Source of the DNA: Desulfoarculaceae bacterium
GTDB lineage: Bacteria; Desulfobacterota; Desulfobulbia; Desulfobulbales; Desulfocapsaceae
Reading direction: 5' to 3'
DNA length: 49,073 bases
NCBI GenBank assembly: GCA_019429465.1
Contig: JAHYIV010000020.1
Span: forward strand, 1 to 49,073
Positions 1 through 49,073 of this stretch are shown piece by piece (the stretch's first letter is position 1; the number at the start of each line of letters is the position of its first letter). A model generated the notes under the pieces. It did no database searches, was not told the DNA's origin, and saw nothing but the letters and a program-made list of their open reading frames with translations. The position numbers were made by a program, and so were the translations under genes.

Positions 1-99
1 GAAGCATATAGCAAACGCGACCCTTAATGCTAAAAAATCTTCCAGAGATCAGATAGAACATGAAAAAAAGGCCGCATGATCTGACACCTTTTATAACCA

Positions 100-149
100 G
101 TTCGTATTATTTCCCATTTTGGCTTTATAAAATGGAAAATAATACGAAC
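100..149. repeat. Long near-perfect hairpin at the window edge
   Basis: Two 21-base arms (100-120 and 129-149) are inverted copies with one mismatch, separated by 8 bases. The mismatch would be a G-U pair in RNA read from the minus strand. The hairpin lies just past the end of the truncated HNH-like gene. It is AT-rich and has no T-tract, so it is a poor intrinsic terminator. It could be one end of a small mobile element. Confidence 0.6.
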
Positions 150-223
150 TCAGCAAACGAGCGAAGCGGAGTGCGGTAGTAATGAAAAGCTACCTTTGTT
201 ATGGTGCAACAAAAGCGACATCT

Positions 224-610
224 TTATTGACAACGACCGAGGTTAATTTTTTTAAAAAAGATATTTGTTGCCCAATGAGCTCTCCAAAGCATTGAAATGA
301 AAAATAGCTTAATTAGTTTATAATTAACGTCAGAAAACTCCCAACCATTTTTCATTTCTTTCGGGTTCGAGTCTCTGAGTAAGGCACAAGCATAAGAATC
401 TACATCGCTGAACTGTTTTTCATGTTCATCGCATAAAAAATAGTCATAAAATCCATTTGGTTGTCTTTTTGGATGTTCATCATCAAAAGGTGACAATAAT
501 TTTGCTATATTTCCGTTTTCGTCTACTAGTTGCCAGTAAAATCCTAAAGGAATAATGTGCGATTCAACAAGCTTCGCCTGTTTATTACAAAATTTGCATA
601 TCCCATCCAT
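224..610 (-). pseudogene. HNH-endonuclease-like protein, probably C-terminally truncated
   Basis: This encodes about 128 residues, starting at an ATG preceded by GAAGAG. The N-terminus has a CKFC zinc-type knuckle followed by ESHIIP, and a second LCDEH knuckle near residue 61. That layout is typical of HNH-like (treble-clef) proteins of unknown role found in phages, defence islands and integron cassettes. As I remember the family, members are clearly longer and continue after the SMLWRA...FFKKINLG segment; here the frame stops four residues later. I therefore think the gene is cut, though a short natural variant is possible. Base composition is AT-rich, unlike most of the window, which suggests acquired DNA. 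Catalytic activity is not shown. Confidence 0.45.
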
Positions 611-633
611 CAATATTTCTCTTCAACAAATTA

Positions 634-729
634 TTTGAATGCGAACGTTGAGCTAAGCAGCCAGCGGCCACCGGGGATGTTTGAAAATCGGCTGATTCCC
701 GCTGGTCTGCTTTAGCGTATTGGTTGGGC
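634..729 (+). other. attC-like recombination site (integron cassette signature)
   Basis: The plus strand folds as an imperfect palindrome. Arms GAGCTAAGCAGCCAGCGG (649-666) and CCGCTGGTCTGCTTTAGC (699-716) pair, with two extra unpaired A bases on one side, which resembles the extrahelical bases of attC sites. The outer 3' box GTTGGGC (723-729) fits the GTTRRRY core consensus. The opposite box around GCGAAC (641-646) keeps only AAC of RYYYAAC, so it is degenerate. A hairpin and a lipoprotein gene follow. No integrase and no second attC were found, so this would be an isolated cassette remnant. A chance or rho-independent palindrome is the alternative. Confidence 0.35.
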
Positions 730-746
730 GAATTTTTTGTAAAAAT

Positions 747-776
747 GGGAGTCTGGTGCCGAAACACCAGACTCCC
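747..776. other. Perfect 12-bp hairpin, terminator-like on the minus strand
   Basis: GGGAGTCTGGTG (747-758) and CACCAGACTCCC (765-776) form a perfect stem around a 6-base loop. On the minus strand the stem is followed by a short T-run, as in an intrinsic terminator, but no minus-strand gene ends here. It may be a structural remnant of the adjoining cassette. Confidence 0.55.
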
Positions 777-846
777 AAGGTACTACTTTACCAGAGCAAT
801 AATTTTTAGTTGTGCTAAACAGTATCTAATGGTGCCAAACTATCCC

Positions 847-875
847 TTGACAAGCAAAAACAGACCCTCTATATG
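847..875 (+). promoter_or_regulatory. Sigma-70-type promoter for the small lipoprotein gene
   Basis: A perfect -35 box TTGACA (847-852) is followed after 17 bases by TATATG (870-875), a 4 of 6 match to the -10 box. It lies 43 bases before the lipoprotein start, so this gene can be transcribed on its own, which fits a stand-alone cassette. Confidence 0.55.
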
Positions 876-918
876 TTAACTCATTAATTCATTATCTTAT
901 GAAGAAAAGAGGTATCCC

Positions 919-1446
919 ATGAAAAGGCTCTTAATTATTCTCATTTCTTTTGTCCTTCTTATTGGTTGTTCTGCTGCCCGCTTTACAATTAATGAAAGTG
1001 TTGATCCCGTTACATCTCAAAAAGTTTTTTATACATCGGGTAATTATTTAGACCCAGAGCATTCCTTTCTTTTATCTTTAAACATACAGGTAGATGACAA
1101 AGATACCCCCAAACAAAAAATATTTTTGGTATTAGAATATTCATGGGCAGGTTGGGCTTTTATAAAGGCTGGTGAATCTCTTATATTTAATGTTGACGGA
1201 GAAGTTATAAAATTTGATTCAGACGAAGGTAGTGCTAATCAAAGAGATGTCAATACAGGAAAGTATGTGATAAATACGGTCACCGAGTATGCTATGTATA
1301 ACTTCGACCGAAAAAAAATGGAGAAAATTATTGCAGGTAAAAATGTAATCGGCAAAGTAGTTGGTTCAAAATTTGAGTTACCCTTCACGGTTACACCAAC
1401 AAATCAGAATAACTTTAAAACGATGTTAGAAGCAATAAAAGATTGA
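919..1446 (+). CDS. Small predicted lipoprotein of unknown function
   Basis: The 175-residue product begins with a short basic and hydrophobic signal ending in a lipobox, LIGC, so Cys17 should be lipidated and the protein anchored to a membrane. The mature part is rich in beta-strand-like segments, with no motif I recognise. The ATG has an AGAGG ribosome site and its own promoter at 847-875. The gene is AT-rich compared with genes after 2 kb, and it sits beside an attC-like site. Small lipoproteins of unknown role are common integron cargo, so acquired DNA is likely. No partner gene is adjacent. Confidence 0.7.
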   Translation: MKRLLIILISFVLLIGCSAARFTINESVDPVTSQKVFYTSGNYLDPEHSFLLSLNIQVDDKDTPKQKIFLVLEYSWAGWAFIKAGESLIFNVDGEVIKFDSDEGSANQRDVNTGKYVINTVTEYAMYNFDRKKMEKIIAGKNVIGKVVGSKFELPFTVTPTNQNNFKTMLEAIKD

Positions 1447-2060
1447 AATATAGTCAATCTTTCTATCAGTAATCCTCAGTTCTGATGACTGGCCGCCACC
1501 AAACAGTAGTAGGTGTAGTCAGCGATTCCACCTTTTTTACGATTTTGAAAATCAGGAAGCAGTTTTTTTGAGCACTGCTTCCTGAAAGAGAGCTTTGCGC
1601 AATTTTGCGACTGTCCCCGATAGAAGGCCATTTGAGGTGCATATGGCCTAATTTTTTCCACCAAGATCTTTCTCTCCCGCTCGGGAGGAACGGACCCGGG
1701 CGGTAAAGGGGTCAGAACCATTTTTGCCACGCCTGCCCCCCCTATTCTGGCGAATGGCTATCTTAACCATTTAAGCAAAACCGCAAGTAAAGACTATTCC
1801 TGAGCATCTTCGCTCTGGCCAAAGGTAAGAACTTCCCGAGATAGATTCGGATTTACAAAATTCTAATCTGTCAGGCTACACTTTTACTCAGTTGATATCG
1901 GTCGTCCATATCAGCCGGGTCAAGTGGCTGGCGGCTTGGGTGCTGGCGGGAAGTGGGATTAGTTGGAGGTGGGATCGTTTCGTTTTTTCGTCTTTGTCAA
2001 CTCCAGGGGCGGGCCTTTTTACTCGTGGCTCGCCCCTGGTCTCTATCGCATTCTTGGGAA
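1447..2060. other. 614-base stretch with no convincing gene; scattered hairpins
   Basis: No open frame here shows protein-like composition. A 12-bp perfect hairpin (TCAGGAAGCAGT at 1552-1563 with its inverse at 1574-1585) and a short CTCCCG/CGGGAG stem near 1675 are present. Phrases such as GGGGTCAGAACC and ACTGTCCCC look like the flanks of degraded REP-type transposon DNA, but this is only an impression. Confidence 0.5.
2003..2039 (-). terminator. Hairpin after the HIT gene
   Basis: CCAGGGGCG (2003-2011) and CGCCCCTGG (2031-2039) pair perfectly, just past the stop of the minus-strand HIT gene. The expected T-tract is poor, so termination would be weak or Rho-assisted. Confidence 0.4.
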
Positions 2061-2405
2061 TCAGCCTGGCGGCCAATGGAACTGGCGACCGCCCAGGATG
2101 TGGAGGTGGATGTGAAAAACGGTCTGTCCGGCTCCTTCACCATTGTTGAAGACCAGACGGAAACCGTCAACGAGGCCGAGATCGGCGGCAAGTCGTGCCC
2201 CGGTGCGCATCATCCTGCCAACAAGCTGTTCGTCCTCCGCCTCAAGGAAGGCCGGTCCGGCAATATGTTTTTTGGGGATGACCAGAAAATGGACAGGCGC
2301 CTGCGGTGCGATATCCCGGAAGGCCAGGACGTCATCATCTTCATAGAGCTTGTCCACCGGGATCTCCCCGGCAATTATCTTACAAAAAAGACAGTGTGTG
2401 TTCAT
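2061..2405 (-). CDS. HIT (histidine triad) family nucleotide-binding protein, HinT-like
   Basis: The 114-residue protein has the signature His98-Ile-His100-Leu-His102 near its end, and the N-terminal CLFCKIIAGEIP block typical of HinT-like purine nucleoside phosphoramidases. The length matches the family. These enzymes hydrolyse AMP linked to amines; their cell role is usually obscure. A longer frame runs upstream in the same phase, but family alignment and the AAGAGAA ribosome site fix the start at 2405. The gene lies 40 bases after the preceding 183-residue gene on the same strand and is probably co-transcribed with it. Two cysteines (5 and 8) form a CxxC that could bind zinc, as in many HIT proteins. 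Confidence 0.9.
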   Translation of the reverse strand: MNTHCLFCKIIAGEIPVDKLYEDDDVLAFRDIAPQAPVHFLVIPKKHIAGPAFLEAEDEQLVGRMMRTGARLAADLGLVDGFRLVFNNGEGAGQTVFHIHLHILGGRQFHWPPG

Positions 2406-2445
2406 TGTTGTTTCTCTTAGAGTTTCAACCAGAGGATACTTGCAC

Positions 2446-2997
2446 CTACTGAGGGCCAAAAGAATCCTCAAAAAGTTTGTTGATGGCCTCACGGCCGGCA
2501 TCGCTGAGATATCTGGTGCCTGAGCCGACAAAGGTGTCATATTCAATGATCGGGCTGTCCTCCTGCCACTGATTATCCTTCCAGGTAAACCATTGTTTTT
2601 TGGGCTGATCAAAGACATGGAGGGGACGGTTGAACAGTTTGGCCAGTTCCACGGCCCAGCCGGTGCCGCCCTTGACGGAATTGTCTTCGAGGATGGTGCC
2701 GATGACAAAGACCTGATGGCCATTGTTGACCATATGAAAGATGGTCTGCAGCACTTTCCTGATCTTGGTGGTCTCGTAATAGGTGCGGTTGAGCATCTTT
2801 GAGGCCAGTTCCATACTGATATCGCCCCGTTCCAGCTCCTGCTGGCTGAGGTAGACAGTATTGTTTTCCCTATGCAGTTTGTGCCCTTCAAAGGTATAGA
2901 TAACCTCTTTTACGCCCCATTGTTCTGCCGATTCACCAAAGCTTGCCTCGGCCCCTTTCAGGCCACCGCTGCAGAGGGTGCATGTTTTTTGGTCCAT
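2446..2997 (-). CDS. Putative SLOG/Rossmann-type nucleotide-binding protein with N-terminal CxxC
   Basis: The 183-residue protein opens with CTLC, a possible zinc or redox pair. Its middle holds GHQVFVIGTI then VKGGTGWAVELAKLFNRPLHVFDQ (residues roughly 94-129). A GGTGWAVE-type loop before a PLHVFDQ strand is what I remember from SLOG/YpsA-like proteins of phages and bacteria, which bind nucleotides or their derivatives. No catalytic residue can be named with confidence. The start is well set by AAGGAG eight bases upstream. The gene is first in a probable two-gene operon with the HIT protein, hinting at a shared nucleotide-linked substrate. This is inference; only the fold-type resemblance is visible. 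Confidence 0.55.
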   Translation of the reverse strand: MDQKTCTLCSGGLKGAEASFGESAEQWGVKEVIYTFEGHKLHRENNTVYLSQQELERGDISMELASKMLNRTYYETTKIRKVLQTIFHMVNNGHQVFVIGTILEDNSVKGGTGWAVELAKLFNRPLHVFDQPKKQWFTWKDNQWQEDSPIIEYDTFVGSGTRYLSDAGREAINKLFEDSFGPQ

Positions 2998-3290
2998 TAT
3001 ATGTGCTCCTTGTTAAAAAAAAACATCAGACTGTCATCAAAAAGCCGCTGGAAAAATATTAAGATAACCACCTGAGTAGCCAACAGAAGGAATCGCTCGT
3101 TTTCCTGCACCGTTCTAGGCGCCTGCGAGACTTGGATCATATCTGGCCTGCAGTGAAAAGTCGACACGTTGTTTTGTCATGGCTGCTCAGTCCTTACGTC
3201 GCCCTCTTCTGCTCTGGTCACTTTACTATTTTCAATTTTATACCATACCTGCATTCAAAGGCAAGTTTTGCCCCGGTTTTTTCTCGCTCG

Positions 3291-4283
3291 TCAGGAGGAA
3301 CTTCCTTTTTTTGAGCCCCGCAGAAAGACGCGATGCGGGGCCGGGTAGCCTTCCACGGTCAGCGTTGGGTCTTGCGGGTCAATAAAATCTCGGTATGATT
3401 CAAAGGTCATCCATTCGGTGGATCGCTGTTCATCTTCGCTCATGGGGTGCTGGCAGAAGAGCTCGACCTGGTCAAAGCCCGCCTTTTCCATCCACAGCCG
3501 CAGGCAATGGCCGGTGGGGATAAAATAGGTACCGGGCACCTTGGCATAGGTCTTGTCCGGAAAGAGGGCTATGGGCGCCTCTCCGGGGATGGCCTGGGAT
3601 TCGAGCAGCAGGGTGCCGCCGGGTCGCAGCGCCTGATAGATGTCGCGCAGCACGTCAATGGGCGAGGCGCGGTGGTAGATGATGCCCATGAGGAAGAGGA
3701 CGTCAAAGCAGTCAGGAAAGAGAGAGAGATGCTCGACGCCGAGCAGGTCAATGTGGAGAGCCTCCTGTCCGGCCATGTGGTTCAAGGCCTTGAAGCAGTA
3801 ATAGTGCTGCATGGAGGGCTCGAGCCCCAGCACCAGTTTGGGGTGATAGGGGGCCATGCGGAACATGTAGTAGCCGTTGTTGCAGCCGATGTCGGCAATA
3901 ATCTTGCCCTCCAGATCGGGCAGCATGGGCAGCAGGCGCTGCCATTTGCGTTCGCTGCGCCACTCGGCATCGATATCGATGCCGAAGACCGAAAAAGGGC
4001 CTTTGCGCCAGGGCATGAAGGCGCGCATGGCCGCTTTGACCAGGTCCTGATCGCCGGCGCTCAGTTCGTCGGCACGGCCGATGATGACGCTGTCACCACT
4101 GCAGTCGACGCTTCTGGCCACAAAGGGGGCGAGCGATTCAAAGGGCGTACGGTAGCGGAGAAATCCTTTCTTGGGCTGGTTGACCCATTGCTGCCGCTCC
4201 CGGTGGAGGGTCAAGATCTCCTGCCGGCGGGCTGAGTCCGGCAGCAGGGCGAGATAATCGCAGGATGATGGTGTCTGGCTCAC
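3291..4283 (-). CDS. cmoB: tRNA U34 carboxymethyltransferase CmoB
   Basis: CmoB transfers the carboxymethyl group of carboxy-SAM to 5-hydroxyuridine at tRNA position 34, giving cmo5U, which widens wobble reading. The sequence has the family block MPWRKGPFSVFGIDIDAEWRS, a methyltransferase motif ADIGCNNGYYMFRM, GIIYHRASP, and the C-terminal TEWMTFESYRDFIDPQDP and VEGYPAPHR. The open frame reaches back to 4394 inside cmoA, but those extra residues are unlike the family. I chose the GTG at 4283, seven bases after the cmoA stop, giving 330 residues, close to the E. coli length of 323. The gene is translated right behind cmoA, which makes its cofactor. Confidence 0.93.
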   Translation of the reverse strand: MSQTPSSCDYLALLPDSARRQEILTLHRERQQWVNQPKKGFLRYRTPFESLAPFVARSVDCSGDSVIIGRADELSAGDQDLVKAAMRAFMPWRKGPFSVFGIDIDAEWRSERKWQRLLPMLPDLEGKIIADIGCNNGYYMFRMAPYHPKLVLGLEPSMQHYYCFKALNHMAGQEALHIDLLGVEHLSLFPDCFDVLFLMGIIYHRASPIDVLRDIYQALRPGGTLLLESQAIPGEAPIALFPDKTYAKVPGTYFIPTGHCLRLWMEKAGFDQVELFCQHPMSEDEQRSTEWMTFESYRDFIDPQDPTLTVEGYPAPHRVFLRGSKKGSSS

Positions 4284-4290
4284 TCTGGGT

Positions 4291-5028
4291 TCACTCTGGT
4301 TTGATGGCAATAAAGGAGACGAAATTAAACCACTGGAAGAAGGTCTCCACGCTTGCGAATCCGGCGGCCAGCAGAAGTTCCCGGTTTTCTTCAATGGAAA
4401 AAGGGATCAGGATATTTTCCAGGGCCTCTCTTTTCTTGGCAATCTCCAGCTCCGAATAACCGCGTTCCAGCTTGAACTGATGGTAGATGTCGATATATCT
4501 GCGGTTGAGCAGCGGGTCGTGGGAGATCTTTTTTTCACTGAGGATCAGGATGCCGCCGGGCCGCAGGTTGGCGAAGAGTCGGCGGATAAACTCCTTCCGT
4601 CTGAGGGGCCGGATGAACTGGAGGGTGTAGTTGAGGAGAAAGGCCCCGGTATCGGCCTGCTCCAGATCAATGATGTCCTGGGCCACAAAGGAGACCTGGT
4701 CCTGTTTCGAGAACATCTCGGCCTTCAGGCGGGCCTTGTGGAGCATGGCCGGGGAGCTGTCGATGCCGGTGAATTGCAGCCCCTTATCCGGCAGGAGTCG
4801 GGCCAGTTGCAGCAGGGTGGTGCCGGTGGAGCAGCCCAGGTCAATGACCGTGTCGTTGTGGCGGAGAAAGATGTCGAGGAGTTTCGCGGTCCCGGTGATG
4901 ACCTCCTGGTAAAAAGGAATGGAGCGGTCCAGCATGTCATCGAAGACCTGGGCGACCCGCTCGCTGAAGACAAAATCTTCCTGGATCTGGTTGACGGCAA
5001 AAAGGGTATCTCTGGGAGTGGGCAACAT
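4291..5028 (-). CDS. cmoA: Carboxy-S-adenosyl-L-methionine synthase CmoA
   Basis: CmoA converts SAM and prephenate into carboxy-SAM, the cofactor used by CmoB. The 245-residue protein begins with the conserved RDTLF block, has the SAM loop VIDLGCSTGTTLLQLA, the NYTLQFI segment, LSEKKISHD and the late RGYSELEIAKKREALEN, all characteristic of CmoA rather than a general methyltransferase. Length matches E. coli CmoA (247). It is first in a cmoA-cmoB pair with a seven-base gap, so the two are almost certainly co-transcribed. The 197-base gap to nadB upstream is AT-rich and should hold its promoter, though I could not pick a clear one. Confidence 0.95.
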   Translation of the reverse strand: MLPTPRDTLFAVNQIQEDFVFSERVAQVFDDMLDRSIPFYQEVITGTAKLLDIFLRHNDTVIDLGCSTGTTLLQLARLLPDKGLQFTGIDSSPAMLHKARLKAEMFSKQDQVSFVAQDIIDLEQADTGAFLLNYTLQFIRPLRRKEFIRRLFANLRPGGILILSEKKISHDPLLNRRYIDIYHQFKLERGYSELEIAKKREALENILIPFSIEENRELLLAAGFASVETFFQWFNFVSFIAIKPE

Positions 5029-5225
5029 GGCGACAATAAAGAAATCAGGAGGGAACGGGATTGTGCTGATTGATTGATCAACTGTAAGGTATAGTTTGTA
5101 TACTCTTTAAAATACTATTTTACCATTATTGACTGGGAGAGAAACCAGAAAAGGGTAAAAGCAGCACTGAGCAGGATAGATAATTGTATCAGAACGGCCA
5201 GGGAATCATGAAAAAATAATCATTC

Positions 5226-6878
5226 CTAACATATTTCGATTTCTCCAAGCAAGCTGTCTTTTTTTCTCCTAAAGCGAGTGTTATGCAGAAAAACATCTCG
5301 AGGCTTAGGGTAGTCCACAACATAATGCAGCCCGCGTGATTCCTTCCTCAGCAGGGCTGACTGAATTATCAGTAAAGCAACCAAGGCGATATTACGCAAC
5401 TCTATCATATTAGAAGAGACAAGATAATCTCTGTAATGCTGTTCTATCTCCTGAAAAATGCCCTCCACCTGTTTCTTTGCCAGTTTCAGCCGCTTTACCG
5501 TTCTCACGATTCCTACATAGTTCCACATCACACGCCTGATAATGTCCCAGTTATGATTAATCAAAATCTCTTCGTATAATATCTGGGCATCTCCCGTCTT
5601 CCATGGCTCTATTTGAGGAGCAACCATTTGCGAAATAGCCGGCCAATGATCAGCACAATACTCATAAGCCCTTTCCGCAAAAACAACTGCTTCAAGCAAG
5701 GAGTTACTGGCCAGTCGATTCCCTCCATGTAGCCCGGTACAGGCGGTCTCTCCAAGTGCCAATAAGCCGTCAACGGATGATCTTCCCCATGTATCCGTCT
5801 CTACCCCCCCGCACATATAATGAGCCGCCGGCACTACAGGAATATATTCTCTAGTAATATCAATACCATACTCCAGACAACGTGCGTAAATTGTCGGAAA
5901 ACGCTCCTTCACAAAACCTTTGTCTTTGTGAGTAATATCAAGAAAGACACAATCGGCACCACTCTCCTTCATTTCTTTATCTATTGCCCTGGCCACAGCA
6001 TCCCTGGTGGCAAGGTCTTTGCGACTATCATATTTTTCCATAAATGGTATCCCTTTCTGATCCACAAGAATAGCGCCCTCGCCCCGTACTGCCTCAGAAA
6101 TTAAAAAATTCTTGGCCTTAGGATGATAAAGACAGGTGGGATGAAACTGCATAAATTCCATATTTGCCATCACAGCTCCAGCCCTGAAGGCCATGGCCAT
6201 CCCATCACCTGTTGAAATATCAGGATTGGTCGTGTACAGATATACCTTACCGGTTCCTCCGGTACAGAGAGTGGTTACCTTAGCCTTATACACATCAATC
6301 GTCATTTTTTCATTCAGGACGTAGGCTCCCGCGCAATAAGGTGCGCCCCTCCCTGTCTTCCCGCTTTCCTCATTGACCATAAGCAGGTCTACTGCTGTAT
6401 GATTTTCCAGGATTTGAATCTGAGGGTTTTGCCTCACCTGTTCCAGCAAGGCTCGCTCTATCTCCCTGCCAGTGAAATCATGGGCATGAGCAACCCTTCT
6501 CTGGGAATGTCCTCCCTCTTGACCTAAGCTCAACCCTGACGAATCTCGAGCATCTTTAACAAAATCAACCCCCAGGGCCATCAAGTCTTTGACCCGTTCC
6601 GGCCCCTCATCTACCACCAAATGGACAACCTCTTCCTTACACAGACCAGCACCGCTTATAAGAGTGTCACGAATATGATTTTCCTTGGAATCACTCTCCG
6701 ACAAAACAGCAGCAATTCCTCCCTGAGCAAGGTTGGTGGCACTATCAACCTTGTTTTTTTTGGTTATCACAACAACCGACCCTAGTTGCGCCACACGTAG
6801 CGCAAAGGACAAGCCGGCTATTCCACTGCCTATAATCAAAAAATCACATTCCATATCCACACCAGGCGCCTCTAACAT
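5226..6878 (-). CDS. nadB: L-aspartate oxidase (NAD biosynthesis)
   Basis: NadB oxidises L-aspartate to iminoaspartate, the first step of de novo NAD synthesis, using FAD. The 550-residue protein has the N-terminal dinucleotide motif IIGSGIAGLSFALR, NLAQGGIAAV, the GDGMAMAFRAGA and EFMQFHPTCLYHP blocks, HYMCGGVETDTWGR, and HGGNRLASNSLLEAVVF, all diagnostic of the succinate dehydrogenase/NadB flavoprotein group; there is no cytochrome partner. The first ATG (6878) shares one base with a perfect parS site. A second ATG at 6854 immediately before the FAD motif is equally plausible, since neither has a good ribosome site. nadA and nadC are not in this window. Confidence 0.95.
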   Translation of the reverse strand: MLEAPGVDMECDFLIIGSGIAGLSFALRVAQLGSVVVITKKNKVDSATNLAQGGIAAVLSESDSKENHIRDTLISGAGLCKEEVVHLVVDEGPERVKDLMALGVDFVKDARDSSGLSLGQEGGHSQRRVAHAHDFTGREIERALLEQVRQNPQIQILENHTAVDLLMVNEESGKTGRGAPYCAGAYVLNEKMTIDVYKAKVTTLCTGGTGKVYLYTTNPDISTGDGMAMAFRAGAVMANMEFMQFHPTCLYHPKAKNFLISEAVRGEGAILVDQKGIPFMEKYDSRKDLATRDAVARAIDKEMKESGADCVFLDITHKDKGFVKERFPTIYARCLEYGIDITREYIPVVPAAHYMCGGVETDTWGRSSVDGLLALGETACTGLHGGNRLASNSLLEAVVFAERAYEYCADHWPAISQMVAPQIEPWKTGDAQILYEEILINHNWDIIRRVMWNYVGIVRTVKRLKLAKKQVEGIFQEIEQHYRDYLVSSNMIELRNIALVALLIIQSALLRKESRGLHYVVDYPKPRDVFLHNTRFRRKKDSLLGEIEIC

Positions 6879-6893
6879 GTTTCACGTGAAACA
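6878..6893. promoter_or_regulatory. parS: parS centromere site
   Basis: The sequence TGTTTCACGTGAAACA is a perfect 16-base palindrome and matches the widely conserved chromosomal parS consensus bound by ParB. It lies 0.2 kb before parA and overlaps the nadB start region. ParB loading here would nucleate the segregation complex and could also repress nadB or parA. No second exact copy was seen in the window. Confidence 0.95.
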
Positions 6894-7094
6894 TTCAGTT
6901 AATAAAAAGAGAGACAACAATGGCTATCTCTCGGGAACAAAAACACTCTACATGATCAATCAAAGCCCATGTAAACATAAATAACAAGCGAACAAAGCCT
7001 CAAACTTGGTCTTTTTTTATTGTCCGAGAATAAAAACTGGGATACAACCAGTAATGGTAGTAGTATTCCTCAAAACATGTATACGGGTGTGACG

Positions 7095-7889
7095 ATGGAA
7101 CAAAAAAACAAAGCAAAGATAATAGCTGTAGCCAACCAGAAAGGTGGGGTGGGGAAAACAACCTCTGCGGTAAATTTAGCCGCCGCCCTGGCCAAAAAAA
7201 GGAAAAAGGTGCTCCTTGTAGACTCTGACCCGCAGGGAAATGCCTCAAGCGGCTTGGGAATCCATACGGGTTCCCTCAAGGAACACCTCTATCACAGCTA
7301 TACCGGAGGTGTGCCGCTGGCTGATGTTCTTATTGAAACAAAGGTAAACAATCTCTCTCTAGCACCATCGAACATAAACCTGGTGGCAGCAGAGATAGAA
7401 CTCATTCCCATGGTGGACAGAGAATTTCAACTCCAAAAACTACTCCAGACCGTACAAAACAGCTTTGACTATATACTGATCGATTGCCCACCATCTCTTG
7501 GCCTACTGACAATTAACGGACTAACAGCAGCCCATTCGATTCTCATCCCCATGCAATGCGAATTTTACGCCTTGGAAGGACTTTCTCAATTGGTCAAGAC
7601 TATCAGGTCTGTTAAAAAGGCATTTAATAAAGAACTTTTTATTGAAGGCCTTTTGCTCACAATGTATGATAAACGCAACAAACTGACTCATCAGGTCGCA
7701 GAAGAGGTGGCGAAACACTTTGGTGATCAGGTCTTCAAGACAGTTATCCCTAGAAATGTACGACTCAGTGAATGTCCAAGTCACGGCCAAACCATTATCG
7801 AGTACGATATCCGCTCAACCGGGGCAACGGCTTATATGAACCTGGCCAGTGAGTTTCTTAAACAACAGAGGCTATGTTTATGTCCATAA
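7095..7889 (+). CDS. parA: Chromosome partitioning ATPase ParA/Soj
   Basis: ParA is a Walker-type ATPase that binds DNA nonspecifically as an ATP dimer and moves ParB-parS complexes. From the chosen ATG the 264-residue protein has the deviant Walker A KGGVGKTT (residues 16-23), DSDPQGNAS, and DYILIDCPPSLG, and it lacks the extra N-terminal DNA-binding domain of plasmid ParA, so it is the chromosomal Soj type. A longer frame begins at a TTG at 7020, and an ATG lies at 7077, but family alignment favours 7095. It overlaps parB by 10 bases and is close to parS, forming a full parABS locus. Confidence 0.95.
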   Translation: MEQKNKAKIIAVANQKGGVGKTTSAVNLAAALAKKRKKVLLVDSDPQGNASSGLGIHTGSLKEHLYHSYTGGVPLADVLIETKVNNLSLAPSNINLVAAEIELIPMVDREFQLQKLLQTVQNSFDYILIDCPPSLGLLTINGLTAAHSILIPMQCEFYALEGLSQLVKTIRSVKKAFNKELFIEGLLLTMYDKRNKLTHQVAEEVAKHFGDQVFKTVIPRNVRLSECPSHGQTIIEYDIRSTGATAYMNLASEFLKQQRLCLCP

Positions 7890-8764
7890 AAAAAACAGCA
7901 TTAGGGCAGGGTGTCGGGCTCCTTTTTGTTAATGAAAACGAAGATGAAACATACCTTGAGTGTGATATTGAAAAAATTATCCCCAACAAACACCAACCCA
8001 GAAGCTACTTTGAAGAAGAAGGACTCAATGAACTCACACTGTCCATTGAAGAACATGGCGTACTTCAACCCCTCCTAGTTGCGAACCAAAAAGATGGTTA
8101 TTATCAATTAATTGCTGGCGAACGAAGATTGAGGGCATCTCTGCGCGCAGGATTAAAAAAAGTACCTGTGATTGTCCGTGCTGTTGGCAATGATGATACC
8201 CTTTTGGAACTTGCTCTTATTGAAAATATTCAACGAAAAGACCTTAATGTTATTGAAGAAGCAGAGGCCTATAACAAACTCATTGAAAAATTTGATTATA
8301 CCCAGGAACAGGCAGCGCAAAGAGTTGGGAAAAAACGTTCTACAATAACTAACATACTAAGATTATTACAACTTCCAGAGTATGTCAAACATGACCTAGA
8401 ACAAGGAAGGCTCACCGAGGGACACGCCAGAGTCCTCCTACGGATCCTCGACAGCCCTTCGGACCTTCAGGAATTACGCAATCAAATTATTAAAAAAAAT
8501 CTGTCGGTGCGACAGACCGAGCAAAGTATACGCAAAGCAAAAGGAACAGGGAAGACGTCCATCATCAGCAATCAAGAATCTCATCTTCTTGAAATCCCTC
8601 ATTCTTACTGCATCTCACTCAGCAATCAGCTTACAAGTGCCTTGCACTCAAAAGTAAATATCACTCAAAATGGAAGTCGTGGCAAAATTGAAATCGACTA
8701 CTACTCCCTGGATGATCTGGAAAGGGTTATAGGGTTGATCGTCTCGGAACCTGCGCTCACTTGA
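7880..8764 (+). CDS. parB: Chromosome partitioning protein ParB/Spo0J, CTP-dependent DNA clamp
   Basis: ParB binds parS and spreads as a CTP-gated sliding clamp. The 294-residue protein shows the ParB/Srx N-domain with GERRLRAS (80-87) and ENIQRKDLN (115-123), which form the CTP pocket, then a helix-turn-helix near 140-162 (TQEQAAQRVGKKRSTITNIL) for parS recognition and a C-terminal dimer domain. The ALGQGVGLLF start is a ParA-contacting N-tail. I chose ATG 7880 because AGAGG sits eight bases upstream; ATG 7874 is too close to it. The overlap with parA indicates one transcript. Confidence 0.95.
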   Translation: MSIKKTALGQGVGLLFVNENEDETYLECDIEKIIPNKHQPRSYFEEEGLNELTLSIEEHGVLQPLLVANQKDGYYQLIAGERRLRASLRAGLKKVPVIVRAVGNDDTLLELALIENIQRKDLNVIEEAEAYNKLIEKFDYTQEQAAQRVGKKRSTITNILRLLQLPEYVKHDLEQGRLTEGHARVLLRILDSPSDLQELRNQIIKKNLSVRQTEQSIRKAKGTGKTSIISNQESHLLEIPHSYCISLSNQLTSALHSKVNITQNGSRGKIEIDYYSLDDLERVIGLIVSEPALT

Positions 8765-9276
8765 AAAAAAGCTATACGACATCAAGTTCCCCATGGCAAC
8801 TCTCGCTTGAACTGGTCCACCACAGCCGAAGAACAACTTTCCGGCTGTGTTACAGAGGGCTTGAGAGTGTCTTCAGTCGCCATTTCTGCAAAACAACCTG
8901 TCCCTTGCGTGCTTTTACGAACCTTTTTATGAAATAAGTGTACTCAGCAGCATCTGAAAAACCGAATGGTACCGCGCATGCGCATGGCACCCTTCTCCAG
9001 GTATTGCCGGATAATCAATTCAATAGAAAAGTTAAGAGTGTGCTGAATACGCATTCTGCGCATACGTTGTATGAGGGAGTCGTGTAAAGCTTAAACCCAT
9101 ATCTCATCAATGTACAGGCGCCTTCTTCTCCCAGTCCAAAAAAAACCAAGGGCACAAAGTATACGGCAATCATCAGAAAATCAGTGCGCCTACCAGGTGT
9201 AGGCCAGAAACGACTATTACACACTTAAAGGGGACCTGAAAATGTTCTCCAAATCTTATTGTTAGGTAAAGTATCA
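8765..9276. other. 512-base gap after parB, no gene recognised
   Basis: Stop codons interrupt all frames at short intervals and no frame has protein-like composition. Inverted words CAGCCG and CGGCTG near 8823-8846 could form a weak hairpin after parB. I see no repeat-family member. It may be a decayed gene or intergenic filler. Confidence 0.4.
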
Positions 9277-9741
9277 ATGCCAATCAAAATAAAAACTACA
9301 ATCTTGGCTACGAGTCTCTTTCTTGTCGTTTTAAATACATCCGCATTTGCTGAAATGAGAAGCATAAGTGGTGAAAAGGTTAATCTGCGGAGCGGTCCTG
9401 GAGAAGAATATAGCGTGAAGTGGGAGTATGGGAATGGTTTTCCGGTAAAGACCCTCACCAAAAAAGGAAAATGGGTTCAGATTCAAGATTTTGAAAACGA
9501 CAAGGGCTGGATATACAGTTCACTGCTGAACCAAAAACCCTACGTCATTGTTAAAGTAAATAAAGGAAAAAACAAACAAATCAACATACGTAGCGGCCCT
9601 GGAACAAACTATAATGTTGTGGGGAAAGCCTATTATGGTGTTGTCTTTGAAAAAAAGAAGCAGCAACAACAATGGATCAACGTCAAACACGAGTCAGGGC
9701 TAGAAGGATGGATCGAAAAATCACTGCTGTGGGGTTGGTAG
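9277..9741 (+). CDS. Secreted protein with two bacterial SH3 domains
   Basis: The 154-residue protein has a signal peptide ending near NTSAFA, so it is exported to the periplasm or envelope. Two SH3b repeats follow, each starting with an (I/V)NIRSGPG-type motif (VNLRSGPGEEYSV and INIRSGPGTNYNV) and ending with GWIYSSLL or GWIEKSLLWGW. SH3b domains usually bind peptidoglycan or peptides; no catalytic domain is attached. A paralogue lies at 43837-44286 with the same architecture and a nearly identical DFENDKGW core. The frame opens at TTG 9259, but ATG 9277 directly before the signal peptide is the better start. Function is unassigned beyond envelope binding. Confidence 0.85.
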   Translation: MPIKIKTTILATSLFLVVLNTSAFAEMRSISGEKVNLRSGPGEEYSVKWEYGNGFPVKTLTKKGKWVQIQDFENDKGWIYSSLLNQKPYVIVKVNKGKNKQINIRSGPGTNYNVVGKAYYGVVFEKKKQQQQWINVKHESGLEGWIEKSLLWGW

Positions 9742-9834
9742 AGACTGGAAATATTTCTTCCTTGCCAAACGGAAAAGAATATCGAATACTCACATAATCA
9801 GCCCCACCTTATTAACAATGGACAGAAAAAACAA

Positions 9835-9867
9835 AACCCCTTTTAAGAAAAAATCTTAAAAGGGGTT
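9835..9867 (-). terminator. Intrinsic terminator of the tRNA-Ser unit
   Basis: Arms AACCCCTTTTAAG (9835-9847) and its inverse (9855-9867) pair perfectly; on the minus strand the stem is followed by a T-rich run. It lies 12 bases past the tRNA-Ser(GCU) 3' end, so it ends minus-strand transcription of the two tRNAs. Confidence 0.8.
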
Positions 9868-9879
9868 ACTTGGCATTGG

Positions 9880-9968
9880 CGGAGAAGGAGGGATTCGAAC
9901 CCTCGGTGGAGTTTAACCCCCACACTCGCTTAGCAGGCGAGCACCATCGGCCTCTCGGTCACCTCTCC
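9880..9968 (-). tRNA. tRNA-Ser (anticodon GCU)
   Basis: On the minus strand the 89-base gene has acceptor stem GGAGAGG/CTTCTCC, a long class II variable arm, T-arm GAGGGTTCGAATCCCTC, and an anticodon loop with GCT, reading AGC and AGU serine codons. The discriminator is G, as expected for serine. CCA is not encoded. It is downstream of the second tRNA-Ser by 11 bases, and both probably share one transcript. Confidence 0.95.
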
Positions 9969-9979
9969 AGAATAAATGG

Positions 9980-10062
9980 CGGAGGAAGTAGGATTCGAAC
10001 CCACGGTACTTTCGTACAACGGTTTTCAAGACCGCCGCCTTAAACCACTCGGCCATTCCTCC
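9980..10062 (-). tRNA. tRNA-Ser (anticodon UGA)
   Basis: The minus-strand fold has acceptor stem GGAGGAA/TTCCTCC, anticodon loop CTTGAAA with anticodon TGA, a variable arm with TGTACGAAAGTACC, and T-arm GTGGGTTCGAATCCTAC. Discriminator G fits serine and CCA is not encoded. It precedes tRNA-Ser(GCU) in a two-gene unit. Confidence 0.94.
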
Positions 10063-10203
10063 ATCATTCAGAGTTCTTTACCATTTGCACCAAAAACTGT
10101 CAACACCTGCCCGAAACAAGCTCTCATTTAAAAAAAAACAAATTTGTAATATTCGATCGAGAAACATTGCATTTTCTGGTATAAGTATCTCCATCTAACT
10201 TTA

Positions 10204-10277
10204 GAGCCTTACAGATTATTTTCTTGTTTTTAAGAAAATAATCTGCGAAAGGCACTTATCCCCTTCATCGGGGTTAG
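10204..10277 (-). repeat. Palindromic repeat, family A (copy A1)
   Basis: About 74 bases, ending in GGGGTTAG on the plus strand and centred on inverted arms around CAGATTATTTTCTTG and its complement. It matches three other copies at 21267, 32927 and 35739. This copy is in the leader of the sigma-54 activator gene, so it would form a hairpin in that transcript. It carries CCCCTTCATCGGGG instead of the CCCGTTCATCGGGG form of the others. Confidence 0.9.
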
Positions 10278-10319
10278 GTATAAATTTGCCCCTCAACAAT
10301 CAATCGAAAAATATTCACC

Positions 10320-11882
10320 ATGGCTGAGCATAAGGATATTTCAAAGGAACTCCAAGATTTAACCTGCCTTTATGAAATAACCAAGGCGCTTGCCTCAGCA
10401 CTTAACCTGAGTGATTGTCTGGGAAAAATCATGAAAACCCTGGCTGACCTGAAATCGATGGAAAACGGGACCATCACTATTATCAACCCCTTTAGCGGAA
10501 AACTGGAGATTGAAGTTGCGCACGGCCTCACCCCAGAGGGTAAAAAACGCGGACAATACGTGCTGGGCGAGGGCATCACCGGAGGGGTAGTTGCCTCAGG
10601 AGAACCAATCATAGTGCCTCACATTGCCAACGAACCCCGTTTTCTCAACAGAACAGGCGCCAGAGGAGATGATGTCCATAAAAACAAATCATTCCTCTGT
10701 GTCCCCATCAGAGATGAACAACAAATAATTGGTTCACTGAGTGTTGACAGGATGTACAAAGACGGTCTGAATCACCAGGCAGATGCAGATCTGCGTTTTT
10801 TAATCGTGCTCAGCGGTCTCATTGGCCAAACCACCCGAAGAATTCAGACCGTAAACCGGGAACAAGAGGGCTTACGTTTAGAAAACATGAAACTTAAACG
10901 CGAACTCTCAGAAAAAAACAGATTTGATGACATCATAGGAAACTCAAGCAGGATGAAAGAGGTCTATGACATGGTGCACAGGGTAGTGGATTCCAACGCC
11001 ACGGTACTCCTGCGTGGTGAGTCCGGTACAGGAAAAACCCTGGTTGCCAAATCCCTGCACTACAACAGTCATCGGAGAAAGAACTCGTTTCTGGTGGTCA
11101 ACTGTTCCGCCCTGCCGGAAACGCTTTTGGAAAGTGAACTGTTCGGACACGAAAAAGGAGCCTTCACCGGGGCTACAGAGCGCAGGATCGGACGCTTTGA
11201 ACAGGCAGAGGGTGGTACACTGTTTCTTGATGAAATTGGTGAAATAAGCCCATCTGCGCAGATAAAACTCCTGCACGTAGTCCAGGAAAGAAATTTTCAG
11301 CGCCTGGGGTCAACTAAAACCATCCAATGCGATGTAAGGCTGGTTGCCGCCACCAATAAGGATCTGGAAAAGGCGGTCCAAGAAAGAAGTTTCAGGGAGG
11401 ATCTTTATTATCGCCTCAACGTCTTCCCTGTTTACATGCCACCCTTACGGGAAAGACGTACCGATATTCTCCTGCTGGCGGAATATTTTCTAGAAAAATA
11501 TGCGCGAGCAAATAAAAAAATCATTCAACGCATCTCCACTTCGGCCATAGATATGCTGGTGCAGTATCACTGGCCAGGTAACGTGCGGGAGTTGCAGAAC
11601 TGTATGGAAAGGGCCGTTCTTGTCTGTGATCATGAAGCCATAAAAGCTGTTCACCTGCCACCAACCCTGCAGACATCAAATACAGGAAAGGTAACTAACA
11701 TGTTGTCACTTGCCGGATCTGTGGAAAATTTTGAAAAAGAGCTGATTATTGAAGGCCTGAAGCTCAACAAGGGCAACCAGACAAAAACAGCGGACTCGTT
11801 AAACACCAGTTTACGGATTATCAATTATAAAATTCATCAATACAAGATCGACCCTAAAAAATTCAAGATACCGACAAAATGA
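10320..11882 (+). CDS. Sigma-54-dependent transcriptional activator, NifA-like (GAF-AAA-HTH)
   Basis: This 520-residue enhancer-binding protein has an N-terminal GAF sensor (about 20-175), a sigma-54 AAA+ domain with Walker A GESGTGKT (233-240), the sigma-54 contact loop GAFTGA (280-285) and Walker B LFLDEIGE (301-308), and a C-terminal Fis-type helix-turn-helix near 485-510. Architecture and length match NifA and related nitrogen or metabolic regulators. No nif genes are in the window, so the target is unknown, and NifA itself is only one possibility. The stop codon overlaps the queH start (ATGA), so the two are co-translated. The leader carries palindromic repeat A1. Confidence 0.85.
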
Positions 11883-12442
11883 AAATCTTCCTTCATATCT
11901 GTTGCGGACCATGCGCCATATACCCGTTAACACAATTACAAAACAAGGGGCTGGAGGTCCATGGATATTTTTACAACCCGAACATTCACCCATACCGTGA
12001 GTTCAAAAAACGAATAGAAGGGCTTGAGCAACTCGCTCAGATAGTTCACCTGGAGGTAGATATTGACAGAGAATATGGCCTTACCGAGTATTTACGGAAG
12101 GTGGTTTTTCATGAGCAGGAACGATGTCCAGTTTGTTATACCATGCGTTTGAAAACAGTAGCGCGACTGGCTAAGGAGAGGGGAGACGATGCTTTCTCAA
12201 CCACTCTTTTATACAGTAAATACCAGGATCATGACCGCATTCGTAAAATCTGTGAAGATCTAGCCCGCAAATATCAGATTGATTTTTATTATCAGGACTT
12301 CAGAGAAGGGTGGCAGGAAGGGATCGACAGATCTCTGGAGATGGAATTATATCGACAGCCATACTGTGGTTGTATATATAGTGAACAGGAACGATACGAC
12401 AAGTCACTCAACAAGAAAGTTCAAAAAAAAACTTTATTATAA
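11879..12442 (+). CDS. queH: Epoxyqueuosine reductase QueH
   Basis: QueH reduces epoxyqueuosine to queuosine in tRNA wobble position 34, the final step of the pathway, using iron-sulfur chemistry; it replaces QueG in many anaerobes. The 187-residue protein (old name DUF208) begins HICCGPCAIYPL (Cys9, Cys10, Cys13), has CPVC (Cys83, Cys86) and later YCGCIYS, the full set of metal-binding cysteines expected for the family. It overlaps the preceding activator by four bases. Its stop codon TAA is immediately followed by repeat C1 (12443). With cmoA and cmoB this is a second U/G34 modification gene in the window. Confidence 0.93.
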   Translation: MKIFLHICCGPCAIYPLTQLQNKGLEVHGYFYNPNIHPYREFKKRIEGLEQLAQIVHLEVDIDREYGLTEYLRKVVFHEQERCPVCYTMRLKTVARLAKERGDDAFSTTLLYSKYQDHDRIRKICEDLARKYQIDFYYQDFREGWQEGIDRSLEMELYRQPYCGCIYSEQERYDKSLNKKVQKKTLL

Positions 12443-12621
12443 GGGACTCGGAAAATACCGATGTACCTGAATTGCGACTGGATTTGGGTCGGATTTGGTT
12501 GCACCGATTGAGTAAAACCGCAGATGTAGTTGCGCTACATCGAGGATTTTGCGATTGAAGTGCGGTCAAAGATGGCCCGAAGACAGGAAGCAAGATGGTG
12601 TATCAGTATTTTCCGAGTCCC
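12443..12621 (-). repeat. Inverted-repeat element, family C (copy C1)
   Basis: A 179-base element with terminal inverted repeats GGGACTCGGAAAATAC and GTATTTTCCGAGTCCC. The interior has a conserved core including TCGATG and GCGGTTTT words. Relative to C2-C4 it is inverted. It starts directly after the queH stop and ends 17 bases before rdgB, so it forms nearly the whole spacer. No ORF of its own is credible; it would need a transposase elsewhere. Confidence 0.92.
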
Positions 12622-12638
12622 CAGGAAGAGAAAAGCAC

Positions 12639-13310
12639 ATGGTTACCATACTGATCCTGGCCACAACGAATCAAAACAAGGTTAAAGAGTTTCAGGAAAT
12701 ACTCAAAGATTTTCCAATTGAAATCCGCTCTCTAGCTGATTTTGGCCCCCTTCCCGAAGCCATTGAAGACGGTGGAACATTTGATGAAAACGCCTATAAA
12801 AAGGCCATCCATACCGCTAAAATACTCGGTTTTCCGGCAATCGCGGATGACTCCGGTCTTGAAGTTGAGGCCCTCGATGGTGCCCCCGGGGTTTACTCAG
12901 CAAGATATGCCGGCGACAAGGCAACAGATAAGGACAATGTTGATAAATTATTACAAGAGATGAAAGGGGTAAAAAATCGCAAGGCTGCCTTTCGATGCGT
13001 ACTTTCCATTGCAGTTCCGTCCGGTCCGGCGCTGACCTATGAAGGCAGTTGCGAAGGGGTTATCCTGGAAGAGCGAAGAGGTGAGAGTGGTTTTGGCTAT
13101 GATCCGGTCTTCTATTTTAAGGATCTGGGAAAAACATTTGCTGAATGCACAATGGCAGAAAAAAACAAAGTAAGCCATCGTGGTAATGCCCTGGCCGAAC
13201 TGAAAGCAGAATTTCCCCAGGTGCTCAAGTGGCTTGATCAGCGACTAGCGGAAGAAAAGCCACCGAAACCCGACCATCGTGAATTTGAAGACAACGACTG
13301 GTCAAAATAG
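12639..13310 (+). CDS. rdgB: dITP/XTP pyrophosphatase (non-canonical purine NTPase)
   Basis: The enzyme hydrolyses deaminated purine nucleotides (dITP, ITP, XTP) to the monophosphate and pyrophosphate, keeping them out of DNA. The 223-residue protein begins with ILATTNQNKVKEF, then has ADDSGLEVEAL, GAPGVYSARYAG, and the C-terminal GFGYDPVF and HRGNAL motifs of the HAM1/RdgB family. A longer frame from 12549 exists only because repeat C1 is open in that phase; the true start is ATG 12639 with AGGAAGAG just upstream. Convergent with gpsA, 16 bases apart. The tail after the core is about 20 residues longer than typical. Confidence 0.93.
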   Translation: MVTILILATTNQNKVKEFQEILKDFPIEIRSLADFGPLPEAIEDGGTFDENAYKKAIHTAKILGFPAIADDSGLEVEALDGAPGVYSARYAGDKATDKDNVDKLLQEMKGVKNRKAAFRCVLSIAVPSGPALTYEGSCEGVILEERRGESGFGYDPVFYFKDLGKTFAECTMAEKNKVSHRGNALAELKAEFPQVLKWLDQRLAEEKPPKPDHREFEDNDWSK

Positions 13311-13326
13311 GGGCCAGAAGACTGTA

Positions 13327-14343
13327 TTACTCGATTTTCATTTCTCTCGTCAGCAGATCAAGTACAGCAACTGAACAGTCCTTATCTTGATACAATATCT
13401 GATAGACCTGCTCCAGGATAGGCATATCAACCTTGAGACGCATGGCGAGATCATGGACAGATAATGTTGTCTTGACCCCTTCTGCCACCATTTCCATCTC
13501 ATCAAGGATGACAGAGAGCTTCTTTCCCTGTCCCAGCTTGATACCTACCGTTCGATTCCGACTCAAATCCCCGGTACAGGTGAGGACCAGATCTCCAAGT
13601 CCACTGAGTCCAAAAAAGGTAAGGGGATCAGCGCCCATTTTAACCCCAAGTCTTTTTATTTCGGCAAGTCCCCTGGTTATAAGCGCTGCCCGACTGTTGA
13701 GTCCATAACCGAGACCATCACTGATTCCAGCGGCAATAGCCACTATATTTTTCAGGGCCGCGCTTACCTCAAGTCCCGTCACATCACTGCTGGCATACAC
13801 CCGGAAACGTTCTGTGCCGAATATACTCTGCAATTCTTGCGCCTTTTCTATTTGGCTGCAACCTATGGTAACAGCAGTAGGCATGTCGAGTGCCACCTCC
13901 TTGGCAAAAGAAGGACCGGAGAGAACAGCCAGTGATATCTCTTTTTCCTGCAATCCTGAGCCCAGGATCTCGGACATAACCTGAGTCATGGTCATAAGGG
14001 TCTTATTTTCAATTCCCTTGACGGCCGAGACAACCCGGCATCCCTTTTCCAAAAAAGGAGCAACCGCTTCAAAGACCAGACGAAAGCCATGAGACGGGAC
14101 AACCATACAGACCGTTGCACACCCCTTGACTGCAGCAGCCAGATCCGTGGTAGGGTGCAGGGATTCAGGAAAGTGATATCCAGGGAGATATTTTTTGTTT
14201 TCCCGATCACGACTAAGGGCAGCCACATGATCGGGATTATGCCCCCACAGAGTCGTTTCCAGGCCCTTGCCGGAAAGAACACCGGCAAGGGCGGTTCCCC
14301 AGGAACCAGCACCAATAACAGCTATTTTTTTACTGTTACTCAT
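13327..14343 (-). CDS. gpsA: NAD(P)H-dependent glycerol-3-phosphate dehydrogenase
   Basis: GpsA reduces dihydroxyacetone phosphate to sn-glycerol-3-phosphate for phospholipid synthesis. The 338-residue protein has the N-terminal Rossmann loop [11 protein letters not shown], the VSAVKGIE and [11 protein letters not shown] segments, the [17 protein letters not shown] catalytic block, and [13 protein letters not shown]. The ATG at 14343 lies inside the last codons of gyrA with a GGTGAG ribosome site; an earlier in-frame start (14355) is deeper in gyrA and less likely. The eight-base overlap shows gyrA-gpsA co-translation, an unusual neighbour for gyrA. Confidence 0.95.
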
Positions 14344-16834
14344 TACCAAGCTCACCGCCTGTTACTTCCTCATTCTCTTCGTCGTCTGATGATTCATCGC
14401 GTGCCACCTGATCCATGGCGACAACCTTTTCTCCCTCTTCCAGGTTAATCAGTCGAACCCCCTGGGTTGTTCGGCCAATAATCCGGAGATTTTCAAGGGG
14501 TATCCGAATCATTTTTCCTGAATCAGCGATCAGAATAACCTCGCTACTATCATCTACCTGCATGGCGCCAATGACCGCACCGTTACGTTCACTGGCCTTG
14601 ATGGCAAAGATTCCCTTTCCACCCCTTCTCTGGATACGATACGCATCTACCGGACTTCTTTTTCCATACCCGTTTTCAGTAACCGTCAGGATAGAGGTGT
14701 CAGATGAAATAACGATTGCCCCAACAACAAAATCATCTTCTGCCAGATTAATCCCATTTACCCCGGCAGCGATCCGGCCCATAGTGCGAACATCTGACTC
14801 ATGAAAACGAATAGATATTCCCTTGGAAGAGATAAGGAGAACCGTATCATTGCCACTCAGGATATAGGCACCTATAATCTCATCACCTTCTTTGAAGGTA
14901 AGCGCCCTTTTCCCTTTTTTCAAAGGTCTGCTGAACTCCTGGAGACTTGTTTTTTTCACCCGTCCAAATCGGGTAACCATCAGAACAGTTTTATCCGCAC
15001 TCTTGTCCTGGATATTAGTGATAGGCAGGATAGCTGCAACCTTCTCTCCTTCTGCCAGATTAAGAAGATTGACAATGGCCTTGCCTCTGGCTGTTCGACT
15101 TGCCTGAGGTAACTGATAGACCTTGCGCCAAAATATTTTTCCATGATTGGTAAAAAAGAGAAAGGTGTCCAGGGTAGAAGCTACATAAAGATTAGTGACA
15201 AAATCCTCATCAATGTTAGTGACGCCACGAACCCCTTTTCCTCCTCTGTGCTGTGACCGGTACAGGCTGACAGGATTACGTTTGATGTATCCTGAAAGAG
15301 TAACAGTAACAGCCATCTCTTCCGGGATAATCATGTCTTCAAGAAGAATTTCATCCACAGCATCAATAATTTCAGTTCGTCTGTCGTCTCCATAGGTCTC
15401 TTTTATCTCAAGAAATTCATCACGAATAATCTTAATGACCAGTGATTCATCACCTAATATTCCAGCCAGTCTTTCAATTTCTACCATGACTTCGTTATAG
15501 TCACTTATAATTTTCTCTCGTTCCAGGCCGGTAAGACGTTGCAGGCGCATATCCAGAATCGATTGGGCCTGAATATCTGAAAAATCGAAGCGTCTGATAA
15601 GCTCCTCTTTGGCCTCAACAGGATTTCTGGAACCACGTATCAGTTGAACAACATCATCAAGATGAGTAATGGCAACCTTGAGTCCCTCCAGTAAATGAGC
15701 CCTTTCCCTGGCTTTGTTCAGCTCAAAAACCGTTCGTCTATAGACAATGGTTCGCCGATGCAGGACAAAGTGTTCCAGTATTTGTTTAAGATTTAAAACC
15801 TCTGGTCTGTTATTGACGATAGCTAATAAATTAATACCGAATGACCGCTGCAGGGGTGTCATTTTATGGAGCTGATTAATGACAATATCGGCGATCTCAT
15901 CCTTCTTCAGTTCCAGAACAATGCGCATGCCATGTCTGTCAGACTCATCCCGGACCTCGGCAATAGAGGTTATTTTTTTCTCTTTCACCAGAATGGCAAT
16001 TTTTTCAACAAGGGTTGCCTTATTCTGCTGATAGGGAATTTCAGAAATTATAATCGCCTCCCGTTTCCCATCCTTCATCTTTTCAATATGGGTCAGCGAG
16101 CGCATCATGACGCTGCCACGGCCTGTTTCATAGGCCTCTCTGATGCCTGAACGACCACAGATAAGACCACCGGTGGGAAAGTCCGGTCCACTTATATGGG
16201 TGATCAATTCATGAACGGTAATATTAGGGTTATCCACCAGGGCAATTAATCCATTCATCACTTCGGTTAGATTATGGGGCGGTATATTCGTTGCCATACC
16301 GACAGCAATACCTGAGGAACCATTTATCAAAAGTGTAGGAATTTTACTGGGCATAACAGAAGGTTCTGTCATGGAGTTATCATAGGTTGGGATAAAATCA
16401 ACTGTTTCCTTTTCCAGATCGGCGACGATTTCCTTGTCTATCTTCGTCATCCTAGCTTCGGTATAACGCATGGCTGCTGGTGAATCACCATCCATCGAAC
16501 CGAAGTTCCCCTGTCCATCCACCAGGGGATAGCGCATGGAAAAATCCTGGGCCATGCGGACAATGGTATCATAGGCAGCTGTATCACCATGAGGGTGATA
16601 TTTACCGATAACATCACCGACTATACGGGCCGATTTTACATACGGCCTGTTATAAAAAATTCCAAGTTCCCGCATGGCAAAAAGGGCACGACGATGCACG
16701 GGTTTAAGCCCATCTCGTATATCCGGCAGGGCCCGACCAATAATGACGCTCATGGCATAATCAAGATAGGATTTCTGCAGCTCCTTTTCGATGGATATGG
16801 TCGGGTTTTTTTCCTGGTCTGTTTCTGTATTCAT
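14336..16834 (-). CDS. gyrA: DNA gyrase subunit A
   Basis: GyrA carries the DNA cleavage tyrosine and C-terminal wrapping domain of gyrase, which puts negative supercoils into DNA. The 832-residue protein begins with [17 protein letters not shown], has [18 protein letters not shown] and the catalytic block AMRYTEARM (active Tyr), and a GyrA-box QRRGGKG near residue 735, showing gyrase rather than topoisomerase IV. In the quinolone-resistance-determining region the position equal to E. coli Ser83 is Thr, common in other bacteria. It follows gyrB across 103 bases that hold a TTCACAT/ATGTGAA hairpin. Confidence 0.96.
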
Positions 16835-16864
16835 AAAAAACTCTATTTATTAACCATTAATGGA

Positions 16865-16881
16865 TTCACATCAAATGTGAA
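16865..16881. other. Small hairpin between gyrB and gyrA
   Basis: TTCACAT (16865-16871) and ATGTGAA (16875-16881) pair across a three-base loop in the 103-base AT-rich spacer before gyrA. With no T-run it is not a classical terminator. It may be part of a regulator site or leader fold affecting gyrA. Confidence 0.35.
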
Positions 16882-16937
16882 CTTGATGTATTATCAATAC
16901 GATAACTATTTAAATTTTATCAAAAAGAATAAATAAT

Positions 16938-19352
16938 TTAAATATCCAGAGAAGTTACTTCCAAGGCATGATTCTGAATAAATTCTCTTCGTGGTTCTAC
17001 CTTGTCTCCCATAAGGGTGGTAAACATATCATCGGCCTGTTCCGCATCGTTGATCGTTACCTGGACCAGAACTCTATTTTCCGGATTCATTGTCGTATCC
17101 CAGAGTTGCTCCGGATTCATTTCTCCAAGACCCTTATAACGCTGAAGATGACTTCCTTTAAAGGTTTCATTGCGAACCTTTTCTATCATTTCACTCCAGT
17201 CTTTCGCTTCAATCCCTTTTTCCTGACCGCTGCTTGATTTCTTTATAAGAGTAAAAGATTTCTTCAAATATTCACGGATAGAGGGAAAAATTCCAAGTGC
17301 ATTTCTATACTCATTAATAAGGGGAATATGGGGTCCCAATGTTATAAAAAGATGGGCCTTTCCCTTGATGGAAATATCAACCTCATAACACGTTGGTCGC
17401 CACCTGCAGGATCGAATGGGGCCTATTACCAGTTTTTCACTGGATAACTGGGCAATGAGATCCTTTAAAAAAATTTCATCAGTAAATTGATCTGCGGAAT
17501 GCACATCCTTTTCAAGGAGAAAATAAAGCATTTCTTCCCAAATATTCATCCTATCAAGATAAGAGACAATTTGTTTATAAACTGAAAGTTTTCTTAATTT
17601 TTCCACCAGGATATCACCTGAAAGATTATTTTCCTCAGTCCCTTCTGTTTTGATCTCAATAAGTTGGCTTGCTTCATTAAAGAGATGATCATTCAAGTCT
17701 TTTTCTTCGAGAAAATATTTTTCCTTTTTTCCCCTGCCAAGTCTATACAAAGGTGGTTGCCCTATATAGACAAATCCTCCTTCAACAAGAGGCAACATTT
17801 GCCGATAAAAAAATGTAAGAAGAAGGGTTCGGATATGAGCACCATCCACATCCGCATCGGTCATAATTATTACCTTGTGATACCGTAATTTTTCAACGTC
17901 AAATTCATCCTTTCCAATACCACAACCCAAGGCACCGATAAGATTTTTTATCTCTTCACTACCCAATATCCGGTCAAAACGGGCTTTTTCGACATTCATG
18001 ATCTTACCGCGTAAAGGAAGAATAGCTTGAACAGATCTATCCCTTCCCTGTTTTGCTGAACCGCCTGCCGAATCACCCTCAACAATAAAAATTTCCCTTT
18101 TACTTGGATCTTTTTCCTGACATTCTGACAGTTTTCCGGCCATCAACAGGCTCGTTGATCCCTTTTTTCTTGAGAGGTCACGGGCGCGCTTAGCTGCCTC
18201 TCTGGCCCGTGAAGCCTCAACGACCTTAATGAGAATTTTTTTGGCCTCTTGGGGATTTTGTTCCAGATAGATGGTTAATTTTTCAGAACATACAGATTCT
18301 ACTATTGATTTTACCTCGGAATTTCCCAGTTTTGTTTTGGTTTGTCCTTCAAACTGGGGATCGGGTACTCGAACAGAGATGACGCAGGTAAGACCTTCCC
18401 GCATATCCTCTCCACTCATTTTTTCTTTTAAATTTTTAGGAATGATATCATCGCTGGCATAACGATTAATACATTTTGTGAGTGCTGCCCTGAATCCAGC
18501 AACATGTGTTCCACCTTCTCTTGTATTTATGTTATTTACAAAAGAAAAAAGTCTTTCGGTATAACCATCAAAATATTGAAAGGCTAATTCAACCTGAACC
18601 ATATCTTTTTCACCAAAAACAAAGATAGGTTCAGGGGTTATTGGAGTTCTTTTTCTGTTCAGATATTCTACATACGATTTTATACCGCCTTCAGCATAAA
18701 ATTTATCCTCGGCCCCTGATCTTTCATCTTTTATATAGATCTTAACTTCTTTATTTAGATAAGAGAGTTCCCGGAGTCTATTTATAATAGTTTCATAATT
18801 ATAAATAGTTGTTTCAGTGAATATTTCGGGATCAGGTTTAAAAGTTATGCGAGTGCCCGTTGCACTGCTTTCACCTATTATTTCCAGTTCGCCAACCTTG
18901 GCCCCATATTGGTATGTCTGCCTATAAATTTTACCATTCCGCTTTATCTCGGCACTGGCTTCCATAGAAAGGGCATTAACAACAGAAACACCAACACCAT
19001 GCAGTCCACCTGAAACCTTGTAGGATGAATGATCAAATTTTCCTCCGGCATGGAGTGTGGTCATGACCAGTTCCAGGGCCGACATTTTTTCTGTCGGATG
19101 CATATCTACAGGTATGCCACGCCCATCATCTTCAACCGATATTGAATTGTCTTCATGAATCTCAACATGAATTTTTTTGCAGTAACCGGCCAATGCCTCA
19201 TCTATACTGTTATCGACGACTTCCCATATAAGATGATGAAGTCCGGATTCAGCCGTATTACCAATGTACATAGAGGGTCTTTTGCGGACTGCTTCCAAAC
19301 CATCGAGAACTTTTATCTGTTCCGCACCGTATGCTTTATTTTTTTCTGTCAC
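16938..19352 (-). CDS. gyrB: DNA gyrase subunit B
   Basis: GyrB supplies ATP hydrolysis for supercoiling. The 804-residue protein has the GHKL ATPase motifs (VRKRPSMYIGNT, EVVDNSIDEALAGYC, DDGRGIPVD, GGLHGVGVSVVNALS), the transducer, and the TOPRIM block IVEGDSAGGSAKQGRDR with MTDADVDGAHIRTLLLTFF. The C-terminus has the normal HLQRYKGLGEMNP segment. The length of 804 is that of the longer E. coli-like form with an insert after TOPRIM, rather than the 640-residue form. It lies between dnaN and gyrA; a palindrome at 19379-19415 separates it from dnaN. Confidence 0.96.
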   Translation of the reverse strand: MTEKNKAYGAEQIKVLDGLEAVRKRPSMYIGNTAESGLHHLIWEVVDNSIDEALAGYCKKIHVEIHEDNSISVEDDGRGIPVDMHPTEKMSALELVMTTLHAGGKFDHSSYKVSGGLHGVGVSVVNALSMEASAEIKRNGKIYRQTYQYGAKVGELEIIGESSATGTRITFKPDPEIFTETTIYNYETIINRLRELSYLNKEVKIYIKDERSGAEDKFYAEGGIKSYVEYLNRKRTPITPEPIFVFGEKDMVQVELAFQYFDGYTERLFSFVNNINTREGGTHVAGFRAALTKCINRYASDDIIPKNLKEKMSGEDMREGLTCVISVRVPDPQFEGQTKTKLGNSEVKSIVESVCSEKLTIYLEQNPQEAKKILIKVVEASRAREAAKRARDLSRKKGSTSLLMAGKLSECQEKDPSKREIFIVEGDSAGGSAKQGRDRSVQAILPLRGKIMNVEKARFDRILGSEEIKNLIGALGCGIGKDEFDVEKLRYHKVIIMTDADVDGAHIRTLLLTFFYRQMLPLVEGGFVYIGQPPLYRLGRGKKEKYFLEEKDLNDHLFNEASQLIEIKTEGTEENNLSGDILVEKLRKLSVYKQIVSYLDRMNIWEEMLYFLLEKDVHSADQFTDEIFLKDLIAQLSSEKLVIGPIRSCRWRPTCYEVDISIKGKAHLFITLGPHIPLINEYRNALGIFPSIREYLKKSFTLIKKSSSGQEKGIEAKDWSEMIEKVRNETFKGSHLQRYKGLGEMNPEQLWDTTMNPENRVLVQVTINDAEQADDMFTTLMGDKVEPRREFIQNHALEVTSLDI

Positions 19353-19378
19353 TCTGTATCCTTTATCTTAATTAAAAT

Positions 19379-19415
19379 AAAAATATCCATTCATGAAGTA
19401 TGAATGGATATTTTT
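19379..19415 (-). terminator. Bidirectional terminator-like hairpin between dnaN and gyrB
   Basis: Arms AAAAATATCCATTCAT (19379-19394) and its inverse (19400-19415) pair perfectly around five bases, with A/T-rich ends giving a T-run in either direction. It could end dnaN transcription partly, so gyrB may have its own promoter in the 26 bases that follow or rely on read-through. Confidence 0.55.
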
Positions 19416-19443
19416 AATATTAACAATATGTTATAAAAAACAA

Positions 19444-20574
19444 TTAAAGTTGCATCGGCATAATAATACTTAAAAAACCTTCATCAAAGTCTGATTTTAA
19501 CAGACAGGGACTGTTGTTAGAATTTATATAGGCATCTACTGTCTCACTTTCCATAACCTGTAATGTTTCGATAAAAAAACGGCAATTAAAGCCAAGGAGA
19601 AGGGGCTTACCATCATAGATTATTGTTTGCTCATCTTTGGCATTCCCTATATCAGCATTTTGCGAAGATAGAATCATTTTTTCATCCGATATTTCCAGTT
19701 GGATGGTATGAAAAATATCTTCTGTAAATAGATTGATACGTTTGAGAGATTCTAAAAAAGGGAGTCTATCAATTTTAATCTTATTCTGAAGTTGTATGGC
19801 ATCTATAATAGCCCGATAAGGAGGAAATTCTCCTTGTTTCAGACGGATAACCATAACGGAATTTTCATCTTTAACGATGAGTTGTTTTTCTTCGAAACTT
19901 ATCTGGACACTGTCACGGTTTTCACAAAACTTTTTTAACTCCTGGATTCCTTTTTTAGGGATAAGGGTCATTTCATTTAAAATAAGGTTGTCTACATCCG
20001 TTGCTACATCTTTTTCCATAACAGAGAGACGATGGCCATCAGAGGAAATCATCCGTATATAAGATCTGTTGTCTCTTTTTTCTTTTTCAAAGAGAACACT
20101 GGTCAAAACATAATTATTCTCCTGCTCATTGGCTATGGAATAAATTATTTTTTCAATGATATCGGTAAAGACATGGGCATTAAAAGAGACAAATGTGTCG
20201 TCATTAAATTGAGGAAATTGTGGAAATTCATCGTCGGGCATTCCGGCAAGGTTATAGGTACTCAGTCCTGCATGGATAATAACCCAGCTATTTTCTGTTT
20301 CTTCTATATTTATGGTCGAGGAACCTGATTCTCTTACGATTTCGAATATTTTTTTGCTGGGAAGGGTTAAACTGCCAGCTTCTTTTATTTCCGCGGGGAT
20401 TTTAATTTTAAGGCCGACTTCAAGATCAGTAGCCGTGAGAAGTATGGTATCGCCATCTGTTTCAATCAGAATATTTGAAAGAATAGCCAATGTCCCTCTT
20501 TTATTGGTAATATTTTGAAGCGCGTTGAGTCCTTCTAAAAAAATATGTTTTGATATATTGCAATTGAGAGCCAT
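19444..20574 (-). CDS. dnaN: DNA polymerase III sliding clamp (beta subunit)
   Basis: The beta clamp encircles DNA and tethers the replicative polymerase. The 376-residue protein has the three-domain clamp arrangement; recognised pieces are LAILSNILIETDGDTILLTATDLEVGLK, MPDDEFPQFP, SSDGHRLSVME and the terminal SIIMPMQL, which is the conserved end. The ATG is preceded by GGAAGAAACC and by an AT-rich region with DnaA-box-like sites. dnaA and recF, the usual neighbours, are not next to it: a serine hydrolase is divergent instead. Confidence 0.95.
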   Translation of the reverse strand: MALNCNISKHIFLEGLNALQNITNKRGTLAILSNILIETDGDTILLTATDLEVGLKIKIPAEIKEAGSLTLPSKKIFEIVRESGSSTINIEETENSWVIIHAGLSTYNLAGMPDDEFPQFPQFNDDTFVSFNAHVFTDIIEKIIYSIANEQENNYVLTSVLFEKEKRDNRSYIRMISSDGHRLSVMEKDVATDVDNLILNEMTLIPKKGIQELKKFCENRDSVQISFEEKQLIVKDENSVMVIRLKQGEFPPYRAIIDAIQLQNKIKIDRLPFLESLKRINLFTEDIFHTIQLEISDEKMILSSQNADIGNAKDEQTIIYDGKPLLLGFNCRFFIETLQVMESETVDAYINSNNSPCLLKSDFDEGFLSIIMPMQL

Positions 20575-20867
20575 GGAAGAAACCTTTATTATGTATTTTT
20601 TTTATTATTGTTATTAAGAGGGTTTATTTGTTGAGATACAGTCTAACTATTGAATATAAAAATAATAAAAACGAACAAAAAATTGTTTACCATTCCTTGA
20701 ATTTTGTTTATTTCACGTTATCAACAGGAGAGTAAACGCTTTATTAAGAAAATATTAACTTTGATCTGTTGATAACAACTTGAAAAGAAAAATAACAACA
20801 TGATATGTTTGTCTTTTTAAGATAATTTAAATAGGCATAAATTACAATAAAATAATAAAAAAATACA
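20575..20867. other. AT-rich region with DnaA-box-like sites, candidate origin or dnaN control region
   Basis: This 293-base divergent spacer is extremely AT-rich. It holds TTATCAACA (20718-20726) and the inverted TGTTGATAA (20767-20775), each one mismatch from the TTATCCACA DnaA box, and long A/T tracts suited to unwinding. Nearby dnaN, gyrB, gyrA and parABS support an origin-proximal place. dnaA itself is missing and only two boxes are seen, so this could be just a DnaA-regulated dnaN promoter. Confidence 0.4.
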
Positions 20868-22055
20868 GTGATATCTTTAAATAAAAGCGCCTTAAGTCAA
20901 AGACTTTATGCTATTTTTACAAATGCCCTGGAGAACAACAATTTCCCCGGCGCTGCAGTTGGAATTTCGCTATGGAATGGGAAAAAATATGACGGAAATA
21001 TCTATTATTATGGTTTAGCTCAATCTTGTCCGGAAAGAGTTCAACTTACCCGTGATACTTTTTTTGATCTGGCCTCTTTAACAAAACCATTGGCCACAGT
21101 TCCAGCTTTATTGTCTTTAATGGAAGAGGGGAGAATAACATGGAATATGAATCTTGGTAATATCTTTCCCGCGGAAATTCCGGAAGATAAAATTTCTATT
21201 ACGATAAAGCAGTTGATGTCGCACTGTTCAGGTTTACCAGCCCATAAGGAATATTTTAATAAATTACTAACCCCGATGAACGGGATAAGTGCCTTTCGCA
21301 GATTATTTTCTTGTCAAAAAAACAAGAAAATAATCTGTAAGGCACTAAAATTGACGGGCGGTGAAAAAAAAACAGTGTTCAAATGGATAGTAAATGAAGA
21401 ATTATCCTATCCACCAGGAGAGGATAATTTATACAGTGACCTGGGTTTTATCCTGTTGGGTTTTATAATAGAAAAAATATCAGGGGAAAACCTTGATGAG
21501 TATGTAAAGAAAAAAATTTATACACCCTTAAACTTGCAAAACAGCCTTTTTTATGCAGAAAAGGCAAAACTGGGGTTTGCGTATGCGGCGACGGAAAAAT
21601 GTCCATGGGCGGGTGAAATACTATCTGGAAGGGTCCATGATGATAATTGCCGAGCCCTGGGGGGAGTTGCCGGACATGCAGGGCTTTTCGGAACAATAGA
21701 TGGCGTGGTTCAATGGTGCGAACATTTACTTTCTCAAGTGAAAGGAAGAAGTAAACATCCTTCCTATGGGAATGAACTCGTAAGAATGGCAGTGACGAAA
21801 GAGGGTCTCTCCGGCTGGACACCTGGGTTTGATACGCCTTCTGCAACAGGCTCAAGCAGTGGCCGCTTTTTTTCATCATCCAGTTTCGGTCACCTTGGCT
21901 TTACCGGGACATCCTTCTGGATTGATCCTCAAAAAGAACTGATCATCGTCTTATTAACCAACAGGGTACATCCGAATAGGAATAATGAATTAATTAGAAA
22001 ATTCAGACCATTATTTCATGATACCGTTATGCGTTGCTTATCTGCAGGGCAATAA
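20868..22055 (+). CDS. Serine hydrolase, beta-lactamase class C/penicillin-binding family, with in-frame repeat insertion
   Basis: The 395-residue protein has the serine hydrolase motifs Ser70-Leu-Thr-Lys73 (SxxK), Tyr189-Ser-Asp191 (YxN-like) and a late HLGFTG (HxG-like), with TFFDLASLTKPLAT and LMSHCSGLPAH around them. No signal peptide is visible, so it may be cytoplasmic, as in many such esterase-like proteins. Residues 134-160 are encoded by palindromic repeat A2; in relatives I remember, NKLL runs straight into the next helix. The fold is likely tolerant because the insert is in a surface loop between motifs 1 and 2. GTG start; no good ribosome site is seen. Substrate unknown. Confidence 0.8.
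   Translation: MISLNKSALSQRLYAIFTNALENNNFPGAAVGISLWNGKKYDGNIYYYGLAQSCPERVQLTRDTFFDLASLTKPLATVPALLSLMEEGRITWNMNLGNIFPAEIPEDKISITIKQLMSHCSGLPAHKEYFNKLLTPMNGISAFRRLFSCQKNKKIICKALKLTGGEKKTVFKWIVNEELSYPPGEDNLYSDLGFILLGFIIEKISGENLDEYVKKKIYTPLNLQNSLFYAEKAKLGFAYAATEKCPWAGEILSGRVHDDNCRALGGVAGHAGLFGTIDGVVQWCEHLLSQVKGRSKHPSYGNELVRMAVTKEGLSGWTPGFDTPSATGSSSGRFFSSSSFGHLGFTGTSFWIDPQKELIIVLLTNRVHPNRNNELIRKFRPLFHDTVMRCLSAGQ
21267..21346 (+). repeat. Palindromic repeat, family A (copy A2), inside a coding sequence
   Basis: The 80-base element runs from CTAACCCCGATGAACGGG to AAGGCACT with arms CAGATTATTTTCTTGT and its inverse around six A bases. It is read in frame without stops in the serine hydrolase gene, adding about 27 residues. 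The other copies (10204, 32927, 35739) are intergenic. This recalls the Rickettsia palindromic elements that insert into genes in frame. Confidence 0.93.
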
Positions 22056-22057
22056 AT

Positions 22058-22092
22058 AAAAAGCCCCTGTATCAACGATACAGGGGCTTTTT
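22058..22092. terminator. Bidirectional intrinsic terminator
   Basis: Arms AAAAAGCCCCTGTAT (22058-22072) and ATACAGGGGCTTTTT (22078-22092) form a strong GC stem with A and T tails. It lies between convergent units: it ends the serine hydrolase gene on the plus strand and the sulfur operon on the minus strand. Confidence 0.9.
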
Positions 22093-22127
22093 ATTTAACT
22101 GTATAAGTATAAAAAATACAGAGGTAA

Positions 22128-22301
22128 TTACCACCAGCAGACAGTTTGATCGGCGGCTATAATTTTAGCAACCAGCATGTCATAGTCTGGATTTTCAACA
22201 TTCAAATTGAATTCATCCGCCTCACGATCTCTGTTTAATATTCCAACCAGTGTTTTTATATCGTTATTGGGTTCTGAACGATACACTTGTAAAATTTTCA
22301 T
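22128..22301 (-). CDS. 57-residue conserved-type small protein ending the sulfur-carrier operon
   Basis: A short frame: ATG with an upstream GGAG, encoding 57 residues. It starts with MKILQVYRSEPNN, has a LVGILNRDREADEF segment, and ends CWW. The start and order resemble small proteins I recall beside tusA/dsrE genes, and the composition (one late Cys54 and a WW end) is not random. It is last of four genes on the minus strand, 17 bases after the 118-residue gene and before a strong terminator, so co-transcription is likely. No known domain is visible. By its neighbours it may help in sulfane-sulfur transfer, but that is inference. Confidence 0.7.
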   Translation of the reverse strand: MKILQVYRSEPNNDIKTLVGILNRDREADEFNLNVENPDYDMLVAKIIAADQTVCWW

Positions 22302-22318
22302 TGAGATAGCTCCGTTAG

Positions 22319-22675
22319 TTATGCAGCACAGGAAAGTGGTGGTTCATTGGTTTGTTTAGGAAGACCATAAGGAATAATATAATCAGCATCCCGCAGAGCC
22401 TCTCCCAGCTCTTCTAAAGAAATTTCCTCGATCAATTTATCACCTTCTTCATCCACGCAAGTATCAGGAGATGGCGCACCACAGGAATAAACCGATCCCT
22501 CCATATCCTTAACCCAGGCAATATTGTCCTTCATGTAGGTTGAGAAAGGAGGAAATGCGCCGTTCATAATAACAGGAAAGGCATAATGATTTTCAACAGC
22601 CAATCCCAGACCCGAGCGAACACCATCACCGTACATGCGGTTAGCTATCAGAAAATATACTTTTAATGATTCCAT
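22319..22675 (-). CDS. 118-residue protein of the sulfur-carrier operon, DsrE/F-like
   Basis: The protein starts MESLKVYFLIANRMYGDGVRSGLGLAVENHYAF, consistent with the beta-alpha start of the DsrE/F sulfur-carrier fold, and it has Cys65 (YSCGAPSPD) and Cys72 (DTCVDEEG) in the middle and Cys116 near the end. Cysteines placed this way can carry persulfides. The gene lies 12 bases after the DsrE-like gene and 17 before the 57-residue gene, in a four-gene minus-strand operon that begins with tusA. The DsrE/F assignment rests on fold-like pattern, not on a strong motif, so I give it no symbol. A role in moving sulfur between carriers is the natural guess. Confidence 0.6.
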   Translation of the reverse strand: MESLKVYFLIANRMYGDGVRSGLGLAVENHYAFPVIMNGAFPPFSTYMKDNIAWVKDMEGSVYSCGAPSPDTCVDEEGDKLIEEISLEELGEALRDADYIIPYGLPKQTNEPPLSCAA

Positions 22676-22687
22676 CTTTTAAGCTCC

Positions 22688-23020
22688 TTATAAAACGATA
22701 TAATTGCCGCACTCTTCTAGCTGAGCGCCATGGAAAGCCTGAGTTCTCATCTGCTTGTTTGATAAGCCAGCCGGAATATCAGCAACGGAATCATATCCTT
22801 CGCAGGTATAACTATCGGCACAGATAGCTATATTTTCTTCTCCGCACATATCTGCAAGAGCTTTGAAGCGAGAATCTTTGGTGAGATGAATTGCCTTATA
22901 GGTGAAAAAAATCATAGGTTGTTTGCCAGCCTTTACCGCAGCATTGGCAATACCAACAACGTGGCGCATATTTTGGGGCGAGTTTACAAAAATAGCAAAT
23001 TTATTTGGATCGGCAGCCAT
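22688..23020 (-). CDS. DsrE-family sulfur-carrier protein
   Basis: The 110-residue protein has the DsrE/peroxiredoxin-like pattern: FAIFVNSPQNM strand, then ANAAVKAGKQPMIFFTYKAIHL, then cysteine-containing MCGEENIAICADSYTCEGYD. Several cysteines (59, 67, 73, 103) could carry a persulfide or form disulfides. DsrE proteins accept sulfur from TusA and pass it on in sulfur oxidisers and, in reducers, in less clear routes. It is second in the operon after tusA, 43 bases later. The lone gene without dsrF/dsrH partners fits sulfate reducers and disproportionators rather than a classic dsrEFH heterohexamer. Confidence 0.75.
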   Translation of the reverse strand: MAADPNKFAIFVNSPQNMRHVVGIANAAVKAGKQPMIFFTYKAIHLTKDSRFKALADMCGEENIAICADSYTCEGYDSVADIPAGLSNKQMRTQAFHGAQLEECGNYIVL

Positions 23021-23063
23021 TGACTTTATCCTCCATTAGGGAAATAGGCGAAAATAAAAAAAA

Positions 23064-23321
23064 TTAACCTTTTTTAATGTAGAAGCTGATGTAACCAGCC
23101 TGCTCTTTCTCGCCCAGATATTCGTGTCCTCCACGGGCACACCAGCCAGGAATATCATTACGGGAACCGGGATCGGTGCCGTCCATCTGCAATATCTCAC
23201 CCGAGGCAAGCTTTCCGATTTCTTTTTTGGTACGAAGCAGAGGCATTGGACAGCTTAATCCCTTGGCGTCAAGTGTAGCGGTTACTACTAGTCCCTCTGG
23301 TGCAATCTTGAAGTCACTCAT
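23064..23321 (-). CDS. TusA-family sulfurtransferase
   Basis: TusA-like proteins carry sulfane sulfur as a cysteine persulfide and hand it to DsrE or other acceptors. The 85-residue protein has the family motif Cys24-Pro-Met-Pro27 (GLSCPMPLLRTKKEI), the right length, and an extra Cys61 in a GWCARGGHEY loop. It is first in the minus-strand operon, with dsrE-like, 118-aa and 57-aa genes after it, and divergent from a YeeE-type transporter. An AGGAGG-type ribosome site precedes ATG. The promoter region holds two palindromes (23353-23375, 23390-23415), possibly operators or leader hairpins. Confidence 0.92.
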   Translation of the reverse strand: MSDFKIAPEGLVVTATLDAKGLSCPMPLLRTKKEIGKLASGEILQMDGTDPGSRNDIPGWCARGGHEYLGEKEQAGYISFYIKKG

Positions 23322-23352
23322 TTTATTTTCCTCCTAAAAAAGTATCATCGGT

Positions 23353-23375
23353 AGGTATAAAATATTTTTATACCT
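23353..23375. promoter_or_regulatory. 10-bp-arm palindrome upstream of tusA
   Basis: AGGTATAAAA and TTTTATACCT pair across three bases. It is 32 bases upstream of the tusA start and includes TATA-like words for the minus strand. It could be an operator for a dimeric regulator overlapping the tusA promoter, but no regulator gene is adjacent. Confidence 0.4.
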
Positions 23376-23389
23376 GATATTAAATACAT

Positions 23390-23415
23390 ATTCAGATATT
23401 ATTATTAATCTGAAT
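23390..23415. promoter_or_regulatory. Second palindrome in the tusA-yeeE spacer
   Basis: ATTCAGAT (23390-23397) and ATCTGAAT (23408-23415) form an 8-bp inverted repeat around ten A/T bases. With the palindrome at 23353 it makes a pair of possible operator sites between divergent genes. Confidence 0.35.
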
Positions 23416-23574
23416 AATAAAAAAACAATTAATATATTTTATACGTTAGCCGATTTTATCTGTCAAGGGGAAACTCGATTGCTGTTAAATTGTGCTCTTG
23501 TTTATAACAATTTGTTTTTATATAAAATATTTACAAAGATATATACATATTCCCTCTTCTTCACTCTTAGATCC

Positions 23575-23603
23575 TTGACAAAAAATATCTGTGAGGGTAA
23601 ACA
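23575..23603 (+). promoter_or_regulatory. Candidate promoter for the YeeE-type transporter
   Basis: A perfect TTGACA (23575-23580) lies about 80 bases before the transporter start. The best -10 candidates 17 bases on, such as TAAACA, fit poorly, so only the -35 box is convincing. An alternative sigma factor is possible. Confidence 0.35.
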
Positions 23604-23657
23604 AAATTTAAGAATTGTATCATTTTCAGTTATTTTTGATAAAAAAAAGGGGGGGAC

Positions 23658-24902
23658 ATGAGTGAAGAGAATGTGATGGGTGGTAAAGTTAAGGAACTTT
23701 ATAAAACCCTGTGTCAGTCTGAATGGAACGCCACGATAACGGGCGTCTTGGTTGCTTTTTTGTCTGTCTTGATCATGGCGTGGTGGCGGCCCTGGGGGGC
23801 GGTTGGCGCAGTTAGAAACTGGGGAGACTGGATGATGTATGGAATAACCAGTCTTACAGGATCAAGTGCCGGTATTTTCAGTTATTATGTGGATGCCCCC
23901 AGGTCGGCCCTGATCGATTCCGGTTCTGTCATTGGTCTTTGTTTTGTTATCGGTGCCTTTATTTCCGCCTGCCTTGGTAAAGATTTTGCTTTTCGGATTC
24001 CTCCTTACCGGGAGATGGTCAAGGCTGTTATTGCCGGAATATTAATGGGGATTGGGGCAACACTGGCGGGTGGTTGTAATATTGGTGGCTTTTATAATGC
24101 CATTGGCAACCTTGCAGCCAATGGTTTTACCATGTGGATAGGTCTGGTGGCAGGGGTTCTTTTGGGCTTGAAACTGCTTTATGTGGAAATGGAGCATGTT
24201 ACCTGGGGTGATGGTGGTTCTGCCACCATAGAGCTGCCTCGGCCACTTCTTTATCTGCTTGGTGTGGCCGGCCTGGCTGGTCTTTTCTGGGCGGCCTACA
24301 GCTATGCCGGAAACAGCGAAGATGGGTATATGGTCTCCCTGAGTGGAATTATTCTTATTGCTGCCGCCTTGGGATACGTCATGCAGCGTGGTCGGTGGTG
24401 CATGGTTCAGGGGATTCGTGAACCACACATGACTGGAAATTGTACTCTTGCAAAATCTGTGGCCCTTTCCATTCTGCTTGTAGCTATTGGGGCGGCTGTT
24501 TTAAAATATTCAGTGCCGATGCGGGTTGAAGGTGTCGCAGTGCTCGATCCCGCCAACTATGTACGTGGAACCTTTGGTTGGGGTTCGATTGTCGGTGGTT
24601 TTATCTTTGGTCTGGGCGCGATGCTGGCCGGTGGCTGTGGTACCGGAACCTTGTGGCGGGTAGGGGAAGGACAGGTAAAGTTAATGCTGGTTGTGCCTTT
24701 CTTTGCTGTCTCCAATTCGATTATGACGGCCTGGTTCAGGGATAAGAATTTTGAGGCAGATGGAGTTCTTGGTTCCTATGTTTATCTTCCCGATGTTATG
24801 GGTTATGGTGGTACCTTGTTTTTTATTGCTGCTATGATGGGGATCTGGTACCTGGTGGTAACCTGGAATGAAGAAACTAATAAATTAATCCTGCCCATGT
24901 GA
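23658..24902 (+). CDS. YeeE/YedE-family (TsuA-type) sulfur-compound transporter
   Basis: The 414-residue membrane protein has about nine or ten hydrophobic segments and glycine-rich loops GGCNIGG, GRWCMVQGIREPHMTGNC and GGCGTGTLWRVGEGQ. Cysteine-bearing loops of this type line the pore in the thiosulfate importer TsuA (YeeE). The start is set by a strong GGGGGGGAC ribosome site before ATG. It is divergent from tusA and its operon, and TusA is the usual soluble partner of this family. I infer uptake or export of thiosulfate or another reduced sulfur compound. A terminator follows at 24931-24972. Confidence 0.85.
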   Translation: MSEENVMGGKVKELYKTLCQSEWNATITGVLVAFLSVLIMAWWRPWGAVGAVRNWGDWMMYGITSLTGSSAGIFSYYVDAPRSALIDSGSVIGLCFVIGAFISACLGKDFAFRIPPYREMVKAVIAGILMGIGATLAGGCNIGGFYNAIGNLAANGFTMWIGLVAGVLLGLKLLYVEMEHVTWGDGGSATIELPRPLLYLLGVAGLAGLFWAAYSYAGNSEDGYMVSLSGIILIAAALGYVMQRGRWCMVQGIREPHMTGNCTLAKSVALSILLVAIGAAVLKYSVPMRVEGVAVLDPANYVRGTFGWGSIVGGFIFGLGAMLAGGCGTGTLWRVGEGQVKLMLVVPFFAVSNSIMTAWFRDKNFEADGVLGSYVYLPDVMGYGGTLFFIAAMMGIWYLVVTWNEETNKLILPM

Positions 24903-24930
24903 TGTTGTTATTATAAAATGGTCCATCTAG

Positions 24931-24972
24931 ATCGCAACTCCCGGGCAAACCGGGGTTGCGATTTTTTTTTTT
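24931..24972 (+). terminator. Intrinsic terminator after the YeeE-type transporter
   Basis: A 13- or 14-bp GC-rich stem (ATCGCAACTCCCGG with its inverse, one bulged T, loop GCAAA) is followed by ten T bases. It lies 29 bases past the transporter stop and runs up to the ribosome site of the next gene. Confidence 0.9.
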
Positions 24973-24988
24973 GATAAAAGGTGCGGAT

Positions 24989-25576
24989 TTGGACGTTTCC
25001 CCTTTCTTGCGAAAAACAACTCTTCTGGCCCGGGATGGTCTGCCTCCTCGCAAACGTCGAGCCATGAGTTATGAGATTGCTCAAAAAATTCTCCTCCTCC
25101 TTGAAGAGCTAATCACCGGGAGAACGATTTTTATTTATGTTGATTTTAGGTCCGAGGTCGAGACCCGTTTCCTTATCAGTGAGCTTCTCAGGCGGGGTAA
25201 GCGGGTGGTGGTGCCAGTCACCCTGGTCAAGGAAAAGAAATTGCTTCCTGTGCAGGTTCGAGATTTAGAAAAAGATCTGGTGCCCGGCTATTGTACCATA
25301 CCGGAACCACGAGTGGAGATAAGACAAAGTCGAATGATTGCCGCCAGTGAGATTGAGACTATTATTGTGCCCGGATCTGTTTTTGATGAACGGGGTGGCA
25401 GATTGGGGTATGGTGGTGGTTATTATGACCGCTTCATGGCCTATGAGGCGCCGGAGGCCAGACGAATAGGTCTGGCCTTTGATCTGCAGGTGGTGGGCCG
25501 CCTTCCCTTGCAACCCCACGATCAGGTGCTGGATCTGGTCGTTACCGAACAAAGAAGTATTCAAGGGAGCCGATAA
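24989..25576 (+). CDS. 5-formyltetrahydrofolate cyclo-ligase
   Basis: The enzyme uses ATP to turn 5-formyl-THF into 5,10-methenyl-THF, recycling this inhibitory folate. The 195-residue protein has LRKTTLLARDGLPPRKR at its start and the diagnostic VPGSVFDERGGRLGYGGGYYDRF with the phosphate-binding glycine loop. The frame reaches back into the terminator (TTG 24956), but TTG 24989 with AAAGGTG five bases upstream matches the family's start; no ATG is available. It is followed 24 bases later by the deacetylase gene. Confidence 0.9.
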   Translation: MDVSPFLRKTTLLARDGLPPRKRRAMSYEIAQKILLLLEELITGRTIFIYVDFRSEVETRFLISELLRRGKRVVVPVTLVKEKKLLPVQVRDLEKDLVPGYCTIPEPRVEIRQSRMIAASEIETIIVPGSVFDERGGRLGYGGGYYDRFMAYEAPEARRIGLAFDLQVVGRLPLQPHDQVLDLVVTEQRSIQGSR

Positions 25577-25600
25577 GAAGGTTGTATAGGAGGGATAGAG

Positions 25601-26665
25601 ATGCGAAAAACAGCCATTTTCACCGATCCTCTGTTTCTGGAACATGATCCCGGCTTTGATCATCCCGAATCACCAGAGCGGTTAAGGGGTGTTTATAAAC
25701 TCCTTGCAGAGAAGGCATTGCGTGATTGTTTTCTGAAACCGAAATTCTCCCCTGCCTCTCATGAAATTATCGCCCTGAACCACTCGGCAGCACTCATTCG
25801 GCGGGTTGCCGAGACCGCCGGCAAGGTCTTTGATCTCCTTGACCAGGATACGAAGACCTCGTCTGCTTCCTATGGTGCCGCCTGCCTGGCAGCAGGAGCC
25901 CTTATCAAGGGAGTAGATCTGTTGACGGCCGGTGACATTGATAACGGGTTTGCCCTGGTTCGCCCTCCTGGCCATCATGCGGAAAGAGACAAGTCGATGG
26001 GTTTTTGTCTCTTTAACAATGTGGCCATTGCCGCCAGGTATGCCACAGAGATCCTTGGTCTGGACAGGGTGATGATCGTCGACTGGGACCTGCATCATGG
26101 CAATGGGACCCAGCATTCTTTTTATGAGAGCGAAAAGGTTCTCTATATCTCCACCCATCAGTATCCCTATTATCCAGGAACCGGCTCTCTGCGGGAAACC
26201 GGTCAGGGGAAAGGAGAGGGATTTACGGTGAATATTCCTTTACCCGGATACCAGGGAGATGTGGATTATGCAACGATCTTCGATGATCTGGTCGTCCCCA
26301 TTGGTCGCGAATATAACCCTCAACTCATTTTAGTCTCCGCCGGATTTGATATTTACCGTGGTGATCCCCTTGGGACCATGGAGGTGACAGCTCAAGGTTT
26401 TGCCTATATGACCAGAATCCTGGTCCGCTTGGCTGAAGAGGTTTCTCAGGGAAGGCTGCTGGTGACCCTTGAGGGAGGGTATCATCCTGACGGGCAGCGG
26501 GATGGGATCCTGGCGGTTCTGGGAGAGCTTTGTGGTCAGGAGCTGGATACTGAGTACCACATCCATCTGGATAATGAAACCGCTAGGCGTCTGGGCCGTG
26601 AAAAATCACACCATCCGGCGATCAAGGAGGCATGCGAGGTTGCAAAAAAATATTGGAAAATGTAA
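25601..26665 (+). CDS. Histone deacetylase-fold protein (AcuC/APAH-like)
   Basis: The 354-residue protein has the zinc deacetylase motifs RPPGHHAERDKSMGFCLFNN, VDWDLHHGNGTQ (metal ligands Asp and His), YPYYPGTGS, and SAGFDIYRGDPLG (second Asp ligand), and the LEGGY tail. In bacteria such proteins remove acetyl groups from acetyl-CoA synthetase (AcuC), from acetylpolyamines, or from unknown substrates. The N-terminal HPESPERL block fits this class. ATG 25601 with AGGAGGGATAG upstream is a good start. It may be co-transcribed with the folate gene. The true substrate cannot be read from sequence. Confidence 0.9.
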   Translation: MRKTAIFTDPLFLEHDPGFDHPESPERLRGVYKLLAEKALRDCFLKPKFSPASHEIIALNHSAALIRRVAETAGKVFDLLDQDTKTSSASYGAACLAAGALIKGVDLLTAGDIDNGFALVRPPGHHAERDKSMGFCLFNNVAIAARYATEILGLDRVMIVDWDLHHGNGTQHSFYESEKVLYISTHQYPYYPGTGSLRETGQGKGEGFTVNIPLPGYQGDVDYATIFDDLVVPIGREYNPQLILVSAGFDIYRGDPLGTMEVTAQGFAYMTRILVRLAEEVSQGRLLVTLEGGYHPDGQRDGILAVLGELCGQELDTEYHIHLDNETARRLGREKSHHPAIKEACEVAKKYWKM

Positions 26666-26714
26666 AGTCTGCGGCGAATGTTTTTGTTTGTGAAATTCCA
26701 GCGAGGAATGTGAA

Positions 26715-27785
26715 TTGGAAGGACGAAAGGCCAAAATATTACTTGCAGATGATGACCTCACTGTTTGCACTACCGTATCAACGGTGCTCGAGATGTTTGG
26801 TCATGTGGTCACAACCGTTGCCGATGGTAGGGATGTTATTGATATTGTTGATGATTCGTATGATGTGATTATCCTCGATATCAATATGCGGGATATGGGT
26901 GGGTTTGAAACAATCAAGGTGCTCAACTCCCGTCGGTCTGATATTCCGGTCTTGTTTCTGACTGGCGCCGGTTCCATGGATTATGTTGTGCAGGCGATCA
27001 ACCTGGGAGGCTATGATTTTTTAACCAAACCTATTGAAGATCTTGATATCTTTAATGTGAAGATCAGGCGGGCCATAGAGAAGAGATCATTTGTTCTTCG
27101 GGAGAGGCAGTATAAAACCTCTCTGGAAGATGATGTTCGCAGTAAGACCCAGGAGTTGGAAGAGACCAATAAGCTTTTGCTCAGGTATAGTCATAGTCTC
27201 GAGAACGCAACGGTCCAGTTAATGAGTAGTCTCCAGAATGCGATGGAGGAGAAGGATTTCTATACTGCCGGTCATACCATGCGCGTGACGGAGTATGCCT
27301 TGATGCTTGGACTGGCCATGGATTTACCGGAAAAAGAACTGGTGGTGTTGCGAAGGGCGGCTCAGTTTCACGATATCGGTAAGCTGGTGATCGATCTTTC
27401 CTGTATTCAAAAGCCGGGGACATTAACCGATGAAGAGTGGGTCCTTATCCGAAAACATCCGGTTGTCGGTGCCAATATTATTCACCCACTGGGGTTTATG
27501 GAGCGGGAGCAGTTTATCATCAGGCATCATCATGAACGGATGGATGGAAAAGGATATCCGGATGGCCTGAAGAGTGACGATCTTGATCAGTTGACCAAGA
27601 TTCTTATTGTGGCTGATAGTTATGACGCCATGACCTCCAGGCGTAATTATCGTAGCAACCTGAATATGGAAGAAGCTATCTGTGAGCTGCAGCTCTTTTC
27701 CGGCTCTCAGTTTGATGGAGAAACAGTGGATGTTTTTTCCGGTGCTGTTCGGGACTTTGTCTTAACTTTTGATGTTGCATCGTAA
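26715..27785 (+). CDS. Response regulator with HD-GYP cyclic-di-GMP phosphodiesterase domain
   Basis: An N-terminal receiver (1-125) has acidic pocket DDD 12-14, phospho-acceptor Asp55 (IILDINM), and Lys105. A short coiled-coil linker (125-165) leads to an HD-GYP domain with HD219-220, HHHERMDGKGYPDGL (271-285) and ADSYDAMTS. This arrangement degrades cyclic-di-GMP in response to a sensor kinase; no kinase is next to it. The start is TTG 26715, with GAGGA upstream; no ATG precedes the receiver. All catalytic residues I can check are present. It follows the deacetylase gene by 49 bases and may share its transcript. Confidence 0.92.
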   Translation: MEGRKAKILLADDDLTVCTTVSTVLEMFGHVVTTVADGRDVIDIVDDSYDVIILDINMRDMGGFETIKVLNSRRSDIPVLFLTGAGSMDYVVQAINLGGYDFLTKPIEDLDIFNVKIRRAIEKRSFVLRERQYKTSLEDDVRSKTQELEETNKLLLRYSHSLENATVQLMSSLQNAMEEKDFYTAGHTMRVTEYALMLGLAMDLPEKELVVLRRAAQFHDIGKLVIDLSCIQKPGTLTDEEWVLIRKHPVVGANIIHPLGFMEREQFIIRHHHERMDGKGYPDGLKSDDLDQLTKILIVADSYDAMTSRRNYRSNLNMEEAICELQLFSGSQFDGETVDVFSGAVRDFVLTFDVAS

Positions 27786-27809
27786 CTGCGATCTTAAGGT
27801 TTAAAGGGA

Positions 27810-28094
27810 ATGAAGATAACAAAAGAAGAAGTTGAGAGGGTGGCACATCTGGCCCGGTTGAATCTGAGTGCAGAGGAGCTGGAGACCATGACCAGTCAGC
27901 TGGACACCATCCTCTCCTATGTGGCCAAGTTAGAAGAACTGGACACCACCGGCGTCCAACCAATGACCCATGCCTTTGCCGAAGCCAATGCCTTTCGTGA
28001 AGACAGGGTGACCGGTTCGCTGGCCAGGGAAGAGGCCCTGGCCAATGGCCCTTGCCAGAACGGCGAGGCCTTTGTCGTGCCGAAGATTATTTAG
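27810..28094 (+). CDS. gatC: Aspartyl/glutamyl-tRNA amidotransferase subunit C
   Basis: GatC stabilises the GatAB complex, which turns Glu-tRNA(Gln) or Asp-tRNA(Asn) into Gln- or Asn-tRNA. The 94-residue protein has EEVERVAHLARLNLSAEEL, QLDTILSYVAKLEELDT and the terminal FVVPKII, all typical. The stop codon TAG lies in the first bases of palindromic element D1. gatA follows only after about 490 bases filled by repeats D1 and B1, whereas the pair is usually close together. gatB is not in the window. Confidence 0.93.
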   Translation: MKITKEEVERVAHLARLNLSAEELETMTSQLDTILSYVAKLEELDTTGVQPMTHAFAEANAFREDRVTGSLAREEALANGPCQNGEAFVVPKII

Positions 28095-28248
28095 AGGCCG
28101 TTATGAAACAAGCAAGGTTTTTTTCTTGCTTGTTTCATTTACGGACTCTTATGCCGCATCCAGGAAACAGCAATCTGTTCTGCTGTTTCCTGGTGTGGCG
28201 ACTGGCAGATTACATCTGCCGTAGGTCATACAAGGTGCCATTATGAAA
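28093..28248 (+). repeat. Modular palindromic element, family D (copy D1)
   Basis: Begins AGAGGCCGTTATGAAA at the gatC stop, and contains two perfect 12-bp hairpins: GAAACAAGCAAG/CTTGCTTGTTTC (28105-28116, 28125-28136) and CCAGGAAACAGC/GCTGTTTCCTGG (28160-28171, 28182-28193). Its close match is D2 at 35478, which starts at the tolC stop in the same way. It could act as a terminator or RNA stabiliser for the upstream gene. Confidence 0.88.
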
Positions 28249-28329
28249 TAAATTGTCTCTTTGTGACTATTTATTAATGGCTCATTCATGCCATTTTGGC
28301 CATAGGTGCCCAAGTTGTTTCCAATTATT

Positions 28330-28508
28330 GATGGCGTCGTAAAAAGTCGCCAACTGCTTCGTTGCTGCAGGTAAGCGAGGTCACGAGACTCCGAATTATC
28401 TCGTCACTGCGGCGTACTCAAGTACGCCTCATTCCTCGAAATTTGCGCGCCTCGCATTTGACGCTTTTTACTTAGCCATCCCAGAAATTGAGTTTTTACG
28501 AAACCATC
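28330..28508 (-). repeat. Transposon-like element (MITE), family B (copy B1)
   Basis: Terminal repeats GATGGCGTCGTAAAAA and TTTTTACGAAACCATC are near-inverse; the interior includes the palindrome GGCGTACTCAAGTACGCC. A 7-bp direct repeat AATTATT flanks it (28323-28329 and 28509-28515). It is inverted relative to B2 and B3 and has about 24 extra bases. No ORF is credible. It lies in the gatC-gatA spacer. Confidence 0.92.
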
Positions 28509-28583
28509 AATTATTTATTTATAATGGCTTGGAAATTGATGGATAAGGTTTAGAGAGCAGAGCGATTATTTTTTGAGGTACCA

Positions 28584-30056
28584 ATGAATCCCTATGAATT
28601 GACCATGGCCCAGGCAACAGAGCAGATGGCTGGCGGCAGTCTCTCTTCCCGTGAATTGACGCAAAGCTGTCTTGAGCGCATCGAGGCGGTTGATGACAAG
28701 GTGAAGGCTTTTCTGGTGGTTGAGCCGGGACAGGCCTTGCTGCAGGCTGACGAGGCGGATACGATCCGGGCTCGGGGTGATGCCGGGCCCTTGTGTGGCA
28801 TACCGCTCTCCTTAAAGGATCTGCTCTGTACCAAAGGGACAGTGACCACCTGTGGTTCCCGGATGCTGGAAAATTTTGTTCCCCCCTACGATGCAACGGT
28901 TGTTGAAAAGCTGAAAAGTCAGGGGGCGGTAATCCTTGGCAAGGTTGCCATGGATGAATTTGCCATGGGCTCCACCTCGGAGAGCTGTGCCTTTCGGGTT
29001 CCTGAAAATCCATGGAAACTTGGGTTTGTCAGCGGCGGCTCCTCCGGTGGTGCTGCCGCCTCGGTGGCGGCCCTGGAGTGCCCGGCTTCTCTTGGCTCTG
29101 ATACGGGCGGCTCCATCCGACAACCGGCCTCTCTCTGCGGGATTGTGGGGATGAAGCCAACCTATGGCCTGGTCTCCCGCTATGGCCTGGTGGCCTTTGC
29201 CTCATCTCTTGATCAGATCGGCCCCCTGACCCGCGATGTTACTGACAGTGCCCTGATGATGAATGCGATCAGCGGCCATGACCCCAGGGATTCGACATCG
29301 GTCAGCCGCAAGATTCCGGATTTCTGTTCATCCCTGACCGGGGGGCTGCAAGGGATGCGGGTGGGTGTCCCCCGTGAATATTTTGGCGAGGGCCTGGATC
29401 CGGAGGTGCGGGCGGTTGTCACCCATGGCATTGAGGTGCTGAGGGATGGCGGCGCCGAGATTGTCGAGGTGTCGCTGCCGCGCACGGATTATTGTGTGGC
29501 CGTTTATTATCTCATTGCCACGGCTGAGGCCAGCTCCAATCTGGCTCGATATGATGGCGTCGCCTATGGTTTTCGTAACCTGGAGGTCCAGTCACTCATG
29601 GAGATGTACAAGGAGACGCGTTCACAGGGCTTTGGCGCAGAAGTGAAACGTCGGATCCTGATTGGCACCTATGCCCTGTCTGCCGGCTATTATGATGCCT
29701 ATTATAAAAAAGCCTCTCAGGTGCGCACCCTGATCCTGGATGATTTTAAGCGTGCCTTTGAGCAGTGTGATGTCCTGGTCTCGCCGGTTGTGCCCACTCC
29801 GGCCTGGAAATTAGGGGAGAAGGCTGATAATCCGCTGGCCATGTATCTCTCGGATGTGTTGACCATCTCTGCCAATCTTGCCGGCATTCCAGGGATCTCG
29901 GTTCCCGGCGGTTTCAGTCGGGGTGGATTGCCCATCGGCATCCAGCTCCAGGGGGCTCACTTCAGGGAGGATCTGTTGTTGAAGGTTGCCTATAATCTGG
30001 AACAAGGTCTGAACCTGCCGCCACAACGGCCTGCCCTTGTCCAGGGTATTGAATGA
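28584..30056 (+). CDS. gatA: Aspartyl/glutamyl-tRNA amidotransferase subunit A
   Basis: GatA is the glutaminase of the amidotransferase and supplies ammonia to GatB. The 490-residue protein has the amidase-signature motifs: catalytic Lys in IPLSLKDLL, SGGSSGGAAASVA with the cis-Ser, and GSDTGGSIRQPASLCG with the nucleophile Ser. Length and start (MNPYELTMAQA with GAGGT upstream) fit. It is separated from gatC by repeats, so translation is not coupled; a shared transcript would carry two structured elements between the genes, which may uncouple the ratio of subunits. hisC and cmk follow. Confidence 0.95.
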   Translation: MNPYELTMAQATEQMAGGSLSSRELTQSCLERIEAVDDKVKAFLVVEPGQALLQADEADTIRARGDAGPLCGIPLSLKDLLCTKGTVTTCGSRMLENFVPPYDATVVEKLKSQGAVILGKVAMDEFAMGSTSESCAFRVPENPWKLGFVSGGSSGGAAASVAALECPASLGSDTGGSIRQPASLCGIVGMKPTYGLVSRYGLVAFASSLDQIGPLTRDVTDSALMMNAISGHDPRDSTSVSRKIPDFCSSLTGGLQGMRVGVPREYFGEGLDPEVRAVVTHGIEVLRDGGAEIVEVSLPRTDYCVAVYYLIATAEASSNLARYDGVAYGFRNLEVQSLMEMYKETRSQGFGAEVKRRILIGTYALSAGYYDAYYKKASQVRTLILDDFKRAFEQCDVLVSPVVPTPAWKLGEKADNPLAMYLSDVLTISANLAGIPGISVPGGFSRGGLPIGIQLQGAHFREDLLLKVAYNLEQGLNLPPQRPALVQGIE

Positions 30057-30130
30057 TCAGTGCCCGATGGGGGGTATGGGTTAGATCGTGTTTTTCGAGA
30101 TTGTTTAATTTTTAGGGTGAAGAGGTAGTG

Positions 30131-31246
30131 ATGAAGATCCAGGTTCCTGATAATGTTGCATCTATCGTACCGTATCCACCAGGTAAACCGCTGGAGGAAC
30201 TGGAAAGGGAATATGGGGTCAGGAATTCAATCAAGATGGCTTCCAATGAAAATCCATGGGGGCCCTCACCCAAGGCCATCCAGGCCATCCGCGGGGCCCT
30301 TGAAAACCTGCATCGTTATCCGGACGGGTCTGGCTATTATCTGGTCCATGCCCTGGCCGAAAAACTGGGCTTTTCGCCTGACGAGATCGTGCTGGGCAAT
30401 GGGTCTAATGAAATCATTGAGATGCTGGTCAAGGCCTATGTCCAGAACGGTGACGAGGTGATTACCAGCCATCCCTCCTTTCTCATGTATCAGAAGATTG
30501 TCCAGGTCCGGGGCGGGGTGAATATCGTCATCCCTTTGACGACTGGGATGCACCATGATCTGGCCACCATTCTGTCCGTCATCACCGACCAAACCAGGCT
30601 CATTTTTCTTGACAATCCCAACAATCCTACCGGCTGCCCGATCAAACCGACGGATCTTTATTCCTTCCTCAGTGCGATCCCCGAATCGGTACTTGTGGTG
30701 CTTGATGAGGCCTATGTCGATTTCATGGACAGTGAGCTGCAGGTGGATATCTTTTCCCTGATCCGCAACACCAAGCGAAGGTGCGGGGTGGTATCCCTGC
30801 GTACGTTTTCCAAGGCATACGGCCTGGCCGGCTTGCGCATCGGCTATGGTCTCATGCCGTCTCAGGTGGCAGGGAATCTGCATCGGGTGCGGCAGCCCTT
30901 TAATGTCAATCAGCTGGCCCAGGTTGGTGCCCTGGCCGCCCTGGAGGATGAGGACTTTTATCAGCATACCCTGCGCCGTACCCGCGAGGGGTTGAACTAT
31001 CTGCGGTCTGAAGTTGATAAAATGGGGTGTAAAAGCTATCCGTCACAGACCAATTTTTTTCTGATTGATGTCCGGGGCGATGCGACGCTCCTCTATGAGG
31101 CCATGCTTCATAAGGGGGTTATTATCCGTTCCATGAAACCCTATGGCTATAGTGATATGGTACGTATTACCGTGGGCAATGAAGAGGAAAACCAGCGTTT
31201 TCTGGCCGCGCTCTCTTCCTGTCTGCATGAGCTGGCCTATGTCTGA
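30131..31246 (+). CDS. hisC: Histidinol-phosphate aminotransferase
   Basis: HisC is a PLP enzyme that makes histidinol phosphate from imidazole-acetol phosphate in histidine synthesis. The 371-residue protein has SNENPWGPSPKA, GNGSNEIIEML, FLDNPNNPTGCP, VVLDEAYVDFMD, and the PLP lysine motif TFSKAYGLAGLRIGYG. These fit HisC over other class I aminotransferases. ATG 30131 is chosen over GTG 30128 because GAGG is five bases upstream. It overlaps cmk by eight bases, so they are translationally coupled. Other his genes are absent here, so it is a stand-alone copy; substrate breadth is possible. Confidence 0.85.
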   Translation: MKIQVPDNVASIVPYPPGKPLEELEREYGVRNSIKMASNENPWGPSPKAIQAIRGALENLHRYPDGSGYYLVHALAEKLGFSPDEIVLGNGSNEIIEMLVKAYVQNGDEVITSHPSFLMYQKIVQVRGGVNIVIPLTTGMHHDLATILSVITDQTRLIFLDNPNNPTGCPIKPTDLYSFLSAIPESVLVVLDEAYVDFMDSELQVDIFSLIRNTKRRCGVVSLRTFSKAYGLAGLRIGYGLMPSQVAGNLHRVRQPFNVNQLAQVGALAALEDEDFYQHTLRRTREGLNYLRSEVDKMGCKSYPSQTNFFLIDVRGDATLLYEAMLHKGVIIRSMKPYGYSDMVRITVGNEEENQRFLAALSSCLHELAYV

Positions 31247-31928
31247 GCAGCGCGAGATTGTCACCATCGATGGACCATCCGGGGTGGGGAAATCTACCCT
31301 GAGCCGGAGGGTGGCGGCCGCCCTTGGCTATACCTATCTGGATACGGGGGCCATGTATCGGGCGGTAGCCCTGTACCTCCAGCAACTACAGATAGATCTT
31401 GACGATGAAGAAAAGGTGCGTTCTACCCTTTCTTCCCTGGATTTACAGTTGTTACCGGCTGATGGGGAAGATGGCGATGTCGGGGTGGTGGTGGGTGGCC
31501 AGGATGTGAGCCGCACTATTCGTACCCCTGAAATGGGGATGCTGGCCTCACGGGTATCAGCGATTCCGGCGGTACGGGAGAAGCTGACCGAGATGCAGCA
31601 GGCGATCGGCCGGGCGGGAAAGATCGTGGCCGAAGGAAGAGATACCGGCACAGTGGTCTTTCCTGATGCCTGCTGGAAATTTTATCTTGAGGCCGACCCT
31701 GAAGAGCGGGGCCGCAGACGGGTGGAGCAGCTTCGAGCTTCAGGGCAGGAGGTTGATGCCCGGGAGTTGCTGGCCATGATTGTCAAGCGGGATCGCGATG
31801 ACCAGGAGCGAACCTTGTCCCCCTTGCAAAAAGCAGAAGATGCCCTGGTCATTGATACTACCTCAATTGATATTCAAGAGGTGTGCAGAAAGATACTGGA
31901 GTTTGTTCGGGAAAAAAAATCTTGTTGA
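31239..31928 (+). CDS. cmk: Cytidylate kinase
   Basis: Cmk phosphorylates CMP and dCMP, feeding pyrimidine triphosphate pools. The 229-residue protein begins IVTIDGPSGVGKSTLSRRVA (P-loop GPSGVGKS), then LDTGAMYRAVALY, VAEGRDTGTVVFPDA with the catalytic Arg/Asp, and late KRDRDDQERTLSPL. The start is ATG 31239 inside the last codons of hisC; a longer frame upstream is the hisC shadow. A 12-bp hairpin follows at 31952-31996 before the convergent pal gene. Confidence 0.95.
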   Translation: MSEQREIVTIDGPSGVGKSTLSRRVAAALGYTYLDTGAMYRAVALYLQQLQIDLDDEEKVRSTLSSLDLQLLPADGEDGDVGVVVGGQDVSRTIRTPEMGMLASRVSAIPAVREKLTEMQQAIGRAGKIVAEGRDTGTVVFPDACWKFYLEADPEERGRRRVEQLRASGQEVDARELLAMIVKRDRDDQERTLSPLQKAEDALVIDTTSIDIQEVCRKILEFVREKKSC

Positions 31929-31951
31929 AACAGGGACAGACACACAGGGCA

Positions 31952-31996
31952 ATCAAGAAAGGGAACATACTGGCTGGTTCTGTCCCCTTTCTTGAT
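31952..31996. terminator. Hairpin between convergent cmk and pal
   Basis: ATCAAGAAAGGG (31952-31963) and CCCTTTCTTGAT (31985-31996) pair perfectly over a 21-base loop. It has no clear T-run but lies in the narrow gap between convergent genes and may mark the end of both transcripts. Confidence 0.5.
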
Positions 31997-32011
31997 CAGC
32001 AAGGCACAAAG

Positions 32012-32596
32012 TTAATCAATAACAAAATCATCGCGTCTGTTGTATTGATAACTGTTTTCATCCTGTCCCTCGAAGAGCGGTCTTTCTTCGCCATAGCTGA
32101 TGGTGCGGATTCGGGTGCTGTCAATGCCGAGATCAACCAGATAGCGTTTGGCACTGATAGCGCGTCTTTCGCCTAAAGCCAGGTTGTACTCGTTGGTGCC
32201 TCGTTCGTCAGTGTTGCCTTCAATAATGATGGACTCAGATGAGGTCTTCATGTATTCGGCATTGGCGATCATATTGTTGATCATATCCTGGCGGATACTT
32301 GATTCATCAAAATTAAAATAGACGGGTTGAAACTGGGCAGAAGAACGGCCATGCTGGCGTTTGTACTCATCGCCTTGTTCTCCCTGACCAAAACTGCCAT
32401 ATTGTTGATTGGCGGTATCGTCCAGCGTGCCCTCGGTGCTGCCGGTGGTGTCGGGATAGCTAAAACTGTTGCCGCCAGAGAGGTCTCCAGCAGATGTTGG
32501 AGGGGCGATCTCTTTTTTGCTGCAACCTCCGGCAACAAAGGTGAGTGAGCCAATCAGGGTGAGAAACAGAAGGGTGTGCAGGGTCTTTTTTTTCAT
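32012..32596 (-). CDS. pal: Peptidoglycan-associated lipoprotein Pal (OmpA-like)
   Basis: Pal is an outer-membrane lipoprotein that binds peptidoglycan and works with Tol proteins in envelope constriction. The 194-residue protein has a signal and lipobox VAGGC (Cys25), a low-complexity Ser/Gly/Gln-rich linker (about 30-85), and an OmpA domain with VYFNFDESSIRQDM and IIIEGNTDERGTNEYNLALGERRA. ATG 32596 is chosen over an upstream GTG. A sigma-70-like promoter lies at 32687-32714. tolA, tolB, tolQ and tolR are not in this window, so pal stands alone. Confidence 0.88.
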   Translation of the reverse strand: MKKKTLHTLLFLTLIGSLTFVAGGCSKKEIAPPTSAGDLSGGNSFSYPDTTGSTEGTLDDTANQQYGSFGQGEQGDEYKRQHGRSSAQFQPVYFNFDESSIRQDMINNMIANAEYMKTSSESIIIEGNTDERGTNEYNLALGERRAISAKRYLVDLGIDSTRIRTISYGEERPLFEGQDENSYQYNRRDDFVID

Positions 32597-32926
32597 GACG
32601 ATCACTTTAAGAAAAAGGAGGATGTGTTGTCTCCGGTCAAGTAGACACCTACCAGAGACAAGATGCTATAATTTGCTGCAAACTTTACTATACCTGCAAT
32701 AGGGTGGACGTCAAGCAAATTTGGAGAATGAACAGCGGTGGTGATAAAATTCTTGATCCACCCCCTGAAGAATGGTAACCAAATGGTTCGCATGGGTAAA
32801 TCTTAATCAAGATGGATACGGTTCAGGTGGAAAAACAGGCCGTGGAGCTTGTGGTCTGGAGAATAAGGCCATTGACGGTTGCCAACCATTCGTTATCTCT
32901 CTCCATGAGAGAATTCGCGCCTTTTT
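32597..32926. other. Intergenic DNA between pal and the DUF2721 gene, left part
   Basis: These 330 bases hold the pal leader and promoter, then a GC-mixed stretch without a credible gene. Several glycine-rich frames can be read, but none resembles a protein family. Repeat A3 occupies the right side. Confidence 0.5.
32687..32714 (-). promoter_or_regulatory. Sigma-70-type promoter of pal
   Basis: On the minus strand TTGACG and TATAGT are separated by 16 bases, 5 of 6 matches for each box. The predicted start of transcription is about 85 bases before the pal ATG, leaving a leader. Confidence 0.6.
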
Positions 32927-33006
32927 AGTGACTTACAGATTATTTTCTTGTTTTTTTTGCAAGAAAATAATCTGCGAAAGGCACTTATCCCGTTCATCGG
33001 GGTTAG
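32927..33006 (-). repeat. Palindromic repeat, family A (copy A3)
   Basis: An 80-base copy, reverse orientation, starting AGTGACTTACAG and ending GGGGTTAG, with arms around CAGATTATTTTCTTG. It is intergenic, 74 bases before the DUF2721 gene, and nearly identical to A4 and A2. Confidence 0.93.
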
Positions 33007-33079
33007 AATAGATCAACCAGAATCTGTTCGAGGGAGGCTTTTTTTGTCAACAGAGCCGTAAACAAGGGTAATTATTGCC

Positions 33080-33514
33080 ATGGATATCAGCTTTACGACC
33101 CCGGCCCTGATTTTCCCGGCCGTAACCTTTCTCCTGATCGCCTACACCAATCGTTTTCTGGCTCTTGGTTCCAGGATCCGTAACCTGCATGATCGCTATC
33201 GGGTAAATCCTGATGATGTTCTGCTGGGACAGATTAAGAGTCTGCGTCATCGGGTGGTACTGATCAGGAACATGCAGGCCTGCGGGGTTGCCGGTCTTTT
33301 CTGCTGTGTGATCTGCATGCTGCTCCTGTTTTCCGGCTGGCAGCTTGCTGGTAAGATCTTCTTTGTGATCAGTTTACTCCTGGTGCTTGCCTCTCTGGGC
33401 ATCTCGTTTCGGGAAATTTTACTCTCTGTTGAGGCCCTGACCCTTGAATTGAGCTCCATGGAGAACAAGGGAAAAACTCCCCTCTCTGCTTTGCTCTGTT
33501 CATGTTCAACATAA
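33080..33514 (+). CDS. DUF2721-family small membrane protein
   Basis: The 144-residue protein has three hydrophobic segments: about 8-27, 65-85 and 92-110, with a polar linker SRIRNLHDRYRVNPDD between the first two. This pattern, and the RNMQACGVAGLFC start of the second, fits DUF2721 membrane proteins, whose function is not known. The stop TAA is immediately followed by repeat C2 (33515), as for queH and C1. The last residues (SALLCSCST) are therefore next to the element and might be affected by it. Confidence 0.65.
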   Translation: MDISFTTPALIFPAVTFLLIAYTNRFLALGSRIRNLHDRYRVNPDDVLLGQIKSLRHRVVLIRNMQACGVAGLFCCVICMLLLFSGWQLAGKIFFVISLLLVLASLGISFREILLSVEALTLELSSMENKGKTPLSALLCSCST

Positions 33515-33693
33515 GGGACGCGGAAAATACTCATCTATCCATCTTGTTTCCCGTCTTCGGGCCAGTTTTGACTGCACCTCAATCGCAAAATCCTCGATGG
33601 AGCGTAACTACATCTGCGGTTTTACTCAATCGGTGCAGCCAAAACTGGCCACAATCCATTTGCAATTCAGGTACATCACTATTTCCGAGTCTC
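33515..33693 (+). repeat. Inverted-repeat element, family C (copy C2)
   Basis: 179 bases, GGGACGCGGAAAATACT at the left and a slightly decayed ATTTCCGAGTCTC at the right. It begins at the base after the DUF2721 stop TAA. Interior words (CATCTGCGGTTTTACTC, CAATCGGTGCAGCC) match C1 and C4. Confidence 0.92.
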
Positions 33694-33931
33694 TGACCGC
33701 AGGTTGACCCGCGCACGCGGGCACAGCTTTACAACCCCTTTACTGAGCGGTTGCTAGATACTCCAACCTGCAACCGCAGAATTTACCCCTTGCATTTGTG
33801 GTCCGTGGCGGAGTTTCGCAGAGGAGAGAAGAGCATCGTTTCTCGTTTCATGTGATGTGCAATATGGTAAACAAAGAGTATCATGGCTTGACTTTCACTT
33901 GAAAATGTAAACTAATTATTGAAGAATAATA
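33694..33931. other. Intergenic DNA with a candidate tolC promoter
   Basis: No gene seen. A promoter-like TTGACT (33888-33893) with ACTAAT (33911-33916) at 17-base spacing points right, toward tolC. Element E1 starts just 16 bases later, so it lies in the leader of any transcript started here. Confidence 0.4.
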
Positions 33932-34106
33932 CCTGAATCCTGCAATTGGTTGAGCATTGAGGCTGTTGAGACGGATGCAGAGGCAAGGCGGCAAGCCATT
34001 TTCAGCGCAGGCGTTGCGGGCCTAAGTTTAGGCATGAAAATGGTGAAGCCAATGCAGCCTATGTGCCCGTATCGATAGTCGAAGACCAAGCAGTTGCAGG
34101 ATTCAG
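33932..34106 (+). repeat. Inverted-repeat element, family E (copy E1)
   Basis: 175 bases, with ends CCTGAATCCTGCAA and TTGCAGGATTCAG, flanked by AATAATA and ATAATA that may hold a short target duplication. The related copy E2 at 42465 is interrupted by B2 and reads in the opposite direction over the interior. E1 sits between a promoter-like sequence and tolC. Confidence 0.88.
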
Positions 34107-34145
34107 ATAATAATAAAAATATATGAGTTTTTCATAGGAAAAATA

Positions 34146-35480
34146 ATGATTATGTACAGAATATCAATTGCTTTGTCAGTTGTTTTGATGGCCTGTCTTG
34201 CTCCTGTTCTGGTTGTTGCAGGAGATCCCGAGGCAGCGCGGCCGACCGTCTGGACAGCCCGTCAGGCCGTAGAATTTTCGCTGGCCAACAGCCCGGACAG
34301 TCAGGTGGCCCTCCAGAGGATAGAGGCGGCCAGGGCTATTGTGGATCAGGTCAAGGCAGGTTATTATCCGCAGATCGGCCTTAATGCTGAATATACCCAG
34401 ACCAATAACCCGATGTACTCCTTTGGCAATATCCTTAATCAGGGACAGTTTGATGCTCAGTCCATTGATTTTAACAATCCAGGCCGGACCGATAATCTGA
34501 ATCTGCGGGCGGCCCTGCAATACCGGTTCTATAATGGCGGGCGTGATCAGGCCGGGGTCGAGGCGGCTGAGGCCGGCGTTGTGGTATCGGAGCTGGAGCA
34601 GGTGGCGGTACAGTCCCGGCTTGGTTTTGAGGTGGTACGCACCTTTCATGCCATTGCCCAAGCTATGGAGATGCTGGATGCCCATCAGGCGTCCGTCAAG
34701 GCGATAGGCGCCTCCCTGGTCGTGGCCCGGGCGCGCTTTGAGGCCGGTGATCTGCTGAAGGCAGACCTGCTGAATATCGAGGTGCAGGAGTCGATGGCCA
34801 GGGAGAATCTGATCCTGGCGGAGCATAGCCTGGAGCTTTCCCGCAAGGCCTTTCTTCATCTTCTGGGTTTGCGAGAAGGACAGGTATTTATTGATTCCTT
34901 CCAGGAGAGCGAGCAGATGCTTCCGGAAGAGCGCAGTTATGTGAACCGGCCGGAGCTCAAGGCTATTGATGGTCAGATTGAGGCGGCAGAGGCGGAGTTA
35001 CGCGTGGCCCGGGGGGGACTCTATCCCACGGTTGATGGTCTGGCCCATTATCAGATTGACGGCGGCCTGGTTTTGAATGGCTCCGGAAACTCCTGGATGG
35101 GAGGACTACGGGTGAATTACCCCCTGTTTACCGGGGGTAAGATTGAGGCTGACATTGCCAATGCCAAGGCGATCATTGCCAGATTGACGTCCGAAAGGAA
35201 GAAACTGGAACTGACCCTGGATTTTGAGGTAAAGCAGGCGGAACTTGCCTGCAAACAGGCGGAACAGCGGTTGCATGTTACCGAAAAGATGTCTGAACAG
35301 GCGCTGGAGAGCGCCCGCCTGAGCCGGATACGTTTCAAGGAGGGAGTGATTCTTGCAGCTGATCTTATGGATATTGAAACACGGCTGACCGAGGCTCAGG
35401 TGCGACAGACGGTCGCTCGAACAGCCATCCGGGTGGCTGTTGCCGATCTACGCCGGGCCACAGGGGTGCCGCAGTTTTAG
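34146..35480 (+). CDS. TolC-family outer-membrane efflux protein
   Basis: The 444-residue protein has a signal peptide (about 1-26, ending VVAG), then two long helix-rich repeats with WTARQAVEFSLANSPDSQVALQRIEAA, DQVKAGYYPQIGLNAEY and later AEAELRVARGGLYPTVDG and VKQAELACKQAEQRLHVTEKMSEQAL, the typical TolC/OEP pattern. It is the outer-membrane channel of a three-part pump whose adaptor and inner-membrane genes follow at 35861 and 36943. The start at 34146 has AGGAAAA upstream. Its stop codon TAG lies in the first bases of element D2. Confidence 0.93.
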   Translation: MIMYRISIALSVVLMACLAPVLVVAGDPEAARPTVWTARQAVEFSLANSPDSQVALQRIEAARAIVDQVKAGYYPQIGLNAEYTQTNNPMYSFGNILNQGQFDAQSIDFNNPGRTDNLNLRAALQYRFYNGGRDQAGVEAAEAGVVVSELEQVAVQSRLGFEVVRTFHAIAQAMEMLDAHQASVKAIGASLVVARARFEAGDLLKADLLNIEVQESMARENLILAEHSLELSRKAFLHLLGLREGQVFIDSFQESEQMLPEERSYVNRPELKAIDGQIEAAEAELRVARGGLYPTVDGLAHYQIDGGLVLNGSGNSWMGGLRVNYPLFTGGKIEADIANAKAIIARLTSERKKLELTLDFEVKQAELACKQAEQRLHVTEKMSEQALESARLSRIRFKEGVILAADLMDIETRLTEAQVRQTVARTAIRVAVADLRRATGVPQF

Positions 35481-35738
35481 AGGCCGTTATGAAACAAGCA
35501 AGGTCTTTTTCTTGCTTGTTTCATTTATGGACTCTTATGCCGCCTCCAGGAAACAGCAATCTGTTCCGCTGTTTCCTGGAGTGGCGACTGGTAAATTACA
35601 TCAGCCGTAAATCATACAAGGTGCCGTTATGAAAAAAGCAGTGCTTTTCTGCTTTTTTTATTACGGCATCTTATGCCGCTTCAAAGAAACAGCCAATCTT
35701 TTCCGGCTGTTTCTTTGAGTGACGTCTGGCAGATACAC
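35478..35738 (+). repeat. Modular palindromic element, family D (copy D2), two tandem modules
   Basis: It starts AGAGGCCGTTATGAAACAAG at the tolC stop and repeats the two hairpins of D1 with point changes. A second, diverged module follows (GTGCCGTTATGAAAAAAGC then a GAAACAGCC/GGCTGTTTC hairpin). The tail runs straight into A4. It sits between tolC and the adaptor gene of the same operon. Confidence 0.85.
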
Positions 35739-35819
35739 CTAACCCCGATGAACGGGATAAGTGCCTTTCGCAGATTATTTTCTTGCAAAAAAAAACAAGA
35801 AAATAATCTGTAAAGCACT
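35739..35819 (+). repeat. Palindromic repeat, family A (copy A4)
   Basis: 81 bases, CTAACCCCGATGAACGGG to AAAGCACT, abutting the end of D2 with no spacer. Arms CAGATTATTTTCTTG and inverse surround nine A bases. It lies 41 bases before the adaptor gene. Confidence 0.92.
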
Positions 35820-35860
35820 CAATATATATTTTTTATACGTAGAGAAGGGGAAGGCAGACT

Positions 35861-36940
35861 ATGAGATTTGGACATCTATTGGTGGCAGGGCTTGTGGCGC
35901 TGGCAGGGTGCAAAGGGGGGTATGAAGGCCAACCCGCACCTGAACTCCCGATGGTGTCGGTGAGAGTGCAGGAGGTGAGGGTGGAGAGTGTCAGGCCTCA
36001 GATTGAGGTGGTGGGAACGATACGTGCGGCCGAGCAGGCCTCCATTGCCGCCCGGATAAGCGGGCAGATTATTGAGATGCCGGTGGTGCTGGGGTCGCAG
36101 GTGCAAAAGGGTGATCTCCTGGTCAGGATAAGTGCCGGTGAGCTAACAGCCCAGGTTCTCCAGGCCAGGGCCCAGCTTGAACAGGCCAGACGTAATCTGG
36201 CTCGGGAGCAGAGGCTGCATAAAGAAGGTGCTTCAACCCTTGAGACCGTAAAATCGCTGCAGGAGCAGGCCAGGATTGCCGAGGCCGCCCATAAAGAGGT
36301 GACAACCATCCTTGGATATGCGACCATTACTGCCCCCTTTTCCGGGACGATCACCCGGAAAATCGTCAGTGTCGGTGATCTGGCCTCGCCTGGTGTCGTC
36401 TTGCTGGAACTGGAAAACGAAAAAGTCTTACAGGTGGTAGCCCAAGTACCTGAAGGGTTGATTCTCAAAATGCGCAAAGGAGATATCCTGCCGGTCTCTG
36501 TGCCGGTCGCCGGATTAAGGCTGAGCGGAGAGGTGGCCGAGGTGGCCCCGGCGTCAGACCCTTTCTCTCGGACCGCGCCGGTGAAGATCAACATAGCGGC
36601 TGACACTGATCTCAGGTCAGGCCAGTTTGCCCGGGTGACACTGAGCGGCCCTGAAGAGAAATCTCTGGCGATCAGCGAGCAGGCGGTCTTCTCTTTTGGC
36701 CAGATGGAGCAGGTCTTTCTTATTGAAGACACAGGAGCAAGCAGGATTGCCCGTCTGCGGCTGGTGCGCACAGGAGCGCGCACCAACGGACAGGTCGAGA
36801 TCCTGGCGGGCCTGGAGCCTGGTGATCGGGTGGTGGTGACAGGGGTCGAAAGGCTGCAGGACGGCCAGCCCCTGGATGTGCAGCCGGAGCCAGCGATGGA
36901 AGGCCCAGTGCCGACCGTTCCAGGGATGGAGAAAGGGTGA
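35861..36940 (+). CDS. RND efflux periplasmic adaptor (membrane fusion protein)
   Basis: The 359-residue protein has a lipobox LAGC (Cys17), so it is a lipoprotein facing the periplasm. A biotinyl-lipoyl half-motif ([25 protein letters not shown], about 68-92), a helical hairpin with coiled coil (about 95-145), and a second lipoyl half ([20 protein letters not shown]) are visible, followed by the beta-barrel and membrane-proximal parts. It bridges the RND pump and TolC. It overlaps the pump gene upstream region: its stop is two bases before the pump ATG. A GGGGAAGGCAG site precedes ATG. Confidence 0.92.
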
Positions 36941-36942
36941 CC

Positions 36943-39900
36943 ATGAACAGCAATAATATTGATAATCCAGGTTTTGCCGGTCGGATAGCCGCACTCTTTG
37001 TCAATTCCCGGTTGACGCCGGTGGGTATCCTGGCCTCGCTGCTGTTGGGGCTGATTGCCATTGTCGTGCTGCCCAGGGAGGAAGAACCGCAGATCAAGGT
37101 GCCCATGATTGATGTCATGGTCTCCATGCCCGGGGCCACCCCCAAGGAGGTGGAGCAGCGGCTCTCCATCCCCATGGAAAAGCTGCTCTATGAACTGCCC
37201 GGGGTGGAATATATCTACTCCACCTCCCTGGCCGGTCAGTCGATGCTGGTGGTGCGGTTTTATGTGGGTGAAGATCTGGAGAACTCTATTGTCCGCTTGA
37301 ACCAGAAGCTGGCCACCAATTTTGACCGGATCCCGCATGGGGTTTCCCCGCCGCTGGTCAAACCGTATATTATTGATGATGTGCCCATCCTGGCCCTGAC
37401 ATTTCACAGCAAGAACTATGACCATTATACCCTGCGGAGGATGGCGGCCCAGGTGAATAATGAGATCAAGAGTATCCATCGGGTGGCGGCAACCACCTTG
37501 ATTGGCGGGACCAGACGTCAGGTCAGGGTCCTTTTTGATCCTCTGCTCCTGGCCGCGCGTAATCTGACGGTGGCCGAGCTGGTGCCTTCGATTCAGCAGG
37601 GTAACCGTCAGGATTATTCCGGCCGGCTGCAGGCTGGCAATCAGGAGATCCTGCTGCAGACCGGTACATTTTTCAGCAGCGCCGAGGAGATTGGTCGCCT
37701 GGTAGTGGGGATTCATAATGGCAGCCCGGTCTATCTTGACGAGGTTGCCCAGGTTGTTGACGGCCCTGAAGAGCCTGATAATTATGTCCTCTTCGGTGAG
37801 ACGGGTGTCCATGGCCAGGAGGCCGCGGTGACCCTCTCTGTTGCCAAGCGGCCAGGGGCCAATGCCGTGAGTGTGGTGGAAGAGGTGCTGCGTAAGGTGG
37901 AGAACCTGAAGGGTACCCTGATCCCGGCTGACCTTGAGGTCACGGTGACCCGTAATTACGGGGCCACGGCGGCGGAAAAGTCCAATGAACTGCTGTTGCA
38001 CATGGGCATCGCTGTCTTCGGCGTGGCCCTGCTCATCCTCTTTTTTCTGGGCTGGCGGGAATCGATGATCGTCATGCTGGCCATCCCCTCCACCCTGGGC
38101 CTGACCCTGCTGGTTTTTTATCTCTACGGCTATACCTTGAACCGCATCACCCTCTTTGCCCTGATCTTTTCCATCGGCATCCTGGTGGATGACGCCATTG
38201 TGGTGGTTGAAAATATTGTCCGCCACCTGCGTCTGCCGGCCAGCCGTGACCGGTCGCTCGTTGAGGTGGCGGTGGAGGCGGTGATCGAGGTGGGGAATCC
38301 CACGATCCTTGCCACCTTGGCGGTTATTGCCGCCATCCTGCCCATGGCCTTTGTCGGCGGGCTCATGGGCCCCTATATGCGGCCTATTCCCATTGGCTCA
38401 TCGGCGGCCATGATTTTTTCGCTGATCATCGCCTTTACCGTGACCCCCTGGGCCGCAACCCGTATCCTGAAGAAGAAATGCAGCCCCGCTGAGTGTGCGG
38501 TCGATGATGGTCACACGCAAGACCATGCCCCGGATGATTTTTTTACCAGGCTCTATCACCGCATCATGGATCCTCTGCTGGCAAGTGGATCCTGGCGTCT
38601 GATCTTCTTTGCGGTCATTATATCCCTGCTGCTGGCGACCTGTTCCATGCTCTATTTCGGCCTGGTCAAGGTGAAGATGCTGCCCTTTGACAATAAGAGT
38701 GAATTTCAGGTGATTCTCAATATGCCCGAGGGCTCGACCCTGGAGCAGACCAGCCGGGTGGCGCTCGAGATGGCTGAGGTGATCAAGAAGGATCCGGCCG
38801 TGGTCAATTATCAGATTTATACCGGCACGGCAGCACCCTATAATTTTAATGGCCTGGTCCGGCACTATTTTCTGCGCAGCGGTCCTACTGTGGCCGATAT
38901 CCAGGTGAACCTGCGGCCCAAGGATCAGCGAGACGAGCAGAGTCATGAGATTGCAGTGCGGGTGCGACCTGGTGTGGCGGCCATTGCTGAAAAATATGGG
39001 GCAGCGGTGGCAGTGGCGGAGGTGCCGCCCGGACCCCCTGTGCTGCAGACCCTGGTGGCCGAGATCTACGGTCCGACCGAGGCCGACCGGGTGCGGTTGG
39101 CTTCGGCGGTCAAGACCATCTTTGAGGGCACCGAAGGTGTGGTGGATATTGACTGGTACCGGGAGACTGAGCGCCAGCGGCTGGTGCTGACCGTTGATAA
39201 GGAAAAGGCTGCCTTGAACGGAATATCCGAGGGCGAGATCACCCGCACCGTGCAGCTGGCCATGCAGGGGATGTCCATTGATCTCTTTCATCAGCCAGGT
39301 GATAAGGAAGAGATCGAGATAGTGCTGGAACTGCCCCGGCAGCTCAGGGCGCACGTCGACGGACTCCTGAACATCTCCCTGCGCTCAGCCACGAATCCGC
39401 GGGCGCCGCTGGTGCCGCTCAGGGAGATGGTGCAGGTGAGTGAGGTTACCGTTGAACAACCCATCTACCGGAAAAATCTCAAACCGGTGATCTATGTGAC
39501 GGGCGATGTGGCCGGCACGGTAGAGAGTCCGGTCTATGCCATCCTTGATATGAACAAGAAACTGGCGGCACTCAAGGGTGGCGATTATGGCGGATTACAG
39601 GACAAGGTGCGAATCTATAATCTGAATCAGCCCTTTTCCGGCGCTGAACCCGCCATGAAGTGGGACGGAGAGTGGCATATCACCCTGGAGGTCTTTCGAG
39701 ACCTGGGGCTGGCCTTCTGCGTGGTCATGATCCTTATTTATATGTTGATGGTCGGCTGGTTCAAGGACTATTTCACGCCCCTGGTGGTCATGGCGGCCAT
39801 CCCTTTTTCCCTGATCGGTATCCTGCCGGCCCACTGGGGTTTCGGCGCCTTTTTCACCGCCACCTCCATGATCGGTTTTATGGCAGGCGCCGGAATTGTG

Positions 39901-40182
39901 GTGCGCAATTCCATCATCCTGGTGGACTTCATCGAGCTGCGGATCAGTCATGGCCTGCCCCTGGCCGAGGCGGTGGTCGAGGCCGGGGCCATCCGTTTCC
40001 GGCCCATGCTGCTCACGGCCCTGGCGGTGGTGGTGAGCGCCTCGGTGATCCTGGCCGATCCGATCTTCCAGGGTCTGGCCATCTCGCTCATGTTCGGCGA
40101 GATCGCCTCGCTCCTGATCAGCCGCATGGCGGTGCCGGTCCTCTATTTCATGCTGAAAAATAAACAGAAGGCGCATGCCTGA
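36943..40182 (+). CDS. RND-family efflux transporter (AcrB-like)
   Basis: This proton-driven inner-membrane pump has 1079 residues and about 12 membrane segments in two halves with big periplasmic loops: [16 protein letters not shown] after TM1, then [20 protein letters not shown], which holds the paired aspartates of TM4 used for proton relay. The second half ends with [19 protein letters not shown]. It resembles the HAE-1/metal-drug group, but the substrate is not readable. ATG 36943 is chosen over GTG 36937, with AAAGGG upstream. It is third of tolC-adaptor-pump; a MarR gene lies 3 kb on, beyond rlmKL. Confidence 0.93.
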
Positions 40183-40195
40183 AAGGCAGTAATTT

Positions 40196-42469
40196 ATGAA
40201 ATCCCAACAACAGACCGCTCTTCATCCATCCCTGGAGCGAGCGGCACTCGGGCGTCCATGCCCGTCGTACACCCTGATCGCCACCTGCGCCGCCGGTCTC
40301 GAAGAGCTTGTCCGTGAGGAGATTATCTCTTTTGGCGGCAGCGAGATCGTCCGGGACAGGGGGGTTCTCACCTGGCAGGGGGATCTGGCCAGCGGCTATC
40401 GGGCCTGTCTCTGGTCCCGTTTCGCCTCGCGCATCCTCCTGCAGCTGGCGGAATTTCCGGCGGCCGATGACACGGAGCTCTACGATCAGTGCGGGCTCAT
40501 CAACTGGCAGGACCATATGGAAAACAGCTCCACCTTTGCCGTTGATTGCGCCCTGAGCAATTCCGCCATCACCCACAGTCAGTATGCCGCGCTCAGGGTC
40601 AAGGACGCCCTGGTCGATCAGTTTCGGGACCGGAGCGGCGAACGTCCCTCGGTGCAGGTGGAACGGCCGGATCTGCAGATCCGGCTCCATATCCATAATG
40701 ATGTGGCCAGCCTGGCCCTTGATCTCTCAGGGGAAAGCCTGCATCGTCGGGGCTACCGGGTGGCAGGCACCCTTGCCCCCTTGAAGGAAAGTCTGGCCGC
40801 GGGAATTGTGGCCCTGGCCGGCTGGAACAGGGAGGTTGCAGCCGATACCCTTTTTCTCGACCCCATGTGCGGCTCCGGCACCCTGCTCATTGAGGCGGCC
40901 CTGCTCTATGGCGATTCCGCGCCCGGCCTCTGGCGCAGCTATTTCGGTTTCATGGGCTGGACGGGTCATGATGAAGCCCTCTGGTCCCGGCTTGTTGACG
41001 AGGCGGTAGCGCGGGAAGAGGCAGGGATGGATCGGGTCTGGCCCATGATTCTTGGCTATGATGCCGATCCGGTGGTGGTGGCAGCGGCCCGCAAGAATAT
41101 CGAAAAGGCGGGGCTGACCGAGAAGATCCGGGTCAAGCAGGGCCAGCTTGCCAATCTGAAACGGCCGGCGGACAAGGGGTTTCTGGTCTGCAATCCGCCC
41201 TATGGCGAGCGGCTGGGTGAAATGGATGAGGCGGTCCAGCTCTATCGGGCCCTGGGGAGGATTATACGGCAGGAGTTTGTGGGCTGGCAGGTGGGGATCT
41301 TTATCGCCAGTCCCGATTTTGCGGATCGGATCGGGCTTCCGTGGCAGGCCAGCCATCGCCTCTTTAACGGCCCTATTGCCTGTCGCCTGTTGTGCGCTGA
41401 GGTGGCGGAGCAGCCTCGGGAGCCGGAGTTCCAATGGCAGGTCGCAGCGGAGACCTTTGAGGGCGAGGGGTCGGAATTTGCCAACCGTTTCGCCAAGAAC
41501 CTGAAGAAGATGCTCAAATGGGCGGAACGGGAAGGGATCAGCTGTCTGCGCGTCTATGATCGCGATCTGCCTGAATATAATGTGACCATTGATCTCTACG
41601 GCAAGTGGATTCATGTCCAGGAGTATGCCCCGCCGGCCACCATTGATCCGACCCTGGCCGCGGCGCGTTTCAGTATGGCCCTGGCCATGATCCGTGAGGT
41701 CCTGGGGGTGCGGAGGGACCGGATCTTCATCAAGACCCGCAAGAAGCAGAAGGGCAAGGAGCAGTATCAGAAACAGTCCAGCCGCCACAAGATGTATGAG
41801 GTGCGGGAGGGCAACTGCTTTTTTCTGGTCAATTTTACCGATTACCTGGACACCGGCCTCTTTCTCGATCATCGGATCACCAGGGATCGTATCGGCAAGC
41901 TGGCTGCCGGCAAGCGCTTTCTCAACCTCTTCGGCTATACCGGAACGGCGACCATCCACGCGGCCCGGGGCGGGGCGGAATCCACCACCACCGTGGACCT
42001 CTCGGCCACCTATCTCAGCTGGGCCAGGATGAATCTGGCCCTGAACGGCTATGGCGGCCCCGCCCACCTCACCATCCAGGAGGATTGTCTGCAGTGGCTG
42101 GAAGGTGCAGGGCATGGACGGGCCAGTGTCGCAGCAGGCGCCAAGGACGGCGCAAGAGCGACTTCCAGAGGTCGGTACGACCTGATCTTTGTTGATCCGC
42201 CCACCTTTTCCAATACCAAAAAAGAAAATCGGGTCTTTGATGTGCAGCGGGATCACACACGGCTGCTGGATCTTGCCATGCGTCATCTGGCACCTGGTGG
42301 TCTGCTGATATTTTCCACCAATTTTCGCAAGTTTGTCCTTGATGAATCCTTAAGGGCGCGTTTTGCCATCCGCGATATCAGCCGTGAGACCATCCCCCTC
42401 GACTTTGAACGTCACAGCCGGATTCATCAGTGCTGGGAGTTCAGGGACGCGGAAAATACTAAAACCTGA
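40196..42469 (+). CDS. rlmKL: Bifunctional 23S rRNA methyltransferase RlmKL
   Basis: The N-terminal half (THUMP about 50-160, then a methyltransferase with DPMCGSGTLLIEAAL and VCNPPYGERLG) makes m2G2445; the C-terminal half (EGNCFFLVNFTDYLDTGLFLDHR, FLNLFGYTGTATIHAARGGA, FVDPPTFSNTKK) makes m7G2069 in 23S rRNA. Length of 757 is slightly over the E. coli 702. The protein ends IHQCWEFR followed by seven residues DAENTKT and a TGA that belong to repeat C3/E2, not to the family. So the native stop was replaced by the insertion. Start ATG 40196 follows the pump by 13 bases. Confidence 0.94.
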   Translation: MKSQQQTALHPSLERAALGRPCPSYTLIATCAAGLEELVREEIISFGGSEIVRDRGVLTWQGDLASGYRACLWSRFASRILLQLAEFPAADDTELYDQCGLINWQDHMENSSTFAVDCALSNSAITHSQYAALRVKDALVDQFRDRSGERPSVQVERPDLQIRLHIHNDVASLALDLSGESLHRRGYRVAGTLAPLKESLAAGIVALAGWNREVAADTLFLDPMCGSGTLLIEAALLYGDSAPGLWRSYFGFMGWTGHDEALWSRLVDEAVAREEAGMDRVWPMILGYDADPVVVAAARKNIEKAGLTEKIRVKQGQLANLKRPADKGFLVCNPPYGERLGEMDEAVQLYRALGRIIRQEFVGWQVGIFIASPDFADRIGLPWQASHRLFNGPIACRLLCAEVAEQPREPEFQWQVAAETFEGEGSEFANRFAKNLKKMLKWAEREGISCLRVYDRDLPEYNVTIDLYGKWIHVQEYAPPATIDPTLAAARFSMALAMIREVLGVRRDRIFIKTRKKQKGKEQYQKQSSRHKMYEVREGNCFFLVNFTDYLDTGLFLDHRITRDRIGKLAAGKRFLNLFGYTGTATIHAARGGAESTTTVDLSATYLSWARMNLALNGYGGPAHLTIQEDCLQWLEGAGHGRASVAAGAKDGARATSRGRYDLIFVDPPTFSNTKKENRVFDVQRDHTRLLDLAMRHLAPGGLLIFSTNFRKFVLDESLRARFAIRDISRETIPLDFERHSRIHQCWEFRDAENTKT

Positions 42470-42764
42470 ATCCTGCAATCATCCCGCATTCGGTCGTCAT
42501 TACAGACACATCTGCTGCGCCGGCTGCGCTGAAATCCGTTTGCCTCCTTGCATCCGTACCTGTCTTAACGCCGTCTATGCTCGAACGATTGATGGTTTCG
42601 TAAAAACTCAATTTCTGGGATGGCTAAGTAAAAATCGTCAAATGCGAGGCGCGCAAATTTCGAGGAATGAGGCGTACTTGAGTACGCCGCAGTGACGAGA
42701 TAATTTGCAGCAACGAAGCAGTTGGCGACTTTTTACGACGCCATCAACGATTGCAGGAATCAGG
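42465..42764 (+). repeat. Inverted-repeat element, family E (copy E2), interrupted by B2
   Basis: Ends CCTGAATCCTGCAATC and GATTGCAGGAATCAGG are inverse copies with one mismatch. The inner words (GCGCTGAAA, CCTTGCATCCGT, CTATGCTCGAAC) match E1 read in reverse. B2 is inserted 12 bases before the right terminal repeat. E2 lies in C3. Confidence 0.88.
42591..42745 (+). repeat. Transposon-like element (MITE), family B (copy B2)
   Basis: 155 bases with ends GATGGTTTCGTAAAAA and TTTTTACGACGCCATC. A perfect 7-bp direct repeat AACGATT flanks it (42584-42590 and 42746-42752), one copy of which belongs to E2. The interior matches B3 and B1 including GGCGTACTTGAGTACGCC. Confidence 0.93.
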
Positions 42765-43006
42765 AATATACCATCTTGTTTTCCGGCTTCGGGCCATCTT
42801 TGACCACCGCACCTCAATCGCAAAATCCTCGATGGAGTGCAACGACATCTGCGGTTTTTTTTCTCAATCGGCGCAGCCAAATATGGCCAAAATCCAGTCA
42901 TAATTCAGGCACATCAGTATTTTTCGAGTCCCCAGACTCTCCCGTTTATTTTCCCGGTGTCGAGCCGGGCTGGGGCACCTTTCCTCTCTGGTTGATCTCT
43001 TTATTG

Positions 43007-43034
43007 TTGACATATTTGCACAATATGTTATTGT
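43007..43034 (+). promoter_or_regulatory. Promoter of the MarR gene
   Basis: TTGACA (43007-43012) and TATTGT (43029-43034) at 16-base spacing, 55 bases before the MarR start. The spacer is inside the palindrome at 43014-43040, so the protein would compete with RNA polymerase. Confidence 0.6.
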
Positions 43035-43040
43035 ACAAAT
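43014..43040. promoter_or_regulatory. Palindromic operator upstream of the MarR gene
   Basis: ATTTGCACAATA and TATTGTACAAAT flank TGT: a 27-base near-perfect palindrome with one mismatch. Size and place, over the core promoter of a marR-type gene, fit a MarR dimer operator and point to negative autoregulation. Confidence 0.65.
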
Positions 43041-43088
43041 GTATTTTTATGGCAGCACGACTCCGCAGGAGTATAAGGAAACAGGGAA

Positions 43089-43616
43089 ATGGATGAGATA
43101 GGCGAACCACAGCCGCTACAAGAACAGGAAAATGGTCCACGGTTTATCCGCTCTCAAGCCGTTCTTCAGGATTTTCGTATCATCTTTCGCTCAATTCAGG
43201 AGCACTCCCGTTGGGTGGAAAAAGAATCGGGGATTTCTGCTGCTCAGTTGTGGATGCTCTGGGAGTTGTTTAATGAGCCCGGTCTGACAGTGTCTGCTCT
43301 GGCCAGGGTGCTTTCCATCCATCAATCCACCTGCAGTAATATGCTTGACAAGATCCAGAAGAAGGGGCTGGTGCTCCGCGATCGTTCCATTGATGATCAA
43401 AGGGTTGTTCGTCTCTATCTCACGGAAAAAGGATCTTCCTTGCTGGCAAAGGCACCGCGTCCAGCCCAGGGGGCCTTATGTGACGTCTTGCTTCGTCTGC
43501 CGGTCAAGGTCTTATGCGAGTTGGAATCAGGTCTTAACCAGTTGATTGATGCCTTGAAGATTGTCGACGAAAAGGCAGCTATGTTGCCGATTATCGCAGA
43601 AAAACAAAATTTATAA
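43089..43616 (+). CDS. MarR-family transcriptional regulator
   Basis: The 175-residue protein has the MarR winged-helix pattern: QLWMLWELFNEPGLTVSALARVLSIHQSTCSNMLDKIQKKGLVLRDRSIDDQRVVRLYLTEKG is laid out as helix 1-2, recognition helix near 84-98 and wing near 105-118. Family members repress efflux or stress genes and release DNA on ligand or oxidation; one Cys is in the recognition helix (Cys86). A palindrome over its own promoter suggests autorepression. Nearby targets might include the efflux operon or the SH3 gene, but this is not shown. ATG 43089 follows GGAAACAGGGAA. Confidence 0.9.
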   Translation: MDEIGEPQPLQEQENGPRFIRSQAVLQDFRIIFRSIQEHSRWVEKESGISAAQLWMLWELFNEPGLTVSALARVLSIHQSTCSNMLDKIQKKGLVLRDRSIDDQRVVRLYLTEKGSSLLAKAPRPAQGALCDVLLRLPVKVLCELESGLNQLIDALKIVDEKAAMLPIIAEKQNL

Positions 43617-43836
43617 ATAGCTTGATGATGGCCACCGGCCGTGATTGTGCTTGTCGAAGAGGCCTCAAGCCAGGGAAACAGCCTCGGGTGTATTTTTTCT
43701 CCATCATGGGCTGACTGATCCCTTGGTATTTGCGCGCTTATTGATAGTTGCCACTTCGTGCCGTATGGAATGTCTGCCGCTGGTCTATGGTACAGATCTG
43801 GATCGACTTTTTTGAGATTGATTAAAGAGGTAGGAA

Positions 43837-44286
43837 ATGCAGTCCCAGCTTAAAATTTCTCTTGCATGCTTCATCGTCCTTCTGCTCTTTGCCCCTCTGT
43901 TGTCTGACGCCAAAATGGTCAGCATTATCAAGGAAGGGGTCAATATCCGTTCCGGACCCTCAACAAGCTCCCAGGTACAGTGGCAGGTGAATAAAGGTTT
44001 CCCTCTTCAGGTTATTGGCAGCAGAGGTAAATGGTACCAGGTTCGGGATTTTGAAAATGATAAGGGATGGGTATATGCACCGCTTACCACCCGTAAAAGT
44101 CATCTGGTGGTCAAGAGACCGGTGGTAAATATCCGTAGCGGGGCCGGTACCAACTACCCCGTTGTCTCCCGGGCAAAATACGGTGTGGTCTTCCGTCTCC
44201 TGACAGGGGGTGGGGACTGGGTTGAGGTCCGGCATGAGAGTGGTGTCACCGGCTGGGTGGCCAGGAGACTTCTCTGGGGCGGCTGA
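43837..44286 (+). CDS. Secreted protein with two bacterial SH3 domains (second paralogue)
   Basis: The 149-residue protein has a signal peptide ending LLSDA, then two SH3b repeats: VNIRSGPSTSSQV...DFENDKGWVYAPL and VNIRSGAGTNYPV...HESGVTGWVARRLLWGG. It shares the GFP-x5-GKW-x6-DFENDKGW core with the protein at 9277, so the two are diverged copies. The start has AGAGGTAGGAA upstream. Its 3' end overlaps a low-confidence minus-strand ORF. Neighbours (MarR, ectoine genes) do not show a common pathway; peptidoglycan or envelope binding is the best guess. Confidence 0.85.
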   Translation: MQSQLKISLACFIVLLLFAPLLSDAKMVSIIKEGVNIRSGPSTSSQVQWQVNKGFPLQVIGSRGKWYQVRDFENDKGWVYAPLTTRKSHLVVKRPVVNIRSGAGTNYPVVSRAKYGVVFRLLTGGGDWVEVRHESGVTGWVARRLLWGG

Positions 44287-44527
44287 TTCCCGACTGTAAA
44301 GTTTGATAGAGATTGCCGTTCTCTGAGAGTGGCGTCTGCAGAGGTGTTGTCACCTCACAGCTCCAACCACCCCGATACAAAAATTGATCCAGAAGAGGAT
44401 CTGTTGAATCAAGATCGTTGCCAAGCCCACCCCTGAAAATAAACGCCAGATGTCCAGTAATCAGCTCATGGTTGATTCTTATTCTGCCTCTGCCAATAAG
44501 CCGCTGTAAAAAAAATAACATGGCCAT
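44246..44527 (-). CDS. Doubtful 93-residue ORF overlapping the SH3 gene
   Basis: A minus-strand frame with ordinary codon composition, from an ATG inside the palindromic element at 44513-44641. Its product (start MAMLFFLQRLIGRGRIRINHEL) has no domain I recognise, and the final 41 bases overlap the SH3 gene. It could be a fragment of a lost gene whose start was supplied by the element. I cannot exclude chance. Confidence 0.2.
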   Translation of the reverse strand: MAMLFFLQRLIGRGRIRINHELITGHLAFIFRGGLGNDLDSTDPLLDQFLYRGGWSCEVTTPLQTPLSENGNLYQTLQSGISRPREVSWPPSR

Positions 44528-44641
44528 CTAAGTGCCCGGAGCGGCATAAGGAGCCGGTCGCTCCTACGCCGTCCATGGCGATCGCGACACTGGGCCATCC
44601 CTGCCTGCGTAACGAAATAGATATAAATGGCCATGTTATTT
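44513..44641. repeat. Palindromic element before the ectoine operon, possibly related to family D
   Basis: A perfect 15-bp inverted repeat AAATAACATGGCCAT (44513-44527) and its inverse (44627-44641) brackets 99 bases. A second perfect stem CGTAACGAAATA (44608-44619) pairs with TATTTCGTAACG (44637-44648). The right arms overlap, so the stems exclude each other. Words such as CTTATGCCGC and GCCGTTA resemble family D read in reverse. Confidence 0.7.
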
Positions 44642-44693
44642 CGTAACGGCTCCTAAGCTGTGTGTCCATATCTCAGTCAATTTGGATCTTTCA

Positions 44694-44872
44694 GGGACGC
44701 GGAAAATACTACTATACCATCTTGCTTCCCGTCTTCGGGCCATTTTTGATCGAACCTCAAGCAAAAAATCCTCGATGGAGCCCAACGACATCTGCGGTTT
44801 TACTCAATCGGTGCAGCCAGATCCGGCCCAAATCCAGTCGCAATTCAGGTAAATCAGTATTTTCCGAGTCCC
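44694..44872 (+). repeat. Inverted-repeat element, family C (copy C4)
   Basis: 179 bases, GGGACGCGGAAAATACT to AGTATTTTCCGAGTCCC, intact. It lies 58 bases before ectB, so it forms part of the upstream region of the ectoine genes and may separate them from an older promoter. Confidence 0.93.
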
Positions 44873-44930
44873 TTACGCAACATGACTATAACTGTAACTA
44901 ATAACCAAACTTTTTCAGACGGAATATAAC

Positions 44931-46205
44931 ATGCGTATATTTGAGAACATGGAATCTCAGGTGCGGGGATATATCCGCTCCTTTCCGGTGATTTTTACCT
45001 CGGCGAAAGGGTCAATTATGACCGATGAATCCGGCACTGACTATATTGATTTTTTTGCCGGGGCCGGCACCTTGAATTATGGTCATAATAACGAGCGGAT
45101 CTCCACTGCCATGATCGAGTATCTCCAGTCCAACGGTGTGGTTCATGGCCTGGATATGGCCACGACGGCCAAAAAAAACTTCCTGCAGAAGCTGAATGAT
45201 ACCATCTTGGGTCCCCGTAACCTGGAATACAAGATCCAGTTCACCGGCCCCACCGGCACCAACGCGGTGGAGACCGCCTTGAAACTGGCCCGCATGGTCA
45301 AGGGCCGTTCCAATGTGGTCTGTTTTACCAACGGTTATCACGGCCTGACCATGGGTGCCCTCTCTGTTACCGGTAATACCTTCTACCGTGATGAGGCCTA
45401 TATCAGCCGTTCCAATGTCTCCTTCCTGCCTTTTGACAACTATCTGGGGCCTGATTGTAACACCCTGGCCCTCTTTCGCAAGCTGCTCGTTGACAATTCC
45501 AGCGGCCTGGATCTGCCTGCCGCGGTCATCCTGGAGACCATCCAGGCAGAGGGTGGCGTCAACATCGCCAGCGCTGCCTGGCTGAAGGGACTGGCGGAGA
45601 TCTGTCACGAATTTGACATCCTGCTCATTGTCGATGACATCCAGGTGGGCAATGGCCGCAGTGGTGATTTCTTCAGTTTTGAAGAGGCGGGCATCAAGCC
45701 GGATATCATCTGCCTCTCCAAGGCCATAGGCGGCGGACTGCCCCTGGCCGTTATTCTCATGCGCCCCGATCTCGACCAATGGAAACCGGGTGAGCATACC
45801 GGCACCTTCCGCGGCAATAACCTGGCCTTTGTCGCCTCGTATCAGGCCTTGCATTATTGGGATAATAACGATCTTTCCGAGGCGGTGAAGTATAAGGGCG
45901 CTGTCATCGAAAAAGAGCTGCTGGCCATTGCCGCCAAATATCCCGAGCTCAATGCCGAGGTGCGGGGCCGGGGTATGATTTATGGCCTGGAGATCCTGGA
46001 GCGGGGTCTGGCCAGCCAGATTTCTGAAAAATGTTTTGAGAATGGCCTGGTCATTGAGTTGGCAGGCGCCGACGATCAGGTGGTGAAATTCCTGCCGGCC
46101 CTGACCATTGATGAAGAAACCTTGCTGCGCGGCATTGCTATTGTTGAAAAATCAATCGGTGTTATTCTTCAGGAAAAGAGCGCTAACCTAACAAAGGAGA
46201 TGTGA
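44931..46205 (+). CDS. ectB: L-2,4-diaminobutyrate:2-oxoglutarate aminotransferase EctB
   Basis: EctB converts aspartate semialdehyde to L-2,4-diaminobutyrate using glutamate, the first dedicated step to ectoine. The 424-residue class III PLP enzyme has [41 protein letters not shown], and [15 protein letters not shown] with the PLP lysine, then [10 protein letters not shown], as in EctB. The stop overlaps the ectC start (TGATG), so translation is coupled. No ectA precedes it, although ectA is normally the first gene. The only ribosome site before ATG is a weak GGA. Confidence 0.95.
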
Positions 46206-46597
46206 TGATAGTCAGGGACATCAAGGAGATCATCGGCACGGAGCGGGAAGTCAAGGGCGAGGGCTGGACCAGCCGCCGCCTCCTTCTCAAAAAAGACGGT
46301 ATGGGCTTCTCCTTTCATGAAACCATTATTCCGGCCGGGGCCATCCTGCAACTCTGGTATAAAAAGCACCTGGAGGCGGTTTATTGCGTGGCCGGTAACG
46401 GCAGCATCGAAGATCTGGCCACCGGTGAGACCCATGCCATCCATGATGGCGTGCTCTATGCCTTGAATAACCATGACCGCCATATCCTGCGGGGCGGCAG
46501 CGAAGATCTGCGCCTGATCTGTGCCTTCAACCCGCCTGTCACCGGTCGCGAAACCCATGATAGCGACGGCTCCTATGAACTGGTGGAGGAGGAATGA
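46205..46597 (+). CDS. ectC: L-ectoine synthase EctC
   Basis: EctC closes N-gamma-acetyl-diaminobutyrate into ectoine. The 130-residue cupin protein has [51 protein letters not shown] and [13 protein letters not shown], with the metal-binding Glu and His of the cupin barrel visible. Its start overlaps the ectB stop by one base and its stop abuts the ask start. No ectD (hydroxylase) follows, which fits an anaerobe because ectD needs oxygen. Confidence 0.95.
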
Positions 46598-48016
46598 ATG
46601 GGCACCCATACCGTTGAAAAAATAGGCGGCACCTCCATGAGCCAGTTTGGCGATGTCCTTGATAATATCCTGATCGGCGAGCGGCACGAGGAGGCCCTTT
46701 ATAACCGCATTATCGTGGTTTCCGCCTATGCCGGCATCACCAATGAGCTTCTTGAACATAAGAAGAGCAGCAAATCAGGGGTCTATTCCCTCTTTTCCAG
46801 TCATGATGACTCGTGGGCCTGGGGAGATGCCATTACCGGGGCGGGCCAGATGATGTGCGCCATTAATAAAAAGTTTGAGTATCTGGGCCTCGATGTCAGG
46901 CAGGCCGACAGCTTTGTCAAGCAACGTATTGAAGGGGTACGCAGTTGTCTCCTGGACCTCACCCGGCTCTGCTCTTACGGCCATTTTCAGCTGGAAGAAC
47001 ACCTGCTCACCGTGCGCGAGATGCTGTCGGCTATCGGCGAGGCCCATAGTGCCTATAACAGCTATCTCATCCTTACGCAGCAGGGGGTTAACGCCCATTT
47101 CGTTGATCTTACCGGTTGGATGGAGACTGAACAGCTCTCCCTTGATGACAAGATCAGAAAGTATCTCAGCGACATCGATCTCAGCACTGTCCTGCCTATA
47201 GTTACCGGTTACACCCAATGCAAGGAAGGGATCATGAACACATACGACCGGGGCTATACGGAAATAACCTTCAGCAAGATCGCAGTGCTCACCGAGGCCC
47301 GCGAGGGGATTATCCATAAGGAGTATCATCTCAGCAGTGGCGATCCCAAGATAATCGGGGAAGACAAGGTCGAGGTGATCGGCAACACCAATTATGATGT
47401 GGCAGACCAGCTTTCCGATCTGGGCATGGAGGCCATTCATCCCGGTGCCGCCCGGGGTATGCGGCGCACGGATATCCCGCTGCGGATTAAAAATGTTTTT
47501 GAGCCGGATCACCCCGGCACCCTGATTACCAACGCCTATAAAAGCCCGGAGGCCAAGGTGGAAATCATCGCCGGCCGTAAAGGGGTCACCGGTATTGAGG
47601 TGTGGGATCAGGATATGGTGGGGCGGTGGGATCATGACGCGGAGTTGTTGCAACATCTTACCGACCAGAAAATACGCTATCTGGCCAAAGATACCAACGC
47701 CAATACCCTGACTCACTATGTAGCGGCCCCCTTGGCCCGCATAAAAAAGCTGACAGATGCTATAAAAAAATCGTTTCCAGGCGCCGATATCCTGGTAAAA
47801 AAGGTGGCGCTGGTCTCAGCCATCGGCTCCAATATGGCTGAGACCTGGATTCTGCCGACGGCGGTTCATGCCCTGGCCAATGCCGGTGTCGAAATCCTCG
47901 GTCTCCATAAATGCATGCGCCAGGTGGATATTCAGTTCGTCGTCGAGGAGGATGATTTCGAGAAGGCCATCCGTACCCTGCATCAAAACCTGGTGGAGGC
48001 TGGGGGACAACAGTAG
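46598..48016 (+). CDS. ask: Aspartate kinase of the ectoine type (Ask_Ect)
   Basis: The enzyme phosphorylates aspartate, supplying aspartate semialdehyde for EctB; the ectoine-linked version escapes feedback control by lysine and threonine. The 472-residue protein has the kinase start VEKIGGTSMS, VVSAYAGITNELL, GYTEITFSKIAVL and ACT-domain-like segments with GSNMAETWILPTAV near the end. It starts directly after ectC stop. asd and lysC are elsewhere. Together with ectB and ectC it forms a three-gene operon, though without ectA. Confidence 0.92.
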   Translation: MGTHTVEKIGGTSMSQFGDVLDNILIGERHEEALYNRIIVVSAYAGITNELLEHKKSSKSGVYSLFSSHDDSWAWGDAITGAGQMMCAINKKFEYLGLDVRQADSFVKQRIEGVRSCLLDLTRLCSYGHFQLEEHLLTVREMLSAIGEAHSAYNSYLILTQQGVNAHFVDLTGWMETEQLSLDDKIRKYLSDIDLSTVLPIVTGYTQCKEGIMNTYDRGYTEITFSKIAVLTEAREGIIHKEYHLSSGDPKIIGEDKVEVIGNTNYDVADQLSDLGMEAIHPGAARGMRRTDIPLRIKNVFEPDHPGTLITNAYKSPEAKVEIIAGRKGVTGIEVWDQDMVGRWDHDAELLQHLTDQKIRYLAKDTNANTLTHYVAAPLARIKKLTDAIKKSFPGADILVKKVALVSAIGSNMAETWILPTAVHALANAGVEILGLHKCMRQVDIQFVVEEDDFEKAIRTLHQNLVEAGGQQ

Positions 48017-48017
48017 G

Positions 48018-48155
48018 ATGCATGCCTTGTCGATGGTGGAAGATTTTTATCTTTCCATGATCCATGAAACCAGCCGACAGAAGAGGCAGAGAAACTTTTA
48101 TGTGCTGCGGAATTATTTTTCCAGGTCATTGCCGCCGTATCTATCAACGTCATAG
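48018..48155 (+). CDS. 45-residue ORF after ask, unknown
   Basis: A frame begins one base past the ask stop (ATG 48018) and encodes MHALSMVEDFYLSMIHETS...PPYLSTS. The product is basic and rich in Tyr, Arg and Ser. No domain is recognised. Its tight spacing to ask suggests possible co-translation, but the length is short enough to be chance. AT-rich DNA with no gene follows to the cytochrome. Confidence 0.3.
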   Translation: MHALSMVEDFYLSMIHETSRQKRQRNFYVLRNYFSRSLPPYLSTS

Positions 48156-48494
48156 TTTTTTCCTAAAAAATACGGAACAGGTAATGGGGTTTATATTTTT
48201 TTGTCACGACATATGATATGATGAATACCATAAAGAGCGGCTCCCCCTGTTCGTCCAGAAATGGTCATCTCTGAAGACAGAGAATGATGGTCATGATGAC
48301 CAGGAAGAAAAAATCATGGTGTGCCTGACGTGGAGGGTCGCTCTGTGGTGGAGCGAGATGGCGGCAACTTGGCGAGAGCGACTGACAAGTCGTATTATAA
48401 CCGTGGTGGATGTAACAATCCATCACACCATCAAGGTGGCGAGAGACAGGAAGGTCTGTGCCGGCCATCCATCATTCTTCTTGAGGAGGTTGTA
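48156..48494. other. 339-base region before the cytochrome gene, no gene recognised
   Basis: It holds a possible hairpin around TGGTCAT...ATGACCA near 48255-48302 and another GGTGGATG...CCATCACACC near 48402-48425. These may belong to a leader or operator for the cytochrome gene. I found no convincing gene or family repeat. Confidence 0.45.
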
Positions 48495-48869
48495 ATGAAA
48501 AAGACACTTATGCTGGTAGCGGCGTTGATGATGACAGGAACCCTGGTTTATGCGGCGAGTGCCGACAAAGGGAAGGCCCTTTTTGAAAGCCCGACTCTTG
48601 GCGGTGGCACTACAGGAAAAACCTGCAATACCTGTCACGAGGACGGCAAAGGCTTGGGTAGCGATCTGTTCGAACGCAAGCAATTCACCATTATGGGAAT
48701 GGAAAAGAAGAGCCTGGCCGAAGTTATCAATATCTGTATTGAGAAACCCTTGGGTGGTGTCGCCATTGACCCTCAGGGTCAAGAGATGCAAGATCTGACG
48801 GCCTACATGAAAACCCTGACAGACAAACCAGCTCCAAAGAAAGCGAGGCAGGCAATCGAAGGTTGCTAG
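48495..48869 (+). CDS. Periplasmic c-type cytochrome, single heme
   Basis: The 124-residue protein has a signal peptide ending VYAAS, so it goes to the periplasm, and one heme-attachment motif Cys44-Asn-Thr-Cys47-His48. The likely axial methionine is in the GQEMQDLTAYM segment near the end. It is a small class I cytochrome c-like electron carrier; partners are unknown. GAGGAGG lies before ATG, showing good translation. A terminator at 48899-48936 follows. No oxidase or reductase is next to it. Confidence 0.88.
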   Translation: MKKTLMLVAALMMTGTLVYAASADKGKALFESPTLGGGTTGKTCNTCHEDGKGLGSDLFERKQFTIMGMEKKSLAEVINICIEKPLGGVAIDPQGQEMQDLTAYMKTLTDKPAPKKARQAIEGC

Positions 48870-48898
48870 CGGCTGATCACGACTTGGTATTTTTTGTC

Positions 48899-48936
48899 CG
48901 CCACACTTTGGCCTTGAACCGGGGTGTGGCGTTTTT
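48899..48936 (+). terminator. Intrinsic terminator of the cytochrome gene
   Basis: CGCCACAC (48899-48906) and GTGTGGCG (48924-48931) pair and are followed by TTTTT. It lies 30 bases past the stop codon. Confidence 0.75.
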
Positions 48937-48952
48937 CGTTGGACACAAGATT

Positions 48953-49073
48953 GATGGTTTCGTAAAAACTCAATTTATGAGATGGCTAAGTAAAAAGCGT
49001 CAAATGCGAGGCGCGCAAATTTCGAGGAATGAGGCGTACTTGAGTACGCCGCAGTGACGAGATAATTTGCAGC
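48953..49073 (+). repeat. Transposon-like element (MITE), family B (copy B3), cut by window end
   Basis: Starts GATGGTTTCGTAAAAACTC and is almost identical to B2 up to the last base (ATAATTTGCAGC), so the right end lies outside the window. The left flank is ACAAGATT. It has the GGCGTACTTGAGTACGCC core palindrome. Confidence 0.93.

Follow-up and report, generated by a model that had tools for sequence, protein, structure and literature searches.

The stretch of DNA analyzed here (the window, 49,073 nucleotides) comes from a draft genome of 2.84 Mb, in which it is contig 41. It contains a gene for a predicted serine hydrolase whose reading frame runs through 395 codons with no stop and no frameshift, and whose PF00144 match (Pfam, E 4e-43) covers residues 16-374. 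Within this gene lies a copy of a palindromic repeat that spans positions 21267-21350. The features of the locus are listed below, with the evidence for each in parentheses.

20868..22055, + strand: gene for a 395-aa serine hydrolase (beta-lactamase/PBP-like, PF00144), with the insert read in frame (ORF, Pfam, orthologue alignment)
21267..21270, + strand: target tetranucleotide CTAA, left flank of the insert (empty sites; CTAA at this place in 115/197 copies)
21271..21348, + strand: inserted element, 78 nt, read as TPMNGISAFRRLFSCQKNKKIICKAL, 26 aa, residues T135-L160 (absent from 26/26 aligned orthologues)
21272..21284, + strand: short left hairpin CCCG-ATGAA-CGGG (fold; the core recurs in divergent relatives)
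21288..21346, + strand: long main hairpin (fold; compensatory changes)
21345..21348, + strand: right-end CTAA, borne by the element (CTAA in 161/197 copies, unmatched to the left tetranucleotide)

The fold energy of the window copy is -38.8 kcal/mol (z -7.67 relative to 200 shuffles). The insert is flanked by the motifs SLTK (residues 70-73) and YSD (residues 189-191), and the latter is present in all 26 aligned orthologues. The first-pass annotation had placed the repeat at residues 134-160, between an SxxK and a YxN motif, with the catalytic motifs kept on both sides. Motifs are indeed kept on both sides and SLTK fits SxxK, but the second motif is Y-S-D rather than YxN. Likewise, the position was right, but the net insert comprises residues 135-160, residue 134 being the leucine of the target codon. 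A single-sequence AlphaFold model of the protein (mean pLDDT 35.6) is useless, and PDB matches align too loosely at the insert for the loop to be placed.

The window carries four copies of the family in total. The ORF list agrees with the earlier description of the other three as intergenic.

10197..10286, - strand: intergenic copy between tRNA-Ser and a regulator-like gene (repeat comparison, ORF list)
32923..33006, - strand: copy taken as intergenic; an ORF at 32772-33011 that crosses it was judged spurious by eye (repeat comparison, ORF list)
35739..35822, + strand: intergenic copy between two same-strand genes (repeat comparison, ORF list)

We take the regulator-like neighbor of the first of these copies to be of the sigma-54 type, and the genes around the third presumably encode a membrane fusion protein and an efflux protein of the outer membrane. 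Repeat comparison also revealed further interspersed families in the window, with units of roughly 50-190 nt that are up to 98% alike and occur in both orientations.

28090-28281 and 35476-35667: further repeat family
12440-12621, 33535-33684, 42767-42858 and 44694-44875: further repeat family
28389-28511, 42587-42711 and 48949-49073: further repeat family

An orthologue search over 38 genomes, the source genome included, identified 26 loci with an orthologue of the serine hydrolase, all of which were aligned. The insert is missing from every one of them, including eight from the same genus that are 62-73% identical to the window gene. The nearest empty site (locus L032) reads AAATTATTAAAACTG, whereas the window reads AAATTACTAA, followed by the insert and AATTG (AAATTA-CTAA-insert-AATTG). 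Besides the insert, the two differ by two substitutions and otherwise match base for base. Across the alignment of 26, orthologue lengths differ beside the insertion site. Eight of the 16 congeners yielded no orthologue, because the best match fell on the repeat or was lacking; several of these genomes are incomplete, and these congeners are not counted among the 26. The copy in the serine hydrolase gene is a genuine insertion and belongs to a dispersed family of palindromes. This bears out the earlier proposal that a palindromic repeat is translated in frame within the serine hydrolase, since the frame is intact, the family is dispersed, and the 26 aligned relatives lack these residues. Comparison of the window gene with its three nearest orthologues gives dN/dS values of 0.14-0.17 at dS near 1 (0.10-0.19 over the five compared), although most of the divergence behind this ratio predates the insertion, so that it is no evidence for a working altered protein.

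The left arm of the element has 113 matches in its own genome when up to three mismatches are allowed, and the reversed control pattern has none. This is a repeat family far beyond chance. Each of 16 congeners has 1-65 left-arm matches (controls, 0), and the element occurs in every one of the 17 genus genomes covered by the search. In a set of genomes drawn from the phylum, 41 of 395 (own genome included) gave matches, many of them weak. A scan of named genomes found at least 75 stretches with the element, and among the matches listed, 66 of 75 titles are Desulfobulbaceae, Desulfocapsaceae or Desulfocapsa; the others are Proteobacteria (3), Deltaproteobacteria (3), Syntrophus (2) and Rhodocyclaceae (1). 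The contig labelled Rhodocyclaceae (L124, element at 231-255) belongs to an isolate series (ppb) that also yielded a Desulfocapsa MAG, and mis-binning is therefore likely. No match was found among phages, plasmids and viral contigs, the last searched by exact pattern. Rfam gave 12 matches with E values up to 1, comprising miRNA-like hairpins and one sRNA, all under the curated score. The right-end CTAA is retained in divergent forms, which either have the left core CCCCGAT(A/G)AACGGGATAAG as well or carry a different short hairpin in its place. A sister type was observed in other families of the phylum (part of loci L139-L154); its right end is similar, and its left end reads, for example, CTAATGCGGG...CCCGCAAATAAGTGC.

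The anatomy of the element was established from 254 HMM hits, of which 230 were full and 197 distinct once duplicates and copies near locus ends had been dropped. These comprise 103 copies from the source genome (where the pattern count is 113), 81 from named loci and 13 others, with loci L260 and later excluded. In aligned copies, CTAA/CCCC is seen at the left and CACTAA at the right. The left tetranucleotide is CTAA in 115/197 copies and differs in the other 82, the right one is CTAA in 161/197, and both are CTAA in 99/197. Common unmatched left/right pairs are TTAA/CTAA and CTGA/CTAA (11 each), and among the 40 commonest pairings the matched non-CTAA pairs are CCAA/CCAA and CGAA/CGAA only. 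The two tetranucleotides seldom match when they are not CTAA, which argues that the left one is a degenerate target, that the right one is part of the element, and that no target duplication is formed. The insertion, its ends, its target, its reading frame and the copy numbers of the family are shown by these analyses.

Compensatory changes are seen in the stem of the element. Among 182 distinct sequences, 9 of 10 consensus stem pairs include two-sided changes that preserve pairing. By stem-pair cell, 92 changes are two-sided, 51 one-sided and 95 broken, with 1582 cells unchanged; these are inherited within subfamilies and are non-independent events. The DNA hairpin rather than the peptide is probably what the family keeps. 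When longer, autonomous copies were sought in the family, one longer copy was found, of about 240 nt (L102, 5891-6130), whose loop seems by eye to be filled by another repeat and not by a gene. Several composite arrangements were also observed. In L102 5891-6130 and in L145 at about 1430-1554, the loop contains additional sequence that has inverted repeats of its own, which looks like the insertion of a second element. At L029 (1501-1661) two head-to-tail copies have one CTAA in common, which would fit a model in which a copy can use the right-end CTAA of its predecessor as target. In L026 and L028, around 1501-1582, copies are centered in another palindromic sequence, and the flanks are nearly complementary.

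Copies within genes are uncommon. ORF tests with and without the element yielded 30 candidates, 20 with a frame that reads through the copy and 10 with one that appears only when the copy is removed; ORFs shorter than 34 codons on one side were left out. Twelve candidates were searched against Pfam and 18 were judged by eye. At least 2 of 197 copies are verified as intragenic and in frame, namely the copy in the window gene and one in a gene for a class I glutamine amidotransferase in congener G010. In the latter the Pfam match extends across the insert, which is missing from the 14 of 14 other loci of the genus that were aligned. Congener G003 provides the empty site, and its flanks are 82 and 90% identical to those in G010; in our alignment, CGAG is the left target in G010 and corresponds to CTAA in G003. 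Both verified copies are 78 nt long, whereas the commonest insert length, 77 nt (64/197), would shift the frame. A Pfam search of ten candidates, four entered with one side of the site only, gave no match for eight. At L084, a copy of 79 nt is located beside or within a fragment of an hsdS-like restriction gene (Pfam match under the curated cut-off), a frame that a copy of this length would break. At L250, Pfam places a phosphopantetheinyl transferase downstream of the copy. Among 20 congener loci, most of them picked because the open frame around the element peptide was longer, no interrupted gene could be recognized by eye. Even if all 20 copies with a spanning open frame are counted, they amount to about a tenth of the 197, and a large share within genes was not found. 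Where 1 kb of flanking sequence is available on each side (154 copies), long ORFs define 90 tandem, 32 divergent and 21 convergent neighborhoods, with 11 unresolved. Judged by ORF tests rather than gene calling, most surviving copies look intergenic, and in-frame insertion is the exception in this family. A search for other genes that carry the repeat, which the first-pass annotation had suggested, thus adds one verified case. Its broader proposal that such repeats could be a way in which new peptide loops arise finds no support in the sense of a general route, given at least 2 of 197 copies in verified genes and open frames not clearly above what a palindrome is expected to give.

The explanation that best fits these observations, and one that we consider very probable, is that a non-autonomous hairpin mini-element with single-strand-type mobility inserted in frame and was kept in a loop of the serine hydrolase. 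The element would be a mobile, hairpin-forming unit of ∼78 nt that inserts just 3′ of a CTAA-like tetranucleotide and brings its own CTAA at the right end. Such polarity would resemble that of single-strand HUH mini-elements of the IS200/IS605 or REP type. In the serine hydrolase, a copy whose length is a multiple of three would have struck the CTA-A codon phase in a loop, at a site where orthologues tolerate changes in length. The frame would have stayed open and the copy been retained, adding 26 residues. The enzyme that moves the element and the activity of the altered protein are at most matters that we infer. An oriented left target, an element-borne right tetranucleotide and the lack of target duplication are found in the 197 copies and at both empty sites. 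The Y1 transposase family was searched for in the source genome, the genus and 19 other genomes, and element ends were sought in 63 loci from the larger listing of Y1 matches. No linked transposase was found among these 63; a single locus has a copy of the element, at a distance of over 1 kb from the Y1 gene. The orientation of copies relative to local GC skew has no clear bias (positive for 45/98 own-genome and 45/80 named-locus copies), and the stretches compared are short.

This arrangement can be compared with known mobile elements. IS200/IS605 elements have subterminal hairpins and do not duplicate their target; a target tetranucleotide flanks them on the left, and a similar one terminates their right end (PMC6006769). 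The family described here is like them in all these respects, as far as that source describes them, but has two strongly unequal hairpins, a degenerate target and no Y1 gene with its ends in the 63 loci. The targets of IS200/IS605 elements are not known to be as degenerate as those seen here, with 82/197 non-CTAA tetranucleotides. REPs of the GTAG and CGTC types are dispersed hairpins with stems of 5-13 bp that are mostly intergenic and lie in ORFs of several species; the CGTC type is apparently without a dedicated transposase (PMC3733652). Our family is similarly dispersed, mostly intergenic and sometimes within ORFs, but differs from the REPs as described there in its CTAA tag and in having a short left and a long right hairpin in a 78-nt unit. 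It also differs from GTAG REPs in that no linked RAYT/Y1 gene was found (1/63 Y1 loci with a copy, at >1 kb).

Three other explanations were weighed against a single-strand-type mini-element kept in a loop. A classical MITE, with terminal inverted repeats (PMC3733652), a DDE transposase and a 4-nt target duplication, would also be small, non-coding and present in many copies, and both flanks are CTAA in 99/197 copies. However, the ends of the element (CCCCGATG and TTAGTGCC) are not mutual inverted repeats, flanking tetranucleotides other than CTAA seldom match each other, and the target has a fixed orientation relative to the element. The element thus differs from classical MITEs in having neither terminal inverted repeats nor a target duplication, and we consider this origin very unlikely. 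Targets of the IS5 group are YTAR. There is a small but real chance that the serine hydrolase is instead a young pseudogene, its function ended by the insertion or by a strong mRNA hairpin and its open frame a matter of luck. The hairpin is strong, the copy is near the family consensus and hence probably young, and no orthologue was found in 8/16 congeners, some of whose genomes are incomplete. This explanation must be set against 395 codons without a stop or frameshift, the conservation of the flanking motifs and the variation in orthologue length beside the site.

It could also be that the translated frame itself is selected, with the element built for readability in genes as a supplier of peptide loops, an idea already put forward for palindromes that code for protein. 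Because CTAA contains TAA, a gene can hold CTAA in two sense phases only and TTAG in two antisense phases. Of 59 copies whose length is a multiple of three, three of these allowed frames are open in 43, 49 and 46 copies, respectively, and the fourth in 6, compared with 17-23% for simple shuffles. Such open frames show how insertion can be tolerated, and there are two clean in-frame cases. However, in a rough control that preserves the palindrome, at least three of the four are open in about 12.5% of random elements, whereas the copy in the serine hydrolase gene has only two open frames. Nine divergent relatives that were checked have 0-2 open frames, two of them none, and three of the nine are not a multiple of three in length. 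The frame-shifting commonest length, the count of at least two in verified genes and the compensatory changes in the stem also speak against selection for reading, which strikes us as highly improbable. The number of open frames does not clearly exceed what palindromes of similar composition produce, and the readability of the element is most likely a by-product.

Palindromes inserted in proteins are known in Rickettsia, as the first-pass annotation noted, and also in other genera (PMC3733652, PMC5896051). The Rickettsia elements (RPEs) are palindromic repeats in frame in unrelated genes, to which they add tens of residues; they are about 150 bp long, and nearly half of those in R. conorii lie in ORFs. 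According to the review that gives these figures (PMC10969869), it is not uncommon for intragenic MITEs to be fused in frame, and RPEs do so with exceptional frequency. Compared with RPEs by description, the CTAA family shares the in-frame palindrome in conserved genes (26/26 and 14/14 aligned homologues here are without the insert), but at least 2 of 197 copies are in verified genes and the unit is 78 nt. Dimers or groups of REPs in ORFs encode 20 to 30 amino acids, and insertion into linkers or loops has been discussed (PMC3733652). QMITE2 of Coxiella burnetii is likewise a small repeat in frame in some ORFs, but its described cases concern hypothetical proteins or the 3′ end of a gene (PMC5896051). 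Translated intragenic palindromes have therefore already been described in Rickettsia and several other genera, and the element reported here is a further case.

Among the papers listed for such repeats in Desulfobulbaceae, organisms with other Desulfo- names and Geobacter (PMC2700814), none could be recognized as describing the CTAA family; multicopy families of Geobacter may be relatives. Our findings point to a palindromic element family with a CTAA tag instead of GTAG or CGTC, of which no description was found among the papers listed. A wider and more tentative reading is that a superfamily of CTAA-tagged two-hairpin mini-elements extends across several families of the phylum, possibly moved in trans by a putative single-strand transposase and occasionally writing 26-residue loops into enzymes. 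The glutamine amidotransferase of G010 provides a second, independent in-frame case. The serine hydrolase is an exactly mapped example of a mobile hairpin adding a loop to a predicted enzyme, with 26 loop-free relatives for comparison.
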